In this document: positions 1-35,550 of the stretch, piece by piece
Position numbering within the stretch: position 1 is the stretch's first letter
Layout of the letters: every line of letters begins with the position of its first letter
NCBI RefSeq assembly: GCF_012910805.1
Contig: NZ_WTVK01000056.1
Coordinates: 1-35,550, forward strand
Reading direction: 5' to 3'
DNA: 35,550 nucleotides
DNA from: Aromatoleum evansii
GTDB taxonomy: Bacteria > Pseudomonadota > Gammaproteobacteria > Burkholderiales > Rhodocyclaceae
Notes under the pieces: model-generated
The model's database searches: none
Told to the model about the DNA's origin: nothing
Seen by the model: only the letters and a program-made list of their open reading frames with translations
Made by a program: the position numbers and the translations under genes

Positions 1-108
1 AAACCGCCCATGCTCATCATCGGTGCCATGATGCGAAAGCTCGTTCATGTCGCCTTCGGCGTGCTCAAATCGGGAAAGGCTTTCGATCCCGCTATACATG
101 GCGCTTGA
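1..108 (+). mobile_element. IS110-type transposase, 3' end only
   Basis: Frame 1 from the window edge reads KPPMLIIGAMMRKLVHVAFG and ends FDPAIHGA before a TGA at 106-108. The 'K-P-x-M-x-x-x-x-A-x-M-R-K-L' block just before the stop is the conserved C-terminus of IS110/IS116/IS902 transposases, the DEDD/serine recombinases that carry out seekRNA/bridge-RNA guided insertion. Only about 35 codons are visible, so I cannot tell whether the element is intact outside the window. I could not define the element's right end. It must lie between 108 and the nucleotidyltransferase start near 204. Recognition is from the motif alone. Confidence 0.72.
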
Positions 109-203
109 CCCGGATAACAGTATCTACGGACGGCCCCCGTCGAGCAACGGAGCAATCGAGTAAGCTTGCCGTTCCGCCAGCGCATTCGCATCGAGGTCGA
201 GAA

Positions 204-794
204 TTGACGGATCGTTCTGCAGCCCCCTCCGGCATCGTCGGCATCCTGCTCGCCGCCGGGCAGGGCTCGCGCTTCGGCAGCAACAAGCTCTGTCATCCAC
301 TCCCCGACGGCACGCCGGTCGCGCTGCGCAGCGTGCTGAACCTGCGCGAGGCGCTCGGCGAGGTGCTGGCGGTCGTGCGTCCGGAAGATGCGGTGTTGCG
401 TGCACACTTCGATCAGGCCCTCATTCCCTACGTGCAGTGCGCTGACGCGGGCGAGGGCATGGCGGCCACGCTTGCCTGCGGGATTCGCGAGACGCACGAG
501 GCTGCGGGCTGGGTCATCGCGCTGGGCGACATGCCCTACATGCGGCCGGACACGGTCGCTGCGGTCGCTGGGAGGATCTGCGACGGCGCGTTGCTCGCCG
601 CGCCGTTCTTTCAGGGCCAGCGCGGCCATCCGGTCGGCTTTGCGGCGGCGCTGCGCGACGAACTGTTGGCGCTGGAGGGCGACGAAGGCGCGCGGCGCGT
701 GATCCTCGCGCACAAGGAGCAACTGCGCCGCATAGACTGCGACGACCCGGGCATCCTTGCCGACATCGACGTGCCGGCTGACGTGCGTCCCTGA
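204..794 (+). CDS. MobA/MocA-like nucleotidyltransferase
   Basis: NTP-transferase of the MobA/MocA family, the enzymes that add CMP or GMP to molybdenum cofactor; related proteins accompany xanthine or CO dehydrogenases. Near the N-terminus is the nucleotide-binding signature GILLAAGQGSRFGSNKL, with the Gly-rich loop and the Lys. LGDMPYM in mid-protein is the metal-binding GDMP motif, and QRGHPVGF is the substrate-loop motif typical of the family. I chose the TTG at 204 (196 residues) because GAGG at 193-196 lies 7 nt upstream and the family signature begins soon after it. The frame is open back to a TTG at 105, but that lies inside the IS transposase tail. No molybdoenzyme gene is visible, so the substrate is unknown. 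The upstream IS remnant may have removed its original promoter or operon partners. Confidence 0.85.
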   Translation: MTDRSAAPSGIVGILLAAGQGSRFGSNKLCHPLPDGTPVALRSVLNLREALGEVLAVVRPEDAVLRAHFDQALIPYVQCADAGEGMAATLACGIRETHEAAGWVIALGDMPYMRPDTVAAVAGRICDGALLAAPFFQGQRGHPVGFAAALRDELLALEGDEGARRVILAHKEQLRRIDCDDPGILADIDVPADVRP

Positions 795-810
795 GGCACG
801 CCGCGACGGG

Positions 811-1467
811 TCAGTCGTCCAGCAGCGCCTCGGTCAAGGCAGCAGGACTGGCGAACGCGCGCCAGTGCGTCGCCATTTCCTCCGGCACCAGGCTGCCGTA
901 ACCCCAGGTCGCCGCGAAGAACGGGAGCTTGTTCGTGTCGGCCGATTCACCGTCCTCGCTGCGATCTCCGACGTAAACGGAGACGTGATCCGGGATGTCG
1001 TGGTCGGCCATCAGCCGCGCGATCATCGCCGCCTTGGTCGGCAGGCGCGGCTCGAAGAGATCCAGCGCGTACACGGTCTTGAAGTAGTCGCTCCAGCCGA
1101 GGTGGTCGAGGATCAGGCGGGTCGGATGCAGGCGCTTGTTGGTCGCGATCGCGAGCGTGCGGCCGCTCGCCGCGAGGCGTTGCAGCATCTCGCCGACGCC
1201 CGCATAGGCCGCGGTCTCCCGGTAGCCGGTCGTGTCGTAGCTCGCCTTGAAGTGGGCGGCGAGTTCATCAATGACCTGCGGGTCCTTTGTTCCGGCGAGT
1301 ATCTGCAGCGTCTCGATCAGCGGCGGGCCGACGATGGATTCGTCGATCGTCACGGCCGGCGCACGGCCGGCGGCGGCGAAGGCCTGGCGGTAGCTCGCGA
1401 GGATCGCCGGGGCGGAGTCGATGAGCGTGCCGTCGAGGTCGAAGAGGACGTACTGGAAGCGGGGCAT
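811..1467 (-). CDS. HAD-superfamily phosphatase (phosphoglycolate phosphatase-like)
   Basis: Haloacid dehalogenase-like hydrolase of about 218 residues. Motif I is FDLDGTLIDSA (Asp10 nucleophile and Asp12 if translation starts at 1467). Motif II is the Thr of AIATNK. Motif IV is VYVGDRSEDGESA. A helical cap lies between motifs I and II, as in Gph/PGP phosphatases of the same length. A TTG at 1491 would add eight residues (TADAPLLM); neither start has a convincing Shine-Dalgarno, and I prefer the ATG. It is the last gene of a minus-strand run after the keto-acid decarboxylase and the DUF3025 gene, but a REP-like palindrome and about 250 nt separate it from the latter, so co-transcription is uncertain. 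The substrate cannot be read from sequence. Confidence 0.85.
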   Translation of the reverse strand: MPRFQYVLFDLDGTLIDSAPAILASYRQAFAAAGRAPAVTIDESIVGPPLIETLQILAGTKDPQVIDELAAHFKASYDTTGYRETAAYAGVGEMLQRLAASGRTLAIATNKRLHPTRLILDHLGWSDYFKTVYALDLFEPRLPTKAAMIARLMADHDIPDHVSVYVGDRSEDGESADTNKLPFFAATWGYGSLVPEEMATHWRAFASPAALTEALLDD

Positions 1468-1616
1468 AAGTAAGGGGGCGTCTGCGGTCAAGGCGGCATT
1501 TTACGGTGCTTCTCGGGGCGATGCGGCGATGTCCGAACCTGTCTCGCCGGAAAGGCGCTTCCCTTTTTCGCCCTGCGATTCGCGCGTGCCATGCGAGATT
1601 GGCGTGGGGGATTGCT

Positions 1617-1687
1617 GTGGGAGCTTCAGCCGCGAGTCGGCGGTGTTGCGCGCAATGCGGCCTCTTCCCGGCTGAAGCCGCTCCCAC
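1617..1687. repeat. REP-like palindrome, degenerate copy
   Basis: Inverted repeat in the roughly 250-nt gap between the HAD and DUF3025 genes. The right arm CGGCTGAAGCCGCTCCCAC (1669-1687) matches the second copy at 2597-2620 base for base. The left arm (1617-1635) has lost three bases (GGC) after GTGGGAGC. The arms are separated by about 33 nt. The sequence type resembles the 'GTGGGAGCGGCTTCAGCC' REP elements common in high-GC proteobacteria. Such elements can act as transcript-end stem-loops or RAYT-transposase substrates. No RAYT gene is present here. Confidence 0.8.
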
Positions 1688-1720
1688 GGAGCTTGTCCCG
1701 CAATTTTGCGGCTTCGCGAC

Positions 1721-2674
1721 TCAGAGAACCGGGAGTTTCTCCGCCGGCACGCGCTTGGGCCGGAACTGTCGCGTGTCGCGGTAATACGCAGCCGACTCGT
1801 TCTCTCGCGTCACGCCCGGAATTCCAAGCAGCGGCAGCGGTGCCAGTTCGCGCGGCGTGCGCAGCAGCCCGGCATCGAGCAGTTGCGCGGCGAGCCACGC
1901 GTCCGTTTCGGTCTGTCGTTCGGCGGCGGGGCGCGCCAGCCACCCCGCATCGACGACGCGGTACAGCGCCTTCGCGCACAGCCCGAAGAAAGGTTCGCGC
2001 AGCTGCTCCCAGGTGCCGTGGCCGAAGACCATGAAGCGGGTACTCGCGATCAGCCGCGCGCGCCGCGTCCAGAACGCATCTTCCCATGCATGGGCGGCGA
2101 GAAAGGCGGGAATCTCCGGGTCGCTCGACACGACGACGATGCCGCATTCGTCGAACTGGGTCAGCGCATCGCGCCGCGGCCCGCGACCGGGTAGTCCGGC
2201 CGCCGTGCGTGCGTCGCGCTCGCGGCGATGGAGGATGTTGCAGGCGGATTTCGCGCGCGGCCAGACGCACCACGCGAGCGCGTTGAAGAAGTCGTGCCAG
2301 TCGTCGGCGCGGGTCGGCACCTCGCCGGTGGCGAAGATGTGCTCCTCGTAGGCGAGGGCTTCGGCGGGTGGCCGGACGAAGCGGATCGGCTGCCCGGCCC
2401 CGCTCGCGGTGCCCGGCGCGACTTCGCGCAGCAGCGCGTCGAGCTGCGCGGTGCCGGGAAGCTCGGACGCGGTGAAGCGTTCCAGCAGCGCCGCGATCGG
2501 TTCGAAGAGCGCGCGGACGGCCAATGCCGCGGGGGGCGATTTCCCTGTGGGAGCGGCTTCAGCCGCGAATGGGCTGAGCAGAGGGAAATGCCGCCGATTC
2601 GCGGCTGAAGCCGCTCCCACGCAAAGCTCAGGCCCGCAGTTCGCGCGCGTGTCGTGGTCGGGTCCGGCCGTCAC
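1721..2674 (-). CDS. DUF3025 domain protein with REP-derived N-terminal segment
   Basis: 317-residue protein of the DUF3025 family; the function is not known. Recognisable family blocks are DDWHDFFNALAWCVWPRAK in mid-protein, LTQFDECGIVVVSSDP, a 'MVFGHGTWEQLREPFFGLCAK' region, and PLLGIPG near the C-terminus. The start is a GTG at 2674 with AGGAG at 2679-2683 four nt upstream, and only 12 nt separate it from the decarboxylase stop, so the two are probably one transcript. Residues from about 18 to 43 (CVGAASAAN...AAEAAPTG) are encoded by the REP-like palindrome at 2547-2620, which is read through in frame. The family-like sequence begins only after it (ALAVRALFEPIAALLERF). If the GTG is not used, the next candidate, a TTG at 2524, has no good ribosome-binding site. 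Confidence 0.82.
   Translation of the reverse strand: MTAGPDHDTRANCGPELCVGAASAANRRHFPLLSPFAAEAAPTGKSPPAALAVRALFEPIAALLERFTASELPGTAQLDALLREVAPGTASGAGQPIRFVRPPAEALAYEEHIFATGEVPTRADDWHDFFNALAWCVWPRAKSACNILHRRERDARTAAGLPGRGPRRDALTQFDECGIVVVSSDPEIPAFLAAHAWEDAFWTRRARLIASTRFMVFGHGTWEQLREPFFGLCAKALYRVVDAGWLARPAAERQTETDAWLAAQLLDAGLLRTPRELAPLPLLGIPGVTRENESAAYYRDTRQFRPKRVPAEKLPVL
2547..2620. repeat. REP-like palindrome inside the DUF3025 reading frame
   Basis: A perfect 24-bp inverted repeat: left arm 2547-2570, beginning GTGGGAGCGGCTTCAGCC, and right arm 2597-2620, with a 26-nt centre. It would form a very stable RNA hairpin in either strand. It shares its arms with the degenerate copy at 1617-1687. 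It lies 54 nt downstream of the GTG start of the DUF3025 gene and leaves that frame open. Confidence 0.92.
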
Positions 2675-2686
2675 CGATCTCCTGTA

Positions 2687-4309
2687 TTACTTCATGCTGA
2701 TGCGTTTCACCCCGGCGACGAAGCGGGCCAGAGTGGTGGACAGCACGCCGCGCGGGATCGTTATCTCGATCAGCTGGAAGCGGCCGCGCGTGGCGATCGC
2801 TTTGTCGAGCGCTGCCTTCAGTTCGGCCCGCGTGGACACCCGCACGCCGTCGCCGCCGAGGCCCGCGGCCATCTCCGCGAATCCCCAGTGGCCGAGGTCG
2901 TTGAAGCCCGATTCCGGCTGGAAGGTGCGCAGCATCTCCCAACTCGCGTTGTTGAACAAGAGCACGATGGGGTCCCAGCCGTAGCGCTTGCAGTTGCCGA
3001 GCTCCCAGCCCGTCATCTGGAAGGCGCCGTCGCCGACCAGGATCAGCGGGCGCTGGCCGCTGGTCGCCTGAAGGCCCAGCCCCGCGGGCACGCCGAAGCC
3101 CATCGTCGCGTAGTAGCCGGGGGCGAGCAGCGCCGTCTGTTCGATCTCCATTGCGGTGAACAGGCAGTCGCCGATGTCGGAGGCGATCGGAAGCTTGCCG
3201 TGTTCGGCGAAGAGGTCGTTCACGGCCTTGGCGATGTCCGTCGGAGCGATCGTTTCGGCATCCGCGACGAGGCCCCTCGGGTACTGGTGCGGCGCAACCG
3301 AGAAGGCCTTGTCGGCGCTGGCCTTCACGCGTGCGAGCATCTCGTCCACGAGTTCCGCGAGCGGGATGTTGGCGTACATGTGGTAGCCCAGCGTGACCTG
3401 GCCGTTGTGTGCCTGGATGGTCTTGCGCAGGTCGATACGGGTCTCCGACACCGCGAAGTTCGTGTCCGAGATGATCTCGCCGAGCAGGAAGAGTCCATCC
3501 GAGCCTTCGACGAGTTGCGTGACGTCCGGCAGTCCTGCGACGCCCATGTAGGTGCCGACCAGCGGCGCATCGCAGTCGGTGAGCAGGCCGCGACCCATGA
3601 AGCTGGTGACGACCGGCAGGCCGAGGCGGCGCGAGAGGTCGGCGACCTTCTCCTCGAGGCCGAAGCGGCGCACCTCGACGCCCGCCATCAGGACGGGAGT
3701 CTTCGCGACGTCGAGCCGGCCAAGGATCTCGTCCACACAGGCAGCCAGCGCGTCCCGGTCAATCGCTCGTGGCGCCTCGCGGACGACTGGCGCGCATTCC
3801 TCGCGCACCATGTCGCGCGGGATCTCGATATAGACCGGTTCCGAGTTGCGCAGGCAGCTGGCGAGCACGCGGGCGATGTCGGCCGGCGCGCGTGCGGCGT
3901 CGTCGAGCTTTACCTGGTCGCAGGTGATCTCCTTGAAGATCTGCAGTTGCGAGTCGAGCGTCTTGGCCTGATGGTGCAGCAGCAGGCCCGAGCTCGCCTC
4001 GCCCTTGCCGGGGCCGCCGGAGATCACGACGACCGGCGACTTCTCGGCGTACGCGGCCGCGACGGCATTGACCATGTTGAACGCGCCCGCGCCGTAGGTG
4101 ACGGCTGCGACGCCGAGTCCGCCGCGCATGCGCGCGGTCGCGTCCGCCGCGAAGCCGACCCCCGGCTCGTGCGAGAGCGTGTACAGCGGCAGGATCTGCG
4201 ATTCCTCGATGATGCGGAAATACGGCAAGGCGAAGTCGCCGGGGATACCGAAGATCTCATGGGCGCCATGGTCCTTGAGCGCGTGCAGCAGGGATTCGAC
4301 CAGGTTCAT
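2687..4309 (-). CDS. ipdC: Phenylpyruvate/indole-3-pyruvate decarboxylase (ThDP)
   Basis: 540-residue thiamine-diphosphate decarboxylase that removes CO2 from aromatic 2-oxo acids, giving phenylacetaldehyde or indole-3-acetaldehyde (Ehrlich-type phenylalanine/tryptophan breakdown or auxin formation). Glu48 in TLSHEPGVGF is the ThDP-activating Glu. The paired histidines His112-His113 (LLLHHQA) are typical of the pyruvate/indolepyruvate decarboxylase branch and argue against acetolactate synthase. The ThDP motif runs from GDG 426-428 to NN 453-454. The ATG at 4309 has AGGAGGAGC just upstream. It resembles the Azospirillum IpdC/PPDC type and the phenylpyruvate decarboxylases of anaerobic phenylalanine degraders. 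The divergent Lrp/AsnC regulator supports an amino-acid catabolic role. Substrate preference (phenyl- versus indolepyruvate) cannot be settled by reading; the gene symbol is a family-level choice. Confidence 0.85.
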   Translation of the reverse strand: MNLVESLLHALKDHGAHEIFGIPGDFALPYFRIIEESQILPLYTLSHEPGVGFAADATARMRGGLGVAAVTYGAGAFNMVNAVAAAYAEKSPVVVISGGPGKGEASSGLLLHHQAKTLDSQLQIFKEITCDQVKLDDAARAPADIARVLASCLRNSEPVYIEIPRDMVREECAPVVREAPRAIDRDALAACVDEILGRLDVAKTPVLMAGVEVRRFGLEEKVADLSRRLGLPVVTSFMGRGLLTDCDAPLVGTYMGVAGLPDVTQLVEGSDGLFLLGEIISDTNFAVSETRIDLRKTIQAHNGQVTLGYHMYANIPLAELVDEMLARVKASADKAFSVAPHQYPRGLVADAETIAPTDIAKAVNDLFAEHGKLPIASDIGDCLFTAMEIEQTALLAPGYYATMGFGVPAGLGLQATSGQRPLILVGDGAFQMTGWELGNCKRYGWDPIVLLFNNASWEMLRTFQPESGFNDLGHWGFAEMAAGLGGDGVRVSTRAELKAALDKAIATRGRFQLIEITIPRGVLSTTLARFVAGVKRISMK

Positions 4310-4340
4310 GGGTTGCTCCTCCTATGTGTTGTTGTCGAGC

Positions 4341-4388
4341 ATTATTGCGCGCACCTTGCGCACATTGCGTTCGTTATGTGCGCATAAT
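4341..4388. promoter_or_regulatory. Candidate Lrp-type operator between ipdC and lrp-like gene
   Basis: In the 120-nt divergent intergenic region, ATTATTGCGCGCAC (4341-4354) and GTGCGCATAAT (4378-4388) form an imperfect inverted repeat. A related half-site, TTGCGCAC, lies between them at 4356-4363. AT-rich ends flanking a GCGCAC core in a GC-rich genome, placed between an Lrp/AsnC gene and its likely target, suggest an autoregulated divergent operator. This is inferred from position and symmetry; no consensus was matched. Confidence 0.5.
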
Positions 4389-4429
4389 TGAGTATTCCGT
4401 GCACGAAATTCGTATGAGGACAAGAAACG

Positions 4430-4951
4430 ATGCAACAGATCGTCGTGGATAAGTTCGACCTGCAGATTCTCGATGCGTTGCAGCGCCGCGGCAACGCCAC
4501 CAACAGCGCACTCGGGGAGGAGATCCATCTCTCGGCCTCGCAGATCAGCCGGCGCATCAGCCGCATGGAACAGGGCGGCATCATCGCGTCCTACGCGGCG
4601 CTGCTCGATCCTGCCGCGGTCGGGCTGGACGTGTCGGCTTTCGCGCAGGTGACGCTGGAGCGGCACGGCGAGTCGCGCAGCGATGCCTTCGAGCGCGCCG
4701 TGGCGGCGCTGCCGGAGGTGGTGGCGTGTTTCTCGGTGAGCGGGGATGCCGACTACGTGATGCACATCGTCGCGCCGGACCTGGTGGCATTCTCCGACGT
4801 GATGATGAAACGCATCATGCGCCTGCCGGGACTCGCGCACCTGAAGACCAACATCGCGTTGAAGAAGGTGAAGCAGACGAGTGTGCTGCCGCTCGATCAC
4901 ATCATGCACGCGCCGCAGCCGCGGCGGCGGATGCAGTTCGCGTCCGCCTAG
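4430..4951 (+). CDS. Lrp/AsnC-family transcriptional regulator
   Basis: 173-residue feast/famine regulator. The N-terminal winged helix-turn-helix covers about residues 7-60 (DLQILDALQRRGNATNSALG and SASQISRRISRMEQGGIIASY). A C-terminal RAM/AsnC ligand domain follows (residues 65-150), including FSVSGDADYVMHIVAPD. The ATG at 4430 has GAGGA at 4416-4420. Members bind amino acids or related effectors and usually control adjacent catabolic genes and themselves. It is divergent from the aromatic keto-acid decarboxylase and most likely responds to phenylalanine, tryptophan or a derivative (inference). The C-terminus (about 20 residues, HAPQPRRRMQFASA) goes beyond the usual length of about 155. Confidence 0.93.
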   Translation: MQQIVVDKFDLQILDALQRRGNATNSALGEEIHLSASQISRRISRMEQGGIIASYAALLDPAAVGLDVSAFAQVTLERHGESRSDAFERAVAALPEVVACFSVSGDADYVMHIVAPDLVAFSDVMMKRIMRLPGLAHLKTNIALKKVKQTSVLPLDHIMHAPQPRRRMQFASA

Positions 4952-5505
4952 CCGACCCAGTGGCGCACGCGCCCGGTGTCGAGGTGCACGAAGTCCGACT
5001 CCGGGTAGTAGCCTACGCCGCCCGCTTTCAGTGCAAGCGCGGCGTCGCGCAGCGCGGCGGTGTCGAAGCCGGGGACGCGCACGTCGATCGCGCGGCCGTC
5101 CATGTGCAGGCTGCGCGTGGCGACGCCCTTGCCGTCGGCCTTGTGCAAGCGCTCGTTGGTCGCCGGCGAGCGGAAAGCCGAGATGATTTCGAAACTTTCT
5201 CCACCGCACGCCGTCCCCAATGTATGGAGAATATCGAGCAGGCGGGGGTCGATGCGGGCGACATCCCCGGTGCGGAAGTCGCGCATCAGCCAGTCGATCC
5301 GCTCGAGCGCCGACGGTAGGTAGATCCCGCCGCTGCGGTAGACGACGCGCAGGCTCTCGTCGGTATGCGTGTGACGAAAGCATAACTCGCAGTCGGGTTC
5401 GTCGAAGCTTGCCTGTGCCGGGCCGAAGTTCAGGCCCAAGGGCAGGGTGGCAAGACCTTTCAGCAGGAGCCGGCGGTGCGCGGCGGTGCGGAGGTGTTTC
5501 GACAT
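4948..5505 (-). CDS. DUF882 / YcbK (MepK)-like murein endopeptidase with Tat-type leader
   Basis: 185-residue exported peptidase of the M15/DUF882 family. E. coli MepK (YcbK) cleaves mDAP-mDAP and D-Ala-mDAP cross-links in peptidoglycan. Residues 10-32 (HRRLLLKGLATLPLGLNFGP, then AQA) form a twin-arginine-like leader with an AQA cleavage site. The zinc site is readable as His134 and Asp141 in SLHMDGRAIDVRVPG and His174 in DFVHLD, and FRSPATNERL is the conserved block before it. The start at 5505 puts the leader at the N-terminus; longer in-frame starts upstream run antisense through the neighbour. The last codons overlap the 3' end of the convergent Lrp gene by 4 nt. The divergent neighbour is an L,D-transpeptidase, which makes the bonds MepK cuts. 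Confidence 0.85.
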   Translation of the reverse strand: MSKHLRTAAHRRLLLKGLATLPLGLNFGPAQASFDEPDCELCFRHTHTDESLRVVYRSGGIYLPSALERIDWLMRDFRTGDVARIDPRLLDILHTLGTACGGESFEIISAFRSPATNERLHKADGKGVATRSLHMDGRAIDVRVPGFDTAALRDAALALKAGGVGYYPESDFVHLDTGRVRHWVG

Positions 5506-7240
5506 GGAGATGCGGGAAGTGAAGCAACCGGAGAAGGGCGCAATCGTAAACCGGGCGGCACGACTTGGGCTGGTGATCGGGCGGGTGTTACAAGTTATCG
5601 CGTTGGTCCTGGTCGTGGCCGCCGGGATGCCAAACTCGGTGGCCGCGGGGGAAGCCGGCGACGAGCTGGTGCGGCAGGCCCTGCGCGATCGCATCGTCGC
5701 GCTGCGCAACAACGGCGAGTTGCGCCCAGCTGGCGGGGAGATCGCCGCGCGCAGGCTGATCCCCGAGTTCTATGCAATCCGCGACTACGCACCGGTCTGG
5801 AGCAACCCGGATCGCCGGCGTGCTCTGCTGCGGGCGGTCGACGACAGCGCGAGTCACGGCCTCGATCCGTCGGATTACCAGTTCGACCTTTTGCGCACCC
5901 TCGCCGATGACGGCGTACGCGATGCCGGCAGGCTCGCCGACCGCGATCTGTTGTTCACCGAAGCGCTGCTCAGGCTCGTCTATCACCTGCGCTTCGGCAA
6001 GGTCGATCCGCGCGAACTCTACGAGGGGTGGAATTTCTCGCGCTCGCTGGGGGCGGTCGAGCCGGTGCAGGCGCTGGAGGCGCTGGTCCGCGCCGAGCCG
6101 CTGGGCCCCGCGATCGAGCTCTATGCGCCGCGGCTGGAAGCCTACCGTCAGCTGCGCGCGGCCTTGCTGGCGTACCGGGCGATGGAAGTGCTGGGCGGTT
6201 GGCCGTCGGTCCCCGCCGGCGCCACGCTGCGGGCGGGCGACCGCGATCCGCGGGTCCCGATCCTGCGCGAACGGCTCAAGGCGAGCGGCGACCACCTGCA
6301 GCCACCGCCGCATGATCGCGAACTCTTCGACGAGGCCTTGCGCGAGTCGGTGGTCGCGTTCCAGGCACGCCACGGACTCGAGCCGGATGGGGCCGTCGGG
6401 CGCAGGACGTTCGCCGCGCTGCACGTCGACGTCCGCCGCCGCATCGACCAGATCCGCGTCAATCTGGAACGCCTGCGCTGGATCGCACAGGACGTTGCCG
6501 GCGACTACCTCCTCGTGAACATCGCCGGCTTCAATGCACGCCTGTACCTGGATGGAAAACTCGCGTGGCAGTCGCGCGTCGTGGTCGGGCGGCCCTATCG
6601 CAAGACGCCCGCGTTCCGCGCCGAGATGCAGTACCTCGTGTTGAACCCCGAATGGGTGATTCCGCCGACGATCCTGAAGGAGGACGTGCTGCCCAAGGTG
6701 GCCCGCGAGAGCGGATATCTCAGGGAGCACGACATGCGTGTCGTCACGAACGCGGGGAAGGATGTCGATCAGCGCGAGGTCGACTGGACGCGCTACCGCG
6801 AGGGCGGCTTCCCGTACCAGATCGTGCAGGCGGCGGGGCCCGACAATCCGCTCGGCCGGATCAAGTTCATGCTCCCCAACCCCTACTCGGTGTACCTGCA
6901 CGACACGCCGACAAAGAAACTGTTCGAGCGTAGCGAACGGGCTTTCAGCTCGGGCTGCATCCGGCTCGAGCGACCGATGGAACTCGCGGTGCTGCTGCTC
7001 GACGACCCTGTGCAGTGGACTGCCGAGGCGCTGGAAGGGGAGATCGCTAAGGGCGAGACGCGCAACGTTCAGATCGGCCGAAGGGTGCCCGTGATGATCC
7101 TCTATCACACGGCCGAGGTCGGCGAGGACGGACGCACCTATTTCCACCCCGACCTGTACGACCAGGATACCGCGGTGCTCGAAGCGCTCGGGCGCCCGTT
7201 CCGCTTCGGCGCGGTCGGGCGCAGCAGGTCGGCGAAGTAA
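5504..7240 (+). CDS. L,D-transpeptidase, YcbB/LdtD type
   Basis: Large (about 578 residues) periplasmic L,D-transpeptidase that forms 3-3 cross-links in peptidoglycan. Domains in order: a hydrophobic export segment (GLVIGRVLQVIALVLVVAAG); a scaffold with YAIRDYAPVWS and LYHLRFGKVDP-like blocks typical of YcbB; a peptidoglycan-binding domain (LFDEALRESVVAFQARHGLE); and a YkuD catalytic domain with HDTPTKKLFERSERAFSSGC, whose catalytic Cys is at nucleotides 6956-6958 in S-S-G-C-I-R. Start uncertain: ATG 5504, ATG 5510 and GTG 5573 are in frame. GTG 5573 would place the signal peptide right at the N-terminus, whereas ATG 5504 overlaps the start codon of the divergent mepK-like gene. Pairing with a DUF882 peptidase mirrors the ldtD-mepK adjacency in E. 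coli, but here the genes are divergent. Confidence 0.9.
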   Translation: MEMREVKQPEKGAIVNRAARLGLVIGRVLQVIALVLVVAAGMPNSVAAGEAGDELVRQALRDRIVALRNNGELRPAGGEIAARRLIPEFYAIRDYAPVWSNPDRRRALLRAVDDSASHGLDPSDYQFDLLRTLADDGVRDAGRLADRDLLFTEALLRLVYHLRFGKVDPRELYEGWNFSRSLGAVEPVQALEALVRAEPLGPAIELYAPRLEAYRQLRAALLAYRAMEVLGGWPSVPAGATLRAGDRDPRVPILRERLKASGDHLQPPPHDRELFDEALRESVVAFQARHGLEPDGAVGRRTFAALHVDVRRRIDQIRVNLERLRWIAQDVAGDYLLVNIAGFNARLYLDGKLAWQSRVVVGRPYRKTPAFRAEMQYLVLNPEWVIPPTILKEDVLPKVARESGYLREHDMRVVTNAGKDVDQREVDWTRYREGGFPYQIVQAAGPDNPLGRIKFMLPNPYSVYLHDTPTKKLFERSERAFSSGCIRLERPMELAVLLLDDPVQWTAEALEGEIAKGETRNVQIGRRVPVMILYHTAEVGEDGRTYFHPDLYDQDTAVLEALGRPFRFGAVGRSRSAK

Positions 7241-7263
7241 GCCCGCAACAGGCAGCCACTCCG

Positions 7264-8367
7264 TCAGGTCGGCTTCACAAGGTCCGCGATCACCGCGCCG
7301 AGGAAGCGGCCCGCCTCGCCGCCCGTCACGACACGATGGTCGAAGGTGAGGCTCAGCGGCAGCACGCGATGCACCGCCGGCTTGCCGTCGAACGCGACTA
7401 CCGCCTCATGCACGCGGCCAGCCCCGAGGATCGCCACCGTGGGCGGCACGACAATGGGTGCGGCGTACTTGCCCGCGATCATGCCGAAGTTCGACAGCGT
7501 GATCGTATTGCCTCGCATCTCCTCGGCCGGAATCTTGCGCGCCGCGACGTCCACGCGCATGCGGTCGAGCCCGGAACGCAGGTCCGCCGCATCGCGGTTC
7601 GCGACGTCGCGCAGCACTGGCACGAAGAGCCCGTCGGTGAGGTCGACGGCGATGCCGACGTCGATCTTCTTGAGCACGCGCCGTCCCATCGTGTGGCTCT
7701 CGTACCAGGCGTTGAGGCCGGGCTCGGCCTTGCAGCCGGCAACCAGCGCACGAATCAGGCGGATCGTGATGTCGGTGCCGGCCGGCCAGGCATGAATGTC
7801 GGCGTCGTCGATCACGGTCGCTGCGGCGACCTCGTTCTGCGCAAGCGCCATGTTCTGCGCCATCGCCCGGCGCACGCCGCGCAGGATCTCGGGCGGGCCC
7901 ACTTCGGCGAGGATCTTCGCGACGCGCTGCACGTCGGCGAGCGTGATGAGCCCGTCGGGCCCGGATGGCGTGACCATCGACAGGTCGACGTTGAGCTGCC
8001 GCGCCTGCGCGCGCACTGCCGGGGTCGCCTTGATCGCCGCGGCCGGCCGCCCGACCGCGGCGGGCGCCTCCTGCTGCACATTCGTGCCGACCTTCACCTC
8101 GCCGACTACCGTGCCGGCATCGGCATCGCCCGCGGCGCCTTCGAAGCCGATCAGCGGCGCACCGACCTGCACGATCTGGCCCGCCGCGCCGAACAGCTTC
8201 TCGATGCGTCCGTCCCACGGGGCGGGAATCTCGACGATGGCCTTTGCCGTCTCGACCGACAGCAGCGGCTGGTCGGTCTTCACCTCGTCTCCCGGCTTGA
8301 CGTGCCATTCGACGATCTCTGCTTCCTGCAGTCCTTCGCCCAGGTCGGGCAATTTGAAGATCTTCAT
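7264..8367 (-). CDS. bkdB: 2-oxoacid dehydrogenase E2 (dihydrolipoamide acyltransferase)
   Basis: 367-residue E2 core of a 2-oxoacid dehydrogenase complex. A single lipoyl domain (residues 1-78) carries lipoyl-Lys42 in SVETAKAIVEIP. A short linker leads to the E3/E1-binding domain at about 115-155 (ATPAVRAQARQLNVDLSMVT). The acyltransferase domain contains His344 in FDHRVVTGGEAGRFL; the usual Asp of DHRxxDG is Thr here. It moves the acyl group from E1 to CoA. The ATG at 8367 has GGAGGG upstream and overlaps the E1-beta stop as ATGA, so translation is coupled. The Leu/Val-type dehydrogenase nearby suggests branched-chain substrates; pyruvate or acetoin cannot be excluded. No dihydrolipoamide dehydrogenase (E3) is in the window. 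Confidence 0.9.
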   Translation of the reverse strand: MKIFKLPDLGEGLQEAEIVEWHVKPGDEVKTDQPLLSVETAKAIVEIPAPWDGRIEKLFGAAGQIVQVGAPLIGFEGAAGDADAGTVVGEVKVGTNVQQEAPAAVGRPAAAIKATPAVRAQARQLNVDLSMVTPSGPDGLITLADVQRVAKILAEVGPPEILRGVRRAMAQNMALAQNEVAAATVIDDADIHAWPAGTDITIRLIRALVAGCKAEPGLNAWYESHTMGRRVLKKIDVGIAVDLTDGLFVPVLRDVANRDAADLRSGLDRMRVDVAARKIPAEEMRGNTITLSNFGMIAGKYAAPIVVPPTVAILGAGRVHEAVVAFDGKPAVHRVLPLSLTFDHRVVTGGEAGRFLGAVIADLVKPT

Positions 8368-9344
8368 GCGCCCTCCAGCGTTTTCCTGACCGCCGCGACG
8401 ATGCGCTCGACGCTCGGCATGTACTGGTGTTCGAGTCGCGACAGCGGCACCACGACGTCCCACGCCGTGACGCGCTGCACGGGGGCGAGCAGCGAATACA
8501 GCCCGTGCTCGGCGAGGTTCGCCGCGATCTCGGCGCCGAAGCCGCCGGTGCGCGTCGCTTCATGCACGATCACGCACCGCCCCGTGCGCGAGACCGATTC
8601 GAGGATGGTCGTCATGTCGAGCGGCTTCAGCGTCGCGACGTCGATCACCTCGGCCATCACCCCTTCCTGCGCGAGTGCCTCGGCCGCGGCCTGGGTTTCG
8701 TTCAGCATCGCGCCCCAGCTCACCAGCGTGACGTCGGTGCCTGCGCGCAGCGTGAAGCACACGTCGAGCGGCAACGCCTCGCCATCGTCCGTCACTTCCT
8801 GCTTGAACAGGCGGTACAGCCGCGTCGGCTCGAGGAAGATCACCGGGTCCGGGTCGCGGATCGCAGCCAGCAGCAGGCCGTAGGCACGCGAGGGCGAGGA
8901 GGGGATCACGACGCGCACGCCCGGCAGGTGGGCGAACAGGGCCTCGGGGCTCTCCGAATGGTGTTCCGGTGCATGGATGCCCGCGCCACAGGGCGAGCGC
9001 ACGACCAGCGGGCAGGACAGCCGGCCGCGCGTGCGGTTGCGCAGGCGGCCCGCGTGGTTCCAGATGTGGTCCATCGCCGGGTAGATGAAGCCGGAGAACT
9101 GGATCTCTGCGACGGGCTTCAAGCCCTGCGCCGCCATGCCGATCGCCGTGCCGACGATGGCGGTTTCGGCGAGCGGCGTGTCGATGACGCGCTCGGGGCC
9201 GAAGCGGTCCTGCAGCCCGACCGTCGCGCGGAATACGCCGCCGTTGATGCCGACGTCCTCGCCCAGCACGACCACGGATGGATCGTGCGCCAACTCCCAA
9301 TCCAGGGCGCGATTGATGGCCTCGACCAGATTCAGTTCAGCCAT
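8364..9344 (-). CDS. bkdA2: 2-oxoacid dehydrogenase E1 beta subunit
   Basis: 326-residue transketolase-like beta subunit that pairs with E1 alpha to form the ThDP site for oxidative decarboxylation. Family blocks are VVVLGEDVGINGGVFRAT near the N-terminus, DTPLAETAIVGTAIGMA, the potassium-loop/HHSESPEALFAH segment, and IVHEATRTGGFGAEIAA in the C-terminal transketolase domain. The ATG at 9344 has a strong GGAGGAGG ribosome-binding site and lies 8 nt inside the E1-alpha gene; its stop overlaps the E2 start by 4 nt. The 'IPSSPSRAYGLLLAAIRDPD' region and length fit branched-chain E1 beta (BkdA2/AcoB-like) as well as heterotetrameric PDH. Confidence 0.92.
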   Translation of the reverse strand: MAELNLVEAINRALDWELAHDPSVVVLGEDVGINGGVFRATVGLQDRFGPERVIDTPLAETAIVGTAIGMAAQGLKPVAEIQFSGFIYPAMDHIWNHAGRLRNRTRGRLSCPLVVRSPCGAGIHAPEHHSESPEALFAHLPGVRVVIPSSPSRAYGLLLAAIRDPDPVIFLEPTRLYRLFKQEVTDDGEALPLDVCFTLRAGTDVTLVSWGAMLNETQAAAEALAQEGVMAEVIDVATLKPLDMTTILESVSRTGRCVIVHEATRTGGFGAEIAANLAEHGLYSLLAPVQRVTAWDVVVPLSRLEHQYMPSVERIVAAVRKTLEGA

Positions 9345-10428
9345 GGCTGCCTCCTCCGTCGTGCGATGCAAACCACTGCGCCGCCTCGCGCTGATCCTGC
9401 AGGGCGGCCGGCAGCGTCGCGTACAGGTGATCGAACATCGCCACCGTGGTGGGAGGCGGAATCGCCAGGTAGGCCTCGACCGCGGCATTGACCTGGTCAG
9501 CGCATTCCTTGAGCAGCCGCTCTTCCTTCCCCGGGTCCCACGCGCCGATGCGCGCGAGGTAGTTGCGCAGCCGCCGGATCGGCTCGTTCGCCCATTGTTG
9601 CTGCACGGTGTCCGCATCGCGGTAGCGGGTTGCGTCGTCGGCGGTGGTGTGGTCCCCCAGGCGGTAACTGATCGCCTCGATCAGGGTCGGCCCGCCGCCC
9701 GCACGCGCCTTCTCGACGGCCTTGCGTGCGGCGTCATGCACGGCGATGACGTCGTTGCCGTCCACCTGCACGCCCTCGATGCCTGCCGCGATGGCCTTCT
9801 GCGCGAGCGTCGGCGTCACGGTCTGGTGCTCGCGCGGCACCGAGATCGCCCACTGGTTGTTGTTGATGACGATCAGCAGCGGGGCGCGCCATACCGCGGC
9901 AAAGTTCATCGCTTCGTAGAAGTCGCCCTTGGATGTCGCGCCGTCGCCCAGGAAGCAGGCCGCGACGCGCGCCTCGCCGCGCAGCCTGAAGGCATACGCG
10001 ACGCCGGCCGCATGGCACACCTGCGTGCCGATCGGCACGCAGATCGGGAAGTCCTCGCGCGGCACCGCAAAGTCGCTGCCGCGCTCGTCCCCGCCCCAGT
10101 ACAGCAGGCTCTCGGCCATGGTCACGCCACGCATGAACTGGGCCGCGTGGTCGCGGTAGGACGGCACCAGCACGTCCTCCTTGCGCATGGCGCCGGCGAC
10201 GCCGACGCCGATCGCCTCCTGGCCGAGCGCAGAGGCGAAGGTGCCGATCTTGCCGGTGCGCTGCAACGCGATCGCCTTGGTATCGAAGGCGCGCGTGAGC
10301 TGCATCGCGCGGTAGAGGGGGATCAGATTGGCGGGATCGAGCGCGAAGGCGGGAAGTTCCTGCGTCGCCCCGCCCTCCGCATCGAGAAACCGGGTGAATT
10401 CGACTTCGAACCGGGCAGCGATAGCCAT
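9337..10428 (-). CDS. bkdA1: 2-oxoacid dehydrogenase E1 alpha subunit
   Basis: 363-residue ThDP-binding alpha subunit. The ThDP motif starts at Gly161 (GDGATSKGDFYEAMNFAAVW) and ends at Asn189-Asn190 (IVINNNQW). Other family blocks are PSYRDHAAQFMRG, IGTQVCHAAGVAYAF, and the phosphorylation-loop-like YRLGDHTTADDATRYR. The long N-terminal extension with FEVEFTRFLD and the 'GQEAIGVG' block resemble branched-chain 2-oxoacid dehydrogenase E1 alpha. First gene of the E1a-E1b-E2 operon. The ATG at 10428 has GAGGAG eight nt upstream. A 15-nt dyad lies 27 nt before the start and may be its operator. Substrate assignment to branched-chain keto acids is supported by context rather than diagnostic residues. 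Confidence 0.9.
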   Translation of the reverse strand: MAIAARFEVEFTRFLDAEGGATQELPAFALDPANLIPLYRAMQLTRAFDTKAIALQRTGKIGTFASALGQEAIGVGVAGAMRKEDVLVPSYRDHAAQFMRGVTMAESLLYWGGDERGSDFAVPREDFPICVPIGTQVCHAAGVAYAFRLRGEARVAACFLGDGATSKGDFYEAMNFAAVWRAPLLIVINNNQWAISVPREHQTVTPTLAQKAIAAGIEGVQVDGNDVIAVHDAARKAVEKARAGGGPTLIEAISYRLGDHTTADDATRYRDADTVQQQWANEPIRRLRNYLARIGAWDPGKEERLLKECADQVNAAVEAYLAIPPPTTVAMFDHLYATLPAALQDQREAAQWFASHDGGGSHG

Positions 10429-10454
10429 GGCCAGTCTCCTCGTTCGTCGTTTTT

Positions 10455-10469
10455 CTTGACCCTGTCAAG
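10455..10469. promoter_or_regulatory. Dyad CTTGAC-N3-GTCAAG in the E1-alpha leader
   Basis: A perfect 6-bp inverted repeat with a 3-nt centre, starting 27 nt upstream of the E1-alpha ATG on the minus strand. A TAGACT hexamer (minus strand, 10479-10474) just upstream could be a -10 box, placing the dyad near the transcription start, where a repressor would act. No matching -35 hexamer is evident. The regulator is unknown. Confidence 0.45.
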
Positions 10470-10828
10470 TTTCAGTCTAATGCATGCCTGCTTTCGGACG
10501 CGCGGCGATGGCCCGTCCCGGAGGAAAGACGTCACGCCAACGCAGAGATTCGACGCGATGCGGTACTGCGGCGATGGCGCGCCCGATAAGTCGACCGTCG
10601 CCGCGCACGGCAGTTTCCCGCTCATGGCGCGATCTACAAAACCGCGAAATGACGAGCATTTCCCAGCCTCTTCATGACGTGACGCTGGGGCGATGTAGAT
10701 AGAATGTGATACGTGGCTATTGGTGGGCGTGCGATTGGCTTCACGGCGCCAATCGCACGGCGCGCGGGGTTCGGCCCCGCGGCAGCCCGAAATTTTCTTG
10801 CCCTTGCATCGGGCGAAGGTGGAACGAA
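10470..10828. other. Divergent intergenic region, E1-alpha / chemoreceptor
   Basis: About 360 nt with no credible gene; the short open frames here lack family features and ribosome-binding sites. It must hold promoters for both directions. Structures seen: an 11-bp perfect hairpin at 10729-10758 (listed separately) and a weaker stem GCCCGA/TCGGGC around 10786-10815, just before the chemoreceptor ribosome-binding site. I could not identify confident -35/-10 pairs. Confidence 0.6.
10729..10758 (+). other. 11-bp perfect hairpin in the chemoreceptor leader
   Basis: GTGCGATTGGC (10729-10739) pairs exactly with GCCAATCGCAC (10748-10758) around an 8-nt loop. It lies about 70 nt upstream of the chemoreceptor ATG. 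There is no T-tract after it, so it is not an obvious intrinsic terminator; an operator or a 5'UTR element are alternatives. Confidence 0.5.
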
Positions 10829-12463
10829 ATGCTGCGGACTTCCGATATCAAGATCTGGGTTCGACTGACTGCGTCGATCTGGGCGCTGCTCATCGTCGTC
10901 TGGGCGGGAATGATCTTCTGGGACAGCCACAACAGCCGCAAGCTCGCGGTCGAGCAGGCGATGGACTTTTCGCTAAGCATGCACGACTCGGCGCTCGCCG
11001 GGCTGACGGCGATGATGATCACCGAGACGATGCACAAGAAGCACGTGCTGCTCGACCAGATCAGCCATCTTGCAGCAATCCGTGAGCTGCGCGTGGTGCC
11101 GGGCGAGCTGGCGCGCGAGGGCGTCGAAAGCTCCAAGGACGAGGGCAAGCCGCGCAACGACCTCAAGCCGAACGAGCTCGAGGCGCAGGTCCTGCGGACA
11201 GGCGAGCCCTACATCGAGGTCCGCGAGGACGACAAGGGGCCGTACCTGCTGGCGATCCGTCCCACGAAGAACGTCACCAAATACCTCGGCAAGAATTGCG
11301 TCGAATGCCACGACGCGCCGGAGAACGCGACGATCGGGACGATCGGCATCAAGATCTCGCTCGACAAGATGCATGATGCGATCACGGCCAAGCGGCTGGA
11401 GTCCTTGGGCATCGCGCTCGTCGCGAGCCTCGTGGTCCTTGTCTTCATCTGGTCCTTCATCCGGGGTGCCGTCACCGGGCCGCTGGAGCGCATGGTGGCG
11501 GGCCTGCGCGCGATCGTCTCGGGCGAGGGCGACCTCACGCGCCGCCTGGACGTGCGCGGGAGCGACGAGATCGGCGTTGCCTCGGCGGTGTTCAACGAGA
11601 TGATGGCCAAGATCGCAGGATTGGTGCGCCATGTCGGCGAATCGGCGGCGCAGGTGTCGAATGCCGCGGCCGAGTTGGTCGTGCGTGCCGATCAGGTCGT
11701 CGCGTCGTCGCAGAACCAGAGCGCAACTTCCGCAACGACGGCCCAGGCGGTCGAGCAGATGGTAGCGAGCATCGCCACGGTCGCCCGCAGCGCCGAGGAA
11801 GTGCGCAAACTGTCGCGCGAGAGCCTGCGCCGGTCGGACGAGGGCAACGCCAGCCTCACGACGCTGGATGAACGTGTCGGGATGGTGGAGACCACGGTGC
11901 GCGACATCGCCGATTCGGTCGGTCAGTTCGTGTCGAGCACGACAGCGATCACGCATATCACCAGCGAGGTCAAGGAATTGGCCGAACAGACCAACCTCTT
12001 GGCACTCAACGCGGCCATCGAGGCGGCGCGGGCTGGCGAGCAGGGCCGAGGCTTTGCGGTCGTCGCCGACGAGGTGCGCAAGCTCGCGGAGAAATCGGCG
12101 TCTTCGGCCAACGAGATCGACGCCATCACGCACACGCTGGGCAAGCAGTCCGAGCAGGTCACGCGCGCGATTGCGGACGCCATGGATCACATCGCCACCA
12201 GCCGCGAGTCTATGATGACGGTGAATGGCGTGCTTGCCGCCGCCAGCGAATCGGTGGCCGCCGTCGGACACGGCCTGGACAACATCGCGGCGGCGACGCA
12301 GGAGCAGGAGCGGGTGAGCGCCGACGTCTTCTCGGGCATCGAGACGATCAAGCAGATGGCGCAAGGCAACAGCGAGGCGGCAAGCCAGACGGCGGCGGCA
12401 GCCCGCAACATGGGCGCGTTGGCAGGGGAACTGCAGGGGGCGGTGGGCCGCTTCCATACCTGA
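10829..12463 (+). CDS. Methyl-accepting chemotaxis protein with periplasmic c-type haem motif
   Basis: 544-residue chemoreceptor. TM1 is at about residues 10-30 and TM2 at about 193-212. The periplasmic domain between them contains CVECH (157-161), a canonical CxxCH haem c attachment motif, in the setting [23 protein letters not shown] follows (about 213-265), then a methyl-accepting signalling domain with the hairpin tip [20 protein letters not shown] and [16 protein letters not shown]. It has no C-terminal NWETF-type tether. The ATG at 10829 was chosen over an open frame from 10706 because it begins just before TM1 and has GGTGGA upstream. The architecture resembles Tll0287-like/DUF3365 haem sensors and the haem-PAS chemoreceptors of Geobacter. 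It likely senses redox state, O2 or NO, signalling to CheA/CheW encoded elsewhere. It may be co-transcribed with the dehydrogenase 36 nt downstream. Confidence 0.93.
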
Positions 12464-12499
12464 TCGCCGGCGCCCGTCCGGCATGGGGAGGAGAGGGCG

Positions 12500-13612
12500 A
12501 TGAGCGACGGGTTCGGTTTTGCGGACGATCTCGGTCCGGCGAAGATCATCCATGTCCATGAACCGGGCATCGACCTGAAGGCGGTTCTGGTGGTCGACAA
12601 CGTCGCCAGCGGACCCGCGATCGGCGGTGTGCGCATGGCGCCGGACGTGAGCACGGAAGAATGCTTCCGGCTCGCGCGCGCGATGACCTACAAGAATGCT
12701 GCGGCGGGCCTGCGCCATGGCGGCGGCAAGGTCGTGCTCTACGGGGACCCGCGAATGCCGCGTCCCGACAAGGAGCGCCTCCTCCGCGGACTTGCATGTG
12801 CGCTGCGCGACATTCGCGACTACATTTTCGGTCCCGACATGGGTACCGACGAAACCTGCATGGCCTGGGTGCGCGACGAGATCGGCCGGGCCGTGGGCCT
12901 GCCGCGCGAGCTCGGCGGCATTCCGCTCGACCAGATCGGCGCGACCGGCTGGGGCGTCGCCCACGCGGGCGAGGTGGCAGCCGCAGCCTGTGGCCTCGAC
13001 CTTGCGGGAGCACGCGTGGTGATCCAGGGCTACGGGGCGGTCGGTCGGCACTCGGCCCATTTTCTCGTGCAGAAGGGGGCCATCGTCGTAGGCGCCGCTG
13101 ACTCGGCTGGGGCGCTCTGGGACCCGCACGGAATAGACCTTGCCGTGCTGGACGTGCTCAAGGCCGAAGGCCGGTCCGTGCTCGACTATCCGGGTGGGCA
13201 GAAAGGTGCAGCGGACGCCGTGATCGATGTCGAATGCGACATCTGGATTCCTGCCGCGCGTCCGGACGTGGTGCACGAAGACAACGTCGGGCGCTTGCGC
13301 ACGCGGCTCGTGCTGCAGGGCGCGAACATCCCCTTCACGCGCGCAGCCGAGGAATACCTGCATCGCAAGGGCGTCCTGTGCGTCCCGGATTTCATCGCGA
13401 ACGCGGGCGGAGTCATCTGCGCGGCAGTCGAATACGCGGGCGGGAGCCAGGCCACCGCGCTGGCGACAATCGCGGAGAAGGTGCGCGAGAATACGCGCGC
13501 GGTGATCGAGGCCGCGTCGGCACAATCGATACTGCCGCGCGAGGCGGCAATCGGACTGGCGACGGCACGGATCCGGAAGGCCATGTCCTTTGGTCGGTGG
13601 CGTCCGGCGTGA
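12500..13612 (+). CDS. Leu/Phe/Val-type amino-acid dehydrogenase
   Basis: 370-residue NAD(P)-dependent dehydrogenase of the Glu/Leu/Phe/Val family that deaminates an L-amino acid to its 2-oxo acid. The substrate site shows Lys65 (MTYKNA) and Lys77 in LRHGGGKVVL, followed by FGPDMGTDE. The Rossmann fold begins at IQGYGAVGRHSAHFL. The length and the lack of hexameric GDH signatures favour leucine/valine/phenylalanine dehydrogenase. The ATG at 12500 has GGGGAGGAG upstream. It lies 36 nt after the haem chemoreceptor and close to the E1/E2 operon. Together, these would convert branched-chain amino acids to acyl-CoAs. Exact substrate unknown. Confidence 0.88.
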   Translation: MSDGFGFADDLGPAKIIHVHEPGIDLKAVLVVDNVASGPAIGGVRMAPDVSTEECFRLARAMTYKNAAAGLRHGGGKVVLYGDPRMPRPDKERLLRGLACALRDIRDYIFGPDMGTDETCMAWVRDEIGRAVGLPRELGGIPLDQIGATGWGVAHAGEVAAAACGLDLAGARVVIQGYGAVGRHSAHFLVQKGAIVVGAADSAGALWDPHGIDLAVLDVLKAEGRSVLDYPGGQKGAADAVIDVECDIWIPAARPDVVHEDNVGRLRTRLVLQGANIPFTRAAEEYLHRKGVLCVPDFIANAGGVICAAVEYAGGSQATALATIAEKVRENTRAVIEAASAQSILPREAAIGLATARIRKAMSFGRWRPA

Positions 13613-13651
13613 ACGGAGCGCCGGAGCCAGGAACAGGTATTGGAGTCATGG

Positions 13652-13993
13652 ATGGGATTAAACGCTGAGTATTCGCCAGTCGCGCCCGAGCGCAAGGACG
13701 TCGACGCGCTGAAGGATGCGACGGTGCTGGAGTTCGGGACCGGATGGTGTGGCTTCTGCCGCGGGGCGCAGCCGCTGATTGCGGAAGCCTTCGCGGCTTA
13801 TCCGCAGGTCCGTCACCTGAAGATCGAGGACGGCCCCGGCCGACCGCTGGGACGATCATTCCGGGTGAAGCTGTGGCCGACGCTGGTCTTCCTGCGTGAC
13901 GGCGTCGAAGTCGCGCGTATCGTGCGCCCCGGCAGCGCCGCGGAGATCACCGAGGCGCTGCGAGAGCTGCAAACGGCACCCGCGAAGGAGTAG
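13652..13993 (+). CDS. Thioredoxin-fold protein with CGFC active site
   Basis: 113-residue single-domain thioredoxin-like protein without a signal peptide, hence cytoplasmic. The active site W32-C-G-F-C36 (GTGWCGFCRGAQP) and the cis-proline motif LWPTLVFLRDG are both present, so a dithiol reductase activity is plausible. CGFC differs from classical CGPC: loss of the Pro should raise the redox potential, as in thioredoxins such as those near peroxidases. The ATG at 13652 has GGAG at 13641-13644; a TTG at 13640 is also in frame. It follows the amino-acid dehydrogenase by about 40 nt and is convergent with the Dyp peroxidase gene. Confidence 0.9.
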   Translation: MGLNAEYSPVAPERKDVDALKDATVLEFGTGWCGFCRGAQPLIAEAFAAYPQVRHLKIEDGPGRPLGRSFRVKLWPTLVFLRDGVEVARIVRPGSAAEITEALRELQTAPAKE

Positions 13994-14011
13994 GGGCGCC
14001 TCCTGCGTCAG

Positions 14012-14917
14012 TCAGCGGCCCGGTATGCGGAGGTCGATGCGACCGTCGCGCGTCGGGGGGCACCAGTAATAGCCGCCCGTGACCGGCTGGCTGAAGCGGA
14101 ACAAGGCATCGACGATGCCGTCGTCGAGCCCGGCCATGCGGCGGAGTTGCGCCTCGAACGCGTCGAACGAGTGCCCGAACGCGACGAACACGAGCCCGGA
14201 CTGCGTACCGTCCGACCAGGGCATGGAGCGACGCAGCACGAAGGCCTCCGGGTCGAAGCTCTCCTGTGCGGTACGCTTCACGTGGGCGGACGCGGGTGCG
14301 TCCTCGAGTTCCTCGTTGTCGCTCTTGCGCCGGCCGATGATGTGGTCCTGCTCGTTTCCCGGCAGGCGCTCGAAGTGGTCGAGATCGTGTCGCCAGTGCT
14401 GAATGGCGGCGAAGCTGCCGCCGTGCAGCGCGTCGGCACCCGACGAGGTGAAGGCGACGGCCATCGCCTCGTCGCCTTCGGGGTTCTCCGTACCGTCCTC
14501 GTAGCCCGTCAGGTCGAGCCCGCTGCCGTAGCGGAAGGCGTCCGTCGCCTGCACCAGGCGCAGGGCGGGGGCGAGGGCCGCCTCGACGCGGCGGCTGCGA
14601 TGCAGGAGTTCGCCGCGATCGTCTCCGCGCAGCCAGCACCACATGCCGTGCTGGGTCGAGGGGATATCGACCGGGCTGCCGCCCAGGGTCGGGAAAGGGC
14701 GCAGGCCGTCGATATGGCCACCCGCGGCGCGGACCAGCGATTCGCCAAGGCCGATGACGGTGGCGTCGCCATCGGCCAGCGGCGCCAGCCGGTTCAGCGC
14801 ATCGGGCAATTGGGCGACCGACTCCAGGGCGAAGAAGAGGTGGCGTGCCAGGGCTGGCACCGACTTCATGATTCCGGACTGGTGTCGGGGCGTGTCGGGG
14901 GTCTTGTCGTGGGTCAT
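14012..14917 (-). CDS. Dyp-type haem peroxidase
   Basis: 301-residue dye-decolourising peroxidase. The signature GYEDGTENP contains the distal Asp141. His212 in ASAHVKRT is the proximal haem ligand, and Arg229/230 in VLRRSMPW is the distal Arg; HIIGRRKSDNEEL is another typical block. It oxidises phenolic or anthraquinone substrates with H2O2, and the YfeX/EfeB clade has also been linked to haem. No signal peptide and no C-terminal encapsulin-targeting extension (it ends IDLRIPGR), so it is probably a free cytoplasmic enzyme. The ATG at 14917 has GGGAGA upstream. No encapsulin gene is in the window. Confidence 0.93.
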   Translation of the reverse strand: MTHDKTPDTPRHQSGIMKSVPALARHLFFALESVAQLPDALNRLAPLADGDATVIGLGESLVRAAGGHIDGLRPFPTLGGSPVDIPSTQHGMWCWLRGDDRGELLHRSRRVEAALAPALRLVQATDAFRYGSGLDLTGYEDGTENPEGDEAMAVAFTSSGADALHGGSFAAIQHWRHDLDHFERLPGNEQDHIIGRRKSDNEELEDAPASAHVKRTAQESFDPEAFVLRRSMPWSDGTQSGLVFVAFGHSFDAFEAQLRRMAGLDDGIVDALFRFSQPVTGGYYWCPPTRDGRIDLRIPGR

Positions 14918-15057
14918 GTCGTCTCCCGGTGGGACAAGGAAAGGAGGCGCGGCGACGCGGGCACGCGCATGCTGCCGGCAAGAGTAGCGCATTCGACGGG
15001 CGTCCTGTAAGGCGCACCGCACGCCGCACTGCGCCGCCGCGCTTGCTCATCCGTGGA

Positions 15058-15077
15058 GCAGGAAGCGAAATTCCTGC
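15058..15077. other. Small hairpin downstream of the helicase gene
   Basis: GCAGGAA (15058-15064) pairs with TTCCTGC (15071-15077) around a 6-nt loop, in the gap between the helicase stop and the Dyp peroxidase start. It may mark the helicase transcript end, but no U-tract follows on the minus strand. Confidence 0.3.
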
Positions 15078-15121
15078 GGGATGAACGACTTGCGCGCGTC
15101 ATCCAGTCGCGGCCCACAGGC

Positions 15122-15130
15122 TTATCCACA
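15122..15130 (+). other. Perfect DnaA box (TTATCCACA)
   Basis: Exact match to the consensus DnaA box TTATCCACA, 21 nt beyond the helicase stop codon. Only this single copy was seen nearby and no AT-rich unwinding region is present, so it is not an origin. It could be a chance match or an isolated DnaA-binding site. Confidence 0.45.
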
Positions 15131-15150
15131 GCCGCTGGGGAAAACTCGCC

Positions 15151-17250
15151 TCATTTCCACATCGCGCGCATCCGCTCGGAGAGGTCGAACGCGATGCGGC
15201 GCGATTCCGCGGTCGGACGCGGGGCAAGCGCCGGGGGCGGCCAGGAGGCCTGCTCGAAGCGTTCGAGTATCCGGTTCGGGATGAAACGCGTGCGGCTCGC
15301 GTACACGTGGCGGTCGCCGCGTCCCGGCTGCTGCGACACGTGGAAGCGCTGCGGCACGATCAGGTCGAGCACGTCCTTGGCCCGCGTCATCGCGACGTAG
15401 AGCAGCCGGCGCTCCTCTTCGATCTCGTTGCTGCTGCCGGTCGCGAGGTCGGAGGGCAGGCAGCCGTCGACCGCGTTCAGCAGTGTCACGGCCGACCATT
15501 CCTGCCCCTTCGCGGAGTGGATCGTGGATAGGATCAGGTAGTCCTCGTCGAGCAGGGGGATGCCGGCCTCGTCGCTCGTCGCGCTGGGCGGGTCGAGCGT
15601 GAGCTCGGTGAGGAAGCGCTCGAGGTTCGGGTAGGTGGCGGCGATCCGCGCGAGCTGTTCGATGTCGCCCGCGCGGATGGCGGCATCGTCGTACAGGCGC
15701 GCCATTTCTCCCACGTACCATTGGCAGATCGGCTCCAGGCTCGCCGGCCATGTCGCGGCTGCGACCGATTCCAGCAGCCCCGCAAACGCGGTCCAGGTGT
15801 CGCGTGCCGCCTCGGGGACGGGCTGCTCGGCGAGGAGCAGGCAGCCGGGTGCCGCGTTGGCGATGTTGTCGAGGACGCGTCCCGCCGTCTTAGGGCCGAT
15901 GCCGGCGTGAAGCTGAATGGCGCGGAAGCCCGACACGCGGTCGCGCGGATTGATGGCCCAGCGCAGCACGGCGAGCACGTCCTTGACGTGTGCCGCCTCG
16001 AGGAACTTGAGTCCGCCGAACTTCACGAACGGGATGTTGCGCCGTGTGAGCTCGACCTCGACGCGCGCGCTGTGATGGGATGCGCGGAACAGCACGGCCT
16101 GCGACTTGAGCCGCGCGCCCTCCTCGCGGCGCGCAAGCACGTTCTCCACGACGCACGCCGCCTGGTCGGCATCGTCGCGTACCGAGATCAGGCGCGGTTT
16201 CCGGCCCCCCCCGCGCTCGCTCCACAAGTCCTTGGTGAAGCGCTCGCTCGCGAGCGCGATGACTGCGTTCGCAGCTTCGAGGATGGGTTCGGTCGAGCGG
16301 TAGTTGCGGTCCAGCGTGACGTGGTGCGCCGGCGGATCGAAATGGGCGGGGAAATCGAGGATGTTGCGTACCGTCGCGCCGCGGAAGGCGTAGATGGCCT
16401 GCGCGTCGTCGCCGACGACGGTGAGGCCGCGTCCGTCGGGTTTCATCGCGAGCAGGATGGCCGCCTGCAGACGGTTCGTATCCTGGTATTCGTCCACGAG
16501 CACGTGGGAGAAGCGCTCACCGATCTCCGCGGCGAGATCGCCGTCGGTGATCATCTGTGCCCAATAGAGCAGGAGGTCGTCGTAGTCGAGGACCTGCTGC
16601 GCCTGCTTGGCCTCGACGTAAGCCAGAAAGAGGCGCTTGAGGTCGGCTTCCCATTCGCTGCACCAGGGGAAGGACCGCTGCAGCACCTCGCCGAGGGGCG
16701 CCTGGGTGTTGATCGCGGCGGAGTAGATCGCGAGGCAGGTTCCCTTCATCGGAAAGCGCTTCGCCTTGGCGGACAAACCCTGTTCGTGGCGAACCAGGTT
16801 CATCAGGTCGGCCGAGTCCTCGCGGTCGTGGATCGTGAATCCGGGTTCGAGCCCGATGCGGCCGGCGAACTCGCGCAACAGGCGCGCACCGATGGCGTGG
16901 AAGGTGCCCGACCATTCGAGGGACGCCGCGGCGAGCCGCGGGCGGGATTTCGCCAGCTGCGCGACGATGCGGGTGACGCGGCGGTTCATCTCGTCGGCGG
17001 CGCGGCGCGAGAAGGTCAGCAGCAGGATGCGGCCGGGATCGGCGCCGCAGGCCAGCAGGTGCGCGACGCGGTGGGCGAGGGTGCTGGTCTTGCCCGAACC
17101 GGCGCCGGCGATCACGAGGAGCGGACGATCACGGTCGGCGGACTCCGGCTGCGTGCCGAACAGCACAGCCGCCTTCTGGGCTTCGTTGAGGTGCCCCAGG
17201 CAGGCGAGCGGGTCCTCGATCGACGTTGCGTTCTCCATCTTCAGCGGCAT
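15151..17250 (-). CDS. UvrD/Rep-family superfamily-1 DNA helicase
   Basis: 699-residue SF1A 3'-5' helicase. Q-motif LNEAQKAAVLFG (about 21-32), Walker A GAGSGKTS (49-56), motif Ia LTFSRRAADEM, Walker B VLVDEYQDTNRLQA, motif III VVGDDAQAIYAFRGA, motif IV DRNYRSTEPIL, motif V STIHSAKGQEW, and motif VI YVAMTRAKDVL are all readable, so it should be active. The protein is close to Rep/UvrD/PcrA in size. Two starts are possible (17250, and Met5 at 17238), neither with a good ribosome-binding site. The first overlaps the upstream zinc-ribbon gene by 10 nt, suggesting coupled translation. The SOS-box-like site before the zinc-ribbon gene points to DNA-damage induction. Confidence 0.93.
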   Translation of the reverse strand: MPLKMENATSIEDPLACLGHLNEAQKAAVLFGTQPESADRDRPLLVIAGAGSGKTSTLAHRVAHLLACGADPGRILLLTFSRRAADEMNRRVTRIVAQLAKSRPRLAAASLEWSGTFHAIGARLLREFAGRIGLEPGFTIHDREDSADLMNLVRHEQGLSAKAKRFPMKGTCLAIYSAAINTQAPLGEVLQRSFPWCSEWEADLKRLFLAYVEAKQAQQVLDYDDLLLYWAQMITDGDLAAEIGERFSHVLVDEYQDTNRLQAAILLAMKPDGRGLTVVGDDAQAIYAFRGATVRNILDFPAHFDPPAHHVTLDRNYRSTEPILEAANAVIALASERFTKDLWSERGGGRKPRLISVRDDADQAACVVENVLARREEGARLKSQAVLFRASHHSARVEVELTRRNIPFVKFGGLKFLEAAHVKDVLAVLRWAINPRDRVSGFRAIQLHAGIGPKTAGRVLDNIANAAPGCLLLAEQPVPEAARDTWTAFAGLLESVAAATWPASLEPICQWYVGEMARLYDDAAIRAGDIEQLARIAATYPNLERFLTELTLDPPSATSDEAGIPLLDEDYLILSTIHSAKGQEWSAVTLLNAVDGCLPSDLATGSSNEIEEERRLLYVAMTRAKDVLDLIVPQRFHVSQQPGRGDRHVYASRTRFIPNRILERFEQASWPPPALAPRPTAESRRIAFDLSERMRAMWK

Positions 17251-17489
17251 TCGGGCAGGACGCCGACGGCGGACCCGGGCGATGGCGTGGCGACGCCCGC
17301 GTGTTCACCGGCGTCGGGTTCGGAGCGCTGCAGCCACGGGGGAATGCGCGGAGCGTCGCGCAGCGCGAAGAACACCGCTTCGTCGCAAGCCGGACAGATG
17401 CGGTACTCGGCGAGATCGCTGTATGCGCGCTCCATCGCGTGCGGATTCACGGGAGCGTGGCAGTGGGGGCAAATGAATCGGGCTGACAT
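17241..17489 (-). CDS. Small zinc-ribbon protein, upstream partner of the helicase
   Basis: 82-residue protein with two CxxC knuckles, Cys7-Cys10 (FICPHC) and Cys32-Cys35 (RICPACDE), a likely four-Cys zinc ribbon. After residue 50 the sequence is Pro/Gly-rich and looks unstructured. The ATG at 17489 has AGAGGA seven nt upstream, and its 3' end overlaps the helicase start by 10 nt. I do not recognise the family. Its position suggests a nucleic-acid-binding partner of the helicase, but that is inference. Confidence 0.75.
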   Translation of the reverse strand: MSARFICPHCHAPVNPHAMERAYSDLAEYRICPACDEAVFFALRDAPRIPPWLQRSEPDAGEHAGVATPSPGSAVGVLPECR

Positions 17490-17507
17490 GGCATGATCCT
17501 CTTATGA

Positions 17508-17523
17508 CTGAAACTATATACAG
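17508..17523 (-). promoter_or_regulatory. LexA-box-like site before zinc-ribbon/helicase operon
   Basis: On the minus strand the 16-mer reads CTGTATATAGTTTCAG, against the LexA consensus CTGT-N8-ACAG: seven of the eight defined bases match and the spacer is AT-rich. It lies 18 nt upstream of the zinc-ribbon ATG and covers the -10 box of a candidate promoter, the right place for repression. Confidence 0.65.
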
Positions 17524-17540
17524 TATTCAGGCCGATGCAA
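17513..17540 (-). promoter_or_regulatory. Candidate sigma-70 promoter for the zinc-ribbon/helicase operon
   Basis: On the minus strand TTGCAT (17540-17535) is followed after 16 nt by TATAGT (17518-17513). These match 4/6 and 5/6 of the consensus hexamers. The -10 box lies inside the LexA-like 16-mer. Confidence 0.5.
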
Positions 17541-17665
17541 GCCCCGTCTTGATGGTCGCGCCGGCGCGGGGAAAGCCCCGGCATGTGAGTGCGCAGCGGA
17601 GGGTAGGCGTGTAAGATTCCCGGTTTTCGGGCATCCATCCAGTCATCATTTTCCGTGCTGCCATC

Positions 17666-20248
17666 TTGCCCACGAGCCTAGCCAATCGCGTCGCTCCCGC
17701 CTTCTATCGCTGGCTTTCATGGCTCGCGGCAGCCGCGGTGCTGCTTGTCGGCACAGCCGTCGGGCTGGTGCTCGGCTCGCTCGATGCCGCGCGGGCGCTG
17801 AGCGAGGCGCGCAGTCGCACGATCGCGGAACTCGCCACTGTTCAGGCGCAACTCGACGGGGTGCTCAAGCAGGCGATCATCGGCGGCGACGGAATTGTCC
17901 ACCTGATCCAGCATATGGGCGACCTGCCGCCACATTTGTTCGATGCGATGGCAAAGCAGACCATCGCCGACCAGCGCCTGATCCGCAACATCGCCTATGC
18001 CCCCGACAACGTCATCGCACGTCTGTACCCGTTAGAGGGGAACGAGAAGGCGCTGGGCATCGACTACCGCAACATTCCCGAGCAGTGGGTGACGGTGGAG
18101 CAGTCGATGCAGTCGGGGTTGCCGGTGCTGTCCGGTCCGGTGCAACTGGTGCAAGGCGGGCGGGCGGTGATCATCCGCTCCCCGGTGGTAGTGCGCGAGG
18201 ACGGGATCAGCGCTCGCAGCGGCTACTGGGGCACCGTGTCCATCGTCGGCAACATCGAGAACATCCTGGCCGACGGCGGGGTCACCGGCTCGCAGGTGCT
18301 GCGCATCGCCATTCGCGGCAAGGACGGGCGCGGCGAGGAAGGCGAAGTGGTCGGTGGCGACCCGGCCGTGTTCGCGGACGATCCAGTCAAGACGCGCCTG
18401 GGTGTCCCCGGCGGCTCCTGGGTTCTGGCGGCGACGCCGCAGGAGGGCTGGCCGAGGCGGGCGGCGTTCCAGTCCCAGTACTTCGTCATCGCCATCCTGA
18501 ATTCGCTTCTGCTCGCATGGCTGGCGAATCTCCTCGTCGCACGCATCACTGAACGCAAGCGCTCGCAGGATGCGCTGCAACTCGCTTCGACGATCGTCGA
18601 ATCCACGGCCGACGGCGTCGTCGTCACCGATCCGCGCGGACTCATCATCGCCACCAACCCGGCCTTCACCGAAATCACCGGCTATACGGCCGAGGAGGTC
18701 AGGGGGCGCACGCCGAGCATCCTCAAGTCCGACCGCCAGGCAGAGGACTTCTACGGCCAGCTGTGGGCCTCCATCCTGACGGCGGGCGAGTGGCAGGGCG
18801 AGATCTGGAACCGGCGCAAGTCCGGCGAGGTGTATCCGGAGTGGCTCACGATCAGCGCGGTGCGTGGCGCGGGCGGGGAGATCCGCAACTTCGTCGGCGT
18901 GTTCTCCGACATCTCGGCGATCAAGCGCACGCAGGCCGACCTCGAGCGGCTGGCGCATTTCGATCCGCTGACCTCATTGCCGAACCGGGTGCTGTTCCAT
19001 GACCGCATGCAGCATGCTCTCGATCGCGCGCAGCGCTATCGCCATCGCGTTGGCGTGCTGCTGCTCGATCTGGATGGTTTCAAGACGATCAACGACAGCC
19101 TCGGTCATCCGGTCGGCGACCAGCTGCTGCAACTCGTCGCGGAGCGCCTCGGCACCTGCGTGCGGGTCGAGGATACGGTCGCGCGGCTTGGCGGCGACGA
19201 GTTCGCGGTGATCCTGTCGGAGCTGGGGGATGGTGCCGATGCCGTCGAGGTGATCCGGCGCATCCTCGCGGCGATCCAGGTGCCATTCGAGATGGCCGGC
19301 GGTACCGGGATGGTGACCACCAGCATCGGCATTGCCGTGTTCCCCGACGACGGGCCGAACGTAACCGAGCTGATCCGCAATGCGGATGCCGCGATGTACG
19401 AGGCGAAGGGGGCGGGGCGCAACACGTACCGCTTCTATCAGCGCAGCATGACCGCCGAGGCGCAGAAGCGCCTGCACACCGAGAGCGCGCTGCGCCGTGC
19501 GATCGACCGCAACGAGTTCGAGGTGTGGTTCCAGCCGCAGTTCAGCCTGGAGGATGGTGCGTACCTTGGCGCGGAGGCACTCGTGCGCTGGCGCGACCCG
19601 GAACGCGGGCTCATTCCCCCGGGCGACTTCATTCCGCTTGCCGAACGCAGCGGTCTCATCATCCCGCTCGGCGAACAGGTCCTGGATCAGGTAGGTGCCG
19701 CAGCGCGCGGCTGGCTCGACGAGGGGCTGGAGATCGGGCGGCTCGCGGTCAATGTGGCCGGGCCGCAGATCGACCGCAGCGACATCGTCGCAACGCTGCG
19801 CGCGGTGATGGGGCGCTGGCGCCTGCCGCCGTCGGTGTTGGAGATCGAGATCACCGAAACCGTGATCATGGAGAACCCCGATCACGGCCGACGCGTGCTC
19901 AACGACATCATGGCGCTGGGCATCACCACGGCGATCGACGATTTCGGAACGGGCTACTCTTCGCTGGCCTACCTGAAAAAGCTGCCGATCGGCACGATCA
20001 AGCTCGACCGCGCCTTCGTGAACGACCTGCCGGACGATCCCTCCGACATCGCGATCAGCCGCGCGGTCATCGCTCTGGGCCACAGCCTGGGATTCAAGGT
20101 CATCGCCGAAGGTATCGAGACGGAAGCGCAGCGCCGCTTCCTGCGCGAGGAAGGATGCGACGAGGGGCAGGGCTTCCTGTTCGCACGGCCGATGCCCGCG
20201 GCGGAGTTCGGCAAGTGGCTGCGGGCGGTGTCGACGCTCACGTCTTGA
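17666..20248 (+). CDS. CHASE-PAS-GGDEF-EAL cyclic-di-GMP protein
   Basis: 860-residue membrane signalling protein. TM1 is at about 16-38; a periplasmic CHASE-type domain at about 80-235 contains [18 protein letters not shown]2 is at about 273-292; a PAS domain at about 302-420 contains [15 protein letters not shown]. The GGDEF domain carries RLGGDEF (GGDEF 509-513) with an intact I-site R500-V-E-D503 five residues upstream. The EAL domain has E637-A-L and ends in [14 protein letters not shown] and IKLDRAFV blocks. Both catalytic signatures are intact, so it may make or degrade c-di-GMP, with product inhibition. The start is a TTG at 17666; no ATG or clear ribosome-binding site fits better. 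The 3' end overlaps the convergent acetyltransferase gene by 11 nt. The CHASE ligand is unknown. Confidence 0.93.
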
Positions 20249-22943
20249 CCGGCTGCTCCTGCAGCATCAGCTTCACCGCGAGGATGCCCGGCTCCTCCGA
20301 CGCCTTGATGGTGAAGCCGAACACCTTCAGCAGCTTCAGCATCGGCTCGTTTTCCGCCATGACTTCGCCGGCCAGCACCCGCAGGCCGCGTTCGCGGGCG
20401 TAGCGGATCACCTTCTTCATCAGGGTCAAGCCGACTCCGTAGCCTTTCATGTCGGAACGCACGAGGATGGAGAACTCCGCCGTGTGATTGTCGGGGTCGG
20501 CCACGGCGCGAACCACGCCCAGCGTCTCCGGGCGGCCGGAGTCGTCGCGCCCGCTGGCGATGAAGGCCATTTCGCGGTCGTAGTCGATCTGGGTGAGACG
20601 CGCCATCTCCGTGCGCGGCAGCGTCCCGATGTAGTGGAAGAAACGGAACAGGATGTCTTCCGGCGTCACGCGCGACAGGAATTCGTAGTGCGTGGGTTCG
20701 TCTTCGGGACGAATCGGGCGCAGGACGACCTTGCGGCCGTCGCGCAGCGTCGCCGCTTCGGCGAGGTCTTCGGGATAGGGGCGGATCGACAGTCGTTGGG
20801 GGTTCGGCGGTGTCGTCGACAACTGGATGTGTGCATCGACGGCCAGAACCCCCTGGTCGTCCACGAACAAGGGGTTGATGTCGAGTTCCTCGATCTCGGG
20901 GATGTCGACGATGAGCTGCGAGATCCGGGTCAGCAGCTGCGCCACGCCGTCGCGATCGGCTGCCGGATGGTTGTGGTAGGCATGGAGCAGCCCCGCCGCG
21001 CGGCTGCGGTTGATGAGGTCGTGGGCGAGCGGCAGGTTGAGCGGCGGCAGACCGATGGCGAGGTTGCGGTACACCTCCAGCCCCCGCCCGCCTTCGCCGA
21101 ACACGATCATCGGCCCGAACAGCGGGTCCGTGACGACGCCGACGATCAGTTGCCGGGTGTGGGGGCGCGTTTCCATCGGCTGCACGGCGAAGCCGCTGAT
21201 CCGCACGTCCGGCCGCGCGGCGGCGACGCGTGCGAGCATGGCCTGGGCTGCCGATTCCGCGGCCTCCGGGGTCTCGAGGTCCAGCGCGACGCCGCCCACT
21301 TCCCACTTGCGGCGGATGTCGCGCGACATGACGGTGACCGCAACGGGCATGCCGAGCTCGGTGGCGATGGCGGAGACGTCCTGCGGCGTCGCGGCCAGGT
21401 GCGTCTGCACGACGGGGATCTCGTACGCCGCAAGGATGTGCTTGGCCTCGGGCTCGGTCAGGCGCGTGCGGCCTTCGGCGATGGCCTTGCGCACGACGGT
21501 GCGCGCGCCATCGACGTCGGGGCGGAAGTTCTCCGAGGTGGAGGGGGGCGCCTGCATCAGCACTTCGCGCGTGTGCCGGTGATTGACCATGTGCACGAAG
21601 GCGCGTGTGGCGTTTTCCGGCGTGTCGAAGGTGGCGATGCCGGAATCCGCGAACAGTTTGCGCTCGGCGGCGGCGGTTTCGTCGCCGATCCAGCAGGTGA
21701 GGAGGTTGCCGCCGACGCTGCGGATGGTCTTGATCACCGATTCGGCGACCTCCATGCTGGGGGTGAGTGCGTTTGGCGTGTGGATCACCAGGATCGCGTC
21801 GCCATCCTGCTCCTCGCACAATATCTTCAGCACATCCTCGTAGCGCTTGGGCGGCGCATCGACGCGGATGGCGATGGGGTTGCGGCCGTTCCAGTCGGGC
21901 GGCAGCAGGCGGCGCAGGCGCGTGAGGGTGTTGGGGTAGAGGTCAGGCAGCGCGTAGCCGCCGAGATGCAGGCTGTCCTCGGCCATGATGCCGGCGCCGC
22001 CGCCGTTGCTGATCACGACGAGGCGGTCGCCGTGGATCGGGCGCGAGCGCACGACGGTCTCCACCGCACCGAAGAGTTCGTTCAGATGGTCGACGCGCAG
22101 GATGCCGGCGCGGCGCAGCACGGCGTCCGCCACGTCGTCGCTGCCGATCAGACCGGGGCTGTCGAGGAACAGGGGGTCGCCGATACCCGGCAAGGCGCGC
22201 TGCGCACGTCCGGCCTTGATCGCCACCACCGGCTTGTTGCGGGCCGCCGCGCGTGCGGCCGCCATGAAGCTGCGGCGTTCGCGGATCGACTCGATGTACA
22301 TGAGGATCGCGCGCGTGCCCGGATCGCTGCCGAGGAAGTCGAGCACCTCGCCGAAACCGATATCCAGCGCATCGCCGAGCGAGACGAAATGCGAGAAGCC
22401 GATCTTCCGCGGCATGGCCCAGTCGAGCACCATCGTTCCGACGGCGTCGGACTGCGAGACGAAGCCGATGTTTCCCGACAGTCCGCCGACCTGGGAAAAG
22501 GTCGCGTTCAGGCCTGCCTGGGGCACCATGACGCCGAGGGTGCTGCCGCCGAGGATGCGGATGCCGTGACGGCGGGCGATCTCGAGGATGGTCACGTCGA
22601 GCGGCCGCCCGTCCGTGCCCAAGGTGGTGCCGAGCTGGCTCGCCATGACCATGGCCGCTCGCGTGCCGCGTTCGCCGAGCTGTTCGAGGATGCCCGGGAT
22701 GGCCGACGGCGGGGTGCAGATGATCGCGAGGTCGGGCGTGCGCGGCAGGGCGGCGACGTTGGGATAGGTGAGTACTCCGGCCACGGCGTCGCGCTTGGGG
22801 TTGACCGGCATGATCGCACCGCCGAATCCGCCCGCCAGGAGGTTGCGCATGACCACGCTGCCGATGCGCCGGGGGCGGGCGCTGGCGCCGATCACGGCGA
22901 TCGACTGGGGGTTGAAGAGGCTCTGCAGGTATCTGAAGCTCAT
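20238..22943 (-). CDS. pat: Pat-type protein acetyltransferase (degenerate ADP-forming acyl-CoA synthetase + GNAT)
   Basis: 901-residue fusion. Residues 1-700 resemble NDP-forming acetyl-CoA synthetases: a CoA-binding Rossmann domain ([19 protein letters not shown]), a ligase domain, and an ATP-grasp ([18 protein letters not shown] to [11 protein letters not shown]). Residues 739-901 form a GNAT domain with the acetyl-CoA loop [11 protein letters not shown]. By eye, the catalytic His of active synthetases (SHTGALAGSD) is replaced: the same place reads [10 protein letters not shown] (Asp261). That is the state known for Pat/PatZ, where the synthetase part is regulatory and the GNAT part acetylates Lys on acyl-CoA synthetases and other enzymes. 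The ATG at 22943 lies 34 nt after ovoA, with a weak ribosome-binding site, so it is probably the second gene of that transcript. Confidence 0.9.
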
Positions 22944-22977
22944 GTTCGGAACGGGCGGTCGGGTTTGTCGATGGCGG

Positions 22978-25359
22978 TCAGCGCACGCGTTGCCACAGCA
23001 TGGCGTGCGTGACGATGTACTGATACTTGCGTGCGTGCTCGCGGATCACGAGGGGTATTTCGGCTTCGCGGCGCAACTCGAAGCCGTCGGCGCCGAGGAG
23101 CGCCTTGAGGGTGTCGGCGCTGCGCACGGCACGTTCGCCGTCCATGTAGCCGCCGAGCCAAGCGCCGCGGGGTGTGAATTGTTCCAGCCAGGTGTAGGGC
23201 GACAGGATGGCGACGACGCCGCCCGCGCGCACCAGCCCGCGCGGCCCGCCGAGGCGCCCGAGCAGCGACCTGGGGCTCGGCAGGCGGCACAGCAGGTTGG
23301 CGAGCAGCACCGCATCGTAGTCCGTGAGTTCGGCGGGCAGCGAGCAGGCGTCGGCCTGGCGGAACGCGACACGGCTGCGGTCGATGGCCGGATCGACGCG
23401 CGCCAGCAGCGGGTGGGCGAGTTCGCCTTCGTCGCGGCAGGCGTATTCGAGGACGCCTCGATCGCGCAAGGTGGCGGCCGCATCGATGAAGGAGCGGCTC
23501 AGGTCTATGCCGAGGACTTCGCCGAACATGTGTGCGAGTTCGAAGCTCGCGCCGCCGACGGCGCAACCGACGTCGAGTGCCCGGCCGCCAACGATCCCGA
23601 GTTCGCGTGCGCCTTCCATCAGCCAGCGCGCTGCACGCAGCGGGAACTGGCAGGCATCGCGGGGCCCGGACGCGTGCGGCATCTGCTCCTGCGGGCTGCC
23701 ATAGTGCAGCAGCAGGTACTCGTTGGTGATCCCGGCGCTTTCGTAGGCCTTGCCCGGCGCGCCTTCCGCATCGAGACGCACGGCACCGCCGTCGTGGGCG
23801 GCCTGCACGACGCGAAAGCCCGCGTGCTGGAAGAAGTGCGGGCGGAAATGGAAGCGCGACCACACGCTGGCCTCGTCGCCGGTCGAGATCCACGAACCGC
23901 CGAGGATCATCTGGTGCTCGCCGTCGTAGCAGGGGCTGCTGAAGTCGTCGTAGTACGGGTGGACCTGGGCCCCGGGCAGCGGATTGAACTGGTCGCCCAG
24001 CCACTGCCACACGTTGCCGAAGACGTCGCGGAAGCCTTTTGCCGTGAGCGCGCCGGCGGTGACGGGGGAGGAGGAGCCGCAGCCGAGGTTGAGGTTGAGG
24101 CCGCGTTCGTGCAGCAGGGCCGCACCGTCCGCGGCCATGACCGGATCGTCGGTGACGGCGGCGACGGGGTCGCGCAGGGCATTGTGCTCTGCTTCGCTCG
24201 GCAGGCGGCAGGGCTGGCCCAGGCGCGCGCTCAGCCACGCACAATACGCGCTGGCCTCGTGCCAATTGACTTCGGCGGGCCAGTTCCAGCGCATGTCGAT
24301 TTCCTCGAACAGCGTGCGCAGGCGGAAGCGGTGGGATCCTGCGGGGCCGTCGGGCACCCAGAACGTGGGCCACTTGATGTTGCGGTAGGTGCGCCAGGAC
24401 CAGCCGGTTTCCGACCACCACTGGCGGTCGCGGTATCCGCCGTCGGCGACGAACTGCCAGAACTCTCCGTTGCTCACGAGGCTGCGGCCCGCGCGGAAGG
24501 GCTGCACATCGACTCCGCGGCTGCCGTATTCGTTGTCCCAGCCGTAGGAGGGCCATTCGGCGGGTTTGCCGAGCTGCAGGCGGGTCGCAGCGACGGGGAG
24601 GAGTTCCATTTCCGGATAGTCGCGTCCGGGAATCGGCGGGAATGCCGCGGGGCTCGCTGCGGAGGAATGTGGCGGCATCCATCCCGCTGGCCGCCGGACG
24701 AGCCGCAGCGGCAGCTCGTGGATCAGCACGGACGAGGTCTCGAGATGGATGCGCTCGTGCTCGAACCCCATGAACAGCGCCCACAGGGGATCGTTCTGCG
24801 TGATCGGCGGATGGCCTTCGGCGAGTCCGGGGTGCTCGTCGATGACACGGCGCACCAGCGCGTACACTGCCTTGCGGTAGGCGTGGGCCTCATCGAACGC
24901 GGGCCAGCGCATCGCGTTCTTCGACATGTCGTCCCAGCGCATCTCATCGACGCCGGTTTCGAAGATGCGTTCGAAATACGGGTTGAGCGGCGCAGGGATC
25001 AGCCCCGCCACGCGCAGCTTGTTCACGTAGAGCGCAGGGGGGTGGCAGTAATAGAACACCATCGGATGTCGCAGATGATGGTACGGCGGGCGATAGAAGG
25101 CTTCCTCGCCGATCAGTCCGGAGAACAGCAGCTCGGTGAGCGTCCAGCCGTTGTCGAAGTAGGCACGGACCTGCTCGCGGGTGCAGGTGGCCAGATTCGG
25201 TAGCGGCAGCGAGGTGAGCACGCCATCGGTCGTCCTGCCCGGGCAGCGCTCGGGCGGCAAGCCGGTCCACCAGTCCGGGCTTCGGACGGGGCCAAGGCGT
25301 TCGTCGAAGCGTCCTTCAATATTCTGTCGCCAGCTTTCGTCGGTCAGGTCGTCGGTCAT
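22978..25359 (-). CDS. ovoA: OvoA: 5-histidylcysteine sulfoxide synthase / N-methyltransferase (ovothiol)
   Basis: 793-residue three-domain enzyme. OvoA joins cysteine to histidine C5 using O2 and Fe(II), and its C-terminal domain N-methylates the mercaptohistidine ring to give ovothiol A. The DinB-like N-terminal domain contains the iron motif H201-E-R-I-H205-L-E207 (HxxxHxE). The FGE-sulfatase-like domain (about 270-520) holds FWQFVADGGYRDRQWWSE, WPAEVNWHEASAYCAWLS, RLPSEAEHN, FGNVWQW and GGSW. The SAM-methyltransferase starts near residue 592 with ALDVGCAVGGASFELA. The full length and both halves match bifunctional OvoA rather than EgtB, which lacks the methyltransferase. The start at 25359 is the family-like beginning of the DinB region. 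No OvoB-type PLP lyase is in the window. Confidence 0.95.
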   Translation of the reverse strand: MTDDLTDESWRQNIEGRFDERLGPVRSPDWWTGLPPERCPGRTTDGVLTSLPLPNLATCTREQVRAYFDNGWTLTELLFSGLIGEEAFYRPPYHHLRHPMVFYYCHPPALYVNKLRVAGLIPAPLNPYFERIFETGVDEMRWDDMSKNAMRWPAFDEAHAYRKAVYALVRRVIDEHPGLAEGHPPITQNDPLWALFMGFEHERIHLETSSVLIHELPLRLVRRPAGWMPPHSSAASPAAFPPIPGRDYPEMELLPVAATRLQLGKPAEWPSYGWDNEYGSRGVDVQPFRAGRSLVSNGEFWQFVADGGYRDRQWWSETGWSWRTYRNIKWPTFWVPDGPAGSHRFRLRTLFEEIDMRWNWPAEVNWHEASAYCAWLSARLGQPCRLPSEAEHNALRDPVAAVTDDPVMAADGAALLHERGLNLNLGCGSSSPVTAGALTAKGFRDVFGNVWQWLGDQFNPLPGAQVHPYYDDFSSPCYDGEHQMILGGSWISTGDEASVWSRFHFRPHFFQHAGFRVVQAAHDGGAVRLDAEGAPGKAYESAGITNEYLLLHYGSPQEQMPHASGPRDACQFPLRAARWLMEGARELGIVGGRALDVGCAVGGASFELAHMFGEVLGIDLSRSFIDAAATLRDRGVLEYACRDEGELAHPLLARVDPAIDRSRVAFRQADACSLPAELTDYDAVLLANLLCRLPSPRSLLGRLGGPRGLVRAGGVVAILSPYTWLEQFTPRGAWLGGYMDGERAVRSADTLKALLGADGFELRREAEIPLVIREHARKYQYIVTHAMLWQRVR

Positions 25360-25595
25360 CTCGGATCGCCCTCGCTGGTGGTCCCCGCCCGAAAAGACGG
25401 GCCGCTACGCATTCGCCATCGGTGGAGGCCCCGCGGAGCCTCATCCGGCGAGGATACCCCTGGAGCAGGCTGCACGCCAACGGCTGCCTCGTGCTGCGGG
25501 CGTGACGAGGCGCACGCAGCGGGCGTGATCTAAAGTTAAGTCACCGAACGGCGTGTCCAATCATGGTCGACGGTCGGCGCTTCGAGGAGACAGCG
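25360..25595. other. Divergent intergenic region, ovoA / SDR
   Basis: About 236 nt without a gene. It holds several short stems (GCCCG/CGGGC near 25397; GAGGC/GCCTC near 25423; GCCTCGT 25486-25492 with ACGAGGC 25505-25511) but no T-tracts and no promoter I could assign with confidence. Confidence 0.5.
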
Positions 25596-26327
25596 ATGGA
25601 ACAGCGGAAACTTGCACTGATCGTCGGCGCGGGGCCGGGGCTCGGACGCTCGCTCGCGCGCCGTTTCGGCGCGGCGGAAATGAATGTGGCGCTTGCTGGC
25701 CGCAACCTCGATCGGCTGGAGAACCTCAGCGTCGAATGCGCGGGGATCGGCCGCGGCGCGCATGCCTACCGCTGCGATGCGGCGCGCGAGGAAGACGTAC
25801 AGGCGCTGTTCCGCGCCGTGCGCGCCGACTACGGGTGCCCCGATGTCGTTGTCTACAACGCGGGGGCTTTCGTCGCGCGCGGCATCGTCGAGACCAGCGC
25901 CGAAGAGTTCGAACGCTGCTGGCGCGTCGGCTGCCTGGGCGGCTTCCTCGTCGGTCGCGAGGCGGCCCGGGCGCTGCTCGAACGCATCGAACAGGGCGGT
26001 CCCGGCGGGACCATCCTGTTCACCGGGGCCACGGCGAGCCTGCGCGGGAGCGCGGGTTTCCACAACCTTGCGGTCGGCAAGTTCGGCCTGCGCGCACTTG
26101 CGCAGAGCATGGCGCGCGAACTTCAGCCCAAGGGTATCCACGTGGCGCACGTGGTGATCGACGGCCGGATCCGGCCGACGGCCGTCGTCGAGCATACCGA
26201 CACCCACGACGACGACGCGCTGCTTGCCCCCGACGCGATCGCCGAGGCGTATTTCCAGCTGTATCGGCAGCCGCGTAGCGGGTGGACGCAGGAACTGGAC
26301 CTGCGCCCATGGGTGGAGCGGTTCTGA
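25596..26327 (+). CDS. SDR-family oxidoreductase lacking the catalytic Tyr
   Basis: 243-residue short-chain dehydrogenase/reductase fold. Residues 11-17 (GAGPGLG) are the dinucleotide-binding loop, with NAG present in VVYNAGAFV. The Lys of YxxxK is found in FHNLAVGKFGLRALAQ, but the position four residues before it is Leu, so the usual proton-donating Tyr is absent; Ser is also not in the standard context. A recognisable SDR subgroup with similar 'KFALRALAQSMARE...HVAHVVIDG' sequences shares this. Activity is therefore uncertain. The ATG at 25596 has GAGGAG upstream; an ATG at 25563 is in frame but has no good site. Monocistronic, divergent from ovoA. Confidence 0.88.
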   Translation: MEQRKLALIVGAGPGLGRSLARRFGAAEMNVALAGRNLDRLENLSVECAGIGRGAHAYRCDAAREEDVQALFRAVRADYGCPDVVVYNAGAFVARGIVETSAEEFERCWRVGCLGGFLVGREAARALLERIEQGGPGGTILFTGATASLRGSAGFHNLAVGKFGLRALAQSMARELQPKGIHVAHVVIDGRIRPTAVVEHTDTHDDDALLAPDAIAEAYFQLYRQPRSGWTQELDLRPWVERF

Positions 26328-26330
26328 GGG

Positions 26331-27437
26331 TCAGGCGACGGTTTCGCTGTCGAGCGTCGGGTAGTCCGTATAGCCTTCGGCTCCGCCGCCGTAGAAGCGG
26401 TCCGTGCGCGGCGGGGTGAGCGGGGCGTTCTCGCGCAGGCGGCGGACAAGGTCGGGGTTGCTGATGAAGGCCTTGCCGAATGCGACGAGATCCGCCTTGC
26501 CCTCGGCCACCGCCTGCATGGCCAATTCGCGCGTGTAGCCGTTGTTGACCATCCACGCGCCGGCAAAGCGGCTGCGCAGCGCGTTGAAGTCGAACGGACG
26601 GGCGAGGTCCGCGGGTTCGCGCTTGCCACCGGTTTCGCCCTCGATGACGTGGATGTAGGCGAGCCCCAGCGGCGCGAGCCGTTCGACGACATGGTTGTAG
26701 AGCGCTTGGGGATCGCTGTCGCGCGGGGTGCCATTGCCGCTGGTCAGGGGGCTGAGACGGATGCCCGTGCGGCCGGCACCGATCTCGCCGCACACGGCGT
26801 CCATAACCTCCAGCAGGAGGCGCGCGCGGTTCTCGATGCTGCCGCCGTAAGGGCCGTTGCGATCGTTCACGCTGTCGCGCAGGAACTGTTCGAGCAGGTA
26901 GTTGTTGGCCGCATGGACTTCGACACCGTCGAATCCGGCCTCCATCGCGAGACGGGCTGCGCGCCGGTAGTCGGCGACGATGCCCGGAAGTTCGTCGTCC
27001 CGCAGGGCACGCGGCGTGGAGACGGGAACGAAGCCGTCGCGGGTGAAAGTCTTGGCCCCGCTTGCGGGGCGGTCGGTGCTCGATACCGGCGCAGCGCCCT
27101 CGGGCAGCAGCGAGGTGTGCGAGATGCGACCGACGTGCCACAGTTGGATCACGATGCGTCCGCCGGCGGCATGCACGGCATCGGTGACCTTGCGCCATCC
27201 TGCGACCTGTTCGGCGCTGTGGATGCCCGGGGTGTCGAGATAGCCGTGAGCCATCGGATTGATCGGACTGGCCTCGGTGACGATGAGGCCGGCGCTGGCC
27301 CGCTGGCGGTAGTACTCGACGGTGAGCGGGCCGGGCACGTTGCCGGGGAGGGCGCGGTTGCGCGTCAGCGGCGCCATCACGATGCGGTTGGACAGGTCGA
27401 TGTCGCCGATGCGAACGGCGTCGAACAGGCTTTTCAT
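26331..27437 (-). CDS. Old Yellow Enzyme (NemA-like alkene reductase)
   Basis: 368-residue FMN-dependent flavin oxidoreductase that reduces activated C=C bonds and related electrophiles with NAD(P)H. It has NRIVMAPLTRNRA at the N-terminus, QLWHVGRISH, the substrate-binding His-Asn pair in VEVHAANNYLLEQFL, and the phosphate-binding ADLVAFGKAFISNPDLV. It ends at the C-terminal YGGGAEGYTDYPT block typical of the NemA/XenB-like class. The ATG at 27437 has AGGAG upstream. No NemR-like repressor gene adjoins it, but a 14-bp perfect palindrome lies about 120 nt upstream. It is convergent with the SDR gene, 3 nt apart. Confidence 0.92.
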   Translation of the reverse strand: MKSLFDAVRIGDIDLSNRIVMAPLTRNRALPGNVPGPLTVEYYRQRASAGLIVTEASPINPMAHGYLDTPGIHSAEQVAGWRKVTDAVHAAGGRIVIQLWHVGRISHTSLLPEGAAPVSSTDRPASGAKTFTRDGFVPVSTPRALRDDELPGIVADYRRAARLAMEAGFDGVEVHAANNYLLEQFLRDSVNDRNGPYGGSIENRARLLLEVMDAVCGEIGAGRTGIRLSPLTSGNGTPRDSDPQALYNHVVERLAPLGLAYIHVIEGETGGKREPADLARPFDFNALRSRFAGAWMVNNGYTRELAMQAVAEGKADLVAFGKAFISNPDLVRRLRENAPLTPPRTDRFYGGGAEGYTDYPTLDSETVA

Positions 27438-27559
27438 GCGGGGGCTCCTGGGCGTGGGTCGCCGCTCGATCCGACTGGCATCAGCGGCGCGATGACCGAT
27501 TCCATGACTTTAGCAATGCCTGAACAAGTTGAAAATCCGACGATTGCGTGACAATCAGT

Positions 27560-27573
27560 TTTCCGATCGGAAA
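27560..27573. promoter_or_regulatory. 14-bp perfect palindrome upstream of the OYE gene
   Basis: TTTCCGATCGGAAA is fully self-complementary and lies 123 nt upstream of the OYE start. Candidate operator for a dimeric repressor; the regulator is unknown. Confidence 0.5.
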
Positions 27574-27721
27574 CGATGGCGCGCAGCAGGGGATTCCCCC
27601 GCGCGGGGGCGTCTCCGGAAGGCGGACGGACTACTGCGCCAGCGCGCCATCACCGCGCCTTGCAACTTGTCCGGCGGTGTGTGAAGATTCGCCCCTTGTC
27701 ATCTTCTGGCGGCGTTGTAAC

Positions 27722-27748
27722 TGCATGTTTTGTAATGAAAAACATGCA
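27722..27748. promoter_or_regulatory. Perfect 10-bp inverted repeat before the chorismatase
   Basis: TGCATGTTTT (27722-27731) and AAAACATGCA (27739-27748) flank GTAATGA. AT-rich dyad about 177 nt upstream of the chorismatase start in otherwise GC-rich DNA; a likely operator for the pigment operon, or less likely a hairpin. Confidence 0.5.
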
Positions 27749-27924
27749 AGATTGCGAGGTTTCCGGAATGCCCGGAATCTCGTCCTTTCCCGTGCGGGGA
27801 GATCTTCTTCGCCGCTTGCGATCCTCTCCCGTCCTGCGCCCGGGGCGAGCGCCGATTCGCACGGGGCTTCCGACTGCCGTCGTTCATTCCGGGAATCCAT
27901 TGCCCCTGTGCAGGAAAGCTTGAT

Positions 27925-28974
27925 GTGCTGATGAGTCTGGTTCGCGGTTTGTCCCTGGCATACATGCCGATGTCGTCCGTCCGGGAATGCGCGCCGCAGT
28001 GGTGGGATGAGGTGCTCGGTGTCGCGATCCTTGGCGAGGGGGATGCGGGCTGCGTGCCGTCCGGAGTTCCGCTCGCCCGGGTCGCGACCCCCGTGCTGGC
28101 CGGACCGCGCTCCGTGTGCGAGGTGTGGCGTGCCGGCAGGCCGACAAGGGCAGGCGTGCACGGACGGGTGCGTTATCGCTGCACGGAGAGCATGCTGTTC
28201 GGGGCCATCGCGCTGGACGAGGGCGAGATGCCTGTGGACGCGGACGGCGTTTCTGCACTGCAGCGGGCCACCCGCGCAGCGTACCGGGAGGTGTTCGATC
28301 TGCTCGACGAGGCGGGTTATCCCGCGCTCTTCCGTGCCTGGAACTACTTTCCGGCGATCAATGCCGTGATCGACGGCAGCGAACGCTACTGGCAGTTCAA
28401 CGCCGGCCGCCAGGACGCCTTCGGGGCCGGCGGCCGCAGCACGATAGGCAGCGTGCCCGCTGCGTGTGCGCTCGGTTCGGCGTCGGGGCCATTCACGCTG
28501 TACTTCATCGCGCTGCGAGATGCGCCGCAGGCGATCGAGAATCCGCGCCAGGTGTGCGCGTATCATTACCCCCGGCAGTACGGTCCGCGCAGCCCGACCT
28601 TCGCGCGCGCGAGCCTCGCGCCGTCGCTGACATCGCCGACGCTGTTCGTATCGGGCACGGCAAGCATCGTCGGGCACGAAACCCTGCATCGGGGCGACGT
28701 CGTCGCGCAGACGGCCGAGTCCTTCCGCAACATCGAGGCGGTCCTCGGCGAGGCGCGGCGGGCAGCTCCGGCAGGCATCGCGCTCGCTCCGGGGGATCTC
28801 GCGTACAAGGTCTATGTGCGCCACGCGGGCGACCTCGACGCCGTGCGGAGATGTGTTCGCGAGCATCTCGGCGATGCGGTGCCGGTGGTGTACGTGCAGG
28901 CGGACGTGTGTCGCGAGGACCTGCTGGTGGAAGTCGAGGCCTCGGGCGGACATGCGATGGAGGATTGGCGATGA
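27925..28974 (+). CDS. Chorismatase (FkbO/Hyg5/XanB2-like), hydroxybenzoate supply
   Basis: 349-residue protein of the chorismatase family. These enzymes remove pyruvate from chorismate to give dihydroxycyclohexadiene or hydroxybenzoate products; XanB2 makes 3- and 4-hydroxybenzoate for xanthomonadin pigment. Recognisable blocks are CTESMLFGAIAL, the LFRAWNYFPAINAVI...ERYWQFNAGR region, and the C-terminal TASIVGHETLHRGDVVAQTAE. The GTG at 27925 has AGGAAAG six nt upstream; ATG 27931 is in frame. Its stop overlaps the MipA-like start as ATGA. Together with the ketosynthase and dehydratase genes, it points to an aryl-polyene starter unit. Which hydroxybenzoate isomer forms cannot be read by eye. 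Confidence 0.82.
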   Translation: MLMSLVRGLSLAYMPMSSVRECAPQWWDEVLGVAILGEGDAGCVPSGVPLARVATPVLAGPRSVCEVWRAGRPTRAGVHGRVRYRCTESMLFGAIALDEGEMPVDADGVSALQRATRAAYREVFDLLDEAGYPALFRAWNYFPAINAVIDGSERYWQFNAGRQDAFGAGGRSTIGSVPAACALGSASGPFTLYFIALRDAPQAIENPRQVCAYHYPRQYGPRSPTFARASLAPSLTSPTLFVSGTASIVGHETLHRGDVVAQTAESFRNIEAVLGEARRAAPAGIALAPGDLAYKVYVRHAGDLDAVRRCVREHLGDAVPVVYVQADVCREDLLVEVEASGGHAMEDWR

Positions 28975-29825
28975 GGGCAGGAGCGGGGAGCCGGTGGCTG
29001 CAGCGCGGACTGCTCGCCGCGCTGCTGGCGCCCGCGTTCGCTCCGGTCGCCGCGGCGGCGGAAAAGCCCCTCTGGGAACTCGGTGCGGGACTCACCGTGC
29101 TGCAGTTTCCCGCCTACCGCGGTTCGGACGAGGATCGGTTGTTCGTGCTGCCCGTGCCCTACGTGGTTTATCGTGGCGAATTCCTGAAGGCCGACCGGCA
29201 GGGGATCCGCGGCACCTTCTTCGACAGCGACCGCGTCGAGCTGAGCCTCAGCTTGGGGGCTTCCCCACCGGTCAGCAGCGATCGCGTGAAGGCGCGCGAA
29301 GGCATGCCCGACCTGAAGCCGACCGTCGAGATCGGACCCTCGCTCGATGTGCGGCTGTGGCGTTCGGCCGACGAGCGCCTGCGCCTGCGCACGCGCCTGC
29401 CCTTGCGTGCGGGCTTCACGGCGGAAGGCGGCCCCGAATCGACGGGCTGGCAGTTCACTCCGCAGCTCAACCTGGACTGGCGTGATCCGGCCGGACTGGG
29501 CGGCTGGACGCTCGGCGTGATCGCCGGCCCGGTCTATGGAGACCGGCGGCAGCACCGCTATTTCTACACGGTCGAGGCGAGCGAGGCGACGCCGCAGCGT
29601 CCGGCCTACGACGCCCGTGGCGGCTACGGCGGCACGCAGGTGCTGGCGGCGTTGTGGAAGCGCTATCCGGGGTTGTGGGTCGGGGGTTTCGTGCGCTACG
29701 ACAGCCTCGCCGGCGCGGTGTTCGAGGACAGCCCGCTGGTGAAGCGCAAGGACTATTTCGCCGCCGGTTTCGCGCTGACCTGGGTGCTGGGCGAATCCTC
29801 GCGTCGAGTCGAAGCGGATGAGTAG
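28971..29825 (+). CDS. MipA/OmpV-family outer-membrane protein
   Basis: 284-residue outer-membrane beta-barrel type protein of the MipA/OmpV family. A signal peptide spans about residues 1-30 (LLAALLAPAFAPVAAAA, cleavage before EKP). The mature N-terminus has WELGAGLTVLQFPAYRGSDE followed by PVPYVVYRG, the family's hallmark region, and the protein ends in an aromatic-rich beta segment (FAAGFALTWVLGESSRRVE). It is translationally coupled at both ends, with an ATGA overlap with the chorismatase and an 8-nt overlap with the acyltransferase. The E. coli MipA is a murein-synthesis scaffold; here a role in pigment export or anchoring in the outer membrane is only inferred from position. Confidence 0.85.
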   Translation: MRAGAGSRWLQRGLLAALLAPAFAPVAAAAEKPLWELGAGLTVLQFPAYRGSDEDRLFVLPVPYVVYRGEFLKADRQGIRGTFFDSDRVELSLSLGASPPVSSDRVKAREGMPDLKPTVEIGPSLDVRLWRSADERLRLRTRLPLRAGFTAEGGPESTGWQFTPQLNLDWRDPAGLGGWTLGVIAGPVYGDRRQHRYFYTVEASEATPQRPAYDARGGYGGTQVLAALWKRYPGLWVGGFVRYDSLAGAVFEDSPLVKRKDYFAAGFALTWVLGESSRRVEADE

Positions 29826-30630
29826 CGGCGGCCGGACGCGGCAGGGGGCGCTGCGGCGCGTGCGCGAGTATGTGCTGCTGTACCTCGGCCTCGGTTACCT
29901 GGGAGTGATCTGCCTGCTGTGGACGCCGTTCGCTATGGTGTTCTACCCGCTGCTGCCGGCGCGCGCCGGCCGGCGCCTGGGGCGCTTCGTCATCAACCGT
30001 GGGTTCAACAGCTACATCCGCTTCCTGACCCTCATCGGCGCATGCCGATTCGACCTTGCGGCGCTCGACAAGCTGCGCGGGCAGGGGCCGCTGATCCTTG
30101 CGCCGAATCACCCGAGCCTCCTGGATGCGGTAATGGTGATCTCGCGCCTGCCCGACGTCGCCTGCATCATGAAGGCCGGGCTCATGGACAACATCTTCTT
30201 GGGCGCCGGCGCACGCCTCGCCCGTTACATCCGCAACGATTCGCCGCTGCGCATGGTGGGCTGCGCGACGAACGACCTGTCGGCGGGCAGCTTCCTGCTG
30301 GTATTCCCCGAGGGCACGCGCACGACGCGCATGCCCGTCAATCCGCTGATGAGCAGCGTAGGGCTGATCTCACGGCGCTCGGGGGTGCCGGTGCAGACGA
30401 TCTTCATCGAAACCGATTCGCCCTATCTGTGCAAGGGCTGGCCCCTTTTCCGCAAGCCGGAGATGCCCGTCGGCTACCGCGTGCGGCTCGGGCGCCGCTT
30501 CGATCCGCCTTCCAGCGTGCAGCCTTTCATGGCCGAACTCGAGCGCTATTTCGTTGCCGAACTCGAGGATGCCGTTCTGCCGCGACCGCCGGAGAGGGAC
30601 GGTGGCACAATGTCGTCGTCCACGATCTGA
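29818..30630 (+). CDS. Lysophospholipid-type acyltransferase
   Basis: 270-residue PlsC-like acyltransferase. A hydrophobic N-terminal segment (about 20-45) is followed by the catalytic HX4D motif, His98-P-S-L-L-Asp103, and the FPEGTRT motif (about 163-169) for the acyl acceptor. In aryl-polyene/xanthomonadin clusters such acyltransferases are thought to attach the polyene acid to a glycerol or sugar lipid anchor. The ATG at 29818 overlaps the preceding gene by 8 nt. The acyl donor and acceptor are not evident. It is followed, after 20 nt, by the glycosyltransferase gene. Confidence 0.9.
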   Translation: MSSGGRTRQGALRRVREYVLLYLGLGYLGVICLLWTPFAMVFYPLLPARAGRRLGRFVINRGFNSYIRFLTLIGACRFDLAALDKLRGQGPLILAPNHPSLLDAVMVISRLPDVACIMKAGLMDNIFLGAGARLARYIRNDSPLRMVGCATNDLSAGSFLLVFPEGTRTTRMPVNPLMSSVGLISRRSGVPVQTIFIETDSPYLCKGWPLFRKPEMPVGYRVRLGRRFDPPSSVQPFMAELERYFVAELEDAVLPRPPERDGGTMSSSTI

Positions 30631-30650
30631 ACCCTGTTTCGCACGCTGCC

Positions 30651-31469
30651 ATGACGCCCCATCAGGTCACACTGCCGAAATCCGCGCCGCTGCCCAGTCC
30701 GGTCGAGGCGCCCACCGCCACGCATCTGGTGCTGATCCCGAGCTACAACCCGGGGCCGAAGGTGTTCGAGACGGTGCGCGCCGCTCGGCACCAGTGGATG
30801 CCCGTATGGGTCGTCGTCGATGGCAGCACGGACGGCACCACCGACGGCTTGCGCCGCATGACCGAGGAGGATCCGGGCCTGCGCGTGATCGTCCTGCCGA
30901 AGAACTCGGGCAAGGGAGCCGCAGTGCTGCATGGCATCGAGCTGGCTGCGAAGCAGGGCTTCACGCACGTACTGACGATGGATTCGGACGGCCAGCATCC
31001 CGCGGAGCTGATCCCCGACTTCATGGCGGCGTCGGCGGCACGACCGGACACGATGGTTCTCGGCCTGCCCGTCTTCGACGCCAGCGCCCCGGCGCTGCGC
31101 GTGCGCGGTCGCAAGCTGTCGAACTGGTGGGCGAACCTCGAGACGCTGTGGATGGGGATCGGTGATTCGCTGTTCGGCTTTCGCGTGTATCCGATCGCCC
31201 CGCTGGCCAAGGTCATGCACGGCCAGCGCTGGATGCGCCGCTTCGATTTCGACCCCGAGGCCGTGGTGCGCATGGCGTGGCTGGGGGTGCGGCCGGTGAA
31301 TCTGCCGGCGCCGGTCAAGTACTTCCGCCCCGACGAAGGAGGCGTGTCCCATTTCAACTACGCGCGCGACAACCTGCTGCTGACATGGATGCACACGCGC
31401 CTGTTCTGTGGCTTCCTAGTACGCCTGCCCGTCCTGCTCGCGCGACGCTTCAGATCATCCCGCCGTTGA
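30651..31469 (+). CDS. Family-2 glycosyltransferase
   Basis: 272-residue GT-A fold, DPM/GT2-type glycosyltransferase without large membrane domains. LVLIPSYNPG opens the fold, VVDGSTDGT is the nucleotide-binding loop, and MDSDGQHP carries the DxD metal site; MGIGDSLFGFRVYP and MRRFDFDPEAVVRM follow. Likely adds a sugar to the lipid acceptor of the aryl polyene (inference from cluster homology). ATG 30651 lies 20 nt after the acyltransferase. The gene overlaps the convergent FabG gene by 20 nt. Confidence 0.9.
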   Translation: MTPHQVTLPKSAPLPSPVEAPTATHLVLIPSYNPGPKVFETVRAARHQWMPVWVVVDGSTDGTTDGLRRMTEEDPGLRVIVLPKNSGKGAAVLHGIELAAKQGFTHVLTMDSDGQHPAELIPDFMAASAARPDTMVLGLPVFDASAPALRVRGRKLSNWWANLETLWMGIGDSLFGFRVYPIAPLAKVMHGQRWMRRFDFDPEAVVRMAWLGVRPVNLPAPVKYFRPDEGGVSHFNYARDNLLLTWMHTRLFCGFLVRLPVLLARRFRSSRR

Positions 31470-32169
31470 TCGAGATCACCTGGCCGGTGATGTAGGCGGC
31501 CTGGGTCGAGGCAAGGAAGCCGACCAGGTCGGCGACCTCTTCCGGCTTGCCGGCGCGCTTCATCGGCACGATGCGCGCGATCGCATCCGCGTCGAAGGCG
31601 TCTTCGCTCATCGCCGTGTCAATGATGCCGGGCGCGACGACGTTCACCGTGACCCCCCGGCTCGCGAGTTCCTGTGCGAGCGATTTGCTGGCCGAATGCA
31701 GGGCGCCCTTGGCGGCCGCGTAGTTGGCCTGGCCGCGATTGCCGGTGATCGCCGCCACCGAAGAGATCGTGATGATGCGCCCCCAGCGCGTGCGGAGCAT
31801 CGGCATCGTGAGCGGCTGGGTGACGTTGAAGAAGCCGTTCAGCGACACGTCGATGACGCGCTGCCACTGGTCGGCGCGCATGCCGGGGAAGACGGCGTCG
31901 TCGTGGATGCCGGCGTTATTGACGAGGATCTGCAGCGGGCCGTCAGCACCGATCGCGTCGAGTGCGGCCGCCGTGGCGGCGGCGTCGGTGACGTCGAACG
32001 CGACGGCCTCGGCGCTGCCACCCGCGCTGCGGATTTCGTCGGCGAGGGCCTCGGCCTTGTCGGCATTGCGGTTCGCATGGATGAAGACGTGGTGGCCGTC
32101 GCCGGCGAGACGGCGGCAGATCGCCGCGCCGATGCCGCCGCTTCCGCCGGTGACGAGTGCGCGTTTCAA
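31450..32169 (-). CDS. fabG: 3-oxoacyl-ACP reductase (FabG-like)
   Basis: 239-residue SDR ketoreductase. TGGSGGIG (7-14) is the cofactor loop, NNAG is at 84-87, and the catalytic residues Ser137 (TISSVAA), Tyr150 and Lys154 (YAAAK) are all present; the C-terminal ITGQVISINGGM is typical of FabG. The TTG start at 32169 has GGGAG seven nt upstream and overlaps the dehydratase stop as TTGA. Expected to reduce beta-keto intermediates in polyene assembly; it is not the housekeeping FabG by context. Confidence 0.9.
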   Translation of the reverse strand: MKRALVTGGSGGIGAAICRRLAGDGHHVFIHANRNADKAEALADEIRSAGGSAEAVAFDVTDAAATAAALDAIGADGPLQILVNNAGIHDDAVFPGMRADQWQRVIDVSLNGFFNVTQPLTMPMLRTRWGRIITISSVAAITGNRGQANYAAAKGALHSASKSLAQELASRGVTVNVVAPGIIDTAMSEDAFDADAIARIVPMKRAGKPEEVADLVGFLASTQAAYITGQVISINGGMI

Positions 32170-32642
32170 GATGGGCTCCCGCTGGGGCCGGCGCCCAGGG
32201 CGCCCGCGTCGAGGATCACCGCGGCACGGCCGGAAACGAGCACGTGGCCGTCCGCAGCGACGGTGAAGGAGTAGAGGATCTGGTTGTCGTTGCCGGTGAT
32301 GCGCTCGGCACCGATGTAGAGGTCTGATGTCACCGTATCCAGCCGTTCGACCGCGATCTCCACCCCGCGCACGCTCGCGAGGTAACCCGCGCGCGGGGCA
32401 TCCCCGGCGTTGGCGACCAGGGCGCCATGCACCGCCATCGCCTGCGCGGCATACTCGATGGCGCTCGTCGCAGGCAGGCCGTCAGCATCGCGCAGCGGGT
32501 TGTCGGCGTCGCGGTGACTGGTCGCCCGGCAACGGATCGCGTCGGCATCCCATGCTTCGACGCTGGCGAGCAGACACATCCTGCCGTGGTGCGGAATGCG
32601 TGCGGCGATGCCGTCGTGGTCGAGGGTGGTTGGCAGGGTCAT
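32166..32642 (-). CDS. Hotdog 3-hydroxyacyl-ACP dehydratase (aryl-polyene type)
   Basis: 158-residue hotdog-fold protein. ARIPHHGRMCLL near the N-terminus, HRDADNPLR (likely catalytic His about position 43) and the hotdog helix SAIEYAAQAMAVHG match the dehydratases of aryl-polyene clusters (ApeI/ApeP type) rather than FabZ. Would dehydrate 3-hydroxyacyl-ACP to trans-enoyl-ACP, leaving the conjugated double bonds. The ATG at 32642 overlaps the chain-length-factor stop as ATGA, and its own stop overlaps the FabG start, so four genes are translated in a coupled series. Confidence 0.82.
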   Translation of the reverse strand: MTLPTTLDHDGIAARIPHHGRMCLLASVEAWDADAIRCRATSHRDADNPLRDADGLPATSAIEYAAQAMAVHGALVANAGDAPRAGYLASVRGVEIAVERLDTVTSDLYIGAERITGNDNQILYSFTVAADGHVLVSGRAAVILDAGALGAGPSGSPS

Positions 32643-33436
32643 GCCGTGTAGTCCACCGCGAGGCGGGCGTGGGCGAGGTAGTCGAGCACGACACGGCCGC
32701 TGCGGCTTGCCGCGATCGCCTCGAGCAGCGGAAGGCTGCGTGCGGCGGGAATCGAGCACCGCAAGGCGTCGAGGGCCGGGTCGGCGAGCGTGTCGGGCGG
32801 GGCGTCGGTGAGCTTGGCGGCGAGGCGTCCGCAGCTGTTCGCTTCCCGCTCGGGGGTCAGCAGCAGGGCGACGCCGAAGGCATCCGGGATGGGGCGGGCC
32901 GCCCGCAGCGGCTCCGGGTAGTCTGCGTCGTAGGCGAGCAGCAGGCAGGGCTGGCCGTCGAACCGGACCTGGGCGAGCGCTTCAAGGAGGCCCGCGCCGA
33001 AGCTGCCGTCATAGGCGCACAGTACGGCCGAGGGGGCGGTCGCGCCGGTGGCGATGCCCCAGTAGCCGGCGGCGGCGTTATGCACGGAATTGTGAAAACG
33101 CGTCGGCGAGATCTGGCGGTCGTCGGATGCGAGGGTTTCGCAGATCTGGTGGCAATTGACCCCGTCGCCCCCGGAGGACGAGAACACCGTTGCAAGCCCG
33201 GACGGATCCATACCGGCCGCTGTCGTCGCCTGCAGGCCGATACCGAGCGCGAGCTTCACGACCCGCACGGCACGCCGGCGTTCGGCCGGCGGCAGTTGCT
33301 CGGGGGCGTTGAGTACGGTCTTTTCGGGGCTCCACGCGGCGTCGCCCGCGAGGATCGCGGCGCAGGCCGGCCAGTCGGCCATGCCCGGCCCGATCAGGCC
33401 GATGCTGCGGATCCAGGCCGCGGGCGGATTCGTCAT
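32639..33436 (-). CDS. Ketosynthase-like chain-length factor
   Basis: 265-residue protein with a KS N-terminal-like fold but only about two thirds the size of a ketosynthase. It has FSSSGGDGVNCHQICETLA and FHNSVHNAAAGYWGIATGA, blocks seen in aryl-polyene 'beta-ketoacyl synthase-like' partners (ApeC type). Aligned by eye with the neighbouring KS from the shared Pro (position 135 here, 154 there), the nucleophile Cys falls on Asp143. So it is probably a non-catalytic partner of the KS. Start: ATG 33436 (GAGG upstream) was chosen; ATG 33448 in frame overlaps the KS stop as ATGA and could also be used. Confidence 0.82.
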   Translation of the reverse strand: MTNPPAAWIRSIGLIGPGMADWPACAAILAGDAAWSPEKTVLNAPEQLPPAERRRAVRVVKLALGIGLQATTAAGMDPSGLATVFSSSGGDGVNCHQICETLASDDRQISPTRFHNSVHNAAAGYWGIATGATAPSAVLCAYDGSFGAGLLEALAQVRFDGQPCLLLAYDADYPEPLRAARPIPDAFGVALLLTPEREANSCGRLAAKLTDAPPDTLADPALDALRCSIPAARSLPLLEAIAASRSGRVVLDYLAHARLAVDYTA

Positions 33437-33444
33437 GGTGGGCC

Positions 33445-34632
33445 TCATGCCGGGCTGCCGAGGATGAGGCTGCAGTTCGTGCCGCCGAATCCGAAGGAAT
33501 TGCTGAGAACGCGGCGTACCGGTTGCCGACGCGTCGCGAGTACGTAATCGAGCCCCTCTTCGGGATCGGTGGTGCCGGCGCCCGCCGGAACGAAGCCGTC
33601 GCGGATCGCGAGCGCGGCTATCACCGCCTCGATGCCGCCGGCGGCGCCGAGGGTGTGGCCGGTTGCGCCCTTGGTCGAACTGCAGGGCGTCGCGTCGCCG
33701 AAAAGCCCCTTCACCGCCTTGCCTTCGGCGGCGTCGTTGCTCGGCGTGGCCGTGCCGTGGAGGTTGATGTAGTCGATGTCGCGCGCAGCGAGGCCGGCAC
33801 GCGCCAGCGCCGCATCCATCGCCTGGCGCGCACCGCGGCCCTCGGGGTGCGGCGAGGACATGTGGTAGGCGTCGCTGGACTCTCCGTAGCCGAGCAGCAG
33901 GATCGCATCGCGCGGCATGGAGGCCGGCACGGGCTCGACCAGCGCGAAGGCGGCCCCTTCGCCGATCGAAATACCGTCGCGGGCGCGATCGAAGGGCCGG
34001 CAGGCCCGCGACGAAGTGAGCTCCAGCGAATTGAAGCCGTACAAGGTCGTGAGGCACAGCGAGTCGACGCCTCCGACGAGGGCCGCGTCGATCAGCCCGC
34101 TCGCGATCATGCGCGCCGCGGAGGCGAACACCTTGGCGCTGGACGAGCAGGCGGACGAGACGACCACCGCGGGTCCCTTCAGTCCGAACCAGTGCTGCAC
34201 GAAGTCGGCGAGCGAGAAGGTATTGTGCGTGCCGGCGTAGTTGAAAGTGGCCGGGAGGGCGCCGGTGTCCGGGGCTCGGTGGCGGTAGGCGAGTTCGGTT
34301 TCCAGGATGCCCGAGGTGCTCGTACCGAGGAACACGCCGATGCGATCCGCGCCGTGGCGGGACATCGCCTCGCGGACCGCATCGGCGAAGCCGTCCTGCA
34401 CCAGGCCGAGCTGCGCGAGCCGGTTGTTGCGGCAGTCGAAGCGCGCCAGCGAGGCGGGGAGCACTTGGTCGTCGGTGCCTTCGACCTCGCCGATCCATGT
34501 GGGCAGGGATACGGTCTCGAAGTCGCAGGGCTTGAGCCCGGAGCGGCCGGCGAGCATCGCTTCGCGCAGCGGCTCCAGTCCGCGTCCGAGGCAGGACGAG
34601 GCGGTGTAGGCGGAAATCAGCAACGGATGCAC
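33445..34632 (-). CDS. Beta-ketoacyl-ACP synthase (aryl-polyene type)
   Basis: 395-residue FabF-type condensing enzyme. Catalytic Cys162 in VVSSACSSSAK, His292 in NLHGTATPSND, and His326 in TKGATGHTLGAAG are in place, with Lys321, and NSFGFGGTNCSL closes the fold. It extends the aryl starter by malonyl units together with the chain-length factor downstream. The GTG at 34632 has GAGG upstream. The gene lies 118 nt after the deacetylase gene and its stop abuts the next gene, which suggests an operon. Functional rather than housekeeping FabF by context. Confidence 0.92.
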   Translation of the reverse strand: MHPLLISAYTASSCLGRGLEPLREAMLAGRSGLKPCDFETVSLPTWIGEVEGTDDQVLPASLARFDCRNNRLAQLGLVQDGFADAVREAMSRHGADRIGVFLGTSTSGILETELAYRHRAPDTGALPATFNYAGTHNTFSLADFVQHWFGLKGPAVVVSSACSSSAKVFASAARMIASGLIDAALVGGVDSLCLTTLYGFNSLELTSSRACRPFDRARDGISIGEGAAFALVEPVPASMPRDAILLLGYGESSDAYHMSSPHPEGRGARQAMDAALARAGLAARDIDYINLHGTATPSNDAAEGKAVKGLFGDATPCSSTKGATGHTLGAAGGIEAVIAALAIRDGFVPAGAGTTDPEEGLDYVLATRRQPVRRVLSNSFGFGGTNCSLILGSPA

Positions 34633-34750
34633 GGTGCCTCGGCGGCTCGAAAAGAAAGCATTTTATCAAAAGGTCGGAGTGGCTCGCGGACGGCTCGTTG
34701 CGGCTCGGCAGCAGGCGGAGGAGCGCGGTCGTTTCGGGAGCCCCCGGGGC

Positions 34751-35550
34751 TCAGGGAATGGCTGAAGCGAGCGTGACCGGCTCGAGGCCCTCGCGCGCAA
34801 ATCGCACGAGCAGGCGCGGCAGCACCTCGAGAATCACCGGCGCACCCGTGCTCGTCCGGGCGGCATTGCCGTCGTGCAACAGCAGGATGTCGCCCGCGCT
34901 GAGGTTCTCCGACAGGCGCCGGCGGACGATCGCGGCGTCGCCCGTACGGGTGTCGTAGGCGCGTCGCGTCCATGATGCGAGTTGCAGGTCCAGGCGGGCG
35001 AGGACCGGTTCCAGGAACGGGTTGCGCAGGCCCGCCGGGGCGCGGAAGAAGCGCGGCTGCCGGCCGCAGACGTCGGCGATGGTGTCCTGCGCGGCGCCGA
35101 TTTCGCGCGCCAGCCAGCGCGGGCCGCGCAGCGAGAAGGTCTTGAGGTGGTGTTCGCTGTGGTTCTCGACGGCGTGGCCGCGCGCGACGATCTCGCGCGC
35201 AAGTGCCGGATGCTCGCGCACGAGCCGGCCGATGACGAAGAAGCTCGCGCGGGCGCCATGGGCGTCGAGGAGATCGAGCACGTACGGCGTGACCTCCGGG
35301 TCGGGGCCGTCGTCGATCGTGAGCGCAATCTCCCTCCGCGCGACCGCGGCGGCTGGCAGTCGCGTCCAGTTCGTCCCCAGCAGGGTGCAGCGCGGAAACA
35401 GCCCGGCCGCGGTGAGCAGGCCGTGGTTGGCCGCGACGGCTGCGGCGGCCCACGGCCAGGCGTCGGGTCGCAGGGCGATGCCCGCGGCCGCTGCGGCGTG
35501 CAGTGCGGCCGAAAAGCGGATCAGGGTGCCGGGGCGCCAGGGACTGTCTC
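34751..35550 (-). CDS. Polysaccharide deacetylase (NodB type), 5' end beyond window
   Basis: Open frame from the right edge to a TGA at 34751, about 266 residues visible. At the 5' side there is a hydrophobic Ala-rich stretch (about residues 12-48 of the visible part) that may be a membrane anchor. The NodB domain then begins with IALTIDDGPDPEVTPY, the catalytic Asp-Asp; SFFVIG follows, HAVENHSEHHLKTF holds the metal His pair, FFRAPAG is motif 3 and LLLHDG is near the C-terminus. It likely removes N-acetyl groups from a sugar lipid or polysaccharide. Its start is not visible. Possibly the first visible member of the minus-strand pigment operon. Confidence 0.88.
   Translation of the reverse strand, partial: DSPWRPGTLIRFSAALHAAAAAGIALRPDAWPWAAAAVAANHGLLTAAGLFPRCTLLGTNWTRLPAAAVARREIALTIDDGPDPEVTPYVLDLLDAHGARASFFVIGRLVREHPALAREIVARGHAVENHSEHHLKTFSLRGPRWLAREIGAAQDTIADVCGRQPRFFRAPAGLRNPFLEPVLARLDLQLASWTRRAYDTRTGDAAIVRRRLSENLSAGDILLLHDGNAARTSTGAPVILEVLPRLLVRFAREGLEPVTLASAIP

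Follow-up and report, generated by a model that had tools for sequence, protein, structure and literature searches.

Does the right end of this contig encode a pathway for an aryl-polyene pigment, and does a chorismatase supply its starter acid? The window, meaning the whole stretch of DNA analyzed, is the entire contig C282 (35550 nt) of an Aromatoleum-clade species, and its right end falls at the start of a deacetylase gene. All nine genes of interest were present where the original prediction had placed them, and eight of the nine proteins had Pfam matches above curated cut-offs, the exception being a hotdog protein.

As predicted, the plus-strand operon is headed by a chorismatase of the FkbO/Hyg5/XanB2 family, here arcB-like (27925 to 28974; PF21168, E 1.2e-37). 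It is followed by genes for an arcC-like MipA/OmpV outer-membrane protein (28971 to 29825; PF06629, E 1.6e-41), which overlaps the chorismatase gene by 4 bp, an arcD-like lysophospholipid-type acyltransferase (29818 to 30630; PF01553, E 5.2e-11), and an arcE-like family 2 glycosyltransferase (GT2) (30651 to 31469; PF00535, E 1.7e-19). The minus strand carries an arcH-like FabG-type ketoreductase gene with a TTG start (31450 to 32169; NF004200, 368.5 bits, cut-off 273) and an arcI-like hotdog dehydratase gene (32166 to 32642). The sole Pfam match of the dehydratase, to the ApeP-like family PF22817, is below the cut-off (E 9.7e-5; 22.4 bits, cut-off 27), and its assignment also draws on position and conservation in relatives. 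An arcJ-like short ketosynthase (KS)-like chain-length factor (CLF; 32639 to 33436, minus strand; PF13723, E 6.3e-26) was assigned with the help of a pairwise alignment and a tree. This protein lacks the C-terminal KS half and, in the pairwise alignment, has no Cys opposite the ArcK nucleophile; its Gln156 is conserved in 25 of 26 aligned rows. The arcK-like ketosynthase itself (33445 to 34632, minus strand; NF006618, 552.6 bits, cut-off 407) has a CSSS motif and two His motifs. Last on this strand is an arcN-like polysaccharide deacetylase gene (34751 to 35548; PF01522, E 1.5e-27), open at the contig end and continuing on another contig of this genome, C77 (G000:C77); probably just the first codon or so is missing. 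PADLOC found nothing for the deacetylase.

The two operons lie tail-to-tail, and the 3′ ends of the GT2 and FabG genes share exactly 20 bp (31450 to 31469), which bears out the predicted contact. The same 20-bp overlap was present in all six genus loci measured (this one, G009, G002, G014, G012, and G016); a seventh record, from another genus (G034), gave no value, the FabG motif not being found there. The top ArcJ homologues (90 to 74%) are eight Aromatoleum-clade loci, and among these loci, found by ArcJ homology, the layout is convergent in 8/8. It had been proposed that this layout and the position of MipA between chorismatase and acyltransferase are nonstandard. We rejected both proposals, since convergence is general in the relatives and Table 1 of PMC3949708 already gives the order arcB-arcC (MltA-interacting protein)-arcD-arcE for Azoarcus sp. 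BH72.

The original prediction also held that the cluster is incomplete in the window, and expected acyl carrier protein (ACP), exporter, and ammonia-lyase genes to the right. C77 encodes an exporter, a LolA protein, an acyltransferase, a second dehydratase, an AMP-ligase, a membrane protein, and an ACP. A profile search identified families for six of these seven proteins, with the ACP (PF00550), the AMP-ligase (PF00501), the MMPL/RND exporter (PF03176), the LolA-like carrier (PF19574), and the FabA-like dehydratase all above cut-off; ArcU had no match among Pfam or NCBIfam models. In the nearest genome, G009, the whole cluster is contiguous; C77 matches the right half of that cluster at 93% and ends within about 20 bp of the end of C282. 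From this synteny, rather than from reads, we infer that C282 and C77 are neighbors and that the cluster is one locus. Across both contigs we thereby count a KS with a short CLF-like protein, a ketoreductase with two dehydratases, an ACP with an AMP-ligase, and an exporter with a LolA-like carrier, as expected of an aryl-polyene cluster.

The predicted ammonia-lyase was not found near the cluster; the single match to PF00221 in this genome is on contig C9. A chorismatase pathway needs no ammonia-lyase. Across the genus, 14 of 17 genomes have a single PF00221 match each, in all 14 on another contig than ArcJ or >700 kb from it, and the family is present in 5/5 genomes without and 9/12 with a chorismatase. 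An ammonia-lyase as an alternative starter enzyme was rejected, because it is not near ArcJ and does not track chorismatase loss.

The cluster is of a known kind, with a gene order already published for the arcuflavin cluster. In BH72, arcuflavin loci are listed as azo3910-3921 and azo0253-0264 (Table 1 of PMC3949708), and the same source reports loss of the pigment upon insertion into arcK and into arcT, and production of 3-hydroxybenzoate (3-HBA) by ArcB in vitro. Going by that account of BH72, both organisms would have a XanB2-type chorismatase; the window follows arcB-C-D-E and arcH-I-J-K, MipA included, and the right-hand genes follow the second BH72 locus (arcN, P-Q-R-S-T-U-V). This comparison is one of order, not of strands. 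Unlike BH72, with its two unlinked arc loci, the species studied here has one locus by synteny with G009; arcF and arcG are absent from the GT2-FabG junction, arcO was not seen in G009 between deacetylase and exporter, and we found no halogenase match in the genome and recognized no locus for a dialkylresorcinol (DAR) beside the ketosynthase match scanned for one. The xanthomonadin-type cluster of Lysobacter enzymogenes, as described in PMC3691225, likewise has a KS with a short CLF-like partner (ORF17/16), an ACP, a ketoreductase, two dehydratases, and an outer-membrane lipoprotein carrier (ORF10); its ORF5 is annotated as a pteridine-dependent dioxygenase, a name that Hyg5 structures share. 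This likeness is by description, not by sequence, and the gene order around the ORF16-17 pair is reported there to differ among organisms. The aryl-polyene cluster of E. coli CFT073 (PMC8253772, Table 1) shares an ACP, a COG4648 protein, an acyl-ACP synthetase, dehydratases, an acyltransferase, a LolA-like protein, an RND exporter, a KS, and a ketoreductase. In contrast to the present cluster, that table has no chorismatase, the starter being 4-hydroxybenzoate (4-HBA) from UbiC; its ACPs number two, and a methyltransferase, a thioesterase, and ApeR, a third KS, are listed as well.

Two start codons are possible for the chorismatase: GTG 27925, with AGGAAAG ahead of it, and ATG 27931. The protein matches the NCBIfam chorismatase model TIGR04444 below the cut-off (256 versus 325 bits). 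Eleven plasmid records tried as named references were set aside, all having <60% identity and none being from Xanthomonas. In an alignment to Hyg5 (5ag3), Gly244, Cys329, and Glu336 correspond to Gly240, Cys327, and Glu334, and these residues are kept in 18 of 18 aligned homologues (the window protein, all 16 other matches of the genome search, and L087; three further matches, at the same places as G003, G015, and G013, were not added). The first two are Ala in FkbO (4bps). The enzyme, judged by these positions, carries the residues of the 3-HBA-forming type and not the FkbO alanines, in line with the original reading. It is not a clean Hyg5, because it has Ala at the site that, by spacing, equates with Gly-164 of Nat-hyg5, described as a third residue typical of CH-II chorismatases; the Gly and Cys of the CH-II set are present.

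Other roles for this enzyme can be weighed against supply of 3-HBA to a pigment. An FkbO-type chorismatase would deliver a dihydroxycyclohexadienoate starter to another polyketide, and FkbO is homologous to the window protein at E 3.5e-50. However, with Gly244 and Cys329 in place of the FkbO alanines, as throughout the homologue alignment, and with aryl-polyene genes adjoining, we consider this role extremely improbable. A chorismatase serving chiefly ubiquinone synthesis (4-HBA) or a diffusible 3-HBA/4-HBA signal, with the nearby pigment genes secondary, accords with statements in PMC3949708 that Xanthomonas XanB2 supplies both pathways, with 3-HBA as its diffusible factor, and that ArcB in E. 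coli yielded compounds matching 3-HBA and 4-HBA. Three observations nevertheless make this role very unlikely: UbiC was found in this genome and in 17/17 genus genomes, the 4-bp overlap with arcC suggests one operon, and 5 of the 17 genus genomes have no chorismatase. Since UbiC is present, the chorismatase looks reserved for the pigment pathway.

A related question is whether the product is full arcuflavin, in which the 3-HBA polyene forms an ester with a DAR whose biosynthesis genes lie elsewhere in the genome. The arc content and order match those of BH72, whose DAR genes, according to PMC3949708, lie apart from both arc loci. However, this genome has just two PF08545 (KAS III) matches, on C278 and C294. 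The C294 protein has no NCBIfam match above cut-off, and the three open reading frames scanned beside it contain no carrier-protein or aromatase family; C294 was rejected as a DAR locus, its neighbors being unrelated as far as scanned. This evidence, which covers the KAS III matches and the C294 neighborhood, is weak. We consider full arcuflavin unlikely, and the product may differ from it because no DAR locus was recognized. PF04820 (Trp_halogenase) had no match in this genome, whereas the same search finds one next to the G010 chorismatase; the G034 halogenase protein as a query, in a search without a control, also had no match. A non-halogenated aryl polyene is predicted from the lack of a Trp_halogenase match. 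Presence of a halogenase gene does not reliably indicate the product, since BH72 has arcA and a non-brominated pigment (PMC3949708).

Returning to the pigment cluster, we conclude with high confidence that the window holds the left half of a single-locus cluster of the arcuflavin/xanthomonadin type, as originally proposed. This reading draws on which genes are present and how they are ordered, on their family matches and the 3-HBA-type residues, and on the C77 genes, UbiC, and the lack of a halogenase-family match; the enzymatic steps and the pigment are predictions from sequence. Two sequence checks that could have refuted the original prediction, for a lack of further genes to the right and for an FkbO-type chorismatase, went in its favor. 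The chorismatase would convert chorismate to 3-HBA, which the AMP-ligase would put on a dedicated ACP. Rounds of malonyl extension, reduction, and dehydration by the KS with its short CLF partner, FabG, and the two dehydratases would give a 3-hydroxyphenyl polyene carboxylic acid, which the acyltransferases and GT2 would join to a lipid anchor. Transport to the outer membrane, where the pigment would protect from light and oxidants, would fall to the MMPL exporter and the LolA-like carrier, perhaps with MipA. The product is probably a yellow, membrane-bound aryl polyene made from chorismate.

The distribution of ArcJ and chorismatase was compared on an ArcJ tree of 26 rows (24 distinct), built from the 20 of 29 genome-search matches with a locus and 6 of 23 homologue loci, and labeled from the chorismatase searches. 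By zero branch length and place, G006 duplicates A. buckelii and G008 duplicates A. anaerobium. Beyond the genus, G027, G029, G034, G058, and G059 have both a chorismatase and ArcJ, and ArcJ occurs without a chorismatase at E <1e-30 in G046 and G057. Three Paraburkholderia/Burkholderia genomes (G065, G066, and G068) have ArcJ and no chorismatase match, and Brachymonas (G067) has a chorismatase match at 46%. A further five ArcJ matches are weaker (E 3e-11 to 1e-3) and possibly represent other ketosynthases. The five genus genomes that keep ArcJ without a chorismatase form one clade, with A. anaerobium and A. buckelii as named members, and A. tolulyticum (locus L006) is an example of a strain whose cluster is intact, chorismatase included; a search of L010 and L011 for a chorismatase remnant gave chance-level matches alone (E 4.3 or higher).

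We found no paper linking Aromatoleum to arcuflavin or aryl polyenes in full text, most subscription journals being outside that search. On the present reading, the Aromatoleum clade joins the bacteria with an arc-type aryl-polyene cluster, here as one locus. Absence of the chorismatase alongside ArcJ in one clade hints at a changed starter supply. That sister clade makes it possible to compare, in nature, the ways in which aryl-polyene pathways come by a starter acid. Tentatively, it may have lost the enzyme and kept the assembly line, and its starter may have shifted from chorismatase-made 3-HBA to 4-HBA supplied by UbiC, or to an aromatic acid taken from the aromatic-degradation pathways of these bacteria. 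If so, the window would represent the ancestral, self-supplied form.

The right end of the window carries a gene cluster identified from ORFs and family matches. On the plus strand are a chorismatase (27925-28974), a MipA/OmpV protein (28971-29825), a lysophospholipid-type acyltransferase (29818-30630) and a family 2 glycosyltransferase (GT2; 30651-31469). On the minus strand are FabG (31450-32169), a hotdog dehydratase (32166-32642), a ketosynthase (KS)-like protein (32639-33436), a KS (33445-34632) and a polysaccharide deacetylase (34751-35548). Same-strand neighbors either share 4 to 8 bp or are separated by 8 to 118 bp, spacing as in two operons. The 3′ ends of the GT2 and FabG genes overlap by 20 bp, exactly the overlap in all six genus loci measured, including this one.

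The window spans contig C282 from end to end, in a genome assembly of 5.94 Mb and 330 contigs. In the closest genome (G009), the cluster is in one piece; the stretch past the KS gene corresponds to C282 up to 35544 and then to a second A. evansii contig, C77:99992-105330 (93%). C77 ends at 105330, where the match stops, and synteny thus indicates that the two contig ends coincide within about 20 bp. C77 encodes an MMPL exporter (truncated by ~13 residues relative to its G009 counterpart), a LolA-like carrier, a lipid-A-type acyltransferase, a FabA-like dehydratase, an AMP-ligase, and an acyl carrier protein (ACP). It also encodes a membrane-type protein that matched no family and is labeled arcU/ApeG from its position alone. 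Of the genes that the original prediction expected to the right, the ACP and exporter are therefore present on C77. No ammonia-lyase was found among these genes, and this enzyme is unnecessary in a chorismatase pathway.

Table 1 of PMC3949708 describes the arcuflavin cluster of Azoarcus sp. BH72 as two loci. The first consists of arcA (halogenase), arcB (chorismatase/XanB2), arcC (MltA-interacting protein), arcD (acyltransferase), arcE (glycosyl transferase), arcF, arcG, arcH (reductase), arcI (dehydratase), arcJ (N-terminal beta-KS domain), and arcK (KS); the second consists of arcN (deacetylase), arcO, arcP (exporter), arcQ (lolA), arcR (acyltransferase), arcS (dehydratase), arcT (AMP-ligase), arcU, and arcV (ACP). 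Read against this table, the window and then C77 give B-C-D-E, H-I-J-K, N, P-Q-R-S-T-U-V, so both the MipA gene (arcC) and the gene order were already in print. A search of a species-level genome collection with the ArcJ-like protein identified 23 loci. The best eight (90 to 74%) were from Azoarcus sp. Aa7 and Aromatoleum tolulyticum, toluolicum, toluclasticum, toluvorans, diolicum, anaerobium, and buckelii; the remainder came from Paraburkholderia, Burkholderia, Brachymonas, and two gammaproteobacterial MAGs. These identities place the window in the Aromatoleum clade. The convergent layout recurs in all eight Aromatoleum-clade loci (L005-L011 and L025), two of which (L010 and L011) lack the chorismatase. 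MipA had no match in one relative (G014). We conclude that the cluster was correctly recognized and is of a known kind; the novelty claimed for its layout and MipA position falls away.

The KS and deacetylase genes are about 5 kb apart in four of the eight Aromatoleum-clade loci (L005-L008). A 5-kb insert between them (L055:11719-16422; also in G002 and, by ORF lengths, L005) encodes an MtrB/PioB porin, a multihaem cytochrome, and a LysR regulator, placing extracellular-electron-transfer-like genes within a pigment cluster.

Gly244, Cys329, and Glu336 of the window chorismatase align with Gly240, Cys327, and Glu334 of Hyg5 (5ag3), whereas FkbO (4bps) has Ala at the first two positions. The three residues are kept in 18/18 aligned homologues (the window protein, 16 matches from one genome search, and 1 from another). 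In PMC7170507, the catalytic acid of Hyg5 is given as Glu-334, and Gly-164, Gly-231, and Cys-318 of Nat-hyg5 are listed as type-II residues. At the position mapped by spacing to Gly-164, the window protein has Ala whereas Hyg5 and FkbO share a Gly, indicating that the window enzyme is not a standard type II chorismatase. Alignment alone cannot accurately predict the chorismatase reaction, as stated in PMC3949708, and the enzyme is best taken, provisionally, as XanB2/ArcB type from the kinship of the cluster.

ArcK carries a CSSS motif together with two His motifs. ArcJ stops short of the C-terminal KS half, and pairwise alignment of these distant sequences placed no Cys opposite the ArcK nucleophile. 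ArcJ Gln156 is conserved in 25 of 26 rows (24 of the 26 being distinct). It may be the counterpart of Gln166 in Lysobacter ORF16, a residue whose replacement by Ala eliminated the pigment, according to a passage in PMC3691225.

A PF04820 halogenase search had no match in the A. evansii genome; the same search finds one beside the chorismatase of another genome, G010. There, a Trp_halogenase-family gene (C99:17284-18330) adjoins the chorismatase gene (C99:16019-17023), in the arcA position; G010 is the sole one of 17 genus genomes with such a match near the chorismatase on the same contig. Only two KAS III proteins were found in A. evansii, encoded on C278 and C294, and no dialkylresorcinol (DAR)-like family was found in the three ORFs beside the C294 gene. 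From these searches, the predicted product is a non-halogenated 3-hydroxyphenyl polyene, probably, if only weakly so, without DAR.

Left of the cluster lies a full-length gene for the ovothiol synthase OvoA (22978-25359, minus strand), which scores over the cut-off of both the 5-histidylcysteine sulfoxide synthase and methyltransferase NCBIfam models. OvoA matches flank the cluster in all six chorismatase-bearing Aromatoleum-clade loci (L005-L009 and L025); none was found beside it in L010, L011, or Brachymonas L022. An ARAGORN tRNA-Gly (gcc) call opposite the ovoA coding sequence (23475-23559, plus strand) is probably a false positive. An old-yellow-enzyme gene (26331-27437, minus strand; PF00724 match, N-ethylmaleimide-reductase-like just below cut-off) lies divergently upstream of the chorismatase gene. 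It is likewise placed in L006, L008, L045, and L055, with no match in L005, L007, L009, or L025.

ArcJ is present in 17/17 genus genomes and the chorismatase in 12. The five chorismatase-free genomes (G004, G006, G007, G008, and G011; 96 to 100% complete) group as a single clade in a FastTree phylogeny of ArcJ (support, 0.998). In the A. anaerobium and A. buckelii records, the other arc genes were matched, and no chorismatase match was found anywhere in either genome. UbiC occurs in all 17 genus genomes, and ubiquinone synthesis therefore probably does not depend on the chorismatase. In the chorismatase-free clade the pathway may simply be decaying; a change of starter is also possible, since the E. 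coli aryl polyene is predicted, in a passage of PMC8253772, to start from UbiC-made 4-hydroxybenzoate.
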